From Dyella nitratireducens (GTDB taxonomy: Bacteria > Pseudomonadota > Gammaproteobacteria > Xanthomonadales > Rhodanobacteraceae), in the NCBI RefSeq assembly GCF_014642835.1, contig NZ_BMJA01000006.1:124001-188000 (forward strand): 64,000 nucleotides of DNA, written 5' to 3'. Below the pieces are notes generated by a model. The model searched no databases, was not told where the DNA came from, and worked only from the letters and a program-made list of their open reading frames with translations. Positions within the stretch are counted from its first letter, which is position 1; each line of letters begins with the position of its first letter. Both the position numbers and the translations under genes were made by a program. Below are positions 1 to 64,000 of this stretch, piece by piece.

Positions 1-988
1 TATCGGCATGCACATGCAAGTCCTCTCCCGACTCGATGCGCACCGGCAAGCGCTGTTCAAGCCGCGCTGTTTTCTCGATCAGACCTGCCAGTTCCACATC
101 ACGTCGCTGCGGTGGCGGCAGACGCGCCAGTTTGCTGTAGCTGGATAGAAAGCGGGTCAATGCCGCGGCACGATGCGCGATGACGTCCAAACCGCCGCGG
201 AAATCCTCACGCCAGTCCGCCGGCAAGGCATCACGTGCCATCAAGCTCGCCAGCGTGCCCGCCATCGACTGGATCGGTGCCAATGAGTTGTTGACCTCAT
301 GCCCCAGCACGCGCAGCAAGCGTTGCCAAGCCTGTCGTTCTTCCTCGCGCAACACGCGGCCCACATCGTTGATCACCAGCAAGGTGCCGCCACGGCCGTT
401 GCTGCGCAGTGCAGCGTGACGTACATCGAAACGGCCTTGCTGACCAGGAAACGCATGCGTCAGCAAGACCGATGATGGTCCTTGCAGCAAGGTGGCCAGT
501 CCCAACTCCTCGGCGCTGCGTCCAAATAACTGGCTGCGCGCCGCATCGAGCAGGCGCTGGCCGGCAGGATTCAACAGACGCAAACGCGATGCATCGTCGA
601 AGACAAATACCGCGCTATCCAGCGCAGCCAAGGTCTTGCCCAGCAGATGCGAAGATTCTTCAAATTCCAGCCGCTCTTTCTGCAGGCGATCAGCCAGGGC
701 GTTGATGTCATACACCACATCACCCAGCGCACCACCCTGCACGCCACGCAGGCTGTAATCACCCTCGCGCAACGCTTCCAACAGTCCTGCCAGCGTGTAC
801 AACGGAAACATGATGCGCCGGAACTGCCAGCGCGCCAGCAAGGCAGTGCCGATCACGACCAACACCACCAGCCCCCAGATCTGCAGCGTGCCTGGCGTAC
901 CGAACAATGCCATCAGCACCAAAACCATCACACCGGGAAGCGCGCACAACAGGCTCCCCAGCAGCACGCGCTGCTCGAAGCGCGGCAT
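1..988 (-). CDS. Sensor histidine kinase, NtrY-like, C-terminus beyond window
   Basis: This gene reads from the start at 988 and runs off the left edge, so about 329 residues are visible and the ATPase domain is outside. The N-terminus (MPRFEQRVLLGSLL) is followed by two hydrophobic segments, a HAMP-like stretch, a PAS-like region (residues ~95-190) and a dimerisation/phosphoacceptor helix with the H-box motif GHEVNNSLAPI. That H-box is typical of NtrY/NtrB-like kinases. It begins 10 bases after the stop of the response-regulator gene, so the two are almost certainly co-transcribed and form a two-component pair. The adjoining ABC exporter is the likely regulated target (inference). The start is supported by the close spacing to the upstream gene. 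Confidence 0.85.
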   Translation of the reverse strand, partial: MPRFEQRVLLGSLLCALPGVMVLVLMALFGTPGTLQIWGLVVLVVIGTALLARWQFRRIMFPLYTLAGLLEALREGDYSLRGVQGGALGDVVYDINALADRLQKERLEFEESSHLLGKTLAALDSAVFVFDDASRLRLLNPAGQRLLDAARSQLFGRSAEELGLATLLQGPSSVLLTHAFPGQQGRFDVRHAALRSNGRGGTLLVINDVGRVLREEERQAWQRLLRVLGHEVNNSLAPIQSMAGTLASLMARDALPADWREDFRGGLDVIAHRAAALTRFLSSYSKLARLPPPQRRDVELAGLIEKTARLEQRLPVRIESGEDLHVHAD

Positions 989-998
989 GGAGGCCGGC

Positions 999-2390
999 TT
1001 AAGCGCCACCGGCCTCGCCTGCATCGTCGCGCAAGGCGTGTTTGTCCAACCGGCGATACAGCGCTTGCCGCGTGATACCCAGGGCGTCTGCAGCGTGCTG
1101 CAAATTGCCGTTATGGCGTTCCAGCGCGCGTTGGATCAACCAGGCTTCGGCCTGCTCAAGCGTCAACCCTTCGATATCCTGCGCCCCATCAGGCGGGGCG
1201 CCGAAAGATAGCGCTGCGGCACTAACCTGATCGTGCTCGGCCAACAGCGCGGCACGCTCCATCAGATGCTGCAATTCACGCACGTTGCCGGGCCAGCGCC
1301 ACGTTTCCAGCGCACGCTCGGCAGATGGCGCCAAGCGCAAACCGTCGCGGTCGTAGCGCCTTGCACTGCGCGTCAAGAATCGGCTCGCCAGCGGCAAGAT
1401 ATCGGCGACTCGCTCGCGCAAAGGTGGCAGGCGAATTTCCAGCGTGTTGAGGCGGTAGAGCAAATCTTTGCGGAAGCGGCCTTCCGCGACCTCCGTATTT
1501 AAATCGGCATTGGTCGCAGAGATCAGTCGCACATCGGTGTTTTGCGTGCGCGAAGAACCCAGGCGTTCGAACTCGCCGTCTTCCAGCACGCGCAACAACT
1601 TGGGTTGCTGCGAAGCGGGAATATTGCCGACCTCGTCCAGAAACAGCGTGCCGCCATCTGCCAGTTCGAAACGTCCCATGCGCTCGCTCTTGGCGTCGGT
1701 ATAGGCACCACGCACATGGCCAAACATTTCCGACTCGAATACAGTCTCGGAGATGCCGCCCATGTTCACTTTGACGAAAGGCCGCGAAGCACGTGTCGAC
1801 ATGGCATGCAGACGTCGCGCAATCACGCCCTTGCCGGTACCGTTTTCGCCCAGCACCAGTACGTTGGCATCGCTGGGCGCTACTCTGGCAACGAGCGACA
1901 ATACGCGCTGCATCGCCGGCGATTCGCCGATGAAGTCGTCTTCGGCATCATCGCGCAACAAAGCGTTTTCAGCCTCCAGCCGGTGCTCGCGCCGCACGGC
2001 TTCGCCCAAGGCGATCTGGGTACGCAGCACATTGAGGAGACGGGTGTTGTCCCAAGGCTTTTCGATGAAGTCCGCGGCACCGCGACGCATCGCTTCCACT
2101 GTCAGTGGCACATTGCCCCAGGCCGTCATGGCGACCACCGGTACATCAGGCGCGTGCTGCCGCAGCTGTTCCAGCAGCGCCAGGCCTTCTTCGCCGGACG
2201 TGGTGTCGCGGCTGTAGTTGCAGTCGATCAGGATGCAAGCGAATGCATGCCGGCGCACCGCTTCGATCGCCTGCGCGGGATCAGCCACACCAGTGCTGCC
2301 AATACCTTCGGATTTCAGCAGCAGGCGCAGGGCCTCGCGCACGTCGGGCTGATCGTCGGCCAGAAGAACTTGTGGCATGGATGGTTTCAT
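999..2390 (-). CDS. NtrC-family sigma-54 response regulator
   Basis: This is a 463-residue DNA-binding response regulator. The receiver domain (1-125) has the acidic pocket ADD and phosphoacceptor Asp56 in LIDCNYSRD. The AAA+ domain (~150-385) has Walker A GENGTGKG, Walker B GGTLFLDEVG and arginine-rich second-region motifs. The C-terminus has a Fis-type helix-turn-helix (ALGITRQALYRRL). The sigma-54 contact loop reads GAYTDA rather than GAFTGA, a variant seen in regulators of this architecture. The open frame extends upstream to 2480, but those codons lie in the palindromic repeat at 2421-2493, so I choose the ATG at 2390 (a second Met, 2378, is possible). It sits between the ABC exporter genes and its histidine kinase. 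Confidence 0.9.
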   Translation of the reverse strand: MKPSMPQVLLADDQPDVREALRLLLKSEGIGSTGVADPAQAIEAVRRHAFACILIDCNYSRDTTSGEEGLALLEQLRQHAPDVPVVAMTAWGNVPLTVEAMRRGAADFIEKPWDNTRLLNVLRTQIALGEAVRREHRLEAENALLRDDAEDDFIGESPAMQRVLSLVARVAPSDANVLVLGENGTGKGVIARRLHAMSTRASRPFVKVNMGGISETVFESEMFGHVRGAYTDAKSERMGRFELADGGTLFLDEVGNIPASQQPKLLRVLEDGEFERLGSSRTQNTDVRLISATNADLNTEVAEGRFRKDLLYRLNTLEIRLPPLRERVADILPLASRFLTRSARRYDRDGLRLAPSAERALETWRWPGNVRELQHLMERAALLAEHDQVSAAALSFGAPPDGAQDIEGLTLEQAEAWLIQRALERHNGNLQHAADALGITRQALYRRLDKHALRDDAGEAGGA

Positions 2391-2420
2391 GAGGGCAGTG
2401 TAGCGAGATGATTTGCATGG

Positions 2421-2493
2421 GTAGGTTCGGGTGCAAACCCCGACATCACGATGCATCGGTATATCCATGTTGGGGTTCACACCTCAACCTACG
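2421..2493. repeat. Double-hairpin palindromic repeat, diverged copy
   Basis: This diverged copy has outer arms GTAGGTTCGGGTGCAAACC and the matching right arm ending AACCTACG. Each arm folds on itself around a GCAA- or TTCA-type loop. It lies between the permease stop (2495) and the response-regulator start. It belongs to the same family as the elements at 10332, 17212, 23198, 32343 and 37984. Confidence 0.8.
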
Positions 2494-2494
2494 C

Positions 2495-4906
2495 TTATTC
2501 ATGACGTAACGCGATCACAGGCTCCACAGCAAGCGCACGCCATAGCGGCACCAGCGACGCGATGGCCGCCACCAGCACAATCAAGACCAGCACCGGCAGA
2601 AAGACCTGCATCTCGTAACCCTGCGTGCGCAACTGTGCATCCGCCAGCAGCGCAGACCAAGGCAAAGCCACACCGACACCGATCACCAATCCAAATCCAA
2701 GCTGAAAAACCAGTTGCCGCCCCACGTGACCGGCGATCGCCAGACTGCCGGCACCAATGGCGCGCCGTATACCCAACTCACGCGTACGCTGGGCAACCGC
2801 AAAGGACAACACGCCGTACAAGCCGGCAGCAGCCAAGATCAAAGCGATCAAGCCCACCGCGCTGAACATCTGGATAAGAATGGTGAGCTTGATGCGTGCC
2901 ATCGCAATGGCTTGCGACTGCGTGCGCAATGCATACAGCGGCACGTCGGGATCCAGTTCGCGGGCGATGCGCGTCAGCGACGGCGCGTACGCCATCGCCT
3001 TCTCATGCGTATGCACGGCCACATAAGCACCGCCAACCGGCTGCTGCCATAGCGGCCGCATGAAGCTGGGCAGCGGCGCTTGCAATGCGCCATCAAGCTG
3101 CAGTGGCGCCACCACACCGATCACTCGCAGCGTCTCCGGTTGCGGATCTTCCGGGTGCAGCACCAACTGCTGCCCGACGGCTGAGCGCCCCGGCCAAAGC
3201 GCCTGCGCCAGGCGTTGATCGATCACCGTCAACCCTTCACTGCCGCGCCGATCTTGCGCGTCAAAGAACCGTCCCGCGATCAGCTTGAGGCCGTAAGTAT
3301 CGGCGAAATGCTCGTCGACCGCGCCCATCTGCGCACGCTGATAACCTCCCGCGCCACGCGCCTGGCCGTAAGCGGCCACAAACTCGTGGCTGCCCAGCTG
3401 TGCATCAGGAATGGTGTTGGCCACCGTGGCATCGAGTACGCCCGGGGCCAATCGCAAACGCTCCACCAGACGCTCGAAATAACGCGATCGCGCGTCATCG
3501 TCTGCATACTCGGCGGGCAACATGTGCACACGCGCGGTGAGCACGTACGCCGGGTCAGAACCGCCACCGGCAGGCTTGGCCAGTACACGCTCCAGACCAT
3601 GGATGAAGGTACCCGCGCCGACCAGCAGAATGACGGTGAAGGCGATTTCCACGACCACCAGCGCTTTGGCGGCGCGCGCAAAGACACCACCACTGCCTGC
3701 GCGATCGCCATCACGCAGCGCGTCTTGAAGCTGCATCCGCGATACGTGCCAGGCAGGCAACAGGCCGGACAGCACGGTAGTCAGCAACGCCGCAAGCGCG
3801 CCGAGCACGAACAGGCTCGGATCGATGCGAAATTGCAGAAAGTAAGGCGGCGCCGTGTCATTGCTGACCAGCATGCGGACAAACCAATCGAAGCCAAAGT
3901 GAGTGATCAGCAGAGCCACGCCGTAGGCCGCGATACTCAGCAACAGGCACTCCACCCACTGCGCACGCAGCAAGCGGCCCTGAGTGGCACCGAGCGCGCT
4001 GCGCAAGGCCAGTTCCCGCCCGCGATTGAGCGCCTGCACCAATTGCAGGTTGGCCACATTGGCGCAAGCCAGCAACAACACCATGACGCCGGCTGCAAAC
4101 ATCAACCAGCTATAGCTGCGGATGTTCTCGTCCACAAACCGCAGGGCAAGCGGCTTCATCACCAGATGACGACCCGCACGCTGGCCGCGCAGTGCGCTAC
4201 CCAGATTGGCTGCCACCGCCTGCCATTCGTCGCGCGCCTGAGTCAGGGACACCGATGGCTTGAGCAAGGCCATGGTTTCCATGTCCTCGTCACTGCCCGG
4301 TTGCAAGCGCGCCGGCAGCCATACTTCGCTGACGAAGGGAAAACCGAACGTTTTCGGCAACACGCCGATCACCGTAGCCCACTCGCCATTGATGCGCAGT
4401 TTTCGGCCCACGATGCCGCGATCCGCATGGAGGTCGTGGCGCCACACCGTTTCGCCGAGCACCACCACCAGCGGTGCGCCAGGGCTATCGTCCTGCGCGG
4501 TAATCAGCCGCCCCAGCAAAGGCTGCACACCCAGCATCGGCAGAATGGAGGCGGAGAGCTTTGTCCCGATATGCGATACCGCGCCCATGCCACCATCCAC
4601 ATCCACCATGAACTGGGTATAGGCACCGGATGCTTCGAAACCATGCATGCCGCCACGTAGCGCCAGAAATTCATCGGCACTCATGTCGTTCAAGCCGGCC
4701 GCATCCTGGTTGGCGTATCCCATCGCCACCAGGCGCTGCGAATGCGGGAATGGCAGCGACCTGAGCACCATGCTGTCGACCAGACCAAACAGGAACAACA
4801 CCACCCCGAGCCCGATGCCCAGCACCCCTACCGACAACGCGGTATAGCCAGGCTTACGCCACAAACGCCGCCACGCATCTTTCAGATCGCGCATGATCAT
4901 CGACAT
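2495..4906 (-). CDS. ABC transporter permease, duplicated FtsX/MacB type
   Basis: This 803-residue inner-membrane permease is of the large MacB-like type with two FtsX domains. The N-terminal cytoplasmic segment (MRDLKDAWRRLWRKPGYT) leads to a first membrane segment, then a MacB periplasmic core domain (~60-270). The first FtsX block (~275-420) has the cytosolic motif GRELALRSALGATQGRL, and the second (~680-800) repeats it as RTRELGIRRAIGAG. About eight membrane segments are predicted by eye. It follows another permease by six bases, with the ATPase and adaptor upstream, so it acts in a tripartite-type exporter. The substrate cannot be told. Met5 is an alternative start. Confidence 0.88.
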   Translation of the reverse strand: MSMIMRDLKDAWRRLWRKPGYTALSVGVLGIGLGVVLFLFGLVDSMVLRSLPFPHSQRLVAMGYANQDAAGLNDMSADEFLALRGGMHGFEASGAYTQFMVDVDGGMGAVSHIGTKLSASILPMLGVQPLLGRLITAQDDSPGAPLVVVLGETVWRHDLHADRGIVGRKLRINGEWATVIGVLPKTFGFPFVSEVWLPARLQPGSDEDMETMALLKPSVSLTQARDEWQAVAANLGSALRGQRAGRHLVMKPLALRFVDENIRSYSWLMFAAGVMVLLLACANVANLQLVQALNRGRELALRSALGATQGRLLRAQWVECLLLSIAAYGVALLITHFGFDWFVRMLVSNDTAPPYFLQFRIDPSLFVLGALAALLTTVLSGLLPAWHVSRMQLQDALRDGDRAGSGGVFARAAKALVVVEIAFTVILLVGAGTFIHGLERVLAKPAGGGSDPAYVLTARVHMLPAEYADDDARSRYFERLVERLRLAPGVLDATVANTIPDAQLGSHEFVAAYGQARGAGGYQRAQMGAVDEHFADTYGLKLIAGRFFDAQDRRGSEGLTVIDQRLAQALWPGRSAVGQQLVLHPEDPQPETLRVIGVVAPLQLDGALQAPLPSFMRPLWQQPVGGAYVAVHTHEKAMAYAPSLTRIARELDPDVPLYALRTQSQAIAMARIKLTILIQMFSAVGLIALILAAAGLYGVLSFAVAQRTRELGIRRAIGAGSLAIAGHVGRQLVFQLGFGLVIGVGVALPWSALLADAQLRTQGYEMQVFLPVLVLIVLVAAIASLVPLWRALAVEPVIALRHE

Positions 4907-4912
4907 GGGATG

Positions 4913-7357
4913 TCAATCTCCCCGCAAGGCTTGCATCGGTTGCACACGGCCCGCACGCCATGCCGGTTGCAGGCACGCCAGCAAACCGGCCATCAACAAT
5001 ACCGCGCAGGTCGTGGCCAGCACCGGTGGGTCGAACAGCGCATGGTGAATCTGCACAACAACCGCACGCATCACGCCGGCAAGCAAAAACGCCAAACCCA
5101 CGCCTATGGCGAAACCCACCACCATCTGCCACAGGCCATCACGCAGCACGCTATACATCAGATGAGTGGGTGCGGCGCCCAGTGCCATTCGCACGCCAAA
5201 TTCATGCACGCGCATGGCTACCGCCACCGACATCACGGCGTACAGGCCAGCCGCCGCCAGGAGCAACGCCAAGGCAGCGAACAAGCCGATCAGCAGCAGA
5301 TTCAAGCGCGTCGCGGCGGTGGTCTCGTACACCACATGCTGCATGCTGCGCATGTTGGCAATCGGCTGGTCGGGCGCCACGTCCGCCACCGCGGCAGTCA
5401 CTGCTTTGCTGTAGCTGCCAGGATTGCCATGCACGCGCAGCACGAAGCGCAAAGGGTGAACAGTGCGGTACAAAGCCAGCAATGCATCCGGCATTTGCTG
5501 CATGGGCAGATAGAACAAACCCTCCTTCGTACCCAGGGGACCAAAGGGACTGATGTTGTCGAGCACGCCGACAATGCGTGCGGAGACCTGCGGGAGACCA
5601 ACGTCATCGGCGTCGATGATCAAGGTTTTGCCCAGTGCATCACCGCCATACAGGCTATCGGCAAGCGCTTGATTGATGATCGCCACCTGCTCCCCGCCTT
5701 TTCTGTCCATGCTTTGAAACACCCGCCCCTGGCGTGCCGTCATGCTGAAGGCGGCAAAGAAATCGGGGCTGACGGCACGAAGTTGTGGCGTATTCGCAAT
5801 CGGCTCTGCACCCGGCGCGTGCACGCCGCCGATGTAGAACGCTTGCTCACTGTCACCTGCAGGCAAAGCCGTGGTCGCGGCAACCTGCTCGACACCCGGC
5901 AAGCCACGCAGACGTTCCTCCAAACGTTGTATCAAAGTTTGCACGGATGCTGCGTCGGGATATTTCCCTTCCACCGGCGCCAACTCGAAGGTAAGTACGT
6001 GATCGCTGGAAAAACCCAAAGGCGTGCGCGCTGCATCGTACAGCGCATGCAGAAATAGGCCCGCCCCACTGAGCAAGGTTCCAGCAAGCGCAACCTGCAC
6101 CACGACCAAGACGCGTCCCAACCAACCGCCGTGCCGGCCTACGCCGGTACGCCCACCTTCGCGCAAAGCGTCCATGGAGACCAAGCGCATGCTGCGAAAA
6201 ACGCCCAGCGCCGTGGCAAGCAAGGCAGCAGCCACGCCGCAGATCATCGTGATGACCACGGTCGAAGCCTCGATTGACAAACGGCTACCCACCAGCCAAT
6301 CGGCAGGAATCAAGCCTTGCAATCCATGCAAGCCAAATATGGCCAGCACGATGCCCGCCGCGCTGCCCACCAGACCGATCAGCGATCCTTCCGCCAGCAG
6401 CGGCAGCACTCGTCGTCCCCACGTCGCACCGAGGGCAGTGCGCACGGCCATATCGTGATAGCGAGACAGTCCACGCAACAACAGCAGATTGGCGAGATTG
6501 CCCCACGCAATCAGCAGGACCAGTGCGGCACTGGCGAGAAACATCATCAACACTGGCTTGGCGTGCACGCGCATGGCGACTTGCAGATCCGACGCCACGA
6601 AGCGCTTTGTCTTCATGTAATCGGCCACCCAACCACCTTCCGCGGCATACAGCGCGTGCATGCGCTCATCGAGCTGAGCACTTACCGCTGCAACTTTCAC
6701 GCCGGGTGCCAATCGGGCGATTGCACGGTAATTGGTGCCGTCATCCGAGACATCTTCTGGCAGGGCAAAGGGCAACAATATGTCGCCTTGCTGCAAACTG
6801 CCATCCGTTGGCAACACACCAATGATGGTATGCGTGACACCCTCGATCGACAGGTTGTGACCGACGATATCCATTCGGCCGCCGTACCGACGCATCCAGA
6901 AACCGTGACTCAATAGCACTACCTTGGGACCGTTGGGACGATCTTCCTCTATTGAAAAATTCCGTCCCAGCACGGGATTTACACCCAACGTTGGCAACAG
7001 GCCGTGGTCGATATGCAGCATCGGCACCAACTCCGGCACGCCATCACCGGCAATATTGGCCGAACGCGTAAAACCATCGATCAGTCCCAACGACACCACG
7101 CCCTGCATGCCAGACATATGCTGATATTGCTGCGGCGATGCCCACCACGCAGCACCGTCCTTCTGTCTGCCCAGAGCTACCAGGTACGAGGCTTGCGGAT
7201 AAGGCAAGGGCCGCAACAACACGCTGTCGATCAGCACGTAGACCGCAACACTTGCACCCATACCCAGTGCAAGCACGCCACTCGCCAACAACAAAAAAAC
7301 AGGGCGACGCAGGCTTGCACGCCAGGCACGCCAGAGTTCAGCGAACCAAACGTTCAT
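4913..7357 (-). CDS. ABC transporter permease, duplicated FtsX/MacB type
   Basis: This 814-residue permease is paralogous to its downstream neighbour. It has an N-terminal membrane anchor, a MacB-type periplasmic core (~55-265), an FtsX block with YHDMAVRTALGATWGRR near residue 305, and a second C-terminal FtsX block with RVHEFGVRMALGAAPTHL. It overlaps the ATPase gene by four bases (ATGA), which implies translational coupling. Two different large permeases served by one ATPase suggest a heterodimeric export channel (inference). Genes of this architecture often sit beside NtrC-type two-component systems, as here. Confidence 0.88.
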   Translation of the reverse strand: MNVWFAELWRAWRASLRRPVFLLLASGVLALGMGASVAVYVLIDSVLLRPLPYPQASYLVALGRQKDGAAWWASPQQYQHMSGMQGVVSLGLIDGFTRSANIAGDGVPELVPMLHIDHGLLPTLGVNPVLGRNFSIEEDRPNGPKVVLLSHGFWMRRYGGRMDIVGHNLSIEGVTHTIIGVLPTDGSLQQGDILLPFALPEDVSDDGTNYRAIARLAPGVKVAAVSAQLDERMHALYAAEGGWVADYMKTKRFVASDLQVAMRVHAKPVLMMFLASAALVLLIAWGNLANLLLLRGLSRYHDMAVRTALGATWGRRVLPLLAEGSLIGLVGSAAGIVLAIFGLHGLQGLIPADWLVGSRLSIEASTVVITMICGVAAALLATALGVFRSMRLVSMDALREGGRTGVGRHGGWLGRVLVVVQVALAGTLLSGAGLFLHALYDAARTPLGFSSDHVLTFELAPVEGKYPDAASVQTLIQRLEERLRGLPGVEQVAATTALPAGDSEQAFYIGGVHAPGAEPIANTPQLRAVSPDFFAAFSMTARQGRVFQSMDRKGGEQVAIINQALADSLYGGDALGKTLIIDADDVGLPQVSARIVGVLDNISPFGPLGTKEGLFYLPMQQMPDALLALYRTVHPLRFVLRVHGNPGSYSKAVTAAVADVAPDQPIANMRSMQHVVYETTAATRLNLLLIGLFAALALLLAAAGLYAVMSVAVAMRVHEFGVRMALGAAPTHLMYSVLRDGLWQMVVGFAIGVGLAFLLAGVMRAVVVQIHHALFDPPVLATTCAVLLMAGLLACLQPAWRAGRVQPMQALRGD

Positions 7358-8118
7358 GCGCCAACCTCGACGCGCGGCCCGATCAGCGCATCCAGCCGCT
7401 GTTCGTCTTCGCGGCGCAGGCGTTCAAAAGTTTCCTCATCGACCACGCGCCCGTCGAACAGGCGCACCTTGCGCTGGGCGAAGTCGGCATAGCGTGCATC
7501 GTGCGTGACCATGCACAGGGTGGCGCCGCCTTGATGCAACTCGTTGAGCAATTGCATCACCGCTTCGCCGTTGCGTGAATCGAGGTTGCCGGTGGGTTCG
7601 TCGGCGAGCAGGATGGCCGGCTTGCCCACCAGTGCACGCGCGACCGCAACACGCTGTTGCTGGCCACCGGAAAGCTGCGCCGGATAGTGCCGTGCGCGGT
7701 GCGCCATGCTGACGCGTTCCAGCGCCTCTTGCACACGCGCACGTCGTTCGTGCGCGTCGATGCCGCCGCGATAGGTGAGCGGCAATTCCACGTTTTCCTG
7801 CACGGTGAGATCGCCGATCAGGTTGAAGGCCTGGAAGATGAAGCCGATTTCCGCATTGCGAATGCGTGCGCGCTGCGCGGCGTTGAGCGCACTGACATCA
7901 TGGCCATTCAAGACATAGATGCCGGTACTGGCGGTATCGAGCAAACCCAGGATCGACAGCAAGGTGGTCTTGCCGCAGCCGGAAGGGCCGGAGATGGAAA
8001 CGAATTCGCCGCGGCGTATGTTCAGGTGCACGTCGCTAAGGGCATGCGTTTCCACTTCATCGGCCTGGAAGACTTTGCGGATGCCCGTGAGCGTAATGAC
8101 GGCGTTCGGCTGGGTCAT
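7354..8118 (-). CDS. ABC transporter ATP-binding protein, MacB/LolD type
   Basis: This 254-residue ATPase energises the two adjacent permeases. It has Walker A (GPSGCGKTT, ~40-48), a Q-loop ([16 protein letters not shown]), the signature [15 protein letters not shown], Walker B with [12 protein letters not shown], and the switch His in MVTHDARYA. The length and the LSGGQQQR signature fit the MacB/LolD/FtsE group. It is the second gene of the export operon, between the adaptor (36-base gap) and the first permease (ATGA overlap). Confidence 0.95.
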
Positions 8119-8153
8119 GGTTTTACCCTAGGAGTTGGTTTCATTCGCATCAC

Positions 8154-9407
8154 TCACTTCACCCTGATGCGCTCATATTTATCCCACTGACTGGTGTCGG
8201 ACAGAATCACCTGATCGCCTGCCTGCAAACCATGCATGATCTGCACACGATCGACCGATGCCGCGCCGATCCGCACCGGCACACGCGTGGCGACATGGCT
8301 GGCCGGGTCGAGCCGGAACAGGCCGAGGTCGCTATCGGCACGCGCCAGGGCTGGGCGTCCGACCGATAACACGTTGTCCAGCTTCGCGATCAGGATGCGC
8401 CCGTCGACCGACAGATCCGGCCGTGCGCCGGGCGGCAAAGGACCGGTCACGTTCACATCCACCTGCACGCTGCCGTTGCGCACCGCCGGATCGATGCGCT
8501 CGACCTTGCCGCTGGCGATGCCGTTATGCGTATCCACATCGACCGACATACCCAGGTTCACATCCTTGACCTCCACTTCCGGAACCTGCAAGCGCGCCAT
8601 CAGCACATCGGGGCGCGCCACGCGAGCGAGATTGGTGCCGGCCGCCACCTGGGCGCCTTCCTGCACGGCAACCTCCTGCAATACGCCGACAATACCGGCC
8701 TTGAGGTTCAGGGCGTCAGCCTGGTGCTGGCGCAAGGCCAAGTTGCTCCGTTGCTGCAGCAGGCTGGCACGTACGGCATCCATCTGCGCCTTCATGCCGG
8801 CGGTGAAGCCGTCGACGCGTTGCCGCTCCACTTCGACCTGTGATTGCAATTGCGCTACCGCAATCTTTTGCTGCTCGTAATCCACTTCTGGAATTGCGTG
8901 CACCTCAATCGCCTGCGCATAGGCTTCGCTCTTCACCTTCGCCGACGCGCAATCGGACTTGGCGCGCGACAAAGCTGCGCGCGCATCCAGGAGTTGCGAG
9001 TTGAGTTCCGCCTGCTTGGCAGCAACGTCGGCCTCCGCCGCAGCGACTTGCGCTTGAGCGTTATGCAAGGCGTCCTCCACGCCAGGGTCGGACAGGCGCA
9101 TCAGCACGGTATCGGGCTGAACCTGCGCGCCAGGTAGCACCAGGATTTGCTCCACCTGTGCCGACGTTGCCGCCGCCAGCCAGCGGCTTTCACGCGGCAC
9201 CAGGGTGCCGCTGGCGTTGACCTCGCGCAGCATCGGCCCACGTTGCACGGTGTCGATCCAGAGGCTCGCGCGGTCGACGTCGGGCAAGGCGGGGTCCAGG
9301 CGCAGCACGAACAGCGTCAGGCCCAGCACAACGATGGCGATGGCTGCTCCGATCAGGTGAGTCTTGCGTCGCTTGCGTAATTTCAGGGCGGGGTTGGCAA
9401 TATCCAT
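8154..9407 (-). CDS. Periplasmic adaptor (membrane fusion) subunit, MacA/HlyD family
   Basis: This 417-residue protein has an N-terminal cytoplasmic stretch rich in Lys/Arg (KLRKRRKTH), a single transmembrane anchor (~19-39), and a split biotinyl-lipoyl-like domain around a long alpha-helical hairpin (~100-225, coiled-coil Ala/Gln-rich). A beta-barrel domain (GTNLARVARPDVLMARLQV onward) and a membrane-proximal C-terminal domain follow. It is the first gene of the minus-strand exporter operon and would link the inner-membrane permeases to an outer-membrane channel that is not encoded here. Confidence 0.9.
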   Translation of the reverse strand: MDIANPALKLRKRRKTHLIGAAIAIVVLGLTLFVLRLDPALPDVDRASLWIDTVQRGPMLREVNASGTLVPRESRWLAAATSAQVEQILVLPGAQVQPDTVLMRLSDPGVEDALHNAQAQVAAAEADVAAKQAELNSQLLDARAALSRAKSDCASAKVKSEAYAQAIEVHAIPEVDYEQQKIAVAQLQSQVEVERQRVDGFTAGMKAQMDAVRASLLQQRSNLALRQHQADALNLKAGIVGVLQEVAVQEGAQVAAGTNLARVARPDVLMARLQVPEVEVKDVNLGMSVDVDTHNGIASGKVERIDPAVRNGSVQVDVNVTGPLPPGARPDLSVDGRILIAKLDNVLSVGRPALARADSDLGLFRLDPASHVATRVPVRIGAASVDRVQIMHGLQAGDQVILSDTSQWDKYERIRVK

Positions 9408-9592
9408 GCGGAGCTTATGGCAATCGCCGTGCCAAGCGCCGGAGGGTTGAAAATCAAGGACTTTGCGAACTCATGCGTGGGAGGCTGTCCGTTTTCGGAT
9501 GGTTCCATGGCGGAACCGGACGTTGCATAGATTGGGTTTGCAGCGCATGGCGCGTACTTAAGCACTCATCTCGATCACCGCGAAAGATTATT

Positions 9593-9620
9593 CCCTCCCC
9601 TGCTAGCGCAGGGGAGGGAG
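9593..9620. repeat. Short GC palindrome, CCCTCCCCTGC family
   Basis: The perfect hairpin CCCTCCCCTGC/GCAGGGGAGGG is followed by AGCGCATCATGGCAAG. The same unit with related right flank occurs at 19805-19830, and a variant at 57956-57981. It lies between the adaptor gene start and the 3' end of the YqhA-like gene, where it could act as a REP-like mRNA end. Confidence 0.75.
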
Positions 9621-9642
9621 CGCATCATGGCAAGTGTCGCGA

Positions 9643-10272
9643 TCAATGCTCCTCGGTCACCTTCGCGAGGTGCGCGTGCATGATTCGATCGGTCCAGGCT
9701 ATCCCGATCGCGGAAAGAATGAAAACCACATGGATGATGGTCTGCCACATCACGCCGATGGGCGTCAGCGTGGCGCACTTGAGCATGCTGCCGCCTTCAT
9801 TCGCCTGTGCGATGCTGATCAGCATCTCGGGCGAACAAAATGGCAGGCCGGTCAAGGTGCCGGCGGCGATGAACGTTTTGAGCAGGTGAATGGATGAAAT
9901 GCCGATGATCGCCATCGCCAGTTTCACCTTCAGCACGGATGCGTTGACATGTGACAACCATTCCGGCTGATCCGGGTGGCCTTCCAGGCCCAGCCGCGAT
10001 ACGAAGGTTTCGTAGCCGCCGACGATTACCATGATCAGCAGGTTGGAAATCATCACCACGTCGATCAGGCCGAGCACGATCAACATGATTTCCTGCTCGC
10101 CCAGGCTGGGCGCCTCATGGATCAGGTGCCACAGCTCTTTGCCGAACAAATACACGTACACGCACTGCGCCACGATCAGGCCGACATAGAGCGGCAGTTG
10201 CAGCCAGCGTGAGCTGAAGATCAGCAGCGGCAGTGGGCCGAGGCGGGGTCGAGGATGGAGAGGTTGATCCAT
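9643..10272 (-). CDS. YqhA-like (UPF0114) inner-membrane protein
   Basis: This 209-residue integral membrane protein of the UPF0114/YqhA family has an N-terminal basic/proline-rich tail followed by hydrophobic segments at about 25-45, 60-85, 125-150 and 160-180. Characteristic stretches are [18 protein letters not shown] and [19 protein letters not shown]. The biochemical function of the family is unknown. It stands alone, between repeats on both sides, so it is probably monocistronic. Confidence 0.85.
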
Positions 10273-10331
10273 AAAAGCTTTCTCGTCTGAGAAGAATTCC
10301 TAATTATGTTGTCGCCATTGTTGCGGGAACG

Positions 10332-10406
10332 CGTAGGTTGGGGTGCAAACCCCAACATTGCCATCTTCCGAGCACCACGATGTTGGGGTTTGCACCCCAA
10401 CCTACG
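10332..10406. repeat. Double-hairpin palindromic repeat (intact copy)
   Basis: This 75-bp element has outer arms CGTAGGTTGGGGTGCAAACC and the near-perfect inverse at the right end. Each arm contains an 8-bp hairpin GTTGGGGT-loop-ACCCCAAC, and the centre is unique sequence. It abuts the stop of ppc (10408), between ppc and the YqhA-like gene. Confidence 0.9.
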
Positions 10407-10407
10407 C

Positions 10408-13113
10408 TCATCCCGTGTTTTGCAGCCCTTGCGCCACTCCGTTGACGCACGCCACCAGCGCACGCAGCAGATGATCGTCACTGCGATCACTTGTGCGCCA
10501 GCGCTGCAGCAAATCCACCTGCAGCAAGCTCATCGGATCGACGTAAGGATTGCGCAGGCGGATCGACAGCGACAAACGCGGATCGTCGCGCAGCAACTCA
10601 TTGCTGTTCTTGAGCTTGAGCAGCCAGTGGCGAGTGCGTTCGAATTCCTCGCGAATCAATCCGAAGAACGGGTCATGCAATGACCCTGCAAGCTTGGAGA
10701 ATGCTTCGGCAATATCCAGGTCGCACTTGGCCAGCACCATCTCCACGTCATCCAACGCGTTGGCAAAGAACGGCCAATCGCGGGCCATTTCCATCAGGAC
10801 GGCTTCGCCATGCTCGGCAACCGCTGCCTCAAGCGCCGTGCCCAGGCCATACCAGCCGGTGATGATGGAACGGCATTGCGTCCAGGCGAATACCCACGGA
10901 ATGGCACGCAGGTCTTCCACACCGCGCATGCTGCGCCGACGCGAAGGACGCGAGCCGAGCGCCATCTGTTCGATGACATCGATCGGCGTGGCGGCACGGA
11001 AGTAGTCGACGAAACCCTCACGGTCGACGAAGGCACGATAGGCGCGCCGGCTTTCCGCTGCCGTGGCGGTCATGATGTCGCGCCAATGGGCTTCGCGCGG
11101 GTCTTCGTCGCGCGGGCGCACGCTGGCGCGCAACACGGCGCCGACGGTCTGTTCCAGATTACGCAGCGCGAGTGCGCGAATACCGTATTTGCGATGGATC
11201 ACTTCACCTTGTTCGGTCACGCGCAGGATGCCGTTGACTGAACCACGCGGCGAGGACATCAACGCTGGCGTGATGCGCGCACCACCACGGCTGGCCGAAC
11301 CGCCGCGGCCGTGGAAGAACGCAAGGCGAATACCGGCTTGTTGCGCCACGTCCAGCAATTCCACTTGCGCGCGCTGCAAACCCCAGCGCGACGCCAGCGT
11401 GCCGCCGTCCTTGCCGCTGTCGGAATAACCCAGCATCACCCACTGGCAATCGTCGCGCGCGCGCAGATGGTCGCGATAGACAGGATCGTCGAGCAACGCG
11501 CGCAGGGTGTTGGGTGCGTTTTTCAGATCGTCGACGGTTTCGAAGAGCGGTGCGATGTCGAGCGGAACGTGTGTTGCATTGGCGAGACCGCCATATCTGG
11601 CCAATGCCAGCACGGCCAGCACGTCGGCAGCCGAACGAGCCATGCTGATGATGTACAGACCGGTCGCGTCCACACCATAACGCTGACGTGACTCGTGCAA
11701 GGTGGCGAACACCGCGCGCAGGGATTCCGCTTGTGCTTCGTCGGTTTTTTCAAGCGCGCATTCGCCACCTGCATACGGGCGCAACGTGGCGACGCGTTCT
11801 GCTGGTGAACGCTGCGTCCACGTTTCGTCGCGCAGCAAGGCAGCCAGCGCATCATCATGCACGCGCGAATCCTGCCGCACGTCCAGGCGCGCCATGTGAA
11901 AACCGAAGGTGCGCACGCGCCAGATCAAGCGGCGCACGGCATACGCACCCGCGTTGAGGCCGCGATGATCGATCAGGCCATGCACGATCAGCAGCAAGTC
12001 ATCGATCAATTCATCGGCGGACTGATAACCCTCTGCATGCCCATCTTCGAGCGTGGCTTCGAGCCGTGCCCGAATCAACGTGAGCAGGCAGCGATACGGC
12101 ATGTCTGCATGGCGCGGACGAATGGTGGCGGCGGCACGGGGGAACTGTTCGCGATAATCTGCCAGCCGCTTCAGCAGCGAAGGTTCGAACGCCACGCGGT
12201 CATCGGTCTGGCTGAGCAGACGCGCCAGCACATCGACGTCCGCGATGTAATGCTCCAGCACGTGCGCGCGCTGCGTGGCCAGGCTGTTGGCAATGGTGTC
12301 GGCACCGACGTTCGGGTTGCCATCCATGTCGCCACCTACCCAGGTGGCAAAGCTCAACAAGCGTGGCAACGGCACGGCCACACCATAGACATCCTGCAAA
12401 CCGTCGGCGAGCAGTTCGTAGAACGCGGGCACGATGCGGTAGATCGGATTGGCGAGGTAGAAGCCAACGTGATGGTGCTCGTCCTGCACGCTGGGCCGGA
12501 TCGGCGAAGCCTCAGCCGTCTGCCAGCCGGCCGACAGCGCCATGAAGATGCGGTCGTCGTCTTCCTTGCGTTCTTGCGGCGTACGGGTGGGATCGAAGTT
12601 GTCGACCAGCGCGCGCACGACTGCCTGCTCTTTTTCGAGCAAGGAGCGGCGGATGGCTTCGGTGGGATGCGCCGTGAATACCGGCTCCACCTTCAGCTTG
12701 TACAGCCATTGCAGCAGCTCATCGGCACCTACGCCTTGCTCCTTCAAGCGTTGCAACACGTCGAACAGCGATTCGGGCTGCGCCGTGCCGCTTTCGCGCT
12801 GGTAGTCGCGGCGACGGCGGATGCGGTGCACGCGCTCGGCGGTGTTCACCGCCTGGAAGTAGGTGGCGAACCCCCGGGCCAGCGCCTCGGCGGCTTCGGG
12901 GTCCAGCCCGGCCAGCGATTCGGCCAGGTCATCCACGGCGCGGCCTTCACGGCGGCGGCGGATGGACGCGGTGCGCACCTGCTCCACGCGCTGGAAGAAG
13001 CCCTCGCCGCCCTGCTCGGCCAGCATGCGTCCCACCATCGCGCCGAGCCGGTGCACGTCTTCGCGCAGCGGGCCGTCGTGGGGCAGGAATTCAGGGTCGC
13101 GAGTGGCTTCCAT
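10408..13113 (-). CDS. ppc: Phosphoenolpyruvate carboxylase
   Basis: This 901-residue enzyme carboxylates PEP to oxaloacetate, the anaplerotic feed to the TCA cycle. The visible signatures are VFTAHPTEA (active-site His), the glycine-rich catalytic loop [12 protein letters not shown], and the C-terminal [21 protein letters not shown], with terminal NTG as expected for bacterial PEPC. The length is normal for the family. A good Shine-Dalgarno (GGAGG) precedes the ATG at 13113. It is transcribed divergently from ahcY and ends at a palindromic repeat. Confidence 0.97.
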
Positions 13114-13173
13114 TGAGGCCTCCGATGGTCAGTCCCCTAGCCTACCTAATTTATGCGGCAGTGCGGCAATCCA

Positions 13174-13204
13174 TTCGTCATAAGCCGTGTTCTATGGCTA
13201 GAAT
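13174..13204 (+). promoter_or_regulatory. Predicted sigma-70 promoter of ahcY
   Basis: A -10 hexamer TAGAAT lies at 13199-13204, with a weak -35 (TTCGTC at 13174-13179, or TCGTCA one base on) 18-19 bases upstream. Transcription would start near 13211, exactly at the 5' edge of the riboswitch. Confidence 0.5.
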
Positions 13205-13213
13205 GGACGTCTT

Positions 13214-13290
13214 CGCCGAGGGGCGCTGCGACCGTAGGGAACTGCTACGGCCAGGCTCGGTGGATGCCTCGAATGCAACGGCGCTCATGA
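13214..13290 (+). promoter_or_regulatory. S-adenosylhomocysteine (SAH) riboswitch of ahcY
   Basis: The leader matches the SAH riboswitch pattern. P1 is formed by CGCCGAG and CTCGGTG. The conserved core is GAGGGGCGCTGCGACC. The P2 hairpin pairs CCGTAG with CTACGG, and is followed by CCAGGCTCGG. After a joining segment, AACGGCGCTCA supplies the pseudoknot strand GCGCTC, which pairs with GGGCGC. This class binds SAH and turns on SAH recycling genes, consistent with the downstream adenosylhomocysteinase. Confidence 0.93.
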
Positions 13291-13306
13291 CGCGATTCCG
13301 CGTCGG

Positions 13307-13329
13307 CCTGGCCTCCCGGGCCGGGTTTT
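13307..13329 (+). terminator. Candidate riboswitch-controlled terminator in ahcY leader
   Basis: CCTGGCC (13307-13313) pairs with GGCCGGG (13319-13325) over a 5-base loop and is followed by TTTT. It lies between the SAH aptamer and the start codon, so it may be the expression platform. The U-run is short. Confidence 0.5.
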
Positions 13330-13356
13330 CCCCATGAGAATCGGAGACATCCCTCC

Positions 13357-14790
<1,434 letters not shown>

Positions 14791-14800
14791 TTGCTCCACG

Positions 14801-14836
14801 CTCCCTCTCCCCTTTGGGGGAGAGGGTTGGGGTGAA
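14801..14836. repeat. CCCTCTCCCC palindrome with GGTTGGGGTGA tail
   Basis: The hairpin CCCTCTCCCC/GGGGAGAGGG has a TTTG loop and is followed by TTGGGGTGAAG. The inverse copy, with the same tail, is at 45663-45695. Here it follows the ahcY stop by 10 bases and may protect or end the transcript. Confidence 0.75.
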
Positions 14837-14863
14837 GAGCAACCTCGCCTCAATGCATAACTA

Positions 14864-15000
14864 CACCTCACCGTCATTCCGGCGAAAGCCGGAATCCAGT
14901 TTAAATATGCGTCCGAAGGACCCAACATTTTTTATGTTGAGTGCTACGCACAACGTATTTGCACTGGATTCCGGCTTTCGCCGGAATGACGGTGAGGTAT
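14864..15000. repeat. Inverted pair of REP-like elements
   Basis: Left arm 14864-14900 (CACCGTCATTCCGGCGAAAG onward) and right arm 14963-15000 are inverted copies of about 37 bases around a 62-base AT-richer spacer. Each arm holds its own CCGGCGAAAGCCGG hairpin. They lie between the convergent ahcY and glycosidase genes. Related units sit inside the MITE at 23338-23408 and at 42525 and 45541. Confidence 0.85.
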
Positions 15001-15033
15001 ATCTAAGCATTTCGTACAAACAAGCAACGCGCC

Positions 15034-17169
15034 TCAATGGCGCAAACTCAGATTCGTTTTCCGCACAGCATCAATGAATCCATTAAACGGAATATCGGTA
15101 ATCCCCACCAACCCGGTATGACTGTTCTCCCCATCAAGCAACCGCCCCGTAACCGGTTCATCGACGTACTCGAACCAGTGCGTTCCAACGATTGCCGGAT
15201 CGCTCGCCGCCGCCTGCACATAGCGCGCATAAGCCGCACCGCGCTGATCTTCGGTCCACACTGATACGACACCTTTGCCGAACGGACCACGATCACCCGA
15301 GCCAAAATGAAACTCGGTGATCATCATCGGCTTGTCGAGCTTATGTATGGCATCGAGATCGACACCGTGCTGCGGCAGATCCGCATAGATGTTGAAGCTA
15401 ATCACATCGCAATACTTCGCGCACGATGCCACCGCTTCCGGCGTATTCACCGCAAAGCGTCCACCCAGGAAAAGATGATGCGGGTCGTGGCGGTGGATCG
15501 CTGCCGCGACGAGGCCGAAATATTGATCGGCATAGCGTCGCAACCAGGCGCTGTAATCGTCAGCAATGGCTGGATAAGCTGCATTCGGTTCCGGCGCGGG
15601 GAAATTCGCTACATCCAGCGCTGACCAATCACCGAGCGCAATGCCCCATGCGGCGGCCAACTTCGATGCCGCGCCATATTTCTTCTTCAGCATGGCGATG
15701 AACGCCTGCTTGGCCGCACTTTGCGCTTTACCGTGCAACGTGCCCATCGCCAAGCCCCAACGCCCCTGCGGTCCCTGCCCTGCCCACGCCAGTTCGTTGT
15801 CGGCGTAGTAACCGAGCAACCAGGGATCATCACCCGATGCGGCAGTGTCTTGTGCCACCGATTGTTCGACCGCTTGCGCAAAGCGCGGATCGAAGGGGTC
15901 GGGCATACGCCCCCAATAATCATAGCCACTGGAAACGTTGCCGAACGGGCCATGGATGGAGATCGACAAGGTGTAAGCCAGGCGATGTTGCTCGGTCAGC
16001 GCCTTATCGCTCCAATTGCCGATGGTGTTGAAACCCCACGCTTGCAAACGATCTAGCGTGCGCTTACGCCACGCGGCCAGCCAATCGGCACCATCCACGC
16101 GATAGAGATTCGCCTCGTAGAAATCGAACCAGCGTCCGTGATTGGCACCGAGACCCGCACTCGCAGCGCGTTCGGCATCACGCGTGTCGCTGCTCCCATA
16201 GAACGCGCTCCATAGTGATTGATCCGGCGGCAGATTCACGAACATCGATTCGCGCCCTTGCACATAAGTGCGCGTGTCATGGGATGTCACCGTGTTGAGG
16301 CCCAGCGAGAAGAACGCATGTCCGTCAGGCGTAACGAGCCACCAGCGGCCATTCGCTTTTTGCGTATGAAACCAGCCGGTGCGTGTCAGCGGAATGTCCT
16401 CGCGGCCACCGTACGCATCCAAACCCTGACGTTCGGTCAACTGGGTTTGCAAGCGCTTCTGCTCTTCAGCGTGTGCGCTGCGCAAAGCAGCATCGCTGTC
16501 GATCTTTTCCGGCCAATGGCCGCGCGTGTATTGGCCCCATTGATCGACGATGCCGCGATAAGCGTCCTGCACGGCTGAATCACCCCTACTTGTTTCCAGC
16601 TTGCCCAGCAGCAACTCCTGCACCGCCTGCGGTGCCGGCATGCCAAGGCGAATGTCGTGCACCTGTGCGAGATCGATCGCTCCCTCCACGATCCCGGCAA
16701 CGAAAACGGTATGCCCATGATCATCGAACGGCATCGGTGGCCCTACCTGCATGCCGAATGCGCGCGACGACGTGGCATGCAAAGGAATGATCAGCGTTTG
16801 TGCCGGTCCGGCGGGCAGACCGATCTGAGCATGCAAGCGCTGACCCGCGGTGCCATCGATCGTCACATCCAGCGTCACCGCCCACGGCATCGCGTTCTGC
16901 ACCTGGATTTGCAGCGTGCCCTGCCCGTTCCAATTCGACACGCCAGCTGCAGGTGTGATGACGATCTGCGGCTGACCGACCGGTTGAAACGCGTAACGCT
17001 GTAAAGGCGTGCCATGCGCATCGCGTTCGACCTGGCTGGTGCGTTGCACTTGTTGCAATTGGATATTTGCCGGCATGGATGACGCCGCCAGATCTGCAAC
17101 ATCTGCAGCAGTGCTACGGAACGACAACAGTCCCAGCACCAGTCCAGCGCATGGCACGATGAATTTCAT
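15034..17169 (-). CDS. Secreted glycoside hydrolase, clan GH-A, GH50 (beta-agarase)-like
   Basis: This 711-residue exported enzyme has a signal peptide (MKFIVPCAGLVLGLLSFRSTAA), an N-terminal beta-sandwich-like region (~35-200) and a C-terminal (beta/alpha)8 barrel. Barrel features visible are WGFNTIGNWSD (~380), the probable acid/base glutamate in YYADNELAW, and the probable nucleophile in MITEFHFGSGD near residue 630. This layout resembles GH50 beta-agarases, but substrate specificity in this clan cannot be read by eye, and a terrestrial organism may use it on other galactans or glycans. It has no clustered sugar genes except the GH67 gene 4 kb away. Confidence 0.7.
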   Translation of the reverse strand: MKFIVPCAGLVLGLLSFRSTAADVADLAASSMPANIQLQQVQRTSQVERDAHGTPLQRYAFQPVGQPQIVITPAAGVSNWNGQGTLQIQVQNAMPWAVTLDVTIDGTAGQRLHAQIGLPAGPAQTLIIPLHATSSRAFGMQVGPPMPFDDHGHTVFVAGIVEGAIDLAQVHDIRLGMPAPQAVQELLLGKLETSRGDSAVQDAYRGIVDQWGQYTRGHWPEKIDSDAALRSAHAEEQKRLQTQLTERQGLDAYGGREDIPLTRTGWFHTQKANGRWWLVTPDGHAFFSLGLNTVTSHDTRTYVQGRESMFVNLPPDQSLWSAFYGSSDTRDAERAASAGLGANHGRWFDFYEANLYRVDGADWLAAWRKRTLDRLQAWGFNTIGNWSDKALTEQHRLAYTLSISIHGPFGNVSSGYDYWGRMPDPFDPRFAQAVEQSVAQDTAASGDDPWLLGYYADNELAWAGQGPQGRWGLAMGTLHGKAQSAAKQAFIAMLKKKYGAASKLAAAWGIALGDWSALDVANFPAPEPNAAYPAIADDYSAWLRRYADQYFGLVAAAIHRHDPHHLFLGGRFAVNTPEAVASCAKYCDVISFNIYADLPQHGVDLDAIHKLDKPMMITEFHFGSGDRGPFGKGVVSVWTEDQRGAAYARYVQAAASDPAIVGTHWFEYVDEPVTGRLLDGENSHTGLVGITDIPFNGFIDAVRKTNLSLRH

Positions 17170-17211
17170 TCGTCATTCCTGGTACGTCCGCGATGAGGCT
17201 AGGATGATAAT

Positions 17212-17285
17212 CGTAGGTTGGGGTGCAAACCCCAACATTGCCGTATCTTTAGCACCCGATGTTGGGGTTTGCACCCCAACCTACG
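17212..17285. repeat. Double-hairpin palindromic repeat (intact copy)
   Basis: This 74-bp copy has outer arms CGTAGGTTGGGGTGCAAACC and its inverse. The CTA at 17281-17283 in the right arm is the TAG stop of the amino acid permease on the minus strand. Confidence 0.9.
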
Positions 17286-18633
17286 CATTCGCGCGCTGCC
17301 GGCTCCACCAGCGCCACAACGCATACACCGGCACACCCAGCACGATGATCACCAAACTCATGCCGGCATCACGCGGTGTGCTGATCACCGTCGCAGCGAT
17401 CACACCCAGCACCGTCGCCACGAACACGAATGGCAACACGGGATAAAGCGGCACGCGATAAGGCGAACTCTGTGCACCGAACTGTCGGCGGTACCAGAAC
17501 AAGGTGGCGATGCCGAAGGCATGGCCCAGCCATTCGCCGACGGTGGTGTAGTTGACCAATGAATCGAAGGTACCCGTGACGATCAGCACGATGGCCCAGA
17601 GGCCCAGCACGCCCAACGCAACTTGCGGTGCACGCCAACGTGCGTCGATTTGCCCCACCGAGCGGAAGAACATGCCATCCGCACCCATGGTCTGCAGCAC
17701 GCGCGCGCCACCAGCAATGGCGATGCTGCAATAGCCGAAGGTGGAGCACGCGATGCCAATGGCCATGATGGTGGCGCCGCGCGGCCCGAAGATGCTGCTC
17801 ATCAGATCCGCCGCCGGCGCCTTGCTGGCGGCCAAGCCTGCATGGCCCAGGCCCACGAGGTAGGCGATGTTCGCCAGCACGTAGCAAACCACCACACCGA
17901 CCAGACCCAGGGTGAGTGCGCGCGGCAAGGTACGCTGCGGATCGCGCACCTCGCCCGCCATGTCGTTCAAATAGTGGAAACCGCCGTAAGTAAACAGCAC
18001 CGGCAATACCGCGCCGATCCATGCGCCTGCGGATACGTGCACCGTCGTATCCACGGCCAGTACGCCGCCAAAGTGCCCATGCGCCAGTACCAGGCCAACC
18101 ACCAGCAGCATGCTGATCGCCGCCAGTTTCAGCAGCGTAAACACGTTCACCAGCCAAGCACCGGCGCGAACGCCGAACAGATTGACCCCGACGATGAAAA
18201 AGATCGCACCCGCCGCAACCGGCTTCACCCATGGGGCAGGCAAGCTTGTGGCGCGGCAGAAGTAATCGGCAAACGTCACAGCCACGGCTGCGACGCTACC
18301 GGGATAGTTGATCAGCGCCATGGTCCAGCCGAACAGAAACGCCGGTAGTGCACCGAAAGCTTCGCGCAAATAGAGATAGATGCCGCCGGCCTGCGGACGC
18401 CGCGCACCCAATTCGGCGTAGCACAGCACACCGGCCAGCGTGAGCAGGCCGCCCAATACCCATAGCGCGAGTAATGGCAAGCCGGATCCGGTGCGCTCGG
18501 CAACGGTCGCTGGCGTGCGGAAGATGCCGCTGCCGATCACGCCACCGACCACGATGGCGGCGCCGCTCCACATACCGAGGCGACGCAGATAGGAAGAGGA
18601 TGAGGAGGTTTCGTCGGTCATAGATGCCGACAT
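17281..18633 (-). CDS. Amino acid permease, APC superfamily
   Basis: This inner-membrane amino acid transporter has about 12 membrane segments. The first contains the APC substrate-binding motif GGVIGSGIFRTPA. LCYAELGARRPQAGGIYLYL (TM3 region) and YGGFHYLNDMAGEVRDPQRT (TM6-TM7 loop) are also family-typical. From the start at 18633 it is 450 residues. The frame remains open to 18771, but the extra residues are hydrophilic and unlike the family. ATG 18621 is a second candidate. It is transcribed divergently from the ATP-grasp gene. Its stop codon comes from the palindromic repeat. Confidence 0.85.
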   Translation of the reverse strand: MSASMTDETSSSSSYLRRLGMWSGAAIVVGGVIGSGIFRTPATVAERTGSGLPLLALWVLGGLLTLAGVLCYAELGARRPQAGGIYLYLREAFGALPAFLFGWTMALINYPGSVAAVAVTFADYFCRATSLPAPWVKPVAAGAIFFIVGVNLFGVRAGAWLVNVFTLLKLAAISMLLVVGLVLAHGHFGGVLAVDTTVHVSAGAWIGAVLPVLFTYGGFHYLNDMAGEVRDPQRTLPRALTLGLVGVVVCYVLANIAYLVGLGHAGLAASKAPAADLMSSIFGPRGATIMAIGIACSTFGYCSIAIAGGARVLQTMGADGMFFRSVGQIDARWRAPQVALGVLGLWAIVLIVTGTFDSLVNYTTVGEWLGHAFGIATLFWYRRQFGAQSSPYRVPLYPVLPFVFVATVLGVIAATVISTPRDAGMSLVIIVLGVPVYALWRWWSRQRANA

Positions 18634-18723
18634 TAACCTGAGATGGCACCGGATGTCCGGTGACCTTTGCCCTATGCGACCGACCGGCAGCCGATCCCGG
18701 ACGATGCAATGACCTAAGTCACG

Positions 18724-18753
18724 TTGACACTTCAAAAGAAGGTCCCGGATACT
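18724..18753 (+). promoter_or_regulatory. Predicted sigma-70 promoter of the ATP-grasp gene
   Basis: A consensus -35 TTGACA (18724-18729) is followed after 18 bases by GATACT (18748-18753). Transcription starting near 18760 would include the whole riboswitch-like leader. Confidence 0.55.
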
Positions 18754-18792
18754 CGCCACGTCACGCGCCATGACCCGCTACGCTGGCGCATC

Positions 18793-18887
18793 GGCCCCGA
18801 GGGGTGCTGCGACGGACGCCAGTCCGCCACGCTCGGGCCGCCGACCCAACCCTGTTCAAGGGCGCCCACCTCAATGATGTCGAGGTG
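18793..18887 (+). promoter_or_regulatory. SAH-riboswitch-like leader with Shine-Dalgarno-sequestering hairpin
   Basis: This leader keeps the SAH aptamer layout seen at ahcY. P1 pairs GGCC(C)CGAG with CTCGGGCC (18832-18839). The core GAGGGGTGCTGCGAC differs at one base. The P2 hairpin is CGGAC-GCCA-GTCCG. The pseudoknot GGGTGC (18802-18807)/GCGCCC (18862-18867) is retained by a different set of pairs, including one G-U. One conserved base differs (CCACGCTCG instead of CCAGGCTCG). Downstream, CACCTC (18867-18872) pairs with GAGGTG (18882-18887), which contains the Shine-Dalgarno and overlaps the pseudoknot by one base. That suggests translational control. Ligand identity is inferred. Confidence 0.75.
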
Positions 18888-18892
18888 TCCTC

Positions 18893-19780
18893 ATGTCTTC
18901 TCCGCAATATCGACTTGCCATTGCTTCGTCCCGGGAGTTTTCATCCATCCATATGGATGACGTCTACCTCGTCGCCGTGCTCGAGCTACTTGGCATAGAA
19001 CCCACCGTTTGCGTCTGGAACGATCCTGATGTGGATTGGACGGCTTTTGATGCCGTATTGATACGCACCATCTGGGATTACTTCGAGCACTACGCCGCAT
19101 TCCTTGCTTGGACACATACGCTGGATCGGCTTGGCGTCACGGTCATCAACGACACGAAGATGCTGCGCTGGAATGGCGACAAGCGTTATCTGCTGGATCT
19201 CGAACGACAAGGTGTTCCGATCATTCCAACCCGTGTGGCGCATGGCGACGCGTTGCACGCAGTGCTGACGTCCATGGCCGATCAGGATGTGGTGACCAAG
19301 CCTACGGTGAGCGGTGGCGCGTGGCATACCGTGCGCGGCAAAGTTGGCACGGTGGATTTTGAACAGGCACTCGCGCGATTGCCGAAACAACTGGACTATC
19401 TCGTGCAGCCATTCGTGCCCGAGGTCGCGAGTCATGGCGAATGGTCGCTATTGTATTTCGGCGGCGCCTATAGCCATGCCGTGCTAAAACGCCCAACCTC
19501 CGGTGACTATCGCGTGCAGGAACAGCACGGCGGCATCATCAAGCCGGCGACACCGGATGACGCCATGGTTGCCGCCGGAAGCAGAACCTTGGCGGCGGTT
19601 GCCGCACTAGGCCATCAGGCGCCGATCTATGCGCGCGTGGATGGCGTGGCGGTGGATGGCCAGTTCCTGATGATGGAACTGGAAGTGATCGAACCATCGC
19701 TGTTTCTGGCGGAGAGGCCGGATGCTGCGGAGCGGTTTGCGCGGTTGCTGTTGGAACGATTGCAAACACTTACGTGCTGA
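18893..19780 (+). CDS. ATP-grasp domain ligase, RimK-like, product unknown
   Basis: This 295-residue protein has the three parts of an ATP-grasp fold. There is a pre-ATP-grasp alpha/beta domain (1-90, IRTIWDYFEHYAAFLAW), an ATP-binding lid with the conserved lysine in VVTKPTVSGGAW (~125), and a catalytic region with metal-binding MMELEVIEPSLFLAER (~262-277). Such enzymes form amide or peptide bonds through acyl-phosphates, and relatives include RimK and DcsG-like ligases. The substrate is unknown. It is a single gene behind an SAH-riboswitch-like leader, which suggests a role when SAH accumulates, perhaps in sulfur amino acid or thiol metabolism (inference). AGGTG precedes the ATG. Confidence 0.8.
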   Translation: MSSPQYRLAIASSREFSSIHMDDVYLVAVLELLGIEPTVCVWNDPDVDWTAFDAVLIRTIWDYFEHYAAFLAWTHTLDRLGVTVINDTKMLRWNGDKRYLLDLERQGVPIIPTRVAHGDALHAVLTSMADQDVVTKPTVSGGAWHTVRGKVGTVDFEQALARLPKQLDYLVQPFVPEVASHGEWSLLYFGGAYSHAVLKRPTSGDYRVQEQHGGIIKPATPDDAMVAAGSRTLAAVAALGHQAPIYARVDGVAVDGQFLMMELEVIEPSLFLAERPDAAERFARLLLERLQTLTC

Positions 19781-19804
19781 GGCTTGTCGTTTGCCATGAT
19801 CAGC

Positions 19805-19830
19805 TCTCTCCCCTGCAAGCAGGGGAGGGT
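19805..19830. repeat. Short GC palindrome, CCCTCCCCTGC family
   Basis: CTCTCCCCTGC-aa-GCAGGGGAGGG is followed by TGCGCATCACGGCAAGTAT, similar to the flank at 9620-9640. It lies 25 bases after the ATP-grasp stop and before dinB. Confidence 0.75.
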
Positions 19831-19931
19831 GCGCATCACGGCAAGTATCGAGAGCATCACTCTGTCTTCAGTGCAGAGACCAGGAAGCCGCACGTACTAG
19901 AATCCCTCTGACCCCACAACCCGCGCACATC

Positions 19932-21023
19932 GTGCCCAACGCGTCACGCAAGATCATTCACGTCGACATGGATGCTTTCTACGCATCCGTGGAGCAGCGT
20001 GACGATCCCTCACTGCGCGGCAAACCAGTGGTGGTGGCCTGGCGCGGCGCGCGTTCGGTGGTGTGCGCGGCAAGTTACGAAGCACGCAAGTTCGGCGTGC
20101 GTTCGGCCATGCCGGCGGTGCGGGCCGAGCGGCTTTGTCCGCAGGCGATCTTTGTGCCGCCGGATTTCGTGCGCTACAAAGCCGTCTCACGCCAGGTGCG
20201 GGAGATCTTTGCGCGCCATACCGACCTGATCGAACCGCTGTCGCTAGACGAAGCCTACCTCGACGTCACCGCCACCAAGACTGGCCTGCCCTCCGCCACG
20301 GCGACGGCTGAGGCAATTCGCGCCGCGATCCGCGAAGAGACTCATCTCACCGCCTCGGCTGGCGTCGCGCCGAACAAATTCCTGGCAAAAATCGCCTCGG
20401 ACTGGAACAAGCCAGATGGCCTGTTCGTGATTCGCCCGCATCAGGTCATGGGCTTTCTTGCGCCGCTACCCGTGAATCGCCTGCCCGGTGTGGGCAAGGT
20501 GATGGAAGCGAAGCTCACGGCACTAGGCATCGCCACAGTCAGTGAATTGCGGGCGCTACAAGCCGAGGAGCTCGAACAGCGCTTTGGCCGCTGGGGCCGG
20601 CGATTGCATGAGCTTTCATTAGGCATCGACGACCACCCGGTGCAACCGAATCAGCTCACCATGCAAGTGTCGTCGGAGGATACCTTCGAGCACGACCTTA
20701 CCCTCGACGAACTCGAACCGCATATCCGCCAGCTTGCAGAAAAGACCTGGGCTGGGCACATGCGTGAAGTGCAACGCGGACGCATCGCGCGCACCATCGT
20801 GCTAAAGCTCAAAACATCCGACTTTCATACCCTCACCCGCAGCCTTACACCCTCTGTGCGGCCGCGCTCAGCCACCGAGCTTGCCGACCTGGCTTGTGCT
20901 TTGCGCGAGCGGGTCGAACGCTCCGCCGACAGTCGCTATCGACTGGTAGGCGTAGGCTTGTCCGGCTTCGTGGATCAGGACAATGTCATGGCGCAAACCG
21001 ATCTGTTCGAGGACATTCCATGA
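19932..21023 (+). CDS. dinB: DNA polymerase IV (Y-family)
   Basis: This 363-residue translesion polymerase has the palm motifs HVDMDAFYASVEQRDDPSL (first catalytic Asp) and SLDEAYLDVTA (second Asp/Glu pair). The finger/thumb boundary ASAGVAPNKFLAKIASDWNKP, the helix-hairpin-helix LPGVGKVMEAKL and a little-finger domain follow. The start is GTG at 19932, six codons before the first beta strand. A LexA box could not be recognised upstream. Its TGA overlaps the ATG of the alpha-glucuronidase gene, an odd pairing that implies co-translation. Confidence 0.96.
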   Translation: MPNASRKIIHVDMDAFYASVEQRDDPSLRGKPVVVAWRGARSVVCAASYEARKFGVRSAMPAVRAERLCPQAIFVPPDFVRYKAVSRQVREIFARHTDLIEPLSLDEAYLDVTATKTGLPSATATAEAIRAAIREETHLTASAGVAPNKFLAKIASDWNKPDGLFVIRPHQVMGFLAPLPVNRLPGVGKVMEAKLTALGIATVSELRALQAEELEQRFGRWGRRLHELSLGIDDHPVQPNQLTMQVSSEDTFEHDLTLDELEPHIRQLAEKTWAGHMREVQRGRIARTIVLKLKTSDFHTLTRSLTPSVRPRSATELADLACALRERVERSADSRYRLVGVGLSGFVDQDNVMAQTDLFEDIP

Positions 21024-23191
21024 GGTCACGCATGCGTGCATGGGCGATAGTCACCTTGATGCTGGCGATGATCTCGTGCGCATCGCCGTCACGTGCCGAA
21101 GATGGCTACGAACTATGGTTGCGCTATCACCCGCTGCCACCCGCGCAGGTGACCCTCTACAACCATCAAGCTACCGAGTTGATTGCCGGTGCTGCCACGT
21201 CTACGCAGGACGTGACCCGCAGCGAATTGCAGCGTGGGCTCAGTGGGTTGCTCGGGCACACCGTGTCGTTGTCTGATCACATCACTCACGATGGCGCAAT
21301 CGTCGTCGGTACACCCGGCTCATCGGCATTGATCGGTAGCCTGCACCTGAATACCCAAAATCTTGGTAGTGATGGCTACTTGATTCGCAGCGTCATGGTG
21401 AACGGGCATGCTGCAACAGCCATCGTCGCCCAAACGGATGTCGGTGCGCTGTACGGGGCCTTCCACTTTCTGCGCCTGCTGCAAACCGCACAGCCCATCG
21501 AACATCTCGATCTGCGCGAAACCCCGCGCTTGAAGCTGCGCGTACTCGATCACTGGGATTACCTGAACGGTCAGGTCGAGCGCGGCTATGCGGGTGCGTC
21601 GATCTGGGATTGGTGGAAGCTGCCGGACTGGCGCGCACCGCGCTATACCGATTATGCGCGCGCCAATGCTTCGATCGGCATCAACGGCACGGTGCTCAAC
21701 AACGTCAACGCGGGCGCCATCATCCTTACCCCGGCATATCTTCAAAAGGTGGCTGCGCTGGCGGATGTATTTCGACCCTATGGCATCCGGGTTTATCTGA
21801 GCATCCGCTTCAGCGCGCCCATCGAGATTGGTGGATTGAAGACTGCTGATCCACTCGATCCGCAGGTGCAAGCGTGGTGGCATGCCAAAGCAGATGAGAT
21901 CTACAAGCTCATTCCGGATTTCGGCGGCTTTCTGGTGAAGGCCAATTCCGAAGGCCAGCCCGGTCCTGAGGATTACCATCGCACGCATGCCGATGGTGCC
22001 AATATGCTTGCCGACGCACTCGCACCGCATGGTGGCGTGGTGATGTGGCGCGCATTCGTTTATTCGCAGAAAAATCCGGAAGATCGTGCCAAGCAGGCGT
22101 ATGACGAATTCAAGCCGCTCGATGGCCGCTTTCACGCCAACGTGTTGGTACAGGTGAAGAACGGCCCCATCGATTTCCAGCCGCGGGAACCCTTTCATCC
22201 GCTGTTCGGTGCCATGCCGAAAACGCCGCTGATGATGGAATTCGAAATCACCAAGGAATACCTCGGCTTCGCCACGCATCTGGTCTATCTCGGGCCGTTG
22301 TTCGAAGAAGTACTGTCGGCCGATACGATGGCGCGCGGCAACGGCTCCACCGTGGCGAAGGTGATCGACGGTTCGCTCGAAGGCCATCCGCTGACGGGGA
22401 TGGCTGGTGACGCGAATATCGGCACCGACCGCAACTGGTGCGGTTCGGATTTCAATCAGGCCAATTGGTACGTGTTCGGCCGACTCGCCTGGAACCCCAT
22501 GCAATCGTCACGCTCCATCGCCGAAGACTGGGTGCGCATGACCTTCACCAACGACCAGGCCTTCGTCAAACCCGTCGTCGACATGATGATGGGTTCGCGC
22601 GAAGCCACGGTGGATTACATGACGCCGCTTGGCCTGGTGCATCTGATGGGACCTGGCCATCATTACGGCCCCGCACCGTGGGATGCCAGCGAGTCAGAAG
22701 CGGATTGGCGGCCGGTCTATTATCACCGCGCGGATCACCAAGGCATCGGCTTCGATCGCACCAGTACGGGTAGCGATGCCGTGGCGCAATACGCGCCAGC
22801 GCTTGCGGCGCAGTTCAACGATGTGAAGCAAACACCAGAGCAATACCTGCTGTATTTCCATCACGTACCCTGGGATTACCGCATGCGTTCCGGCCAGACG
22901 CTGTGGCATGAACTGGTGGCGCATTACACGCAGGGTGTGGAAGACGTGAAGCAAATGCAAGAAACATGGCAGCATTTGGATGGCCATATCGATGCGGAAC
23001 GCTATCGCCAAGTAGCTGCTTTTCTTGCTGTCCAGGAAAAGGAAGCGCAATGGTGGCGGGATGCCTGCATTGCCTACTTTCAGAGCATTTCCGGCCTGCC
23101 ATTACCACCGGGTTACGCGCCGCCGCAACGATCGCTCACCTACTATGAGTCGCTGAAGTTTCAGTATGTACCGGGATTTTCGTCATGGTGA
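21020..23191 (+). CDS. Alpha-glucuronidase, GH67
   Basis: This 723-residue enzyme would remove 4-O-methylglucuronic acid from xylo-oligosaccharides. It has an N-terminal signal (MRAWAIVTLMLAMISCASPSRA), so it is probably periplasmic, and a Cys near the cleavage site could alternatively make it a lipoprotein. Family features are DGYELWLRYHPL, the linker to a large (beta/alpha)8 barrel with LRVLDHWDYLNGQVERGY, GFLVKANSEGQPGPEDY and WRAFVY, and a helical C-terminal domain ending in YYESLKFQYVPGF. The start overlaps the dinB stop (ATGA), whereas the frame upstream reads through dinB. No xylanase, transporter or uxu gene is next to it. Confidence 0.9.
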   Translation: MRSRMRAWAIVTLMLAMISCASPSRAEDGYELWLRYHPLPPAQVTLYNHQATELIAGAATSTQDVTRSELQRGLSGLLGHTVSLSDHITHDGAIVVGTPGSSALIGSLHLNTQNLGSDGYLIRSVMVNGHAATAIVAQTDVGALYGAFHFLRLLQTAQPIEHLDLRETPRLKLRVLDHWDYLNGQVERGYAGASIWDWWKLPDWRAPRYTDYARANASIGINGTVLNNVNAGAIILTPAYLQKVAALADVFRPYGIRVYLSIRFSAPIEIGGLKTADPLDPQVQAWWHAKADEIYKLIPDFGGFLVKANSEGQPGPEDYHRTHADGANMLADALAPHGGVVMWRAFVYSQKNPEDRAKQAYDEFKPLDGRFHANVLVQVKNGPIDFQPREPFHPLFGAMPKTPLMMEFEITKEYLGFATHLVYLGPLFEEVLSADTMARGNGSTVAKVIDGSLEGHPLTGMAGDANIGTDRNWCGSDFNQANWYVFGRLAWNPMQSSRSIAEDWVRMTFTNDQAFVKPVVDMMMGSREATVDYMTPLGLVHLMGPGHHYGPAPWDASESEADWRPVYYHRADHQGIGFDRTSTGSDAVAQYAPALAAQFNDVKQTPEQYLLYFHHVPWDYRMRSGQTLWHELVAHYTQGVEDVKQMQETWQHLDGHIDAERYRQVAAFLAVQEKEAQWWRDACIAYFQSISGLPLPPGYAPPQRSLTYYESLKFQYVPGFSSW

Positions 23192-23197
23192 ACAGCG

Positions 23198-23502
23198 CGT
23201 AGGTTGGGGTGCCAACCCCAACGTCGTCATTCCCACACATCGCGATGTTGGGGTTTGCACCCTGAGATATCCCCGCGTTTTTTGCCCGTTATGCCTGAGA
23301 AGTCCTGGGTTTACATGAAGTTTGTTTCGAAGCCAGTCGTCATTCCGGCGAAGGCCGGAATCCATCGCCAGTGCGAAGCATGGATTCCGGCCTTCGCCGG
23401 AATGACGGTTCGCTCTGAAACAACAGTGACCTGAACTCCAACTTTTCCGCTTGGACAACGCAAAAAACGTGGGGATATCTCAGGGTTTGCACCCCAACCT
23501 AC
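23198..23502. repeat. Double-hairpin palindromic repeat split by a MITE
   Basis: The left part (23198-23259) and the last bases (23486-23502) together rebuild one repeat of the 74-bp family. Its interior (GTCGTCATTCCCACACATCG) is identical to the copy at 32343. The insertion lies inside the right hairpin. Confidence 0.9.
23260..23485. mobile_element. 226-bp MITE with 26-bp terminal inverted repeats
   Basis: The termini are inverted repeats beginning CCCTGAGATATCCCC; about 26 bases match with one mismatch. The flanks are TTTGCA at 23254-23259 and 23486-23491, consistent with a 6-bp target duplication. If the CCC/GGG are host bases, the duplication is 12 bp. Removing the element plus one TTTGCA restores the intact host repeat. 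There is no coding sequence. The centre (23338-23408) carries an inverted pair of REP-like hairpins (GTCATTCCGGCGAAGG). It must be mobilised in trans, and no transposase is in the window. Confidence 0.85.
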
Positions 23503-23576
23503 ATACTTTTGGCGCTTTCCGCGTAGCATCCAGACTGGTTACGCTTGGATATCCTTCAATCCTAGGGTTGCCTGCC

Positions 23577-24251
23577 ATGCACCTTGAGTTGCCCCACGTA
23601 CCGTTGAAGTCGCTAAAGGACTTCCTGAAGCATTATTTGATGATCGTGCTCAGCATTCTCACTGCACTGGGGCTGGAGGCGTGGATTGAACGCACGCATC
23701 ACATTCACGCAGCCGAGTTTGGCAGCCGCCAGATCGAGGCTGAGGTCCACTCCAATCTGTTGGCGGTGGAATCCGACCTGCAGAACGACACCAAGCAACT
23801 GGAGCGGCTCGACAAGATCCGCGCGAGCGTGGCGCAGGATTTCAAATCGCACCTGCCGGATGAGGTCATCAAGCAGCACATACTTGCCCAGGTCAATGAC
23901 AAATTCGATTTGAACATGACCTTCCCGGCCTTGCGTCACGAAGCATGGGATGTCGCAGTGGCCAACCAATCAGCCAGTTGGATCGACCCGGAGCGCATGC
24001 AACGATATTCCGCTGCCTATGCCAGTCAGCGTGATGCCCTTGCCACCATGGCTGAAAACGCAACGCTGTTGACAAGCAGCACCAATCTGAGCGACGTGAT
24101 CGCCGATCTGCGAACAGGTGATGTACAGCCGCGCGAATTTTTGCACACCGTCAGCCAGATGACGGCTCTGCAACAGCAAACGGTGAACAGTCTCAAGATA
24201 CTCGAAAAGCAGCTCAACGATGCGTTGACCGCCAAGCCAGGCGCCGTTTGA
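23577..24251 (+). CDS. Membrane-anchored protein of unknown function
   Basis: This 224-residue protein starts MHLELPHVPLKSLKDFLKHY and has one transmembrane segment (~21-40, YLMIVLSILTALGLEAWI). A predominantly helical extracytoplasmic domain follows, rich in Asp, Gln and Leu, with heptad-like stretches at ~60-90 and ~195-215 (LQQQTVNSLKILEKQLNDAL). I do not recognise a catalytic motif. The upstream frame runs into the MITE and repeat, so ATG 23577 is preferred. It ends at a strong bidirectional terminator shared with lpdA. Confidence 0.7.
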   Translation: MHLELPHVPLKSLKDFLKHYLMIVLSILTALGLEAWIERTHHIHAAEFGSRQIEAEVHSNLLAVESDLQNDTKQLERLDKIRASVAQDFKSHLPDEVIKQHILAQVNDKFDLNMTFPALRHEAWDVAVANQSASWIDPERMQRYSAAYASQRDALATMAENATLLTSSTNLSDVIADLRTGDVQPREFLHTVSQMTALQQQTVNSLKILEKQLNDALTAKPGAV

Positions 24252-24268
24252 GCCGAACATCCGCAAAC

Positions 24269-24297
24269 AAAAAGGCCCGGAGAATCCGGGCCTTTTG
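24269..24297. terminator. Bidirectional intrinsic terminator
   Basis: AAAAGGCCCGG-AGAAT-CCGGGCCTTTT is a strong stem with A-run and T-run on the two sides. It separates the convergent unknown membrane protein and lpdA. Confidence 0.9.
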
Positions 24298-24318
24298 CTA
24301 CTCCATGATCAATATGCC

Positions 24319-26112
24319 TTACTTCTTCTTCGGCATGTACAAATCGGTAATGGTGCCTTCGTAAACCTCGGCCGCCATACCCACTGATTCGCTCAACGTC
24401 GGATGCGGATGGATGGTCAAACCGATATCCGCGGCTTCAGCACCCATCTCGATGGCCAGTGCGATTTCCGAAATGAGATCACCGGCGTGCGGACCGATGA
24501 TGGCGCCACCGACCACACGATGGGTTTCCTCATCGAACAGCAGCTTGGTGAAACCTTCGGTGCGATCGATACCGATGGCACGGCCGCTGGCCACCCATGG
24601 GAATTTGCCGACACCGATCTTCAAGCCCTTTTCCTTCGCTTCGCGCTCGGTGACGCCGACCCATGCGATTTCCGGATCGGTGTAGGCCACCGACGGAATG
24701 ACGCGTGCATCGAAATGGCTCTTCTGGCCAGCAACGACTTCCGCCGCAACCTTCGCCTCGTGCGTGGCCTTGTGCGCGAGCATCGGCTGGCCGACCAGGT
24801 CGCCGATGGCGAAGATGTGCGGCACGTTGGTGCGCATCTGCGTGTCGACGTTGATAAAGCCGCGCTCGGTCACGGCCACGCCGGCCTTGTCCGCACCAAT
24901 CTTGTTGCCGTTCGCCGAGCGGCCCACCGCCACCAGCACGCGGTCGAACACGGTGGTTTCCGGAATGCTCTCGCCTTCGTAGCTGACCTCGATCCCCTTC
25001 TTGGTGGCTTTCGCTTCCACCACCTTGGTCTTGAGGTGCACGCCCTTGAGCTTGCCGTTCAAGCGCTTGGCGAGCGGCTTGATCAGGTCGGTATCCGAAC
25101 CGGGGATGATCTGATCCATGAATTCAACCACGGTCACTTCGCTGCCGAGCGCGGCATACACCGTGGCCATTTCCAGGCCGATGATGCCGCCGCCGACCAC
25201 GAGCAACTTGCCGGGAACATCCTTCAGTTCCAACGCGCCGGTGGAATCCATGATGCGATCGTCGTCCCACGGGAACGCGGGCAGACGCACCGCTTGCGAG
25301 CCGGCGGCGATGATGGCGTATTCGAAGCGCAGCAGTTTCTTGCCTTCGGCCGTGTCGATTTCCATTTCATTCGGCGATACGAAGGTGCCGACGCCCTGCA
25401 CGGTGCGTACCTTGCGCTGCTTGGCCATGCCGGCGAGGCCACCGGTGAGTTGGCCGACCACCTTGTCCTTGAAGCTGCGCAGCTTGTCGAGGTCGAGCTT
25501 GGGCTTGCCAAAGGTCACGCCGTGCGCAGCCATGGCTTCCGCTTCGTCGATCACGGCTGCGGCATGCAGCAATGCCTTGGAAGGAATGCAACCAACATTG
25601 AGGCAAACGCCGCCGAGCTTGGCATAACGTTCCACCAGCACGGTATCGACGCCCAGGTCTGCGGCGCGGAACGCGGCGGTGTAGCCGCCGGGGCCGGAGC
25701 CGAGGACGACGAGTTTGCATTCGATGTCCGCCTTGCGACCGGTAGCGCCAGCAGCTTGCGGCGCTGGTGCGGCCGCGGGCTTGGCCGGTGCGGGAGCAGC
25801 AGGCGCAGGAGCCGGCGCAGCGGCGGGAGCGGGAGCTGGCGCGGCAGCCTTCGGCGCTTCCGCTTCGGCACTCGCCACCTCGAGGATGGCAATGACAGTG
25901 CCTTCGGACACCTCATCACCCAGCTTCAGCTTCATCTCCTTGATGACGCCGGAAGCACTGGATGGAATCTCCATCGTCGCCTTGTCCGACTCCAACGTGA
26001 TGAGGCTTTGCTCCTTCGTCACGCTGTCGCCGGCTTTCACCATCACCTCGATCACCGGCACGCCTTCGTGACCGCCGATGTCGGGGACTTTCAATTCAAT
26101 CGTATTGGCCAT
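24319..26112 (-). CDS. lpdA: Dihydrolipoamide dehydrogenase (E3) with N-terminal lipoyl domain
   Basis: This 597-residue flavoprotein reoxidises the dihydrolipoyl groups of pyruvate dehydrogenase. Residues 1-80 form a lipoyl domain with the lipoylation lysine in [11 protein letters not shown]. An Ala/Pro linker (~85-125) leads to the E3 core, with FAD-binding [19 protein letters not shown], the redox-active disulfide [13 protein letters not shown], an NAD-binding fold [12 protein letters not shown], and the C-terminal His-Glu pair in [10 protein letters not shown]. The extra lipoyl domain is known in beta- and some gammaproteobacteria. It is 19 bases downstream of aceF, with a good GAGGAG ribosome site. 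Confidence 0.96.
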
Positions 26113-26131
26113 GATCAGTGTTCTCCTCGCG

Positions 26132-27502
26132 TCAGAGCAGCAAGCGGCGGATGTCGCCGAGCTGGGTGGCGAGGAAAGACGCGAAGCGCGCGGCCACGGC
26201 GCCGTCGATCACGCGATGGTCGTAGCTGAGCGACAGCGGCAGGATCAGGCGCGGCGCAAATTCCTTGCCGTTCCACACCGGCTTGGTTTGCGCTTTGGAT
26301 ACACCCAGGATCGCCACTTCCGGCGCGTTGACGATCGGCGTGAACGCCGTGCCGCCGATGCCGCCGAGCGAGGAGATCGAGAAACAGCCGCCGGACATGT
26401 CGTTCGGGCCGAGCTTCTTGTCGCGCGCCTTCTTGGATATCTCGCCAAGTTCGGTCGCCAGATCCAGCAGGCCCTTCTTGTCGCAATCGCGGATCACCGG
26501 CACCACCAGGCCATCGGGCGTGTCCACCGCGATGCCGATGTGGAAGTACTTCTTGAGGATGAGTTTCTCGCCGCTCGCATCCAGCGAGGCGTTGAGTTGC
26601 GGGAATTTCTTCAGCGCCGCGACCACCGCCTTGATCTGGAACACCAGCGGGGTGATCTTCAGATCCTTGTTTTCTTCGCCGAGTTTCTTGCGGAACGCTT
26701 CCAGTTCGGTGATGTCGGCGTCTTCGTGCTGGGTGACGTGCGGGATCATCGCCCAGTTGCGGGCGAGGTTCTGGCCCGAAATCTTCTGGATGCGGGTGAG
26801 CGGCTTCTCTTCCACTTCACCGAACTTGGCAAAGTCGACCTTCGGCCAAGGCAGAAGGTTGAGCCCACCACCGGCGGCCACCGTGCCACCCTCCACTGGG
26901 CGTGCACCGGAAGCCAGCGCGTGCTTGACGTAAGAGGCGATGTCTTCGCGCACGATACGGCCGCTACGGCCGCTGCCCTTCACCTGGCGGATGTCCACGC
27001 CCAGCTCACGCGCGAAGGCGCGGATGGCCGGCGTGGCGTACGGGGCGTCGCCTGGCATGACCAGCTTGGCATCGAACGGCGGACGGGCCTGCGGTGCCAC
27101 GTCGCCCTCCGGCGCATTGCCGGGCAGCACGCTGCGACCGCCGAGCGGTGCGGGTTCTTCTTTCACTTGAGGGGCAGCAGGTGCCGGAGCGGGTGCTGGG
27201 GCCGGCGCCGGTGCCTTGGCGGCCGGCTCGTCTGCCTTGGCGGGAGCCGGCGACGCGGCGCCACTGGCTTCGATGATGGCGATCAGGGCGCCTTCGGACA
27301 CCTCGTCACCCACCTTCAGTTTCACTTCCTTGACCACGCCGGCGAAGGGTGCGGGCACTTCCATCGTGGCCTTGTCCGACTCCAGGGTGATGAGGCTTTG
27401 ATCTTTCTCTACCGTGTCGCCGGGCTTGATCATCACCTCGATCACGGGCACATCGCTGTGACCGCCGATATCCGGGACGCGGGCTTCTTTAAGGTCGGCC
27501 AT
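26132..27502 (-). CDS. aceF: Dihydrolipoamide acetyltransferase (E2) of pyruvate dehydrogenase
   Basis: This 456-residue E2 core protein has one lipoyl domain (1-80, lipoyl Lys in [11 protein letters not shown]) and an Ala/Pro-rich flexible linker (~85-125). A peripheral subunit-binding domain (~150-185, [19 protein letters not shown]) and a catalytic domain with the active-site motif [10 protein letters not shown] near the C-terminus complete it. It transfers acetyl groups to CoA in the complex whose E1 is encoded 15 kb away (aceE). It is the first gene of the aceF-lpdA operon and has a GGAGA ribosome site. Confidence 0.96.
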
Positions 27503-27564
27503 GATTTCTCCTGCGGGAACGAAGCAGCCACGCGGGGGAAGGCGGAGGTGGCCGCAAGACGTTC

Positions 27565-27633
27565 ATCATAGCAACCGGCACCCCATTCAGGACATGCCGA
27601 ATGCGCCTAAACCACCCATGCGCATACGTATGC
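27565..27633 (-). promoter_or_regulatory. aceF promoter region with GCATACGTATGC palindrome
   Basis: On the minus strand a -10-like TATGAT (27565-27570) lies 63 bases before the aceF start, without a clear -35. A perfect 12-bp palindrome GCATACGTATGC (27622-27633) lies 51 bases upstream of it. The same core CATACGTATG is upstream of aceE at 45464-45473, so it is a candidate operator shared by the two pyruvate dehydrogenase operons. Confidence 0.55.
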
Positions 27634-27645
27634 GGCGCATTTATC

Positions 27646-28482
27646 CTATTTAATAGGCAGCTGGCCGCTGATGATATGAATCTCCCGCTGCGGAAAGGGA
27701 ATGCTGATGTTTTCGGCCTCAAAGCCTTCCTTCACGGCGCGTAATAAATCGGTTTGGGCAGGCCAGAAATCATCGGTGCTGGTGTGGGCGCGCAACAGCA
27801 GATGCACGGCACTGTCCGCCAGGCTTTCGGTCCAGGCGGTAGGGGCGGGACTTTTGAGGATGCGAGGATCGGCCGCGAACAAACGCTGCACGATCGCCAA
27901 CGCCTTGCCGATGTCCTCGTGATAGCCGATACCCACACGCAGCTCGAAGCGGCGTGTGCCACGCCGGCTGAAGTTGATGATGGCGTCAGCGCCGATCTTG
28001 GCGTTGGGTACGACGGCCTCGCGGTTGTCCGCCAGCACCAGCTGGGTATGCATCAGGTTGATGCCTTCGACCGTACCCTCGGCACCACCGGCCTGGATGT
28101 AGTCGCCGACCCGGAACGGACGGAACACGATCAGCAGTACGCCCCAGGCCAGATTGCTCAGCGACCCTTGCAAGGCCAGGCCGATCGCCAGGCCACCGGC
28201 GCCCAATGCCGCCAGCAGCGGAGCACTGGGTACGCCTGCCGTCTGCAGGGCGATCACGATCAAGACGGCGATCAGCACGCCATACAGCAGGTTGCGCATG
28301 AAGCCGCTGAGCGTGGGGTCGATCGCCGCGCGATTCATTGCCCGCTGCAGGAAATTTGCCAGCCGTCTGGCGAACCAGTTGCCAATCAGCAACACCAGCA
28401 TCGCGCCGAGCAGCGCTGGGCCGTGCCGGGTGAAGAACGCAAGCAGATCGTCGCGTGAAACGCTTAGAAGGTGCTCAAACAT
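27646..28482 (-). CDS. Small-conductance mechanosensitive channel, MscS family
   Basis: This 278-residue channel protein has three membrane segments (~20-40, 60-80, 90-115). The pore helix is glycine/alanine-rich (ALLAALGAGGLAIGLALQGSL), a hallmark of MscS. The beta domain has VFRPFRVGDYIQAGGAEGTVEGI, and an alpha/beta cytoplasmic vestibule follows. It would open on hypo-osmotic shock. ATG 28482 has an AAGGA ribosome site, so the nine upstream codons in frame are discarded. Its 3' end is 13 bases from the aceF regulatory palindrome. Confidence 0.93.
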   Translation of the reverse strand: MFEHLLSVSRDDLLAFFTRHGPALLGAMLVLLIGNWFARRLANFLQRAMNRAAIDPTLSGFMRNLLYGVLIAVLIVIALQTAGVPSAPLLAALGAGGLAIGLALQGSLSNLAWGVLLIVFRPFRVGDYIQAGGAEGTVEGINLMHTQLVLADNREAVVPNAKIGADAIINFSRRGTRRFELRVGIGYHEDIGKALAIVQRLFAADPRILKSPAPTAWTESLADSAVHLLLRAHTSTDDFWPAQTDLLRAVKEGFEAENISIPFPQREIHIISGQLPIK

Positions 28483-28572
28483 GGGGCAATCCTTGGCAGA
28501 TCGCTGCAAAGCCTAGCAGTCGCCTCCGGCTTGTGCATGGCAGCTCGTTGATGGATACGCACTGCAATAGGT

Positions 28573-28600
28573 AAAAAAAAGCCCGGTGGGGAACCGGGCG
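28573..28600 (-). terminator. Intrinsic terminator of the first DUF2884 gene
   Basis: On the minus strand GCCCGGT-TCCCC-ACCGGGC is followed directly by TTTTTTTT. It lies 60 bases after the stop of the gene at 28659-29462. Confidence 0.92.
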
Positions 28601-28658
28601 TGTGACTGTCCCGTGCAGGGAAGCACGGCTGGGGGATGGTTCACTAGCCGGAGGATGG

Positions 28659-29462
28659 CTAGCGTTGGGCGTAACTCGCCTTGTCGGTACGGTCCATGTT
28701 CGAATCGATCAGTTGCAGGCGCTCGCCGCTCGGCAGGCGGAACTGAAACTGCTGCTGCAATTGCTGTAAATGGCCCAGCTTGGGGCACAGGGCTTCGGCG
28801 CGTTGGCCGAGTTTTTCGGCGGGTCCATTGACCGCTTTATCGATCGTGGCATCCAGGGCGTCGGTGCGCGCCTCGAGCGAAGCAAGCCGGTTCGGGTCGC
28901 CGCTAAGCGCATCCTTCACGACGTCGCCGGTGACGTTGCCCACCAGATGAGTGACCGTCCTTTGGAGGTCATCTCCAAAAAATGCTTCCTCGTCGCCGGC
29001 ATGCCACCTGCCCTGCCCGAGCGTTCCATCGATATGGCGCATGGCTTCATCATGCCGATCGCGCAAGTCGTGCAGCAGTCGCGTACGCTCATCGCCGTTA
29101 TCGGCAAGCGTGGCAACCACGGTGGTCAGCGCGGAATAGCCAATATCCACGCCATCGCGGGCAATGGCTGCAACCGCCGGCAGCAGGTCGCGCACTTCGT
29201 GTTCGTATTCGCGCAGGCGTGCAGCATCCGCGTCGGACACCGCCATGGTTTGGCCGTCCACGCGCAACGTGCCCTCGTGTATGAAGACCTCAACGGGATG
29301 ACCGCTGCTGCGCGTAAAGTCGATGCCGCGCGTTGTGACTTGCATGTCGTAGTCGCTGGTGTAAGAACATGACAAGTGATGCGTATGGCTGTCCGTCGCC
29401 TGCGCACCGCCAGGCGTGGCGAACGTCAGCAATGTGATGAACGAAAGCAAGTGACGGCGCAT
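28659..29462 (-). CDS. Exported DUF2884 (YggN-like) protein
   Basis: This 267-residue protein has a Sec signal peptide (MRRHLLSFITLLTFATPGGAQA), so it is periplasmic. The mature part starts with a beta-rich region (CSYTSDYDMQVTTRGIDFTRS, 'VEVFIHEGTLRVDGQ') then a long helical part (~85-240) and a C-terminal SGERLQLIDSN motif. That pattern fits DUF2884/YggN, whose function is unknown. A second, distantly similar protein is encoded at 33949-34701. A GGGAGGG ribosome site precedes the ATG. Transcription ends at a strong intrinsic terminator. Confidence 0.8.
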   Translation of the reverse strand: MRRHLLSFITLLTFATPGGAQATDSHTHHLSCSYTSDYDMQVTTRGIDFTRSSGHPVEVFIHEGTLRVDGQTMAVSDADAARLREYEHEVRDLLPAVAAIARDGVDIGYSALTTVVATLADNGDERTRLLHDLRDRHDEAMRHIDGTLGQGRWHAGDEEAFFGDDLQRTVTHLVGNVTGDVVKDALSGDPNRLASLEARTDALDATIDKAVNGPAEKLGQRAEALCPKLGHLQQLQQQFQFRLPSGERLQLIDSNMDRTDKASYAQR

Positions 29463-29681
29463 GAGAATCCCTCCCAGGATGCCAACCGACGCGGCTGTTG
29501 CACGCTTGGATGCGTCCCTATGCGTATAGGGTTTAACGCCAGGTGGATGCGCAGCATGGGCCGTACGTCATTCCATGCCATCGGTCATGCGCCTCGACCA
29601 TGACGATTGGCGCAGCGCACATAGGCAAACGCGCAAGCGCACGATAAGTTGGGGCCTTGGATGGTGGTCAGGGGCCTGTCT

Positions 29682-31337
29682 ATGCAATCCACCGATGTCA
29701 TCATCGTCGGAGCCGGTCTCTCCGGACTGGTCGCGGCGACGGAGCTGACCGATGCCGGCCGGCGCGTGGTGGTCATCGAGCAGGAACCTGAGCAGAGCCT
29801 GGGCGGACAGGCGTTCTGGTCGTTCGGTGGGCTGTTCTTCGTGGATTCGCCGGAACAGCGACGGATGGGCGTGCGCGATTCGCACGCGCTGGCGTTGGCG
29901 GACTGGATGGGCACTGCTGCCTTCGATCGCCCAGAAGATCACTGGCCGCGCAAGTGGGCCGAGGCGTATGTCGATTTTGCCGCGGGCGAAAAACGCACGT
30001 GGCTGCACGGCATGGGCATGCGCTGGTTTCCCGTGGTGGGTTGGGCCGAACGCGGTGGCTATGGCGCGATCGGTCATGGCAATTCAGTGCCGCGCTTCCA
30101 TGTCACCTGGGGCACCGGACCGGGTGTGGTGGAACCGTTCGTGCGGCGTGCGCGCGAAGCACAGGCAAAAGGTTTGCTGAGCTTTGCCTTTCGTCACCGC
30201 GTCGATGAGCTGATCGTAGAAAACGGCAACGTGGTGGGTGTGCACGGCGCACGACTGGCGGATGACAGCATCGCGCGCGGCAAGCCGAGTTCGCGTGAAG
30301 TCATTGGCGATTTCGAGTTCCGCGCGCAAGCCGTGATCGTCGCCTCCGGCGGTATCGGCGGTAATCACGAACTGGTGCGCAAGAACTGGCCGGAACGATT
30401 GGGACCGCCGCCACGGCACATGTTGTGCGGCGTACCCGCACATGTCGATGGACGCATGCTGGGCATTAGCGAAACGGCTGGTGCGCGGCTCATCAACCGC
30501 GACCGCATGTGGCATTACGTGGAAGGCATCGAGAACTGGAATCCGATCTGGCCGATGCACGCAATACGTATCCTGCCCGGCCCGTCCTCGCTGTGGTTCG
30601 ACGCACGCGGCAATCGACTGCCAGCTCCGTTGTGGCCAGGTTTCGACACCATGGGCACACTCGAACATCTGCGTCGCACCGGCTTCGACTACAGCTGGTT
30701 CATTCTCGACCAGCAGATCATCCGCCGCGAATTCGCGCTATCCGGTTCCGAACAGAATCCCGATCTCACCGGCAAAAGCTGGCGGCAAGTTGCCAAGCGC
30801 GCCGTCGGCAAGCAGGCGCCCGCGCCAGTGGAAGCGTTCAAACGACACGGCCGTGATTTCATCGTGCGCGACAAGCTGGATGATCTGGTCATCGGCATGA
30901 ATGAACTTGCCGGCAGCCAGTTGCTGGACGTGGCACAACTGCGCGAACAGATCGAAGCACGCGATCGGCAGTTCGACAATCCGTTCGCGAAAGACAGCCA
31001 GATCATGGCCATCCATAACGCACGCCGCTATCGCGGCGATCGCCTGGTACGCGTAGCAAAACCGCATCGCATGCTCGATCCGGCCAACGGCCCGCTGATT
31101 GCAGTGCGCTTGCACCTGCTTACACGCAAGACCTTGGGTGGCCTGGAAACCGATCTGGACGCTCGCGTGCTAGGACACGATGGCCAGCCGCTGCGCGGCC
31201 TTTATGCGGCCGGCGAAGCCGCCGGCTTCGGCGGCGGTGGCCTGCATGGGTATCGCGCACTGGAAGGCAGCTTTCTCGGCGGCTGTCTATTCTCGGGACG
31301 CGTAGCCGGACGCGCTGTCGCGGCTGCCGTTGCATGA
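29682..31337 (+). CDS. FAD-dependent dehydrogenase, fumarate reductase/3-ketosteroid dehydrogenase type
   Basis: This 551-residue flavoprotein begins with the dinucleotide fold MQSTDVIIVGAGLSGLVAA and EQEPEQSLGGQAFWS. It has a second FAD contact (VIVASGGIGGNHELV, ~215) and a C-terminal closing motif GLYAAGEAAGFGGGGLHGY. The family (COG3573-like FAD-binding dehydrogenases) carries out alpha,beta-dehydrogenations, often on steroid-like substrates, but the substrate here is unknown. ATG 29682 is chosen because the fold starts there. It overlaps the next gene by four bases (ATGA), so the two are translated together. Confidence 0.82.
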   Translation: MQSTDVIIVGAGLSGLVAATELTDAGRRVVVIEQEPEQSLGGQAFWSFGGLFFVDSPEQRRMGVRDSHALALADWMGTAAFDRPEDHWPRKWAEAYVDFAAGEKRTWLHGMGMRWFPVVGWAERGGYGAIGHGNSVPRFHVTWGTGPGVVEPFVRRAREAQAKGLLSFAFRHRVDELIVENGNVVGVHGARLADDSIARGKPSSREVIGDFEFRAQAVIVASGGIGGNHELVRKNWPERLGPPPRHMLCGVPAHVDGRMLGISETAGARLINRDRMWHYVEGIENWNPIWPMHAIRILPGPSSLWFDARGNRLPAPLWPGFDTMGTLEHLRRTGFDYSWFILDQQIIRREFALSGSEQNPDLTGKSWRQVAKRAVGKQAPAPVEAFKRHGRDFIVRDKLDDLVIGMNELAGSQLLDVAQLREQIEARDRQFDNPFAKDSQIMAIHNARRYRGDRLVRVAKPHRMLDPANGPLIAVRLHLLTRKTLGGLETDLDARVLGHDGQPLRGLYAAGEAAGFGGGGLHGYRALEGSFLGGCLFSGRVAGRAVAAAVA

Positions 31338-32347
31338 CAGCGACGCCGCGCATTGCCATCTACGGTGCCGGCATGATCGGCAACTATTTGGGTGGTCGGT
31401 TGCATGCACGTGCACATGTGCGCTTGATCGCACGCCCTCATGTCGCAGCCAGCTTGAATCAACATGGGCTGACGACCAGCGATTTGAATGGTTATCGTCG
31501 CCACGTACCTGTTGCGGCGCTCAACGTTGCCACGCAACCGGATGCTGCGCGGGATGCCGATGTGGTGCTGGTCACCGTGAAGTCGGCGGCGACCATGGAG
31601 GCGGCACACGAATTGGCCGATGTGCTGACGCCGGGCACTTTGGTGATCAGCTTTCAGAATGGCGTGCACAATACGGCAGACTTGCGCGCGGCATTGCCTG
31701 ACTGCCGTGTACTCACGGGCATGGTCCCGTTCAACGTCACGCAGCCGCAACCCGCGCACTTCCATCAAGGATCGTCCGGCACCTTGATGGTGGAACGTTC
31801 GTCGGCGCTGCCGCCATCACTGCTTGCCGCTTTTGGCGCGAGCGGTCTCACGTTGCAACAGCGCGACGACATGCAGGCGGTGCTGTGGGCGAAACTGCTG
31901 ATCAATCTCAACAATCCCTTGAATGCACTGAGCGGCTTGCCATTGCGCGAAGAGCTTGCTCAGCATGCATGGCGGCAATGCTTGGCATTACTGCAGCGCG
32001 AGGGTTTGCAAGTGGTGAAAGCCGCAGGCATTCGTCCCGCCCAACTCACCGCCCTGCCCGCCCGCTGGTTGCCACGGGTATTGTCATTGCCGAACGCAGT
32101 ATTCCATCGCCTTGCTTCGCGCATGCTGGCGATCGATCCGCTGGCACGCTCTTCGATGTGGGACGATTTGCAGGCAGGTCGCCGTACAGAGGTGGATTAC
32201 ATCAATGGCGAGATCGTCGTGCTCGCGAAATCAAAGGGCATGCGTGCGCCGATGAATGCGCGCATCGTGGCGCTGATACGGGAAGCGGAGCAGTCGTACG
32301 TACGCTGGGAAGCCACGGCGTTGTTGAAGACATTGCGCGATTCGTAG
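31334..32347 (+). CDS. Ketopantoate reductase-family (PanE/ApbA) oxidoreductase
   Basis: This 337-residue NADPH-dependent reductase has the Rossmann motif IYGAGMIGNYLGGRL at the N-terminus, VLVTVKSA (~75), the catalytic lysine in AVLWAKLLINLNNPLNAL (~178) and the C-terminal ELDYING-like stretch RRTEVDYINGEIV. These are family hallmarks. The family includes 2-dehydropantoate 2-reductase of CoA synthesis and related ketoacid reductases. Coupling to an FAD dehydrogenase rather than to pan genes argues for caution about the pantothenate role. Its TAG stop is provided by the palindromic repeat at 32343. Confidence 0.82.
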   Translation: MTATPRIAIYGAGMIGNYLGGRLHARAHVRLIARPHVAASLNQHGLTTSDLNGYRRHVPVAALNVATQPDAARDADVVLVTVKSAATMEAAHELADVLTPGTLVISFQNGVHNTADLRAALPDCRVLTGMVPFNVTQPQPAHFHQGSSGTLMVERSSALPPSLLAAFGASGLTLQQRDDMQAVLWAKLLINLNNPLNALSGLPLREELAQHAWRQCLALLQREGLQVVKAAGIRPAQLTALPARWLPRVLSLPNAVFHRLASRMLAIDPLARSSMWDDLQAGRRTEVDYINGEIVVLAKSKGMRAPMNARIVALIREAEQSYVRWEATALLKTLRDS

Positions 32348-32416
32348 GTTGGGGTGCAAACCCCAACGTCGTCATTCCCACACATCGCGATGTTGGGGTC
32401 CGCACCCCAACCTACG
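32343..32416. repeat. Double-hairpin palindromic repeat (intact copy)
   Basis: This 74-bp copy supplies the TAG stop of the PanE-like gene (32345-32347). Its interior is identical over about 25 bases to the copy at 23198, so the two are recent relatives. Confidence 0.9.
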
Positions 32417-32422
32417 ACTGTC

Positions 32423-32755
32423 CTAGCGCGCCACATCCTCGATATGCGCGATCTTTCCGCCAACGATGGTAAACGTGGTGATGCGCCCTTCGCGCTGGTA
32501 TTGCCACTTCTCGCCCTTATCCTTGACGCTGGCCGACTTGCCTTCGCTATGGCCAGATGATTTCGCCTTGGTTTTGCCCTTCTTGCTCTTGCCTGGGTTG
32601 GATGCTTTCGAGTGCACGGAAGGTTCTCCCAGCAACCCCTTGACGCGCGCAGCGCTATCACCCACCACCAATACCTGGCTGCCAACTCGAATGCTTTGCA
32701 ATGCGTGCGCGCTGAAGCTGGTGATCAGCAAGGCAAGAAAAAGATAACAGCGCAT
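32423..32755 (-). CDS. Small exported DUF2845-like protein
   Basis: This 110-residue protein has a signal peptide (MRCYLFLALLITSFSAHA). The mature protein begins LQSIRVGSQVLVVGDSAARVKGLLGEP, the usual DUF2845 beta-hairpin and helix. A Lys/Ser/Gly-rich low-complexity stretch (~50-80) follows, then a final beta region, EKWQYQREGRITTFTIVGGKIAHIE. The charged insert looks lineage-specific. The function is unknown. It ends just after the palindromic repeat. Confidence 0.7.
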   Translation of the reverse strand: MRCYLFLALLITSFSAHALQSIRVGSQVLVVGDSAARVKGLLGEPSVHSKASNPGKSKKGKTKAKSSGHSEGKSASVKDKGEKWQYQREGRITTFTIVGGKIAHIEDVAR

Positions 32756-32803
32756 GACCTGCTCCCTGTCGTGTGGTCGCCACTCCGTGGCGGTAACTCG
32801 TCA

Positions 32804-33388
32804 TTAAAATCCGGCGCCGGGCTTAGCCAGATAAGCCTGCTCTTCCGGCGTACTCACACGGCCAAGCCATGCGTTGCGATGCGGGAAACGGCCGAAGCGT
32901 GCAATGACCGCGGCGTGCCGGCGAGCATAATCGAGAAAACCGGTGTAATGCTCACGCTGCTCCGCAGGCAGACTCTGGCATAGCGCTTCGAAGAGAGTGA
33001 CGCAACGCTGCTGAAGCGTGATGTCTTCGGCATGTTCGAGCGGCATGTAGGCAAAGACGCGCTGGATAGGCGGCAACTGGCGGTCGAAACCTTCCTCGAT
33101 ACCCCACAGCGCCAGCCGCTGTGCATGAAGATCCTGCGCGCACGCGCGAGCGTCGTGGCGATGAAGATTACGGGGAAATTGATCCAGCACGATCAGCAGC
33201 GCCAGCCAACCCTGTGGTGTACCTGCCCAATGCTTGAGTTCGTCGTGCATTGCTCGCTGCACCGTACCGGCAAAACGGGTGCGGATGGCCGTGTCGAATA
33301 CCCGATTGGATTTAAACCATGCGTCGTGATGCGCCGCATCGAACCAGAAGGCGAGTACCGCCAACGCCTCGCTCGGCGGGGTCGGCAT
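32804..33388 (-). CDS. DUF924 family protein
   Basis: This 194-residue soluble helical protein has the DUF924 hallmarks: LAFWFDAAHHDAWFKSN at the N-terminus, LALLIVLDQFPRNLHR (~65), FAYMPLEHAED (~110), and IARFGRFPHRNAWLGR near the C-terminus. The family has a tetratricopeptide-like fold and no agreed function. It starts six bases after the stop of the four-helix protein, so the pair is probably one operon. Confidence 0.92.
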   Translation of the reverse strand: MPTPPSEALAVLAFWFDAAHHDAWFKSNRVFDTAIRTRFAGTVQRAMHDELKHWAGTPQGWLALLIVLDQFPRNLHRHDARACAQDLHAQRLALWGIEEGFDRQLPPIQRVFAYMPLEHAEDITLQQRCVTLFEALCQSLPAEQREHYTGFLDYARRHAAVIARFGRFPHRNAWLGRVSTPEEQAYLAKPGAGF

Positions 33389-33393
33389 AGGGT

Positions 33394-33837
33394 TCAGTGG
33401 CCAAGGCCTACAGCCTTGGCCAGGCTGTGCATATCCAGATCGATGGAATGCAGGCGTGGCAATTGGCGATGAAGTTCCGCTTTCATGTCTTTGTCGACCA
33501 CCTCAGCGCGCGCGATTACCCGTTCGAACGAACGCAGCAGGCTTTGCTCATGGCGCGCGAGCAGGCGGATCCAGGCATCATCGCTGCGCGGCATCAAAGC
33601 GTCGAAGCGGTGGCGCACGGCACCGAACATGCGCCGACGGGTGGCGGGGATGCCTTCATGGCTGCGGATTTGTTCCTGCAGTTCAGCGATTACCAGACTC
33701 AGTGACTGCGCTTCTTCATCCAGTACGGTGCGCAGCCCAGGCTCGCTCACCTGTGTCGCAGCATGGCGATACAGCGCACGCAGCTCAATACTGCGGCGGA
33801 TCAGGCCATTGCACAGATGTTGAATCGCTAGCGACAC
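33394..33837 (-). CDS. Four-helix-bundle protein, DUF2383-like
   Basis: This 147-residue protein is all helical, with long amphipathic stretches (HLCNGLIRRSIELRALYRHAA; QSLSLVIAELQEQIRSHEG; SLLRSFERVIARAEVVDKDM). It resembles the ferritin-like PA2169/DUF2383 bundles but lacks an obvious ExxH metal pair. A GTG start at 33837 is supported by a perfect GGAGG seven bases upstream. It is followed closely by the DUF924 gene. Confidence 0.6.
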   Translation of the reverse strand: MSLAIQHLCNGLIRRSIELRALYRHAATQVSEPGLRTVLDEEAQSLSLVIAELQEQIRSHEGIPATRRRMFGAVRHRFDALMPRSDDAWIRLLARHEQSLLRSFERVIARAEVVDKDMKAELHRQLPRLHSIDLDMHSLAKAVGLGH

Positions 33838-33948
33838 CGGGTCGCCTCCTGTCTGAACGTGAATCTGGAACCGTCGCCATGTTGCAGGACAAGCACTTAG
33901 CGGCGGATAAATCCGTCTGTCATATCAGGCCTTCACTCAGCTGGCGTT

Positions 33949-34701
33949 TCACTGCTCGATTTGCAGCAAATTAAGCGGACGTCCATGGCTTGCGCGAATG
34001 CCCTGCTGCAATGCCGCCAGGCGCTGAATATCGGGGCAGAGCGCCTGGATGTCGGGGCGCAACACCTGCAGTCGCTGCTGCAGGCGAGCCTGGAATCCGG
34101 TAGTGAGATCGGAGGCCTGATCCCGCAAGGCCGCAGCCTGCTGCAGGTCGCCGCTCATTGCCGCGCTGAGGGCCTGCTGTCCCATCGCGGATGCGATCAA
34201 AGGCGCGATGTCACCGGCGATCTGGTTGGCGTATTGGTTGGCAGCATCGCCATGCCAGTCATGCGTACTCTGGCTGGCAGCCACGCGTTGATGCAGATTG
34301 GCAGCATCGGTAGCCAGGCGGCGTTGCAGTTCGGCCTGCGTTCCAGCGTCTAGATTGAGGCTGTCCGCTTCCTGCTGCACCGTTTGCACCGCCACGTCCA
34401 CGCCGCGATGGATGACGACTTTTACCCGCGGTACCAAGGCAAGCAATTCGCGCTGAAATAGGGCAAGGCGATCCTGATCCTCGGCGTTGAGCGGCACGTT
34501 TTGTCCGTCCGTCTGCAGCGTGCCCGAGCCAACCACCACGCGTGTCGGCGCCGGCTGGGCGCGATCGAAGATCAACTGCCCCTGCTGCAAGGTAAGGTCG
34601 TAGCTGCTGGTGGCGTGGCATACCTGGGACAGGTCCTGCGCATGCAGACTGCCGGCAGTGAGCACGAGCATCCCGACGACGAGCAGGCGGTTGAAACACA
34701 T
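33949..34701 (-). CDS. Exported DUF2884-like protein, second paralogue
   Basis: This 250-residue protein has a signal peptide (MCFNRLLVVGMLVLTAGSLHA). Its mature part follows the same plan as the protein at 28659: an N-terminal Cys plus beta strands (CHATSSYDLTLQQGQLIFDR), GSGTLQTDGQNVPLN, then long helices and a C-terminal RPLNLLQIE motif. It is probably periplasmic and its function is unknown. ATG 34701 has GGAGA upstream, while the frame open to 34746 adds a poor N-terminus. Confidence 0.72.
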   Translation of the reverse strand: MCFNRLLVVGMLVLTAGSLHAQDLSQVCHATSSYDLTLQQGQLIFDRAQPAPTRVVVGSGTLQTDGQNVPLNAEDQDRLALFQRELLALVPRVKVVIHRGVDVAVQTVQQEADSLNLDAGTQAELQRRLATDAANLHQRVAASQSTHDWHGDAANQYANQIAGDIAPLIASAMGQQALSAAMSGDLQQAAALRDQASDLTTGFQARLQQRLQVLRPDIQALCPDIQRLAALQQGIRASHGRPLNLLQIEQ

Positions 34702-34765
34702 GGCAAGGATCTCCATCGGGCAAGGCCCGACAGCGATAAAGCGCAACGGGATAACTGCGGCTGAA

Positions 34766-35299
34766 TCAGCCAGGACGCGACCGGAACTGCAGGCGCACGG
34801 CTGGTTGCCCGAGCTGCCACGCCAGCCACAGCAGTGCCGGCACCGAGACGGCCTGCAACCCTAGCGCAATCAGCAGCGGACGTTTGAATCCCTCCAACTG
34901 CTGTTGGACGACGCTATCACGCACTTGCTCCAGCGCGCTCCATTGATGCCACAGCAATACCCCGCGATAGGCAAGCCATACGCACAGCACCAACGCCACG
35001 ACACGCAACACTGACCGCGCCCATCCCTGGCGCAGGATGCATCCTGCGGTGGCGATGACCACCACGAACACAGCAGCGAGATAACCCAGGTCCCAGGTCA
35101 ACATGTCATGCAATTTCGCCGCATTTTCTGCCTCGCCTGCGGGCAGGCCCTGCAGTGCTGCCCATACCTGCTGGGCGTGGCGAACGTATTGCGAGCCGAG
35201 AAAGCCAGCTACCAGCAACATGATCCAGGTCAGCATGCGCCACCACGCAAAACCGAACTTCTTTTTGCGCAGGTCCGTATCGAAGCGGGAGATCAACAT
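34766..35299 (-). CDS. Inner-membrane protein coupled to the peroxiredoxin gene
   Basis: This 177-residue protein begins MLISRFDTDLRKKKFGFAW and has four hydrophobic segments (~21-40, 68-88, 95-115, 145-165). I do not recognise a family. Its ATG overlaps the TGA of the upstream peroxiredoxin gene (TGATG), so it is translationally coupled. It could be a membrane partner of the periplasmic peroxiredoxin, but nothing in the sequence proves this. The longer upstream frame is only a shadow of the peroxiredoxin gene. Confidence 0.75.
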   Translation of the reverse strand: MLISRFDTDLRKKKFGFAWWRMLTWIMLLVAGFLGSQYVRHAQQVWAALQGLPAGEAENAAKLHDMLTWDLGYLAAVFVVVIATAGCILRQGWARSVLRVVALVLCVWLAYRGVLLWHQWSALEQVRDSVVQQQLEGFKRPLLIALGLQAVSVPALLWLAWQLGQPAVRLQFRSRPG

Positions 35300-35850
35300 C
35301 AGGCCGTGGCCTTCTTCAGTGTGGCGAGATCGCTCAGCACTTGCCCAGCGTTTTCCTTTGGATCGACATCGCGGTAGATCCTGGTGATCTTGCCGTTGGG
35401 GTCGATCAGGAACGTCGTGCGCTTGGCAAAATGCAAACCGACTGCCGACGTGAGTACACCATATTGAATGGCGACCTGTCGGTTGGCGTCGGACAGCAGC
35501 GGAAACGGTACGTGGTATTTCGTGGCAAATTCGGCGTGCGATTTTACGTTGTCCAGGCTCACGCCGACCACGTCCGCACCAGCTTGGCGCAGCTTGAGGA
35601 TCTCGTCGCGAAAGGTGCACACCTCGGTCGTGCAGCCGGGCGTGAAATCCTTCGGGTAGAAGTACACCACCAGCCAATGCCCATGGTAATCGGCGGGGCT
35701 ACGCCAATGGCCGTTCTGATCCTGCAAGCGGAACGCTGGTGCCACCTGCCCGACTTGCGGATTGCCTTGTGGACCGGTGCCGGCAAGCGCTGGCATTGCA
35801 GGCAGGCCCAGCAGGCCGATCATCGCAAGCAAGGTCAACCAACGACGCAT
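35299..35850 (-). CDS. Periplasmic thiol peroxidase, Bcp/PrxQ-type peroxiredoxin
   Basis: This 183-residue protein is a thioredoxin-fold peroxidase with a signal peptide (MRRWLTLLAMIGLLGLPAMPALA), so it acts outside the cytoplasm. The peroxidatic cysteine lies in PGCTTEVCTFRDE, and the second Cys five residues on is the usual resolving residue of PrxQ/Bcp. VGVSLDNVKSHAEFATKY and LIDPNGKITRIY are further family marks. Most Bcp proteins are cytosolic, so export is notable. The frame extends upstream to 35943 without a sensible N-terminus. It is coupled to the membrane-protein gene downstream. Confidence 0.9.
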   Translation of the reverse strand: MRRWLTLLAMIGLLGLPAMPALAGTGPQGNPQVGQVAPAFRLQDQNGHWRSPADYHGHWLVVYFYPKDFTPGCTTEVCTFRDEILKLRQAGADVVGVSLDNVKSHAEFATKYHVPFPLLSDANRQVAIQYGVLTSAVGLHFAKRTTFLIDPNGKITRIYRDVDPKENAGQVLSDLATLKKATA

Positions 35851-35905
35851 AGACGCAGTCCCCACAACAACGGTAGGGACGGAGTATACGCGCCGCGTAC
35901 CTAAG

Positions 35906-35931
35906 CGAAAGGCGCCTTGCGGCGCCTTTCG
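35906..35931. terminator. Strong hairpin between exported protein and peroxiredoxin genes
   Basis: CGAAAGGCGCC-TTGC-GGCGCCTTTCG is an 11-bp perfect stem, 21 bases beyond the stop of the exported-protein gene (minus strand). There is no long U-run, so termination is probable rather than certain. Confidence 0.6.
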
Positions 35932-35952
35932 TGTGTCGATCAAAGTTACCGT

Positions 35953-36414
35953 TTAGCGATGCAGCGGTTCGATGTCGAACTTGTCGACGGCCAAACCGAG
36001 ATTGACACCCTCGCCCGTACCCGACAGCGCGATCGAGGTCGTGCCCTTGGTCAGCACCTGGGCCGTACCGCTGCGCACCACACCCGCGGAAGCGCCGGCT
36101 TGCGCATAACTGCCATAGACATCCTTGATGCCGTAGACGTTGCTGATATCGCCATGACCGCTGACGTGGAATTTGCCTGCCGTCAATCCGCCACCGTGCA
36201 TGTTGATGCTGACCGCAGCGCTCTGGCCGTTATCGCATCGGATGTCGCCACGTCCCTCGGCATGCTGATAGATCGCCGACCACCCGGAGAGGCTGTAGGT
36301 CAAATGGCATTTCACCGGCGCTTCGCCCGCCTGGGCCGACGTGACGGGAAGGCCCGTCAGGGCGCCGGCACACAGCAACACAGCGGCAGTCAAACCAAAG
36401 GTACGCTTGCTCAT
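35953..36414 (-). CDS. Exported protein of unknown function
   Basis: This 153-residue protein has a signal peptide (MSKRTFGLTAAVLLCAGALTGLPVTSAQA). Its mature, Gly/Ser-rich, probably all-beta domain has two cysteines (VKCHLTYS and DIRCDNGQS) that could form a disulfide. Repeated glycine turns (GHGDISNVYG, GASAGVVRSG) suggest a beta-barrel or sandwich. I do not recognise the family. It is a single gene with a hairpin downstream. Confidence 0.75.
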   Translation of the reverse strand: MSKRTFGLTAAVLLCAGALTGLPVTSAQAGEAPVKCHLTYSLSGWSAIYQHAEGRGDIRCDNGQSAAVSINMHGGGLTAGKFHVSGHGDISNVYGIKDVYGSYAQAGASAGVVRSGTAQVLTKGTTSIALSGTGEGVNLGLAVDKFDIEPLHR

Positions 36415-36632
36415 AAAAGTCTCCTTGACACTGGCATGGATCAGCCATGCGGCGGCAAAAGTGTGGAATCAAATAACTGAACAAATCGGCAAGAGCAGTC
36501 GGTGGCGTTCAGTGTCGGCAAGTTCCCGTGAGGCGGGCGTACAGAACGGTGCTGTTGTTTCCCTTCGCTTGATGCTTAACTAACAAGGTGCCGCGCACAC
36601 TGGAACCGTGCGCTTTTCAACAGGGAGCACAC

Positions 36633-37049
36633 ATGCCCAAGTATTCGCTGGTCGGTTACGACAGTTCGGAAACCTCGCAACGCGCTTTCCGTTTCGCCAT
36701 GGAACTGGCACGCGCCTGCAGCGGGCGGGTACGGGTGGTATCGGTGCTACAGGTGACCCAGGGCGGGGCCGATGCCTGCGCCTTGATGATGACCGACTCG
36801 GCCACCGAGCGAACCCGGGAAACCCTGCAGGAACTGCGCACCCTCGACCCGGATACCGACATGCTGGTGGACCTGGAAATCACCCATGGCAGTCCCGGTG
36901 ATGCGTTGCTCAACCAGGTCAGGCAGCACCCTGTCGACCACATCGTGATCGGCCATACCGAACGCGGCGCTCTCGCCCGCTGGCTGCTGGGTTCGGTGTC
37001 GGAGGACGTGCTGGCCGGCGCCCACGTACCCGTCACCGTCATTCGATAA
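36633..37049 (+). CDS. Universal stress protein, UspA family
   Basis: This 138-residue protein has the alpha/beta USP fold. It begins MPKYSLVGYDSSETSQRAF and ends with the ATP-binding signature HIVIGHTERGALARWLLGS and VPVTVIR. The glycine spacing (G-x-x-x-x-G-x8-GS) is close to that of ATP-binding members. A CAGGGAG ribosome site supports ATG 36633. It may be co-regulated with the ferritin-like gene downstream, although a hairpin lies between them. Confidence 0.92.
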   Translation: MPKYSLVGYDSSETSQRAFRFAMELARACSGRVRVVSVLQVTQGGADACALMMTDSATERTRETLQELRTLDPDTDMLVDLEITHGSPGDALLNQVRQHPVDHIVIGHTERGALARWLLGSVSEDVLAGAHVPVTVIR

Positions 37050-37115
37050 AAGCCGCCCAGGCAGGGGTGGGCTGGCATTAATCCGTCCCAGCGTTCACCA
37101 TTTATCCTGTTGTCC

Positions 37116-37146
37116 CTGATCTGTCATAGATCAGATGGCCTTTTTT
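37116..37146 (+). terminator. Hairpin with T-run after the UspA gene
   Basis: CTGATCT-GTCAT-AGATCAG is followed by ATGGCC and six T. It lies 16 bases before the GTG start of the ferritin-like gene, so it could attenuate that gene rather than simply end uspA. Confidence 0.55.
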
Positions 37147-37162
37147 GCACAGGAACCGCTAC

Positions 37163-37987
37163 GTGGACTACAGCACTGTCCTTCCTTGGACTCTGGAAAG
37201 TCTGAATTTTGCCGAGATCGACATGGCGCGCGTGCGCCACAACGAAAACCTGTTTCTACTGCTGTGCAGTGCATCGTTCGTGGAAAGCGGCTCGGATCTT
37301 TACACCAGCAACCTGATCGAGCATTTCGATGGTGACCTGGAACTGCAAGGCTGGCTGCGCGAGCACTGGGAGCATGAAGAGATGCAGCACGGTCGCGCCC
37401 TTGCCGCCTACGTGCGCCACGTGTGGCCGGAATTCGACTGGGATGCCGGTTTCCAGGCTTTCTGGAAAGACTACGGTGCACTTTGTACCAACGAACAGCT
37501 GGAAACCTCCCGCGGCCTGGAGTTGGCTGCCCGCTGCGTGGTGGAAACGGGTACGGCCAGCCTGTACCGCGCCTTGAACGACATCGTCGAGGAGCCTGTG
37601 CTCAAGCAGCTCACCAACCACATCAAGAGCGACGAAGTACGCCATTACAAGCACTTCTACCAGGCCTTCCAGCGTTACCGCGAACAGGAAAAGCTGGGGC
37701 GCTACAAGGTATTTCGCGCCATTCTTCGCCGCGTCAACGAGATCCGCAATGAAGACAGCGATATTGCGCTGCGCCATGTCTTCAATCAGTGCTATCCGCA
37801 GTACAAGGACGATCAAGTGCAGTTCCAGAAAGTAACCGGGCCTGCACAGGCACTGCTGCGGCGGCACATTCCTACGGACATGACGGTGAAGATGCTACTG
37901 AAGCCACTGGGTCTTCCGCCGCGGTTGCAACAGGTGGTGGAAAAGCCGCTTGCGCGTATTAGCGAGCGACTGTTCTTGCAGCAGTAG
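37163..37987 (+). CDS. Ferritin-like diiron protein, unknown substrate
   Basis: This 274-residue helical protein has two E-x-x-H sites typical of diiron ferritin-like proteins: HWEHEEMQHGRA (~75) and KSDEVRHYKHFYQAF (~160). A further Glu is in CVVETGTASLYRAL. It could be an oxidase, hydroxylase or desaturase-like enzyme, and length and motifs recall acyl-ACP-desaturase relatives. The frame opens at a TTG (37145), but a GTG at 37163, eight bases after AGGA, is a better start. The TAG stop lies in the palindromic repeat. Confidence 0.7.
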   Translation: MDYSTVLPWTLESLNFAEIDMARVRHNENLFLLLCSASFVESGSDLYTSNLIEHFDGDLELQGWLREHWEHEEMQHGRALAAYVRHVWPEFDWDAGFQAFWKDYGALCTNEQLETSRGLELAARCVVETGTASLYRALNDIVEEPVLKQLTNHIKSDEVRHYKHFYQAFQRYREQEKLGRYKVFRAILRRVNEIRNEDSDIALRHVFNQCYPQYKDDQVQFQKVTGPAQALLRRHIPTDMTVKMLLKPLGLPPRLQQVVEKPLARISERLFLQQ

Positions 37988-38058
37988 GTTGGGGTGCAAA
38001 CCCCAACGTTGAGATGTATGCATGCATGGGGATGTTGGGGTTTTCACCCCAACCTACG
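37984..38058. repeat. Double-hairpin palindromic repeat providing both stop codons
   Basis: In this 75-bp copy the left-arm TAG (37985-37987) ends the ferritin-like gene. The right-arm CTA (38054-38056) is the stop of the convergent terpene-synthase-like gene. Confidence 0.9.
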
Positions 38059-39064
38059 ACCGCCCCCGTGTCGGACGTTGCCACGCACAGTAACCGGCGA
38101 TTAGCGATTCCAGCCCCGCCACATAACGTTCCACGCCTAGTTGCTGGTCCACGTCCAAACGCATCGCTGCATAGAGTGGCGATAACCGCGCACGCCGCAG
38201 GCACCAGCGTTCCGTCAGATGGACATGCAGGTGAAGCACTTCACGAATGGCTTGCTCGCTTGAGCAATCACGTATCTGCTGCAGCCAAAACACACTGTTG
38301 GCACCTGTATGGCACACATCACCGGCTTGCGCAGCGCTGATATCGCTCAGCCATTGATTCAAGTCGGCGTACATGTCGAGCAATGTCTGGATAGCTGCCG
38401 CTTCGCGCATGCCAAGCGGCAGTTCGAATTTCAAACTTCCTTCGATCAAGTCGCTCAACACGAACCAATCCATCGCTTGATGGCCAGGCAGATAAGGTCC
38501 CGGCAAAGCTTCACTACCATGGTCGTCGCTGACCAGGCACAACAGCCACCGGCGCCAATTCGCCACAGCATGCTCTTGCCAGTATGGGCTCATGCCTGCC
38601 GCCTCACGTTTCCAGAGGTCCATGAACGCCCAGGCCAGCGGCGACGCATCACGTTCGGGTTTCGCGCCCGCGTACTGCAAAGTGAGCTCAACGACTTGCC
38701 AGATCAGCGCTTCTGCCGTGTACCGGTCGCGGTTACGCAAGCTCACGCAGTGCTCGCTCCAGGCGATCGACCAGGCCAGCGCATCCACGACGATATCCAG
38801 CTGTGCGCCTTTGTTCAGGGGAAACAACGCCCTGGCAAGGCTGGCTAGGAGCATGGCTAGCCGCTGCTGCTCGACATAGCCGCCTTTCTGCAAGCCATAG
38901 CGATGCAAATAAACCAGATGGCGTTGAACGGCTTTCTGCAGATCATCCGTATTCGAACGCTCCAGGCACACCGTATCCAACGTGGCAAACGAAGGCGCCA
39001 TCACGCCCGACTCCTGTGCGGAGCCAATCTTGGCGGATGCTGTCGATAGGGACTCGACGCTCAC
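38054..39064 (-). CDS. Class I terpene-synthase-like protein lacking catalytic motifs
   Basis: This 336-residue protein follows the plan of bacterial class I sesquiterpene cyclases. Recognisable blocks are GAQLDIVVDALAWSIAW (helix before the Asp-rich motif), PLAWAFMDLWKREAAGMSPYW (~142-162), a helix ending in KFELP, and MYADLNQWLSDISAAQAGD (~231-249). The metal-binding motifs are gone. The DDxxD position (101-106) reads AWSEHC. The NSE position reads SDISAAQAG. No pyrophosphate-sensor Arg or C-terminal RY pair is evident. It is probably a pseudoenzyme or has a new activity. No isoprenoid or P450 genes are nearby. The stop is in a palindromic repeat. Confidence 0.65.
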   Translation of the reverse strand: MSVESLSTASAKIGSAQESGVMAPSFATLDTVCLERSNTDDLQKAVQRHLVYLHRYGLQKGGYVEQQRLAMLLASLARALFPLNKGAQLDIVVDALAWSIAWSEHCVSLRNRDRYTAEALIWQVVELTLQYAGAKPERDASPLAWAFMDLWKREAAGMSPYWQEHAVANWRRWLLCLVSDDHGSEALPGPYLPGHQAMDWFVLSDLIEGSLKFELPLGMREAAAIQTLLDMYADLNQWLSDISAAQAGDVCHTGANSVFWLQQIRDCSSEQAIREVLHLHVHLTERWCLRRARLSPLYAAMRLDVDQQLGVERYVAGLESLIAGYCAWQRPTRGRS

Positions 39065-39250
39065 GTGCTTCTCCTTAAGCTGCTATCCATCACGACACTG
39101 CGTGCAGCATGAAAGCCAGGAAAACGCCTAACGGACGTCACCCAACCAAGCGTTCTACACAAGTCCCATCGTTTACAGACGCAGTGAGTACTGCGTCAAT
39201 TTCATCAGGCTGATTTCAAAAACGTGATCAGCTTGGCACTTCAGCCCGAA

Positions 39251-39278
39251 CGAGCGACGCTTCCGCGAGCGTCGCTCG
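39251..39278. terminator. Strong GC hairpin
   Basis: CGAGCGACGCT-TCCGCG-AGCGTCGCTCG is an 11-bp perfect stem, 16 bases beyond the stop of the lipoprotein gene at 39294 (minus strand). There is no U-run. The rest of 39065-39293 shows no gene. Confidence 0.55.
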
Positions 39279-39293
39279 ATCCAACAGCGCTAC

Positions 39294-39773
39294 TTACTGG
39301 CTGCTGCTGGCAGGCGCTGGTGCATTGCCGCTGTCATTGCGCGGCATGCTCTCGATGTGGCGCTGGCTTTCCTTTTCCAGTTTGAACCGGGCCAGATCGA
39401 TCGGGCGAATCTGCTTGATCATGCACGGAATGTACGGGCGTCCGGTCAGCACCTTGTCGAAGCCGGTCTGCACTTGGCTGGCGAAGCTGGTCAGCCCGAT
39501 GAAGTTGGTAAATGTGAGGTTGTTGCATGGCCACACATCAAGCAAATAGGCCTTGCTCGGCAGCGTATAGATCACCAGCTGCGTATCGCTGAGCGGTTCC
39601 CACGAGTAGATCTGCTCACCCATCACCAGGCGGAAGCTGCGTACCGGCGCGCCGGCGGCGGCACTATAAGCCTGCTGGCGTTGCTGCAAGCGCTGCGCGT
39701 ACGGCACGGATTCGCAGGACGCCAGCAGCACGCCAAGAAGTAAGAGAGCCAGCAGCATGCGTAATTTCGTCAT
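39294..39773 (-). CDS. Lipoprotein, DUF6491-like
   Basis: This 159-residue protein has a lipoprotein signal (MTKLRMLLALLLLGVLLASC, lipobox LLASC). The mature part has VRSFRLVMGEQIYSWEPLSDTQLVIYT and KAYLLDVWPCNNLTFTNFIGLTS, the pattern of DUF6491 proteins. A second Cys pair (WPCNNL, YIPCMI) may form a disulfide. The function is unknown. It lies next to another lipoprotein gene in the same direction, 63 bases apart. Confidence 0.75.
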   Translation of the reverse strand: MTKLRMLLALLLLGVLLASCESVPYAQRLQQRQQAYSAAAGAPVRSFRLVMGEQIYSWEPLSDTQLVIYTLPSKAYLLDVWPCNNLTFTNFIGLTSFASQVQTGFDKVLTGRPYIPCMIKQIRPIDLARFKLEKESQRHIESMPRNDSGNAPAPASSSQ

Positions 39774-39836
39774 GACAACTTCCTCCTCGATCCGGATAAC
39801 CGCTGGAACGCGCGAGCGCGCAGCCGGTGCACGGGC

Positions 39837-40577
39837 TTACTTTTTACTGCCGAGCGGCTGCCACTTGGATGAGTCGAAGCCACCCACTTCAAAGAGCACT
39901 TCCTGTTTATCGCCATCCCGCGTGATGACGGTCATGGTGATGCGCTTGGTCTTTTCCATGGCGGCAATAAAGGGTTTGTCATCGCGTATGAATATCGCCG
40001 GCTCATTGCCCGTAGTCGGCAGGAAGGCGCGCAGCGGATGCGGCTTGTCGTCGAACTGGGCCGTAATGGTGCAATTACCCTTGCAGGCAAAGCCGTGTCC
40101 GATACCGAACAGGAACACACTCTCGCCCCACTGGGTATGGCGGCGCAGCACCAGCCGTATCGAACGGTCGCCACTGGGACGCGTGCTGTAAAGACTGGCA
40201 GTGGATTGCGTGCCGCCCTCCATCGGGCCGACCTGGTAGCTCCATAGCGCGGCCAGTCGGCGTTTGTCAGCGGATGCCTTGGCGCGCTGCTCCACCTCGG
40301 GCAACGTCTGCTGCACTTGCTTGGCCGCGTCGCTGGCCGGGAATTGCTGGACAATCGCCTCGCCAATCTGCGCGGCCAATTCGTCGTTCTTCTGCTGCAA
40401 AGCTTGCTGATAGGTTTGCAGTTGCCGGTTCGCCTCCTGGGCCATCTGCTGTGCCTGGGCCTTGGCCGCATCCTGCTGCGACGGGGTGTTTTGATCCTGC
40501 TGCGAGCAGGCGGCAAGCAACAACCAACCACAAGCGGCGGTCGCGGCGAGAGCGTGGCGGAACGGCAAACGGGGCAT
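39837..40577 (-). CDS. Lipoprotein with Gln-rich coiled coil
   Basis: This 246-residue protein has a lipobox (WLLLAAC). A Gln/Ala-rich coiled coil (~30-105, QQDAAKAQAQQMAQEANRQL) and a beta-rich C-terminal domain follow (LWSYQVGPMEGG, SIRLVLRRHTQWGESVFLF, CKGNCTITAQFDDK, WQPLGSKK). The two Cys near GFACKGNC probably form a disulfide. It should face the periplasm. I do not recognise a family for the C-terminal domain. Confidence 0.8.
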   Translation of the reverse strand: MPRLPFRHALAATAACGWLLLAACSQQDQNTPSQQDAAKAQAQQMAQEANRQLQTYQQALQQKNDELAAQIGEAIVQQFPASDAAKQVQQTLPEVEQRAKASADKRRLAALWSYQVGPMEGGTQSTASLYSTRPSGDRSIRLVLRRHTQWGESVFLFGIGHGFACKGNCTITAQFDDKPHPLRAFLPTTGNEPAIFIRDDKPFIAAMEKTKRITMTVITRDGDKQEVLFEVGGFDSSKWQPLGSKK

Positions 40578-40757
40578 CGTGGCGATCCCAGCGAAACGAG
40601 GTCCCTAGCTTGAAACGAGCGCCCAGCCGGATGCAACCGTTCAAGCCGGGATCAAGACCAGCATCACCACACTGCTGTCTCCTAAAAGAAAACGTGATCG
40701 TTGCTTTGCGAGATCGTCGCAGCTCCGGATAATGCCGCTTCCAGACAAGGATTCCGC

Positions 40758-42002
40758 ATGTCATCCAAGTCCGCGCCAGGTTCGGCCGACTCGCTGCTCA
40801 ACCACCGCGCCTATCTCGCCTTCTGGTGCGCCCGCACTGCCTCCAGCTTTGGTTTCCAGATGCTCTCCGTAGCAGTGGGCTGGCAGATCTATGCGATCAC
40901 CGGCCGCGCGTTCGATCTGGGGCTGATCGGCCTGGTGCAATTCTTTCCATCGGTATTGCTGGCATTGCCGGCGGGCCACCTGGCCGATCAGTTCGATCGT
41001 AGGCGCATCGTGCTGATGGGCCAGATCGTGGAGTGGATCGCCATCGTGCTGTTGGCGACGCTGACCTTGCTGCATGCCATCAACGAAGTGGGCATTCTGC
41101 TGCTGATCTTTATCATCAGCACGGCCAAGGCTTTCGAATCGCCATCGATGCAATCGATGGTACCGGCGCTGGTGCCCCCTGCCCTGCTACCGCGTGCGAT
41201 GGCGGTGAACGGTTCGGCCATGCAGGCGGCGATGATCATGGGGCCGGCCTTGGGTGGCTTGCTTTATGTCGCCGGTCCCGGCGTGGTGTATGCGGTGGCG
41301 GCGGTTTTGTACTTGGTTTCCACTGTCATGGTGTCGCAGCTGCGTTACGAACAAGCACCACCGAAACGCGAACCGGCCACATTGAAAACCCTGTTTGCCG
41401 GTGTGCATTTCATTCGCGAACGCAAGGACATCCTTGGCGTGATTTCGCTGGACCTGTTCGCCGTGCTGCTGGGTGGTGCGACGGCACTGCTACCGATTTT
41501 CGCCAAGGACATATTGCATACTGGTCCATGGGGTTTGGGCCTGCTACGTGCAGCGCCTGCCGTCGGCGCCCTGCTGATGTCGTTCTGGCTGGCACGCCAC
41601 AGCATGGAACGCAACGTGGGCAAGATCATGTTCGTGTCAGTGGCCGGCTTCGGCGTGGCCACACTCGTGTTCGCTTTATCCAAGCTGCTTTGGCTGTCGC
41701 TGCTCGCCTTGTTTGCGCTGGGCGCATTCGACATGGTGAGCATGGTGATCCGCGGTTCGCTGGTGCAGTTGGATACGCCCGATGCGATGCGCGGGCGCGT
41801 GAGCGCGGTGAATGCGATCTTCATCAATACCTCCAACCAACTCGGCGAATTCGAATCCGGCATGCTCGCCGCCTGGCTCGGCGCGGTCGGCTCGGCCGTG
41901 GTGGGCGGCATCGGCACCCTGGTGGTGGTCGGGCTGTGGATGATGCTGTTTCCTACCCTGCGCCGGCGGCAACGGCTGCATATGGAACCTGCGTCGACAT
42001 AG
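40758..42002 (+). CDS. MFS transporter, EntS/DUF894-like
   Basis: This 414-residue major facilitator has about 12 membrane segments. It starts with a short polar tail, then NHRAYLAFWCARTASSFGFQM. The TM2-3 loop is LADQFDRRRIVLMGQ, a variant of the MFS signature, and the central loop contains RYEQAPPKREPATL and FAGVHFIRERKDILG. The last part has DAMRGRVSAVNAIFINTSNQLGEFESG, typical of the EntS-like exporters. The substrate is unknown. AAGGA precedes ATG 40758. Confidence 0.9.
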   Translation: MSSKSAPGSADSLLNHRAYLAFWCARTASSFGFQMLSVAVGWQIYAITGRAFDLGLIGLVQFFPSVLLALPAGHLADQFDRRRIVLMGQIVEWIAIVLLATLTLLHAINEVGILLLIFIISTAKAFESPSMQSMVPALVPPALLPRAMAVNGSAMQAAMIMGPALGGLLYVAGPGVVYAVAAVLYLVSTVMVSQLRYEQAPPKREPATLKTLFAGVHFIRERKDILGVISLDLFAVLLGGATALLPIFAKDILHTGPWGLGLLRAAPAVGALLMSFWLARHSMERNVGKIMFVSVAGFGVATLVFALSKLLWLSLLALFALGAFDMVSMVIRGSLVQLDTPDAMRGRVSAVNAIFINTSNQLGEFESGMLAAWLGAVGSAVVGGIGTLVVVGLWMMLFPTLRRRQRLHMEPAST

Positions 42003-42191
42003 TCGCGGGGGGAACGTGGCGTCACTCTTATCCCGCATAGCAACACTGCAAGCCTGATTTCAATCGTCTATGCAGGTGATGTAAATCCATGTCTAGACGT
42101 CTACTATCGATTAATACTATTGGTTAACGTCCCGCTCACGTGGGCGCTGGCAAGTTGAATAACCCGTAATACAGACAAAAGGAAGAACGCC

Positions 42192-42506
42192 ATGAGCAGG
42201 CAAGCCGACATCGAACGCCGACTCGACCACCTTGGCAACCGTGTGCGCGAGTATGCAGACGGTGCCGCCGATACCGCCGATAACTTGCTGTCTCGCGGCT
42301 GTCGTGCCGTAAGCAAGCTCAGCAGCGGTGATGCCCGCCGTCGCATGGCGCGCCGCGCCGAAGATTTCGCCGACGAAGCCAACTACCAGTACCGCCGCCT
42401 GCGTCGTCATGCGGGCCGGCACCCGGTCGCTACGGCGGCGATCGTCGCCGGTACGGTGGGGGCGTTGTTCTTGCTTTATCGCACACTGCGGCGCGACGAA
42501 GACTGA
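42192..42506 (+). CDS. ElaB/YqjD (DUF883)-like membrane-anchored protein
   Basis: This 104-residue protein has an amphipathic, charged N-terminal helix (RRLDHLGNRVREYADGAAD), Arg-rich repeats in the middle, and one C-terminal transmembrane segment (PVATAAIVAGTVGALFLLYRTL) followed by RRDED. That layout matches DUF883 ribosome-associated inner-membrane proteins such as ElaB/YqjD, but the sequence is diverged. A strong AAAAGGAAG ribosome site precedes the ATG. Confidence 0.65.
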   Translation: MSRQADIERRLDHLGNRVREYADGAADTADNLLSRGCRAVSKLSSGDARRRMARRAEDFADEANYQYRRLRRHAGRHPVATAAIVAGTVGALFLLYRTLRRDED

Positions 42507-42524
42507 CCCAGACAACCCTCATGA

Positions 42525-42554
42525 CTGTCATTCCCGTTCAAGCGGGAATGACAG
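42525..42554. repeat. Single REP-like hairpin
   Basis: CTGTCATTCCCG-TTCAAG-CGGGAATGACAG is a 12-bp perfect stem. It lies between the convergent DUF883-like and aceE genes and belongs to the GTCATTCC family. Confidence 0.85.
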
Positions 42555-42573
42555 CAGGGGAAAACATTGCTTC

Positions 42574-45267
42574 TTACACCGTCAGCGGATTGGGTTTTTC
42601 CGGATCGAGCTTGTACTCGCGGATCGCACGCGACACGTCCTTCGCGTTGACCTTGCCTTCCTTCGCCAGTGCGGCGAGTGCGGCATGGGCAATCCAATAG
42701 CGGTCCACTTCGAAGAAGCCACGCAGGTGCTCGCGCGTATCCGAGCGGCCGAAGCCGTCGGTGCCGAGCACGGTGTAATGCGTACCGTCCGGCATGAAGG
42801 CGCGGATCTGGTCGGCATACTCGCGCACGTAGTCGGTCGCGGCGATGGCCGGACCCTGACGGCCCTGCAACAGGCCGGTGACGTACGGCACGCGCTGCTC
42901 AGCTTCTGGATGCAGGCGATTCCAGCGCTCGGCATCGAAGCCGTCACGGCGCAGCTCGATGAAGCTCGGCACGGACCAGATATCGGCGCTGACGCCGAAA
43001 TCCTTTTCCAGCAGTTCCGCGGCTGCAATCACTTCGCGCAGGATCGTGCCCGAACCAAGCAGTTGCACGCGCGGCTCGCCCTTCTTCGGCTTGCCGGCAT
43101 CCTTGAACAGGTACATACCCTTGACGATGCCTTCCTCGACGCCTTGCGGCAGATCGGGGTGGGCGTAGTTCTCGTTCATCACGGTGATGTAGTAGTACAC
43201 GTCTTCCTGCTCGTCGAGCATGCGACGCGTGCCGTCCTGCATGATCACCGCGACTTCGTAGGAGAAGGTCGGGTCGTACGCACGCACGTTCGGAATCGCT
43301 CCCGCCAGCAAGTGCGAATGGCCATCTTCGTGCTGCAGGCCTTCGCCGTTGAGCGTGGTGCGCCCGGAGGTGCCACCGATCAGGAAGCCGCGCGAACGCA
43401 TGTCGCCGGCCGCCCAGGCCAAGTCGCCGATGCGCTGGAAGCCGAACATCGAGTAGTAGATGAAGAACGGCAGCATCGGCTGGTTGCTGATGCTGTAGCT
43501 GGTCGCCGCCGCCATCCACGCAGCCATGCCGCCGGCTTCGGAGATGCCTTCCTGCAGCACCTGGCCCTTCTGGTCTTCGCGGTAGTAGAGCAGCTGGTCG
43601 GCGTCCTGCGGACGGTATTTCTGACCGAACGGCGCATAGATGCCGATCTGGCGAAACATGCCTTCCATACCAAAGGTACGCGCTTCGTCAGCCACAATCG
43701 GCACCACGCGCGGGCCAATGGCCTTGTCACGCAGCAGGAGGTTCATGCCGCGCACCAGCGCCATGGTGGTGGAGATTTCGCGATCGCCCGTGCCCTTGGT
43801 GATCTGCTCGAACGCGGCCAGTTCCGGCGCCTTGAGCTTCACGTCGGAATGGCGGCGGCGCTGCGGCAACGAGCCGCCAAGAGCCTTACGGCGCTCGAGC
43901 ATGTACTGCACTTCCGGCGAATCCTTGCCAGGGTGGTAGTACGGTACTTCCTTGAGCTTCTCGTCCGACACCGGAATGTTGAAGCGGTCGCGGAAGTGGC
44001 GCACAGCCTCATCATCCAGCTTCTTCTGCTGGTGCGTGGGGTTCTGCGACTCACCGGCCGCGCCCATGCCGTAGCCCTTCACGGTCTTGGCGAGGATGAC
44101 GGTGGGCATGCCCTTGGTGTTCGTCGCTGCGTGATAGGCCGCGTACACCTTGTGCGGATCGTGGCCGCCGCGATTCAAGCGCCAGATGTCGTCGTCGCTG
44201 AGGTTGGCGACCATCTCGCGCGTTTCCGGATACTTGCCGAAGAAATGCTCGCGTGTGTACGCGCCACCGAAGGCTTTGCACGCCTGGTATTCGCCATCGA
44301 TGGTTTCCATCATCAGCTTGCGCAGCACGCCGTTCTTGTCGCGCGCCAGGAGCGGATCCCAGTAGCTGCCCCACACCACCTTGATGGCATTCCAGCCCGC
44401 GCCGCGGAACACACCTTCCAGTTCCTGGATGATCTTGCCGTTGCCGCGCACCGGACCGTCCAGGCGCTGCAGGTTGCAGTTGATGACGAAGATCAGGTTG
44501 TCCAGGCCTTCGCGGCCGGCCAGAGAGATCGCGCCCAGCGACTCGGGTTCATCGCACTCGCCGTCACCCATGAAGCACCAGATCTTGCGGTCAGTCTTCG
44601 GCATCAGGCCGCGGTGCTCGAGGTACTTCCAGAACTGCGCCTGGTAGATCGCCTGGATCGGGCCCAAACCCATCGACACCGTCGGCACCTGCCAGTAATC
44701 GGGCATCAGCCAAGGGTGGGGATAGGAGGAAAGCCCGCGGCCATGGCCGAGCACCTCCATGCGGAACAGGTCGAGCTGCTCCTCGGCGATGCGGCCTTCG
44801 AGGAAGGAGCGCGCATAGATGCCGGGGCTGGAGTGACCCTGGTGGAACACAAGGTCGCCCGGGTGATCAGCGCTCGGTGCACGCCAGAAATGGTTGAAGC
44901 CGACGTCATAAAGCGTGGCGGACGAGGCAAAGCTGGCGATATGGCCACCCAGTTCACCCGGCTTGCGGTTGGCACGCACCACCATCGCCATCGCGTTCCA
45001 GCGGATCAGGGTGCGGATGCGCCATTCCATCGCGGCATCACCGGACATCTTGGCTTCCAGATGCGGCGGAATGGTGTTGACGTATTCAGTGGTGGGGTCG
45101 AACGGCAGGTAGCCGCCGGAACGACGCGTGGAGTCGACCAGCCGCTCCAGCAGGAAGTGTGCACGTTCGGTGCCTTCGCGATCGATGACGGCGCTGAGCG
45201 ATTCGACCCATTCCTGGGTTTCGGTGGGGTCGAGATCCTGGTGGAGAATGTCGTCGAGCTGATCCAT
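42574..45267 (-). CDS. aceE: Pyruvate dehydrogenase E1 component, homodimeric type
   Basis: This 897-residue thiamine-diphosphate enzyme decarboxylates pyruvate and acetylates the lipoyl groups of AceF. The ThDP-binding motif GDGECDEPESLGA...NLIFVINCNLQRLDG (~250) is present. Other E1 marks are HQGHSSPGIYARSFLEG (~145), EGLQHEDGHSHLL (~650) and the C-terminal TDGFGRSDTREHLRGFFEVD. ATG 45267, eight bases after GGAGACG, is better than the frame start 21 bases upstream. It is 15 kb from aceF-lpdA rather than adjacent, so the complex relies on co-regulation in trans. Confidence 0.97.
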   Translation of the reverse strand: MDQLDDILHQDLDPTETQEWVESLSAVIDREGTERAHFLLERLVDSTRRSGGYLPFDPTTEYVNTIPPHLEAKMSGDAAMEWRIRTLIRWNAMAMVVRANRKPGELGGHIASFASSATLYDVGFNHFWRAPSADHPGDLVFHQGHSSPGIYARSFLEGRIAEEQLDLFRMEVLGHGRGLSSYPHPWLMPDYWQVPTVSMGLGPIQAIYQAQFWKYLEHRGLMPKTDRKIWCFMGDGECDEPESLGAISLAGREGLDNLIFVINCNLQRLDGPVRGNGKIIQELEGVFRGAGWNAIKVVWGSYWDPLLARDKNGVLRKLMMETIDGEYQACKAFGGAYTREHFFGKYPETREMVANLSDDDIWRLNRGGHDPHKVYAAYHAATNTKGMPTVILAKTVKGYGMGAAGESQNPTHQQKKLDDEAVRHFRDRFNIPVSDEKLKEVPYYHPGKDSPEVQYMLERRKALGGSLPQRRRHSDVKLKAPELAAFEQITKGTGDREISTTMALVRGMNLLLRDKAIGPRVVPIVADEARTFGMEGMFRQIGIYAPFGQKYRPQDADQLLYYREDQKGQVLQEGISEAGGMAAWMAAATSYSISNQPMLPFFIYYSMFGFQRIGDLAWAAGDMRSRGFLIGGTSGRTTLNGEGLQHEDGHSHLLAGAIPNVRAYDPTFSYEVAVIMQDGTRRMLDEQEDVYYYITVMNENYAHPDLPQGVEEGIVKGMYLFKDAGKPKKGEPRVQLLGSGTILREVIAAAELLEKDFGVSADIWSVPSFIELRRDGFDAERWNRLHPEAEQRVPYVTGLLQGRQGPAIAATDYVREYADQIRAFMPDGTHYTVLGTDGFGRSDTREHLRGFFEVDRYWIAHAALAALAKEGKVNAKDVSRAIREYKLDPEKPNPLTV

Positions 45268-45420
45268 GAAACGTCTCCGCGGCGCCATGCGCCGCCTTGC
45301 GGTGGGTGTGCGTCGCGGGGAGGCGACGGAGCCGAGGCAGGCATCAATCCGGCGGCCAGGCCGGCACGGAACAGGGAGGGACCGCGTGGCGTGTTCGCCG
45401 CAGGACGAGCTAACCCTTCG

Positions 45421-45473
45421 ATTCTAGCCTTGCCGCACCGGTCCCGCCAATTGTCGGACCATACATACGTATG
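45421..45473 (-). promoter_or_regulatory. aceE promoter with upstream CATACGTATG palindrome
   Basis: On the minus strand -35 TTGGCG (45445-45450) and -10 TAGAAT (45421-45426) are 18 bases apart. The palindrome CATACGTATG (45464-45473) lies 13 bases upstream of the -35, an activator-like position. The same core occurs at 27623-27632 upstream of aceF. Confidence 0.6.
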
Positions 45474-45540
45474 CGAAGGGTTTGTGGCGGTGCATCATAG
45501 GGTGCTGTGGAACACAAAACCGTCCGCGCGGGTTCGTGTT

Positions 45541-45625
45541 GCCGTCATTCCCGCGCAAGCGGGAATCCATCTTCGGCTTTTTGCATCAGAGCAAAGTGGA
45601 TTCCCGCTTGCGCGGGAAGGACGGC
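45541..45625. repeat. Inverted pair of REP-like elements
   Basis: GCCGTCATTCCCGCGCAAGC and its inverse (ending GGAAGGACGGC) enclose a 30-base spacer. It lies in the 437-base region between aceE and maeB. Apart from the aceE promoter and these repeats, that region shows nothing recognisable. Confidence 0.85.
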
Positions 45626-45662
45626 CTCAGGGTTATTGGGTGTTTTCTCGCGAGGTTTACCC

Positions 45663-45695
45663 CTCACCCCAACCCTCTCCCCTCCGGGGAGAGGG
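45663..45695. repeat. CCCTCTCCCC palindrome with tail, inverse copy
   Basis: TCACCCCAACCCTCTCCCC-tccg-GGGAGAGGGAG is the inverse of the element at 14801-14836. It sits ten bases before the maeB stop (minus strand) and may stabilise its mRNA 3' end. Confidence 0.75.
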
Positions 45696-45704
45696 AGAAA
45701 TACT

Positions 45705-47993
45705 TCAGCTCCGCTCAACTTGAGCCGCGCGAATCTGCGCATCCGCCACGACAATCGCCGTCATGTTCACCACGCGCCGTACCGTGGAGGTAGGGGTGAG
45801 GATGTGCGCAGGCTTGTCCACGCCCATCAGGATCGGGCCGACCGCTACGCCATCGGTCATCACCCGCACCATGTTATAGGCGATGTTGGCGGCATCGAGG
45901 TTGGGCATCACGAACAAGTTGGCGCGTCCGCTCAGGGTGGTGTTGGGAAACATGCGGCGGCGGATCTCCTCGTCCCACGCCGTATCGCCCTGCATTTCAC
46001 CGTCCATTTCCAGGTTCGGCGCGCGTTCGCACAGGATTTTCCGTACTTCGCGCATCTTCACCGCGCTGGCGTTCTCATGGCTGCCGTAGTTGGAGTGCGA
46101 CAGCAACGCGACCTTCGGCTCGATGCCGAACAGCCTCAGCCGATAGCTCGCCTGCAGCGTGGCTTCGGCGATCTGCTCGGCGGATGGGTCGCACTGCACG
46201 TGCGTATCAAGGAAGAACCAGGTGCCCTTGTCGTTGATCACCGCCGTCATCGCCGACGTACACGATACACCCGGATCAAGACCGAATACGCTGCGGATAT
46301 AGCCGAGCTTCTTGTGATAACGCCCGACCAGGCCGCAGATCAGCGCATCCGCCTCACCGCGCTTGACCATCATCGAAGCGATCAGCGTGGGACGCGACCG
46401 CATCAGATTTTTCGCCGCTGCCGGCGTGACGCCACGGCGTTCGGTCAGCGCGTGATATTGCTGCCAGTACTCGTTGAAACGAGGATCGTCGTTGATGTTG
46501 GTGAGTTCGAAATCCACACCGGCACGCATACGCAGGCCCAAGCGCTCGATACGCGTCTCGATCACGTCCGGACGACCAATGAGGATTGGGTACGCCAGCT
46601 TCTCATCGATCACCGTCTGCACCGCGCGCAACACGGTTTCTTCTTCACCCTCGGCATACACCACGCGCTTGCGATCGGCGCGCGCGCGCTCATACACCGG
46701 CTTCATGATCAGACCGGTGCGATAGATAAACTGACTGAGCTTCTCGAGATAAGCCTCCATATCCTCGATCGGCCGCGTGGCCACGCCGGAATCCATCGCG
46801 GCTTGCGCCACGGCAGGCGCCAACATCACCAGCAGGCGCGGATCGAAGGGGCGCGGAATCAAATACTCGGCACCAAACGTAGGCGCTTCACCGCCATAAG
46901 CACCGGCAAGATCACCCGCTTCCATCTGCGCCAATGCGGCGATCGCACGCACGCAAGCGAGCTTCATGGCTTCGTTGATGCCGGTAGCGCCCACATCCAG
47001 CGCGCCACGGAAGATGTACGGGAAGCACAGTGCGTTGTTGACCTGGTTCGGGTAATCCGAACGGCCGGTGGCAATGATGCAATCCGGGCGTACTCGCTTG
47101 GCATCCTCCGGCAGGATCTCCGGATTCGGATTGGCCAGCGCCAGGATGATCGGCTGCTTGGCCATGGTCGCCACCATCTCCGGCTTCAAGATGCCGCCGG
47201 CTGAAAGGCCAAGGAAGATGTCCGCACCGTCCACGATCTCCGCCAGCGTGCGCGCCTTGGTATCGCGCGCATAACGCTGTTTGTCCGGGTCCATATGATC
47301 GCGCCCCACATAGAGCACACCCTCGCGGTCGAACGCCGTGATGTGTTCCCGCTTTGCACCCAACGCCACCAGCATGTCCAGGCAGGCAATGCCTGCTGCG
47401 CCGGCACCGGTGGTGGCGATTTTTACGTCCTCGATGTTCTTGCCGACGATCTTCAGCGCATTGATCACCGCGGCACCGACAATGATCGCAGTGCCGTGCT
47501 GGTCGTCGTGGAACACCGGAATCTTCATCCGTTCGCGCAGCTTGCGCTCGACGATGAAGCACTCCGGCGCCTTGATGTCTTCCAGGTTGATGCCGCCGAA
47601 GGTCGGTTCCATCGCGGCGATGATGTCCACCAGCTTGTCCGGGTCGCGCTCATTGAGCTCGATGTCAAACACATCGATACCGGCAAACTTCTGGAACAAC
47701 ACGCCCTTACCTTCCATCACCGGTTTGCCGGCCAGCGGCCCGATGTCGCCCAGGCCCAGCACGGCGGTGCCGTTGGTGATCACGGCCACCAGGTTGGAAC
47801 GCGCGGTGTACTGGCTGGCGTTCTGCGGATTCTCGACGATGGCTTCACAGGCATAAGCCACACCCGGTGAATATGCCAACGAGAGATCGCGCTGCGTAAC
47901 CAGCGGCGTAGTCGGTGTGACCTTGATCTTGCCGGGACGCGGCAGGCGATGATACTCGAGGGCGGCTTGGCGGAAGTCGTCGGATTGAGCCAT
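45705..47993 (-). CDS. maeB: NADP-type malic enzyme with C-terminal phosphotransacetylase-like domain
   Basis: This 762-residue enzyme oxidatively decarboxylates malate to pyruvate. The malic domain (~1-160) contains [15 protein letters not shown] and the catalytic Lys region [20 protein letters not shown]. The NAD(P) domain (~160-425) has [21 protein letters not shown] and [19 protein letters not shown]. Residues ~430-762 form a PTA-like domain ([20 protein letters not shown]-like [14 protein letters not shown]), usually regulatory for acetyl-CoA sensing. The length equals the usual MaeB. ATG 47993 is chosen; the frame upstream adds 22 unlikely residues. Confidence 0.95.
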
Positions 47994-48351
47994 TAGATGG
48001 TTGCAACGAAAAGGGATGGGAGAAGGAGCCGCGTGGCGGCATGTCGTAGATGGTAGCACCCAGCAGTAGCAGTCACCGGGGATTGCGGGTAGTCAATAGG
48101 TAGTAAATAGCCCAATCTTTACGCCTCCTTATGGCGGCCGATTTTTGATGCAGCGCGGCAGAATATGTGGCCGCCACCGGCGCCTCTATGAATACTTGCT
48201 GCCATGCCGCGACAAAGCTACAGACCTTATGAATTTGCGGCGTTCTTTGAACATGCCGACAAACAGCTGCATCACACCAATCTACTACCGAGCCATCTCT
48301 CCAACTAGGCGCTAGGCTGCGCGCAGGCGCCGCACCACCTGGAAATCGGGC
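47994..48351. other. AT-richer intergenic region without a supported gene
   Basis: This 358-base stretch holds the presumed maeB promoter (AT-rich near 48100-48150) and a 34-codon open frame at 48204-48308 (MPRQSYRPYEF...) with no clear ribosome site. I see no RNA gene or repeat. Its base composition is visibly less GC-rich than the neighbourhood. Confidence 0.6.
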
Positions 48352-48657
48352 TTACAAACAGAGGTCACCGACAGCCGAATGGAAAGTGCACTCCAGATCG
48401 GGTTTTTCTGGTTTTTTTTTATAGAACTGGCAACCCGCACAGGCATTGCCAGCGTTGCGCTCGGCATTTGAACTGTCTCTGACGTCTTCAAAACAGCCCC
48501 GCGCATTGGCAACGGGATCGGCTTCAGAAACCTTTGACAGATCATCTGCACGCGCCACTCGCGGCAACCCCTCGGCCAGCACCGTCGCTGCAGCAATGCT
48601 GGCGGCAAACTTTAGGAAACGACGGCGCGAATCGATATCTCTTGGTTTCACAAACAC
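48352..48657 (-). CDS. Tat-exported HiPIP-like [4Fe-4S] protein, divergent
   Basis: This 101-residue protein has a twin-arginine signal (SRRRFLKFAAS at 10-20, AEGLPRVARADD). The mature part contains DPVANARGC and a cysteine pattern CAGCQFY (73, 76), EC (90), LC (100), similar to high-potential iron-sulfur proteins. The usual C-x2-C is kept. The last spacing is nine residues rather than about 13, and the usual GWC...W ending is replaced by LC-stop. A run of nine A/T at 48412-48420 encodes KKK, where slippage is possible. It follows the ACMSD-like gene by 15 bases, so one operon. Confidence 0.7.
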   Translation of the reverse strand: MFVKPRDIDSRRRFLKFAASIAAATVLAEGLPRVARADDLSKVSEADPVANARGCFEDVRDSSNAERNAGNACAGCQFYKKKPEKPDLECTFHSAVGDLCL

Positions 48658-48672
48658 TCTCTTAGAAGGAAC

Positions 48673-49686
48673 TCAGATCCGCTTATCAAACGAGCGATTG
48701 AAGAACTTGGAAGCGTTCTCGCCGAGAATGCGCGTCTTCTGATGATGATCAAGGTGTTTGGCATGACGGATAAGTGAACCCATCTGCTGCTCCCCGAGGG
48801 GATAGGGGTAGTCCGTGCCAAGCATGATGCGATCGTCACCCATGACGGAGACGAGATAATCGAGCGCGCGCTCGTCAAATACCGCCGAGTCGATCCAGAA
48901 CCGTTTCACATAGCTAGATGGCGGAAGGGGAGAGTTTTCGCGCACGATGTCACGATACTTCCAGGCGTTGTCGGCGCGCCCCAATGTAAAGGCAAAATTG
49001 CCACCACCATGGGCGAAGCAGATCCGCAGGCTTTCCGGAATACGCTCCATCGCTCCAGACAGGATGAGCGACAGCATCGTCAAATGCGTTTCCGCCGGCA
49101 TCGCTACCAGCCACTGCAACATGTAGCGACTCATCCTGCCGCCACCCATCATGTCCCATGGATGCACCAGAATCGGACAACCGATATGGGCGCAATGTTG
49201 CAAGAAAGTGATGATGCCTTCGTCATCGAAGTCTTTGTTTCCAACGTGGTTGCCGAGTTCCACGCCGATATGTCCATTCGCCATGGCTCGCTCCGCCTCA
49301 CGGCACGAAGCGTCCACGTCCTGCAGAGGAACTTGAGCTATGGCATGGATGCGCTCGCCGGAGCGTGCGCACATCTCCAGCGCCATATCGTTGAACATGC
49401 GTGCGCAATCCAGGGCATGTTCTGGTTTGCGAAGATAGGCAAAGAGCACCGGAGTAACACTCATGACCTGATGGTCGATGCCGTCACGGTCCATTTCTTC
49501 CAGTCGCTTGTGGACGTCCCACGTCGCGGAATAAACGGGACGGAATTCCTGATCTCCGACCATCAACATCGCTTTGCCGCAACCGAGATGCTTCATCCAC
49601 GGCCAATTGGGTTCACCAAATCGCTCGGCGAGGTTTTCCCAGGACTCCGGGAGAAAGTGGTTATGAATATCGACAGCGACTGACAT
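48673..49686 (-). CDS. ACMSD-like amidohydrolase/decarboxylase
   Basis: This 337-residue TIM-barrel metalloenzyme has AVDIHNHFLPESW (HxH metal site, residues 8-10), HPWDMMGGGRMSRYMLQWLV (~165-185, metal His and family block), CFAHGGGNFAFTLGR (~215) and GTDYPYPLGE (~285, catalytic Asp). These blocks match 2-amino-3-carboxymuconate-6-semialdehyde decarboxylase closely in order and spacing. ACMSD normally acts in tryptophan/kynurenine or 2-nitrobenzoate degradation, but no such genes are here. ATG 49686 has a GGAAAA ribosome site. It is paired with a HiPIP-like gene. Confidence 0.85.
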   Translation of the reverse strand: MSVAVDIHNHFLPESWENLAERFGEPNWPWMKHLGCGKAMLMVGDQEFRPVYSATWDVHKRLEEMDRDGIDHQVMSVTPVLFAYLRKPEHALDCARMFNDMALEMCARSGERIHAIAQVPLQDVDASCREAERAMANGHIGVELGNHVGNKDFDDEGIITFLQHCAHIGCPILVHPWDMMGGGRMSRYMLQWLVAMPAETHLTMLSLILSGAMERIPESLRICFAHGGGNFAFTLGRADNAWKYRDIVRENSPLPPSSYVKRFWIDSAVFDERALDYLVSVMGDDRIMLGTDYPYPLGEQQMGSLIRHAKHLDHHQKTRILGENASKFFNRSFDKRI

Positions 49687-49890
49687 ATTTTTTCCGATGA
49701 TTTTCCAAAGAGGGTTACTCAGCCCCCCGTGATGCACCATCGGAGTAAACCCCGTTGACATGCAGGCGTTGACTCATATCTTTTGAGATCACCCATGCCC
49801 CCTATGTAGTCATGGGAATCAAAGCGGGTATTGCTCCCGATAGACACACCTGCAGATACTCGCTGCCACATCCATGCCACGACGAAAGCC

Positions 49891-50400
49891 ATGACCACCC
49901 GCCTCGCCAAGATCCTGCTGTCACTCGCGCTAGCTGCATTCGCTTTCATCGTGACGTTCGACAACATCGTCGATTACGGCTCCAACTTCCTGTTCGTGCA
50001 GCATGTGTTGTCGATGGATACAACCTTCCCCGGCAATGCGCTGATGGGCCGTGCCATGACCAGTCCCGCGATATGGCACGCAAGCTACTGGCTGATCATC
50101 GCTGCGGAAGGCTCCACCTACCTGTTGTTGCTCAGCGGAACTGTCGCCATGTGGCGGGCTCGCCACAAAGACGGCGCAAACTTCAACGCCGCAAAGAAAT
50201 GGGTCACGGCCGGATGCGTGATGGGCTTCCTGGTGTGGTTCTTCGGCTTCATGGTGGTCGGCGGGGAGTGGTTCGCCATGTGGCAGTCGAAGACGTGGAA
50301 CGGACAGGAAGGTGCCTTCCGGTTCTACATGGCGATCCTGGGTGTGCTGATCTTCGTCAATCAGCCCGATGCCGACCTGGCACCCTCACAAACCGGTTGA
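49891..50400 (+). CDS. DUF2165 small integral membrane protein
   Basis: This 169-residue protein has four membrane segments (~8-28, 65-90, 110-135, 145-165). It carries the family pattern AAFAFIVTFDNIVDYGSNFLFVQHVLSMDTTFP and WFFGFMVVGGEWFAMWQSKTWNGQEGAFRF. The function is unknown. ATG 49891 begins the typical N-terminus MTTRLAKILLSLALA. Its 3' end overlaps the convergent QEGLA gene by 15 bases. Confidence 0.88.
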   Translation: MTTRLAKILLSLALAAFAFIVTFDNIVDYGSNFLFVQHVLSMDTTFPGNALMGRAMTSPAIWHASYWLIIAAEGSTYLLLLSGTVAMWRARHKDGANFNAAKKWVTAGCVMGFLVWFFGFMVVGGEWFAMWQSKTWNGQEGAFRFYMAILGVLIFVNQPDADLAPSQTG

Positions 50401-51666
50401 CAAGGTTTCGGCCTCTACCTTTGACATCCGCACGCGATTGATAAACAGCGAGAAGGCGAGCTTGCCGGCCAGTCCATGCACATGTTGCATCCATGGTGGC
50501 AACCAGCGCGGCGCAGTGAGTGCGCCGGATTGGAAATACGGCTCCAGGCTCATTACATCACCCAGCGTCAGCTTGCCGGCGAAAAGATAGCGCAGCAGAT
50601 CCATACGCCGTTCCTTCAACGCCCAGCGGAAGAACGTATGCACATCGATCAGGCCAGAGAGATACACGTTGTCTTTGGCAAACGCCGAGCCGCCGCACAA
50701 GGGCACACCGCGGAACACACGCTGCGCGGAATGGAAGCTGTCTCCCACGCTTTGGCCGCAACGGTTGAAGTAGCGATACACCTCGACGAAATCCGCGCCG
50801 TTGAGCGCCATGTCGAGCGCAAGGATACGCAGGCTGATGCGCTTGAGCCGTGCGATGTCGATCGCACCCGACATCAACTCGGCGAACACGGCAAGACCTT
50901 CCTGTGTGGCCGTGACGCGCGGCGAGGTACGCGCAAGTGACGCCAGCACCGGCTGCTCGCGGCCATTCAGCGCCGTGAGCGAGTGCACGTAGGCTTCGTG
51001 ATTGAGCAGTTGATGACGGTCGTACTGGCTGAAACGCGTACCGCCGCGAAGTCGGATGCGGGTGGCACCGGCCGCCGCCTTGGCGGTGAGATCGTTGTCC
51101 ACCTCCACCGCAATCACGCCGTGACCAAAGAAATCATCCAGCGCGGTAGACAGATCCTTGCGCAACAACTCGGAGGAGATGTTGGTGACGATGTCGTCGT
51201 CAGCCATATCCGCGCCAAGTTCGTCGGACAGCTCCACGAAGTAGCGCGCCGCGTCGAGATTGCTGTAATGGCTGCCTGGAATGGCGTCGCCTGGGCGTCC
51301 ATAAAGCTGGATGGATGGCGCAGTAACGCCTTCGGTGCCTACGGCTTCGAGCATTTCAGCGGCGACACGCCAGGATTCGGCCGTGCGGCGCAGATACTCG
51401 CGAATGGGATCGCCGTCGCCCGCCTCTTTTTCGATAGCCTCAAGTTCCTTGCGCACCTCGGAGAGATCGGGCTTGTGATAACCCACTTCCGGCAGAGCGT
51501 ACTGACCTTTGCCGTAGGCTTCGATCATGCGGTCTTCCAGCGATGCCGGCCAGCTCACGGTCGACAGGATGTTGATCCCCTTCACCGCCAGCAGCAGGCG
51601 CTTGTCGAGTGCGGCATACGCTTCAAGACCGGCCGGAATAACTTTTTCTGCGATGGTACTCACCAT
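50386..51666 (-). CDS. QEGLA-motif metallopeptidase-like protein (DUF1704)
   Basis: This 426-residue protein is of the family named for its QEGLA motif (TATQEGLAVFAELMSG, ~265). A zinc-type HExxxH site occurs as LLNHEAYVHSLT (~225). The family (sometimes annotated as modulating flavohaemoglobin expression) is related to the eukaryotic tyrosine-type carboxypeptidase MATCAP and probably hydrolyses peptides, but bacterial substrates are unknown. It overlaps the rsgA stop by seven bases, and the two are probably co-translated. Confidence 0.88.
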   Translation of the reverse strand: MVSTIAEKVIPAGLEAYAALDKRLLLAVKGINILSTVSWPASLEDRMIEAYGKGQYALPEVGYHKPDLSEVRKELEAIEKEAGDGDPIREYLRRTAESWRVAAEMLEAVGTEGVTAPSIQLYGRPGDAIPGSHYSNLDAARYFVELSDELGADMADDDIVTNISSELLRKDLSTALDDFFGHGVIAVEVDNDLTAKAAAGATRIRLRGGTRFSQYDRHQLLNHEAYVHSLTALNGREQPVLASLARTSPRVTATQEGLAVFAELMSGAIDIARLKRISLRILALDMALNGADFVEVYRYFNRCGQSVGDSFHSAQRVFRGVPLCGGSAFAKDNVYLSGLIDVHTFFRWALKERRMDLLRYLFAGKLTLGDVMSLEPYFQSGALTAPRWLPPWMQHVHGLAGKLAFSLFINRVRMSKVEAETLSTGL

Positions 51667-52721
51667 CCCTCCCGGTCACGCGAACCGCGTGGACCATGTG
51701 GCTTGACCGTTGGGCGTCCGCCGCGCTGGCGGCGCAAGCGCGATTCGAGCAAGTTAGCCTGTTCTTCGCGTTCGTCGCGCAATTTCAGGTAATTGCGCCA
51801 GCGCTCGGGCGTGAGTTCGCCATCGTGCAAGGCTTCTTGAATGGCGCAGCCGGGCTCACTGCCATGGCCGCAATCAGCAAAGCGGCAGTTTTCGGCCAGG
51901 GCGTCGATGTCGGCGAACAGGTCGAGATTTTCTTCGCCCGTGAGCTTGAGCTCGCGCATCCCCGGTGTGTCGATCAGGCAACCGCCACTAGGTAACTGCA
52001 ACAAGGCTCGATAAGTCGTGGTGTGACGTCCGCGGCTGTCGTGGCCGCGCACGTCGCCGATGGCCATGTGCTGGCTGCCGAGCAACGTATTGGTGAGGGT
52101 GGATTTGCCGGCGCCGGACGAACCCACCAGCACCGCGCTGTCGCCCGGCTTCAAGTAAACAGCGAGCACCGATGCGCTGGCCGGGTCCTTGCCGTTGATC
52201 GCGTGGATCGGCGTGCCTTCAGGCAGGCGCATTTTCAGTTCCGCGATACGGTTTTCCACACCCTCATTGAGATCGGGCTTGCTGAGCACCACCACCGGCT
52301 GCGCGCCCGAGCCCTCCACCAGCGACAGGTAGCGCTCGATGCGGGCGGGATTGAAATCCCCATCCAGGCCGGTCAGCACCAGCACGTAATCAATATTGGT
52401 GGCGATCACCTGCCGCTCGTAGCGTTCCCCGGCCGCGGCACGCGACAGCACGGTGCGTCGCGGCTGCACGATCTGGATGTGCGGCGGCTTGCCCGGTTCG
52501 ATTTCCACGAAATCGCCCACCGCCGGGCGTTCGGCCGGGTCCAGCCCGCGCTTGAGGAAATGGCCGGCCGGCTGGGCGCTGAAAACCTGCCCGCCGTCAT
52601 GCAGCTCGTAGCCGGCACGGTGTTGCGCCACCACGCGCGCCAGCCGCCGGCCCTCGCCCGGCAGGTCCTGGTCCCGCCAGCCGATGTGGCGAAGCCGTTG
52701 GATGGTCTGCGCGTCGGTCAT
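51660..52721 (-). CDS. rsgA: Ribosome small-subunit-dependent GTPase A
   Basis: This 353-residue late 30S-assembly GTPase has an N-terminal OB fold (~45-110) and a circularly permuted GTPase domain. G4 comes first (VVLSKPDLNE, ~155), then the P-loop GSSGAGKSTLTN (~210), G2/G3 (HTTTYRALL, DTPGMRELKL). A C-terminal zinc-binding element follows (CRFADCGHGSEPGCAI). All required motifs are intact. It overlaps the QEGLA gene and is divergent from the aminotransferase gene. Confidence 0.96.
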   Translation of the reverse strand: MTDAQTIQRLRHIGWRDQDLPGEGRRLARVVAQHRAGYELHDGGQVFSAQPAGHFLKRGLDPAERPAVGDFVEIEPGKPPHIQIVQPRRTVLSRAAAGERYERQVIATNIDYVLVLTGLDGDFNPARIERYLSLVEGSGAQPVVVLSKPDLNEGVENRIAELKMRLPEGTPIHAINGKDPASASVLAVYLKPGDSAVLVGSSGAGKSTLTNTLLGSQHMAIGDVRGHDSRGRHTTTYRALLQLPSGGCLIDTPGMRELKLTGEENLDLFADIDALAENCRFADCGHGSEPGCAIQEALHDGELTPERWRNYLKLRDEREEQANLLESRLRRQRGGRPTVKPHGPRGSRDREGW

Positions 52722-52860
52722 GAAGTGGGATTATGCCCATCTTCGAACGGACTCGGGACCCGGTACGATCCAATGGGCATATGCCACCTGGTGCAAAGGC
52801 TCTTCCGCTTTTTGCCACATTCCAGCCCCACGGCGCCCGAACACGCTGTTAGGATCGTTA

Positions 52861-52879
52861 AGCCGGCAGCAAACCGGCT
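52861..52879 (+). other. Small hairpin in leader of the aminotransferase gene
   Basis: AGCCGG-CAGCAAA-CCGGCT is followed by TTCCCG. It lies 30 bases upstream of the predicted TTG start and could affect initiation or be an attenuator. This is weak evidence. Confidence 0.35.
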
Positions 52880-52908
52880 TTCCCGTTTCGTTAAAGGACT
52901 TTAGACCG

Positions 52909-54156
52909 TTGTCCCCGATCAAGCCCAGCGCGCACCTGGCCGAAGTGCGCTATGAAATCCGCGGCGCACTGACTCGTCGCGCGCGTGAACTGGAAGCGGC
53001 GGGAACGCCGATCATCAAGCTCAACATCGGCAATCCGGCCCGTTATGGCTTTTCGGTACCGGCCCACCTGCGTGAGGCCATCGCCGCGCATCTGCATGAA
53101 AGCGAAGCTTATGGTCACGAACAGGGCCTGGAAGAGGCACGCGAAGCCATCGCCGTGCAGCAGCGCGCACGCGGCGCACGCCATGCGCAGGTGGAACGCA
53201 TCTTCATCGGCAATGGCGTCAGCGAACTGATCGATCTGAGCCTGCGCGCCCTGTTGCAGCCAGGTGATGAAGTGCTGTTGCCGAGCCCGGACTACCCGCT
53301 GTGGAGCGCTGCCACCATTCTCAATGGCGGTGTGCCGCGCTACTACCGCTGCCTCGCCGAGAACCGGCACATGCCGGATCCGGAAGAAATGGAAGCCCTG
53401 ATCACCCCGCGTACGCGTGCGCTGGTGCTGGTCAATCCGAACAATCCGACCGGCGCCGTGTATCCGCGCGCCTTGCTGGAACAGATCGTAGAGATCGCCG
53501 CGCGGCATCGCCTGTTGCTGTTGTGCGACGAGATCTACGACGAAATCCTCTACGACGGCACGCCGTTCCAGCCACTGGCCGACGTAGCCGGCAACCACCC
53601 ATGCCTCAGCTTCGGTGGCCTGAGCAAGGTGCACCGCGCCTGCGGTTACCGCGTGGGCTGGCTGAGTCTTTCCGGCGATCCGGCGCGCACGCATGAATAC
53701 CGCGATGCGCTGCAACTGTTGGCTGCCTTGCGTCTCTGTGCCAACGTCACCGCACAGTGGGCGGTGATTCCGGCCTTGCAGGACGCACCCACCATCAACG
53801 CACTCACGTCGCCCGGCGGACGTCTTCATGAAGCGCGGCAGGCGATCCTCGACGGCGTCGCATCCAGCCGCTATCTGGATGTCGTATCACCAGGCGGTGC
53901 GCTCTACGCGTTCCCGCGCGTGCGCAGCGATCGTATCGCCGACTTCAACGATAACGAATTCGCGTTGCGCCTGTTGGAAGAGGAATCTGTGCTGATCGTG
54001 CCAGGCACCAGCTTCAACGTGCCAAACAGCCGGCACATGCGCCTCACCCTGCTGCCGCAGCCGGCGCAATTGCGCGAAGTGTTCGTGCGCATGGAGCGCG
54101 TACTGGAACGCTTAGCTGCAGAAGAAGCTCCCCGCGCCGCCGTGGCTGCCGTCTGA
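52909..54156 (+). CDS. PLP-dependent aminotransferase, AlaA type
   Basis: This 415-residue class I aminotransferase begins with a TTG codon (52909) after AAAGGA. The protein (SPIKPSAHLAEVRYEIRG) has KLNIGNPARYGF, GNGVSELIDL, the PLP-phosphate region VNPNNPTGAVY, the Asp contact LLCDEIYDEI, and the PLP Lys in SFGGLSKVHRACGYRVGW. These match the AlaA/valine-pyruvate group, which makes alanine from pyruvate and glutamate. The open frame upstream to 52684 crosses the rsgA promoter and is rejected. The SGNH hydrolase gene starts three bases after its stop. Confidence 0.9.
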   Translation: MSPIKPSAHLAEVRYEIRGALTRRARELEAAGTPIIKLNIGNPARYGFSVPAHLREAIAAHLHESEAYGHEQGLEEAREAIAVQQRARGARHAQVERIFIGNGVSELIDLSLRALLQPGDEVLLPSPDYPLWSAATILNGGVPRYYRCLAENRHMPDPEEMEALITPRTRALVLVNPNNPTGAVYPRALLEQIVEIAARHRLLLLCDEIYDEILYDGTPFQPLADVAGNHPCLSFGGLSKVHRACGYRVGWLSLSGDPARTHEYRDALQLLAALRLCANVTAQWAVIPALQDAPTINALTSPGGRLHEARQAILDGVASSRYLDVVSPGGALYAFPRVRSDRIADFNDNEFALRLLEEESVLIVPGTSFNVPNSRHMRLTLLPQPAQLREVFVRMERVLERLAAEEAPRAAVAAV

Positions 54157-54159
54157 TCC

Positions 54160-54765
54160 ATGCCGCTGCGCTATCTGGCCCTGGGTGACTCGTACACCAT
54201 CGGCGAAGACGTGCCTGCCCAGGCACGTTGGCCGATGCAATTGGTGGAAAAGCTGCGCAAGCAGGCTATTGCCATCGATGATCCACAGATCATCGCCGTG
54301 ACCGGCTGGACGACGGATGAGCTGTCTGCCGGCATGGACCAGGCCGTACTCGCGGCTGAGTACGATCTGGTCACTCTGCTGATCGGCGTGAACAACCAAT
54401 ACCGCGGCCGCCCGGCGGAAGAGTATCGGGAGCAGTTCCATACACTGCTATTACGTGCCGTGACACTATCCGGCCGACGCGCCAGACGTGTGGTGGTGGT
54501 TTCCATTCCCGACTGGGGCGTCACGCCATTCGGTTATGCAAGCGGACGCGACCGCGCGCAAATCGCCCGCGAATTGGATACCTTCAATGCGATTGCACGC
54601 GAGGAAGCCAGCAAGGCCGGCGCGCCGTTTGTAAACATCACCGGTATCTCGCGCGAGCACGCGAATCTGGTTGCGTCGGATGGCTTGCACCCTGCTGGCG
54701 CGCAATATGCATTGTGGACGGACGCCATCGAACCGATGGTCACCGCAGCATTGCACGCTGATTGA
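54160..54765 (+). CDS. SGNH/GDSL hydrolase
   Basis: This 201-residue esterase-fold protein begins MPLRYLALGDSYTIGED (nucleophile Ser in GDSYT). It has a glycine block (GWTTDELSAG), the Asn motif IGVNNQYRG (~85), and the Asp-x-x-His catalytic pair in SDGLHPAGAQY (~165). It has no signal peptide, so it is cytosolic or leaderless. The substrate is unknown. It is co-transcribed with the aminotransferase gene. After it, 54766-55043 shows no convincing gene. Confidence 0.92.
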   Translation: MPLRYLALGDSYTIGEDVPAQARWPMQLVEKLRKQAIAIDDPQIIAVTGWTTDELSAGMDQAVLAAEYDLVTLLIGVNNQYRGRPAEEYREQFHTLLLRAVTLSGRRARRVVVVSIPDWGVTPFGYASGRDRAQIARELDTFNAIAREEASKAGAPFVNITGISREHANLVASDGLHPAGAQYALWTDAIEPMVTAALHAD

Positions 54766-55043
54766 GTCGTCGTCTTCCGGCCGACACGCGCATCTATCTT
54801 GCGCAAAATTGCACAATCTAACCAACGAGATTCACTTTCCAGCTTTTCCAGCGCCTCAAATGGCACCGCAAGTATTTACTCCACGTCAATTTCCTGAAAC
54901 AGTTGCCATCAGGGGACGTTGGGGCAACTTGCAGTTTATGAGGACTGATTAGGCGTTCGCACGTCTAGCTGTTGCAAGGGAAAACAGCTCACAGCCCTCG
55001 TTGCACCGATGCTCCTCTGCGGCCATTTATTCGGGGAGACATC

Positions 55044-57923
55044 ATGCAAGCTCATTACAATCGCTTGTCCATGGCGGTACGTCTGGCATTGTCCGTCGGC
55101 ATCGCTTCATCAGCTGTCGTAGCCCATGCACAGGACGCCGGGGCACAGCAGAACAACTCGGCGCAACAGAACACACAGAGTAGCGATCAATCGCAGCCGT
55201 CCAAGACCAAGACGCTTCAAGCAGTCACGGTGACCGGCTCACTGATTCGCCGCGTCGACACCGAAACCGCAAGCCCCGTGGTGACGTTGGATCGCAGTGC
55301 CATCACCGCCAATGGCGCGCCTACGCTGGGCAACGTGCTGCAGCAGTTGCCCAGCGTTTCCGGCTACGCCACCAACCCGGCCAACAACAGCAACGGCGGC
55401 GGCGGCGCCAGCCCCACGCTGGAAGGCGGCGACGGCGCCTCGCGCGTGTCGCTACGTGGATTGGGGACCAACCGCACCCTGGTGCTGGTGGATGGCCAGC
55501 GCATGGCCAACGCGGACCTCAACATGATTCCGCAGAACATGATCCAGAGTGTGGATGTGTTGGCGGAAGGCGCATCCACCGCGTATGGCTCGGATGCGGT
55601 CGGCGGCGTGGTGAACTTCCATCTGCGCAAGGATTTCAAGGGCGCGGAGGTGAGCATCAATGACGGCATTTCCAGCCATGGCGACAGTCAGCGGCGCGGT
55701 TTCAACTTCACCACCGGCGCCAGCGGCGCAGACGGCAACATCGTGGCCGGCATCGACTGGAACAAATACAGCCCAACGCTGGCCCTGCGTCGCGGTTTCT
55801 CGCAGCGCGCGCTGTATCTGTCCAGCGGCGTCCCCACACCGCAAGGCTCAGGCACGATTCCTACTGGACGCATCCTGGTTCCGGCAGCACTCACGCCAGG
55901 CGGTTGTAATGTGAACGCCGCGGGCAACGCTTACGTGACCCTGGCCCGCGGCAGCGGCAACAGCCTTAGCGACTACCGCTGCTATGGCGGCTCCAACGAC
56001 ACCTTCAACTACAACGCCTACAACTACATCCAGACCGAGCAGAAGCGCGTGAACTTCTTCGTGCTCGGCAATTACAACATCACGCCGAACCTCACCGCGT
56101 TCGCGAACGTGTTCTATAACCGCACCAATTCCTCCGGCCAGGACGCCCCGGCACCCACCAGCACCAGCGATGGCTGGTATGTAGCGGCGAATAATCCGAT
56201 CAATCCGTTCGGCGTCACCTTCGGCACACCGCCCGGCTACACGGGCACCAGCTACGTGATCAGCGAGCGCCTCACCGGACTGGGCACGCGCCTGCATACC
56301 TTCAACACCGATAACTTCCAGCTCAACACCGGACTGCGTGGCCACTTCGGCCAGAGCAGCTGGCTGTGGGATGCAAGCCTTAACTACGGCTACTCCAATC
56401 GCCAACAGACCAACTACAACGAAGTGAACATTGCCGACTTCCAGGCGGTGATCAACGGAGGCGGCAACATCTTCAATCAGGCCGATCCGGCAGTGACGGC
56501 ACTATTGCAGAAGGGCGTGGATTCGCCGGTCTATACCCTCACCAATACGATGAAGCAGATGCAGTTCAATGCATCCGGCGAACTATGGGATCTGCCCGCC
56601 GGCGCCATGGAACTCTCCACCGGCGCGCTATACCGCTGGAACTCGATGAACTACACGGTGACGCCGGATGCCATTCTCAATCCCGGCACCGCCACCTGCG
56701 CCGTGCTGGCCGAAGCATGCGGCTCGCCCGGTCGCGGCAGTATCAGCGTGAGGGAGCTTTACGCCGAAACACTGATCCCGCTGCTATCGGAAAAGCCGGG
56801 TGCTTATGCACTGAATCTGGATGTGGGCATCCGCGCCTCCGACTACAGCACCTCCGGCACCACCACCAACAAGAAGCTCGCACTGGAATACCGGCCGGTG
56901 GCCGATCTGCTGATACGTGGCACGGTGACGCAGGTGTTCCGCGCCCCCAACCTCAACGAACTGGACGACGGTCTCACCATTGGCGGGCCCACCGTCAATG
57001 ATCCTTGCATTGGCCTGAGCGCCGCGACGCTGGCTGCGCACCCCGCAGCCTGCCAATACGTGCCACCGCAATGGGCGGGCAACCCCATCCCACAGGTCAC
57101 TGCCTACACCTCCGGCGGCAAGCCAGCGGGCGTCAGCCTGAAGCCCGAACATGGCACGTCCTTCGACCTCGGCCTGGTGTATTCGCCGAGCTGGCTGGAG
57201 GGTTTCTCCTCCACCGTGGACGTGTGGCGCATCAACCTGCATGACATGCTGACGCCGCTGGCGGCACAGACCGTGCTCGACGCCTGCTTTAACAACAACA
57301 GCAGCCCGTACTGCAACTTCATCCATCGCTACCCCAGCAGCAACGCACTGGCCGGCGCGATCTACTACATGAGCACGCCAGTGGTGAACCTGGGCAACCT
57401 CAGCACCAGCGGCGTGGATTTCAGCACCAGCTATACGATCCCGCACTTCGATGTCGGCGGGTTCAACCCCGGCAACTTCAAGGTGGGCCTCAATACCACC
57501 TACACCGGCTCGTTCTACAACGACGCCACACCGGGTCAGCCCGGCGCGCATACGGTCAACTACGCAGGAACCTACACGCAACAATTCGGCAGCATCGCCC
57601 GCTGGCGCGGCACGCTCACGCTCAACTGGTCGCTGGGCAACTGGAGTGCGCAATGGCAAACGCGCTACATCAATCACATGACCGACCTCAATGCCGACAT
57701 CCTGACGGGTGCAAGCGCGCCGATGGCCTCGATCCTGTATCACTCGGCACAAATTGCCTACAACGTGCCGGCGATCAAGACGCGCTTCGAGTTCGGCGTG
57801 GACAACATCACCGACAAGGCACCACCGCTGATCTACCAGAACGGCCCGAACTACAACGTCGATACGGCAACCTATGACGTACTTGGTCGTTACTACTGGG
57901 CGCGGGCTACGGTGAAGTTCTAA
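55044..57923 (+). CDS. TonB-dependent outer-membrane receptor
   Basis: This 959-residue outer-membrane transporter has a signal peptide (MQAHYNRLSMAVRLALSVGIASSAVVAHA), a Gln/Ser/Asn-rich segment (~30-55) and a TonB-box-like TLQAVTVTGSLIRR. The plug domain follows (~70-210, SRVSLRGLGTNRTLVLVDGQ and EGASTAYGSDAVGGVVNF). A 22-strand-type barrel ends in YWARATVKF with the terminal aromatic residue. The VTGSLIRR type is common for peptide or carbohydrate uptake in Xanthomonadales, but the ligand is unknown. It has a GGGGAG ribosome site. The next gene encodes a TPR-sulfotransferase. Confidence 0.94.
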   Translation: MQAHYNRLSMAVRLALSVGIASSAVVAHAQDAGAQQNNSAQQNTQSSDQSQPSKTKTLQAVTVTGSLIRRVDTETASPVVTLDRSAITANGAPTLGNVLQQLPSVSGYATNPANNSNGGGGASPTLEGGDGASRVSLRGLGTNRTLVLVDGQRMANADLNMIPQNMIQSVDVLAEGASTAYGSDAVGGVVNFHLRKDFKGAEVSINDGISSHGDSQRRGFNFTTGASGADGNIVAGIDWNKYSPTLALRRGFSQRALYLSSGVPTPQGSGTIPTGRILVPAALTPGGCNVNAAGNAYVTLARGSGNSLSDYRCYGGSNDTFNYNAYNYIQTEQKRVNFFVLGNYNITPNLTAFANVFYNRTNSSGQDAPAPTSTSDGWYVAANNPINPFGVTFGTPPGYTGTSYVISERLTGLGTRLHTFNTDNFQLNTGLRGHFGQSSWLWDASLNYGYSNRQQTNYNEVNIADFQAVINGGGNIFNQADPAVTALLQKGVDSPVYTLTNTMKQMQFNASGELWDLPAGAMELSTGALYRWNSMNYTVTPDAILNPGTATCAVLAEACGSPGRGSISVRELYAETLIPLLSEKPGAYALNLDVGIRASDYSTSGTTTNKKLALEYRPVADLLIRGTVTQVFRAPNLNELDDGLTIGGPTVNDPCIGLSAATLAAHPAACQYVPPQWAGNPIPQVTAYTSGGKPAGVSLKPEHGTSFDLGLVYSPSWLEGFSSTVDVWRINLHDMLTPLAAQTVLDACFNNNSSPYCNFIHRYPSSNALAGAIYYMSTPVVNLGNLSTSGVDFSTSYTIPHFDVGGFNPGNFKVGLNTTYTGSFYNDATPGQPGAHTVNYAGTYTQQFGSIARWRGTLTLNWSLGNWSAQWQTRYINHMTDLNADILTGASAPMASILYHSAQIAYNVPAIKTRFEFGVDNITDKAPPLIYQNGPNYNVDTATYDVLGRYYWARATVKF

Positions 57924-57955
57924 ACCGCAAACAAGTGCTTCGTGCCATCATCAAC

Positions 57956-57981
57956 TCCCTCCCCTGCACATCGGGGAGGGA
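57956..57981. repeat. Short GC palindrome, CCCTCCCCTGC family variant
   Basis: CTCCCTCCCCTGCACATCGG with GGGGAGGGAG forms a hairpin between the TonB receptor and the sulfotransferase genes. It continues GCGACGCATC, like the copies at 9593 and 19805. Confidence 0.7.
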
Positions 57982-58008
57982 GCGACGCATCGAATAGAGG
58001 CACGAAAC

Positions 58009-59853
58009 GTGGATGCATTGAAGAGCCAGCACTTGCTCAGCGCCTTCAACCAAGGCGATATGGCCCGCGTGCTGGCGCTGAGCGAAGCTCCGGCTGATGA
58101 CGAAACCACCCTGCTGCTGCGCGCGTTGGCACTCCGCGCTACCAATCGCTTGCACGAAGCCTTGCCGCTCTTCACGCGGCTGACACAACTGCAACCGCAT
58201 ACCTTCGAATACTGGAACAACCTAGGGCTCGCAGCGCGTGAAGCAGGCGATGCATCCAGTGCCAAGCACGCATTGCAACGAGCGCTCGTGCTTGCTCCGC
58301 AACAGGCCGACGTGCACTACAACCTCGGCCTGCTTCATCTGCAGCAAAAGCATTGGGGCGCTGCGCGCGAATCGCTGTTAGAAGCCGTGCAGCTTGCGCC
58401 TGGCTTTATCGAAGCACGCCTGCAAGCGGCGCACGCCTGTCATGTGTGCGGCGACAATACCGGCGAAGAAGCGATGCTGGAAAACGCCGCCCACTGGCCG
58501 CCGCAACCCGCCGAGCAAGCGCTGACGCTGGCAAGCATGCTGTCCACACTTGGCCAGCAGGACGCAGCCATTCGCACGCTGCAAGAAGCCGTGCTGCCCG
58601 ATGACGATACGGCTTGCGTGATGCGCCAGCGCATCACGGCCTTGCGCGCGGCGCTGTATGAGCGCACCAATCGTCTCGATCTGGCCGAAGCCGAATTGGC
58701 GAACCTGCCGCTGGACGACTTGCCCACCGATCACCGGCAACTCTCCTGCGCCGTCTGGCTGGCGCACGCCGCTGTCGCAGCACGACGGGCCGATACGTCA
58801 CGTGCAGCGGAATTCTATGAGCGCATCATGGCGACGAGCGATGATGTCGACGTACTGGTGCAGGCCGCTTTCGGCCTCGCCACCGCTCGCGACAAGCAGG
58901 CACGTCATCACGATGCCTGGCAGGCGTTGCAACACGCACACGAAGTGCAACTTGGCATCGCACGCACCATCGTTCCCGAGCTGATGGCCAACGACAGCCC
59001 GCCGCTTGCGATGGCCGATTTATCCGTCAGCCGCCCTGAACATGACCGCTGGACAGCGCTGAAGCCGCCGCGCAGCGAACAAAGCCCTGTCTTCATCGTC
59101 GGCTTTCCACGCTCGGGAACGACGTTGCTGGAGCAAATGCTGGATGCGCATCCCGATTTCTGCGCGATGGACGAGCGAGCCTTCATGTATGAGCTGACCG
59201 AGCGCATGAGCCTGGCCGGGCAGCCCTATCCATCCGCCCTCGCCGACCTTACTGAAACGGAAGCCGATCAACTGCGCGCCGTTTATGCCGGCATGGTGAA
59301 CAAGGTCGTGCCCGACCTGGGCGCGCGGCGGCTGGTCGACAAGAATCCGCTCAACATGCTGTGCCTGCCGATGATCATGCGACTGTTCCCGGAAGCACGC
59401 ATCATTCTGTGTCTACGCCATCCTTGCGATGTGTTGCTGAGCTGCTATATGCAGTCCTTCCGCTCACCCGCCTTCATGGTGTTGTGCAGCTCGCTGCAGC
59501 GGCTTGCACACGGTTATGTCCGCGCATTCGAACATTGGTTCAACCAGACCGAAGTGTTTGCCCCGCGAGTGCTGGAATGGCGCTACGAGTCGGTGGTGAA
59601 TCGCTTCGATGAACACGTGCTCAAGCTGGGGCACTTTCTTGAGCTTGACGATCCTATCCCACTAACCCACTTTGCCGAGCACGCGCGTAGCAAGCATTAC
59701 ATCAGCACACCCAGTTATGCGCAGGTGACACAGGGCATCCACAACCGTGCGGTGCATCGCTGGCATGCCTATCGGGAAATGTTCGAACCGGTGTTGCCGA
59801 TATTGCGACCGGTCATGGAGCGGCTGGGCTACACAGCATCATCGTCTTCGTAG
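58009..59853 (+). CDS. TPR-repeat sulfotransferase family protein
   Basis: This 614-residue protein has an N-terminal half (~1-330) of tetratricopeptide repeats (SQHLLSAFNQGDMARVLAL; HTFEYWNNLGLAAREAGDA; DVHYNLGLLHLQQKHW). The C-terminal sulfotransferase domain has the 5'-phosphosulfate loop VFIVGFPRSGTTLLEQML (~365) and a 3'-phosphate motif, IILCLRHPCDVLLSCYMQSF (~470). It should use PAPS to sulfate a peptide or other acceptor held by the repeats. It follows the TonB receptor gene, a pairing I recall as recurrent in this bacterial group. Its TAG is in a repeat. Confidence 0.9.
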   Translation: MDALKSQHLLSAFNQGDMARVLALSEAPADDETTLLLRALALRATNRLHEALPLFTRLTQLQPHTFEYWNNLGLAAREAGDASSAKHALQRALVLAPQQADVHYNLGLLHLQQKHWGAARESLLEAVQLAPGFIEARLQAAHACHVCGDNTGEEAMLENAAHWPPQPAEQALTLASMLSTLGQQDAAIRTLQEAVLPDDDTACVMRQRITALRAALYERTNRLDLAEAELANLPLDDLPTDHRQLSCAVWLAHAAVAARRADTSRAAEFYERIMATSDDVDVLVQAAFGLATARDKQARHHDAWQALQHAHEVQLGIARTIVPELMANDSPPLAMADLSVSRPEHDRWTALKPPRSEQSPVFIVGFPRSGTTLLEQMLDAHPDFCAMDERAFMYELTERMSLAGQPYPSALADLTETEADQLRAVYAGMVNKVVPDLGARRLVDKNPLNMLCLPMIMRLFPEARIILCLRHPCDVLLSCYMQSFRSPAFMVLCSSLQRLAHGYVRAFEHWFNQTEVFAPRVLEWRYESVVNRFDEHVLKLGHFLELDDPIPLTHFAEHARSKHYISTPSYAQVTQGIHNRAVHRWHAYREMFEPVLPILRPVMERLGYTASSSS

Positions 59854-59914
59854 GTTGGGCTGAAATTCGCGCATCGAGAAGCACCAGAGCGTCGGGATGT
59901 CATCCCGGCCTACG
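59849..59914. repeat. Diverged relative of the double-hairpin repeat
   Basis: The outer ends are CGTAGGTTGGGCTG and its inverse CCCGGCCTACG, but the inner sequence differs and contains GGGATGTCATCCC. It provides the TAG stop (59851-59853) of the sulfotransferase gene. Confidence 0.7.
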
Positions 59915-59966
59915 TACTGATAAACATCATCGCCCCGCTACCGATGCCAAGCGCAGACACGCCTCT

Positions 59967-60524
59967 TCAACGTGGTTTGATCGGCACGTACTCGCCGTGG
60001 TTGCCGTAATGCGCACCCTTGGCATCCACGTTGGCGCACAGCCGGCCGTCACACTCCACCACATCCGCGGCGTTGTACATTTTCAGCGTCTCGGCAGAAA
60101 GCTGTTTGTCGTGAATCACGCCGGTATAGTGGATCAACAGCCACATGCCCCCCACCAGCAACAGCGCCAGACATGCGGCCGTTACGCCCACCACCTTCCA
60201 CACCAGCATGCGGTGCAGGCCTTCGAGGCGGGCCATTTCCCGGCCGAGTTGCGCGACACCCTGGCCGACCTCACGGCCCACCGCATGCAGTTGCTGCTCA
60301 TGATGGTCGATGGCCTGCTGCAAGCCACCTTTGACCTTGTCCGGCACGGTGCGCAGCGCGCTATCCGCCGTGTGCCTGACCACCTCGGGGAGTTGCCGAC
60401 TGAGGTACTGCAAATCGTGAGCCAGTACCTGGAGCTGTTGCTCCACCGCCTGGCAACGCTGCTCGAACCGCATCATCAGCATCGAGGTCTTGCTGGTCAA
60501 TTCGTCCAAATCCGTTGCTTCCAT
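59967..60524 (-). CDS. Coiled-coil membrane protein, partner of the lipase gene
   Basis: This 185-residue protein has an N-terminal coiled-coil region (~1-100, Gln/Leu-rich, RFEQRCQAVEQQLQVLAHDL). One transmembrane segment (~112-135, VGVTAACLALLLVGGMWLLI) and a short C-terminal domain with two cysteines (VECDGRLCAN) follow, ending in HGEYVPIKPR. I do not recognise the family. It starts 21 bases after the stop of the lipase-domain gene and is the last gene of that operon, so it may be an adaptor, chaperone or second protective protein (inference). Confidence 0.7.
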   Translation of the reverse strand: MEATDLDELTSKTSMLMMRFEQRCQAVEQQLQVLAHDLQYLSRQLPEVVRHTADSALRTVPDKVKGGLQQAIDHHEQQLHAVGREVGQGVAQLGREMARLEGLHRMLVWKVVGVTAACLALLLVGGMWLLIHYTGVIHDKQLSAETLKMYNAADVVECDGRLCANVDAKGAHYGNHGEYVPIKPR

Positions 60525-60545
60525 ACTGCCCTCCTCCTTACGTTG

Positions 60546-62738
60546 TCAGCGGCACATGCCGCGGCTGTGGCTGACCGACTGTTGCTGGACGACTTGCTGT
60601 TGCAACTGCTGCAGCGCCTCCTGCTGAGCGATCAACTTGTCCTCCATCGTGGCCATCTGCACCGTGTGCGACCACATCTCCCGGCCAGGCCTCAGGCTCG
60701 CCATGGCCTGCGTATCCCGGTCGAACTGCTGCCAATCACCCATGTCGGCGGCGGCCAGCATGCGGTCCAGCCGTTGCGAAAAGCCCAGTTCCTTCGTGGT
60801 GTGCGCCTGGCTTGGCGAACCCGGCTCGTGCGAGCGCACCGCTGGCTGTTGCAAGGTTTGTGTGGCTCCGTATTCCATCTTCTGGACGTAGGCGTCCATG
60901 CTGGGCAACACGGTAGGTTGCATCAGATGGCGGTCAACCGCTTCCGCGCCCGCCTGTTTGCCGTCCGTCATGGCGTCGGCCAGCTGCGCCGCCCGAGCGG
61001 CATGCAAGGGCCGGAAATGCTCCCAGGCCAGCACACCGGCACCGGCCATCGCACCCAGCGCCGGCATCTGTTCGGACGCCCGTACCGTCATCGCACTCGC
61101 AGTATGCAGTTGTTGCGCTGCCCAATGGCCCGGCGCGGCGATGGCTGCATGGCTCAACTCGCTCATCTGCGTGGCAACCGCTTGCGTGGCGTGCTGCGCG
61201 GAGCGCGCGATCTCGCCATAGTCGGCCGATGTACGCCGGCCTTCGTCGAGCGCTCGCTCTGCCTGGGCAAACCCATCACGGCGCGCCTGCTCGCCGGCAC
61301 GCTCCAGTTGGTCGGCCTGCCGTTGCATCCACGGCTGTGCATCCTCGGGCAACACATGGCCGATGCCGCGCAGCACGTTGGCATCCAGCGCAGCACCCGC
61401 CGCCCGCGCTTGGCCGATGCCGCGGTCCAACTGCGCTTCGAGCTTCGCCTCGGCTTCACGGGCGTAGATCAGGCTGGCCCCTGCCGCATGTTGAATCGCC
61501 TGCACGGCGGTGCCGGCCACTTGGATCGTCGCATCCACTTGATGTGCACCGCGTTCACTTAGCCTCTCCGCCATCGCGGCTTGTGTTTCCAGATGCGACA
61601 CCGTCAACGTGTGTGCGCTTTGCGCCAGGGTGCCTGCACGCGCACCGAGGTCGGCGGCGCTTGCAAGATCACGCGCCATGGCGAGCACGGGTTCGTGCCG
61701 CGCAATCACTTCCGATAGACCCGGTACATACTCGCGCGTCACCGGCTGCTCGTCACGCCAAGCCATGGCCGCCAGTGGCACCACCTGCCCGGCCGCCAGC
61801 GGCACATCGCGCAGCAAACGATCGGCATCACTCCCTGCAAGCGCATCGACAAACGCGTGGACCGCAGGTTGCGATACCGGCGGCACGCCTTGCTGCAACT
61901 GCTGCGCCAGCCATGCACGGCCTTGCGGCACCTCGTTCACCACCCGACTCAGATGCTCAAGGGTTTGTGCCAGCTCGCCACGCTGTCTGGCATCCATGTC
62001 GCGAACCGTGCGCTGCAAGCCGTCATTGAGCAATTCACCTTGCACTTGGTAAGCGGTGATGCGCTGGCTGACGTCGTATACCGGCAAGCCGTGCTGCCCG
62101 GCATAACGCGCGGCGGTATTCGGGTGCAGCCCGGCTGCATTGAACGTGGTGGCGGGCATGCCGGTGACGGCTGAAGCGGCTGAAGCGAGGCCGCCGCCCA
62201 GGCTGTGGCCGGCGAGTTCGAAATCCACATGCGCAATTTTCAACTCCGCCGCTAAATTCATAGCGCGGACGTAATAGTCCGTTTCTAGCCCTATCGCCTG
62301 CGGACCATTGTTGGCGAGGAAATCCTCCGTGGTCGTATCGCGCAGGCCATTGGAGGTCAGCACCTGGCCAGACGAACCTTTGAAGACCGCGGTGGGCTTG
62401 TAACCGGGACCGAGCACCCTCGGGTCCGGTATGTAGATTTCGGCGCGGAAGCCGGACTCTTCCGGTTTGAGTAGATTGAGCATCTTCTCGCTGCTCAGAC
62501 CCAGCTGCGATGCATACTTATACAGTACGTCTGGACGTTCGCTGGCGCGTATCCATCCTTCCGGCGGATGGCCTTCACCCTTAGCGGTCTCGTAAACGTC
62601 TTTGCTGAGCGCCGCCATTTCACGGTCGTGATACGCCTTTTGCAACAGCTCCGCCTGCCGCTGAGATACAGGGTCATGACTCGCGCGAAGTTCTCGCAGA
62701 AGATGCTGCTCTTTTTGATGGTCGATGGAACCGCTCAT
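60546..62738 (-). CDS. Putative secreted antibacterial lipase effector
   Basis: This 730-residue protein has no signal peptide. The N-terminal third has the lipase elbow ELAGHSLGGGLAS (nucleophile Ser179), with ANNGPQAIGLETDYYVRAMNLA before it and a following PATTFNAAGLHP, matching lipase class 3/DUF2974 effectors. The middle (~300-620) is long, Ala/Gln-rich and helical. The C-terminus (~640-730) has FSQRLDRMLAAADMGDWQQFD and a Gln-rich tail (EALQQLQQQVVQQQ). Such tails are reminiscent of Xanthomonadales type IV secretion effectors, but the canonical XVIPCD blocks are not evident. It lies between a lipoprotein candidate immunity gene and a coiled-coil membrane protein gene. Confidence 0.72.
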   Translation of the reverse strand: MSGSIDHQKEQHLLRELRASHDPVSQRQAELLQKAYHDREMAALSKDVYETAKGEGHPPEGWIRASERPDVLYKYASQLGLSSEKMLNLLKPEESGFRAEIYIPDPRVLGPGYKPTAVFKGSSGQVLTSNGLRDTTTEDFLANNGPQAIGLETDYYVRAMNLAAELKIAHVDFELAGHSLGGGLASAASAVTGMPATTFNAAGLHPNTAARYAGQHGLPVYDVSQRITAYQVQGELLNDGLQRTVRDMDARQRGELAQTLEHLSRVVNEVPQGRAWLAQQLQQGVPPVSQPAVHAFVDALAGSDADRLLRDVPLAAGQVVPLAAMAWRDEQPVTREYVPGLSEVIARHEPVLAMARDLASAADLGARAGTLAQSAHTLTVSHLETQAAMAERLSERGAHQVDATIQVAGTAVQAIQHAAGASLIYAREAEAKLEAQLDRGIGQARAAGAALDANVLRGIGHVLPEDAQPWMQRQADQLERAGEQARRDGFAQAERALDEGRRTSADYGEIARSAQHATQAVATQMSELSHAAIAAPGHWAAQQLHTASAMTVRASEQMPALGAMAGAGVLAWEHFRPLHAARAAQLADAMTDGKQAGAEAVDRHLMQPTVLPSMDAYVQKMEYGATQTLQQPAVRSHEPGSPSQAHTTKELGFSQRLDRMLAAADMGDWQQFDRDTQAMASLRPGREMWSHTVQMATMEDKLIAQQEALQQLQQQVVQQQSVSHSRGMCR

Positions 62739-62759
62739 GTCGCTCCTTGATCGTCGGCA

Positions 62760-63656
62760 TTACAACAACGGGATGTCTTTTTCTTCGTAGGGAAAGCCAA
62801 GGTTCTTGCGCATTTCACGCATGTGGTCTGGCATGGGCGGCCGTTCATAGCCGTGTTGCAATAACCATTGCTGGCACATGCGTTGCCAGGTTGGGTTACT
62901 CGGATTCCCGGGATGCCAGAAGATTGATTCAATCACTGGATTAATGGGTGGCGCCGGTGGCGGTGGCTGTTTTACCAAGTGCTGCAAGGTTGGATCAGCG
63001 CCATGTTGCAGCAGCCAGTAAGTCTGCTGAAACCCGCCCAAGGCTGCATAATTGAGAATTATCGGCACTCCTTGGCTCAAGGCATTGATATCCGCCCCTC
63101 GCTCCACCAGCAACTGCACGTTCTGCCACTGGTTGTGCCAGATAAACGCCTGGAACAACAGCGTCTCATCATTCGCGTTGCGCGTATCCGGATCACCACC
63201 GTGATCAAGCAGCAGTTTTAGGTAGACCGGATCGTCCTGCTTGGCCGCCCATACCATCGCGTTGCCGTGATAACGCATACCACGATCCCGCGTCTGGTAC
63301 GAAAGTTTCACGTTCGGATTGGCCCCATTCTCCAGCATCGCCTGCAAGCCCTCCGGATTTTGCGTAAAGATCGGCCATGCCAGCAGAGGCATGCCGCTGT
63401 CGTAGGCATCCTCACTGAAGATCACGTCCGGATTGACATGCTCCTGCTTCATCAGCCGCTGCACGACGGCCGCGTTGCCATGCTCGGCGGCGATCGCCAA
63501 AGCTTGCGCCTTCGGATCCTTGAAGAACGCGACCACGTTGTAGTTCGATTGCGGCGCCGGCATGTCGCAGGCTGTCAACAGCAACATCATCGCTAGCATG
63601 AGCCACGCCATGCCAGCGCGTGCACCCATTGAAAAGATCGTCATCGTCCTTGGCAT
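62760..63656 (-). CDS. Ankyrin-repeat lipoprotein, candidate immunity protein
   Basis: This protein of about 298 residues has a lipoprotein signal (GMAWLMLAMMLLLTAC, lipid Cys ~30), so it should sit in the periplasm. Ankyrin repeats follow: ALAIAAEHGNAAVVQRLM, GLQAMLENGANPNVKL, YLKLLLDHGGDPDTRNA, NVQLLVERGADINALSQ, TYWLLQHGADPT. A Pro-rich stretch and a charged C-terminal tail close it. Ankyrin lipoproteins next to phospholipase/lipase effectors are a known immunity arrangement. It precedes the lipase gene by 21 bases. The start is uncertain: 63656 or 63644. Confidence 0.75.
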   Translation of the reverse strand: MPRTMTIFSMGARAGMAWLMLAMMLLLTACDMPAPQSNYNVVAFFKDPKAQALAIAAEHGNAAVVQRLMKQEHVNPDVIFSEDAYDSGMPLLAWPIFTQNPEGLQAMLENGANPNVKLSYQTRDRGMRYHGNAMVWAAKQDDPVYLKLLLDHGGDPDTRNANDETLLFQAFIWHNQWQNVQLLVERGADINALSQGVPIILNYAALGGFQQTYWLLQHGADPTLQHLVKQPPPPAPPINPVIESIFWHPGNPSNPTWQRMCQQWLLQHGYERPPMPDHMREMRKNLGFPYEEKDIPLL

Positions 63657-63833
63657 CGGCCATTGGAATGAAAAAAGTTGCATCGACCCTACCCATGCGC
63701 TGCGCGGGTGTCTGTAGGCGTTTGCAGTCGCGCGCTGCACGACGACATCGACGAAGCACCGTGCTGCCAGCCATGGCATGCAAACGCGTTCAAGTGTCAG
63801 CGGCGCGCACGAAACCAGCCATCTGCCCGCTGC

Positions 63834-64000
63834 TTACGCAGCGCTATCCTGATTGAAATCGCCGATCGCCCCGATCAACGCCGTCACAGCCACACGTTCG
63901 GCCTCGGTGAGATCAGGGTTCCAACTATCAAGAATCAGCACCACGCGCGTTTCACTACTGCGATTCCACGCCTCGTGCTCGAACGTATCATCGAATGTCA
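63834..64000 (-). CDS. Aspartyl/asparaginyl beta-hydroxylase family, C-terminal fragment
   Basis: The last 55 or so residues of a gene entering from the right edge read FDDTFEHEAWNRSSETRVV followed by LILDSWNPDLTEAERVAV and end NQDSAA. This is the C-terminal block of AspH-type 2-oxoglutarate/iron hydroxylases (FDD.FEHE.WN with metal-binding His, then SWNP.LT). Full-length relatives often carry TPRs. It is upstream of and in line with the ankyrin-lipoprotein gene, 177 bases away. The start is outside the window. Confidence 0.85.
   Translation of the reverse strand, partial: TFDDTFEHEAWNRSSETRVVLILDSWNPDLTEAERVAVTALIGAIGDFNQDSAA

Follow-up and report, generated by a model that had tools for sequence, protein, structure and literature searches.

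The leader of an ATP-grasp ligase gene in this genome is probably a translational SAH on-switch, in which one base pair of the ligand pocket is flipped to C30-G46. We infer SAH as the ligand, the on direction and the reaction of the enzyme. In the proposed mechanism, the aptamer and its pseudoknot would form as SAH builds up, and the 3′ strand of the pseudoknot would be withdrawn from a hairpin at the ribosome site, allowing the ligase to be translated. SAH would then turn on two loci in the genome. One is ahcY, whose product degrades SAH; the other is the ligase, whose substrate upon the build-up of SAH or homocysteine is probably an amino acid or an amine, perhaps joined through gamma-glutamyl chemistry.

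The Rfam model of the SAH riboswitch, RF01057, matches positions 18793-18874 on the + strand over its entire length (model positions 1-78 of 78), with a score of 40.9 bits (gathering cut-off 37, E 0.00038). The gap between the match and the ATP-grasp gene is 18 nt. In the window (the whole 64 kb stretch of DNA that was analysed), the only other Rfam match above gathering is the leader of ahcY itself, located about 5.6 kb away (57.3 bits), and a search of the whole 5.68 Mb genome finds these two leaders and no other SAH matches at E ≤ 0.001. The original prediction had placed P1, the core, P2 and the pseudoknot of a SAH aptamer at these positions, and all of the parts are present there. The pseudoknot, which was proposed to be kept by changed pairs (GGGTGC/GCGCCC), can be read directly in the sequence (18802-18807 with 18862-18867) and has two-sided changes in the alignment described below. 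A second model, R1, made from flipped aptamers, scores 18795-18867 at 69.5 bits, with this sequence being itself among the 25 training sequences of R1.

The positions in the aptamer are numbered as in the Ralstonia aptamer structure (PDB 3NPQ). The features of the region are as follows.

13212-13293 (+), companion SAH riboswitch of the usual G30-C46 form, preceding ahcY (13357-14790)
18724-18753 (+), predicted sigma-70-type promoter-like site: TTGACA (18724-18729), 18-nt spacer, GATACT (18748-18753)
18793-18874 (+), SAH-type aptamer (RF01057 match)
18795-18801 (+), P1 5′ strand, positions 1-7, pairing with 18832-18838; the five inner pairs are conserved and the two outer ones vary
18802-18807 (+), pseudoknot 5′ strand GGGTGC, positions 8-13
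18808-18810 (+), core U14 G15 C16
18813-18826 (+), P2 hairpin CGGA-loop-TCCG, with two-sided changes at all four pairs
18829-18831 (+), A29 C30 G31; C30 (18830) is the deviating base and pairs with G46 (18860)
18832-18838 (+), P1 3′ strand, positions 32-38
18858-18861 (+), A44 A45 G46 G47; G46 pairs with C30
18862-18867 (+), pseudoknot 3′ strand GCGCCC, positions 48-53
18867-18887 (+), hairpin CACCTC/GAGGTG pairing with the ribosome site, arms 18867-18872 and 18882-18887, predicted at about -8 kcal/mol
18893-19780 (+), ATP-grasp ligase gene, 295 aa, DcsG-like

The numbering was compared with the residues G15, C16, A29 and C46 as they are named in the available text of PMC7057144. That text names G15 and C16 as ligand contacts in the SAH aptamer, and the adenine base is contacted by G15, C16 and A29.

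The leader is found in front of many orthologues of the gene, in several genera. Some match to the ATP-grasp protein is present in 173 of the 233 genomes of the family, and the 81 loci that score above 300 bits (in 80 genomes, all fetched) were used as the orthologue set. The leader is located upstream of 58 of them. RF01057 matches at E ≤ 0.1 lie directly 5′ of the gene at 58 loci in the 80 genomes, 35 above the cut-off and 23 below it. Three Lysobacter orthologues, with roughly 53% identity, also have the leader. Among 80 loci from named records, it is found within 300 nt of the gene in 24 and is absent from 55, and one upstream sequence is too short. The 55 leaderless loci consist of all those from Kribbella and Bacteroidetes and eight others, seven of them in Rhodanobacteraceae. 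A promoter-like site is also conserved; the best promoter score per upstream stretch has a mean of 10.6 for the 58 leaders and 7.6 for mononucleotide shuffles.

Covariation was examined in an alignment of 35 rows (25 flipped and 10 ahcY aptamers), chosen for diversity from a pool of 58 ATP-grasp leaders, 8 other flipped leaders and 69 ahcY leaders. In this alignment 97.8% of the paired cells can form pairs, as compared to 27-46% when the partners are slid. Two-sided changes are found at 12 of the 18 pairs in P1, P2 and the pseudoknot, which supplies the covariation in relatives that had been looked for. None of 500 shuffles matches the alignment on any of five covariation measures; the shuffles ignore kinship, which the slid structures account for. 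Positions 30 and 46 form a Watson-Crick pair in every row (25 CG, 10 GC, no mismatches).

The core and the pseudoknot are nearly invariant across the 58 loci, and the loops vary. The residues at positions 14-16, 29, 31, 44, 45 and 47 are retained in 57 or 58 of the 58 ATP-grasp leaders. U14, G15 and C16 are present in 57 of these and in all 69 ahcY leaders, the exception (in genome G071) having one extra base and being read out of register. P1 is shorter than in the ahcY leaders, and its two outer pairs (1-38 and 2-37) are often not formed. The leader belongs to RF01057 by its gathering score, the covariation of P1, P2 and the pseudoknot, the conserved core and the Watson-Crick pair 30-46. It is similar to known members in P1, P2, the pseudoknot, the core letters, the length and the position ahead of a gene.

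There are differences from RF01057, however. The ATP-grasp leaders have C30-G46 in place of G30-C46, U11-G50 in place of C11-G50 (56 of 58 leaders) and a shorter P1, and their target lies outside the SAM cycle: the downstream gene encodes the ATP-grasp protein instead of an enzyme that recycles SAH or methionine. In CCACGCTCG, the deviating base is C30. At its partner, position 46, a G has replaced the usual C, so that the deviation is one half of a compensated flip of the pair, and the letters of the usual SAH-riboswitch form are not found here. C30-G46 is present in all 58 ATP-grasp leaders of the family and G30-C46 in all 69 ahcY leaders. The latter comprise the leader in the window and 68 of 70 fetched SAH matches away from the ATP-grasp gene (two could not be parsed); in 68 of 68 fetched leaders an AhcY frame begins 4-97 nt 3′ on the same strand.

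Among the Rfam SAH matches fetched phylum-wide, 66 of 69 were parsed with a structural finder in which the bases at 30 and 46 are unconstrained (L323, at 33.6 bits and below the cut-off, L324 and L328 were dropped). Every one of the 66 has G30-C46. The same finder, run on the upstream sequences of the 81 ATP-grasp orthologues, reads C30-G46 in 57 and gives no acceptable match in 24. It produces 10 matches in five mononucleotide-shuffled windows (both strands). Since it is unspecific alone, the finder was applied just to short stretches around Rfam matches or upstream of genes.

Flipped aptamers are also found in front of other genes. A pattern search across the order (398 genomes) matched 88 genomes; 30 rows were examined as fetched loci, the rest were judged by eye, and many of the matches are due to chance. 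In two genomes (G018 and G273) a flipped aptamer precedes a gene for a MOSC-domain protein (Pfam E 3.9e-17 and 5.2e-15). The G018 protein has matches at E ≤ 1e-20 in six of 250 genomes, and a leader is present at three of these loci (G273, G242 and G267) and not at the other three (G263, G288 and G316). All four MOSC leaders that were read (loci L283, L285/L288, L289 and L291) have C30-G46. In all four, pseudoknot pair 8-53 is A-U, and in one of them pair 10-51 is A-U as well. Rfam performs poorly on the MOSC leaders, scoring G018 at 37.2 bits, G267 at 30.0 and G273 at 27.9 and giving no match at E ≤ 1 for G242. These four leaders were used in training R1, so their R1 scores prove nothing. A class-wide pattern search (369 genomes, 10 matched) gave 10 fetched loci outside the window, and in none of them are the four inner P1 pairs and the six pseudoknot pairs all present; these are therefore chance matches.

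Model R1 was then run on nine genomes of the family of G273 (f12). Eight were matched, all with C30-G46, the aptamer preceding a MOSC gene in two of them and ahcY in six. The six ahcY leaders, none of which had been used in building R1, score 32-53 bits. The first long frame downstream is AhcY in five of the six, and the sixth (L383) was placed at AhcY by tblastn. All six AhcY proteins share 77-79% identity with that of the window over 477 residues. The ahcY leaders of G018, G209, G263, G450 and G460 have G30-C46. Because six ahcY leaders lack it, G30-C46 is the usual form of the pair and not a defining one.

These aptamers bear directly on the ligand. The original prediction had noted that one conserved base differs and that specificity may have shifted. 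The differing base was confirmed, and the shift was not, as the same flip is found on ahcY in six of nine f12 genomes; it is thus poor evidence for a change in specificity, and SAH is probably still the ligand there. From sequence comparison, SAH is probably the ligand of the flipped aptamers throughout. A broader reading, which we put forward only tentatively, is that C30-G46 marks a subclass of SAH riboswitches for an unrecognised pathway (the ligase and the cyclotransferase partner described below, and the MOSC protein elsewhere) that handles SAH, homocysteine or a related adenosine compound. The flip would then tune the pocket to that compound, or to a range of SAH different from that of the ahcY switch.

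A complete switch of ligand, with the ATP-grasp and MOSC leaders sensing another adenosine compound that has a different tail, is unlikely in our view. It was favoured at first as the main reading, and was lowered after the C30-G46 aptamers before ahcY were found in f12. C46 is described in the available text of PMC7057144 as touching the amino-acid tail of SAH, so that its change here could alter the affinity, and a ligand switch has to be considered seriously. It would agree with the fixation of the flip in the 58 ATP-grasp and four MOSC leaders, its absence from the 69 ahcY leaders and the 66 parsed phylum-wide matches, and target genes that lie outside the SAM cycle. There is also a precedent in the SAM-I variants that sense spermidine (PMC10853860), which, as described there, likewise differ little from a known aptamer and occur at unusual genes. 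In that case, however, the ligand switch was shown experimentally, and here the comparison is one of sequence, with the flipped form also present on ahcY. Moreover, the residues that contact the adenine (G15, C16 and A29; PMC7057144, available text) are retained.

With SAH as the probable ligand, the direction of the switch depends on the expression platform. The original prediction was that the hairpin CACCTC/GAGGTG hides the ribosome site and overlaps the pseudoknot, so that ligand binding could free translation. The hairpin does pair with the ribosome site; the overlap in this genome is a single nucleotide, C18867. The proposed release of translation is supported by the predicted folds of relatives. 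Over 52 distinct platforms, the hairpin has a mean z of -2.1 for its stability relative to dinucleotide shuffles, with 46 of the 52 below -1. A ribosome-site motif was located in 56 of the 58 leaders, and at least three of its four bases are paired in all 56. The GCG of the pseudoknot strand often pairs near the start codon in the folds of relatives. In 42 of the 52 platforms the minimum-energy fold takes at least three pseudoknot nucleotides, which makes hairpin and pseudoknot exclusive. The ligand should therefore turn translation on, the direction for this genome being taken from the predicted folds of its relatives.

With only one shared nucleotide, the hairpin and the pseudoknot could nearly coexist in this genome, the predicted stability of the hairpin going from -7.8 to -5.3 kcal/mol without C18867. 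The leader could on this basis be a real copy of the SAH riboswitch that acts as an off switch or a weak one, with the ligand perhaps stabilising the hairpin by stacking. We consider this quite improbable given the exclusive states in most of the platforms. There is very little chance that the leader is a copy of the ahcY leader that has lost its function and is decaying: it does score below that leader (40.9 and 57.3 bits), and 23 of the 81 orthologues have no recognisable leader, but its core and pseudoknot hardly vary among the 58 loci, with compensatory changes and a conserved promoter-like site.

The control of the ATP-grasp gene is dispensable, as the 23 orthologues without a leader show. 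One of these (in G177) has no upstream contig sequence, and decayed remnants of the leader can be seen by eye at several, for example in G174 and G101. At three loci from relatives of Rhodanobacter (L078, L079 and L093), the aptamer looks decayed by eye, and what persists is a promoter-like site with TTGACA and the last part of the pseudoknot strand.

The enzyme is predicted to have the ATP-grasp fold. A Pfam search with the protein gave no match. The best NCBIfam match is DcsG (NF058666, residues 8-291), which scores 192.9 bits where the cut-off is 360, and the best match in the PDB is also DcsG (6jil, phmmer E 4.2e-37). By the NCBIfam standard the ligase is thus not the same enzyme as DcsG. 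D-cycloserine synthesis was considered as its role and was dropped, the DcsG score being far under the cut-off. The AlphaFold model of the ligase has a pLDDT of 95.3. A Foldseek search with this predicted structure finds DcsG first (TM score 0.85), followed by ArgX/LysX, RimK and glutathione synthetase. DcsG, the D-cycloserine synthetase, shares the fold, although the ligase is only 33% identical to it in the structural alignment. The glutamate ligases RimK and LysX/ArgX and glutathione synthetase have the superfamily fold as well (TM score roughly 0.7-0.77), but with 13-19% identity and weak NCBIfam scores. Membership in the ATP-grasp superfamily is supported by the fold and by Asp250, Glu262 and Glu264, which are invariant in 39 sequences and are the putative metal-site acids of the superfamily.

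A gamma-glutamyl cyclotransferase (GGACT) domain (PF06094, E 4e-10) is fused or adjacent to the ATP-grasp protein in eight genomes among the fetched loci. It is fused in G164, G161 and G183 (loci L017, L024 and L077) and located just 3′ of the ATP-grasp gene in G197, G207, G200, G170 and Lysobacter enzymogenes (loci L021, L080, L092, L095 and L200). In the window, a divergent amino-acid permease gene is found at 17281-18771 (-). Neighbours were counted at 32 loci treated as Rhodanobacteraceae, including the window, with open reading frames passed through a GC3 filter and with some flanks short. Such a permease cluster is present at 25 of the 32 loci and a dinB-type cluster near the ATP-grasp gene at 23; these conserved neighbours indicated no pathway at the 32 loci. 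From the predicted fold and the neighbours, the chemistry of the ligase is perhaps that of amino-acid or gamma-glutamyl ligation.

The targets of SAH riboswitches listed in the available text of PMC4239095 are ahcY, metF, metH, COG1189, PF04020 and COG1385. The ATP-grasp gene is absent from the targets named there, in keeping with the original proposal that it would be a new member of the regulon. SAH riboswitches and ATP-grasp proteins were not found together in the open-licence papers searched, nor was anything recognisable as this leader, and a report elsewhere is possible. The class is called exclusive to SAH recycling in the available text of PMC9971707, a rule that the conserved copies on ATP-grasp and MOSC genes break. 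The ATP-grasp leader may point to an undescribed part of SAH metabolism, and SAH-type leaders give these two uncharacterised enzymes a metabolic address. In addition, nature has supplied a variant of the pocket in which a G-C pair is flipped, and this variant lends itself to testing how the amino-acid tail of the ligand is recognised by the aptamer.

A few loci are unusual. Genome G071 has two ATP-grasp paralogues (L004 and L107), each with a leader, and in one of the leaders a pseudoknot strand is irregular (28.7 bits). In a record titled Candidatus Eremiobacteraeota (L166), which is probably a mislabelled bin, the ATP-grasp locus resembles that of Dyella (66% identity) and has a leader. After the leader in G209 (L284) come an open frame of seven codons and an M24 peptidase gene, in that order; the leader is apparently a relic left by the loss of the ATP-grasp gene.
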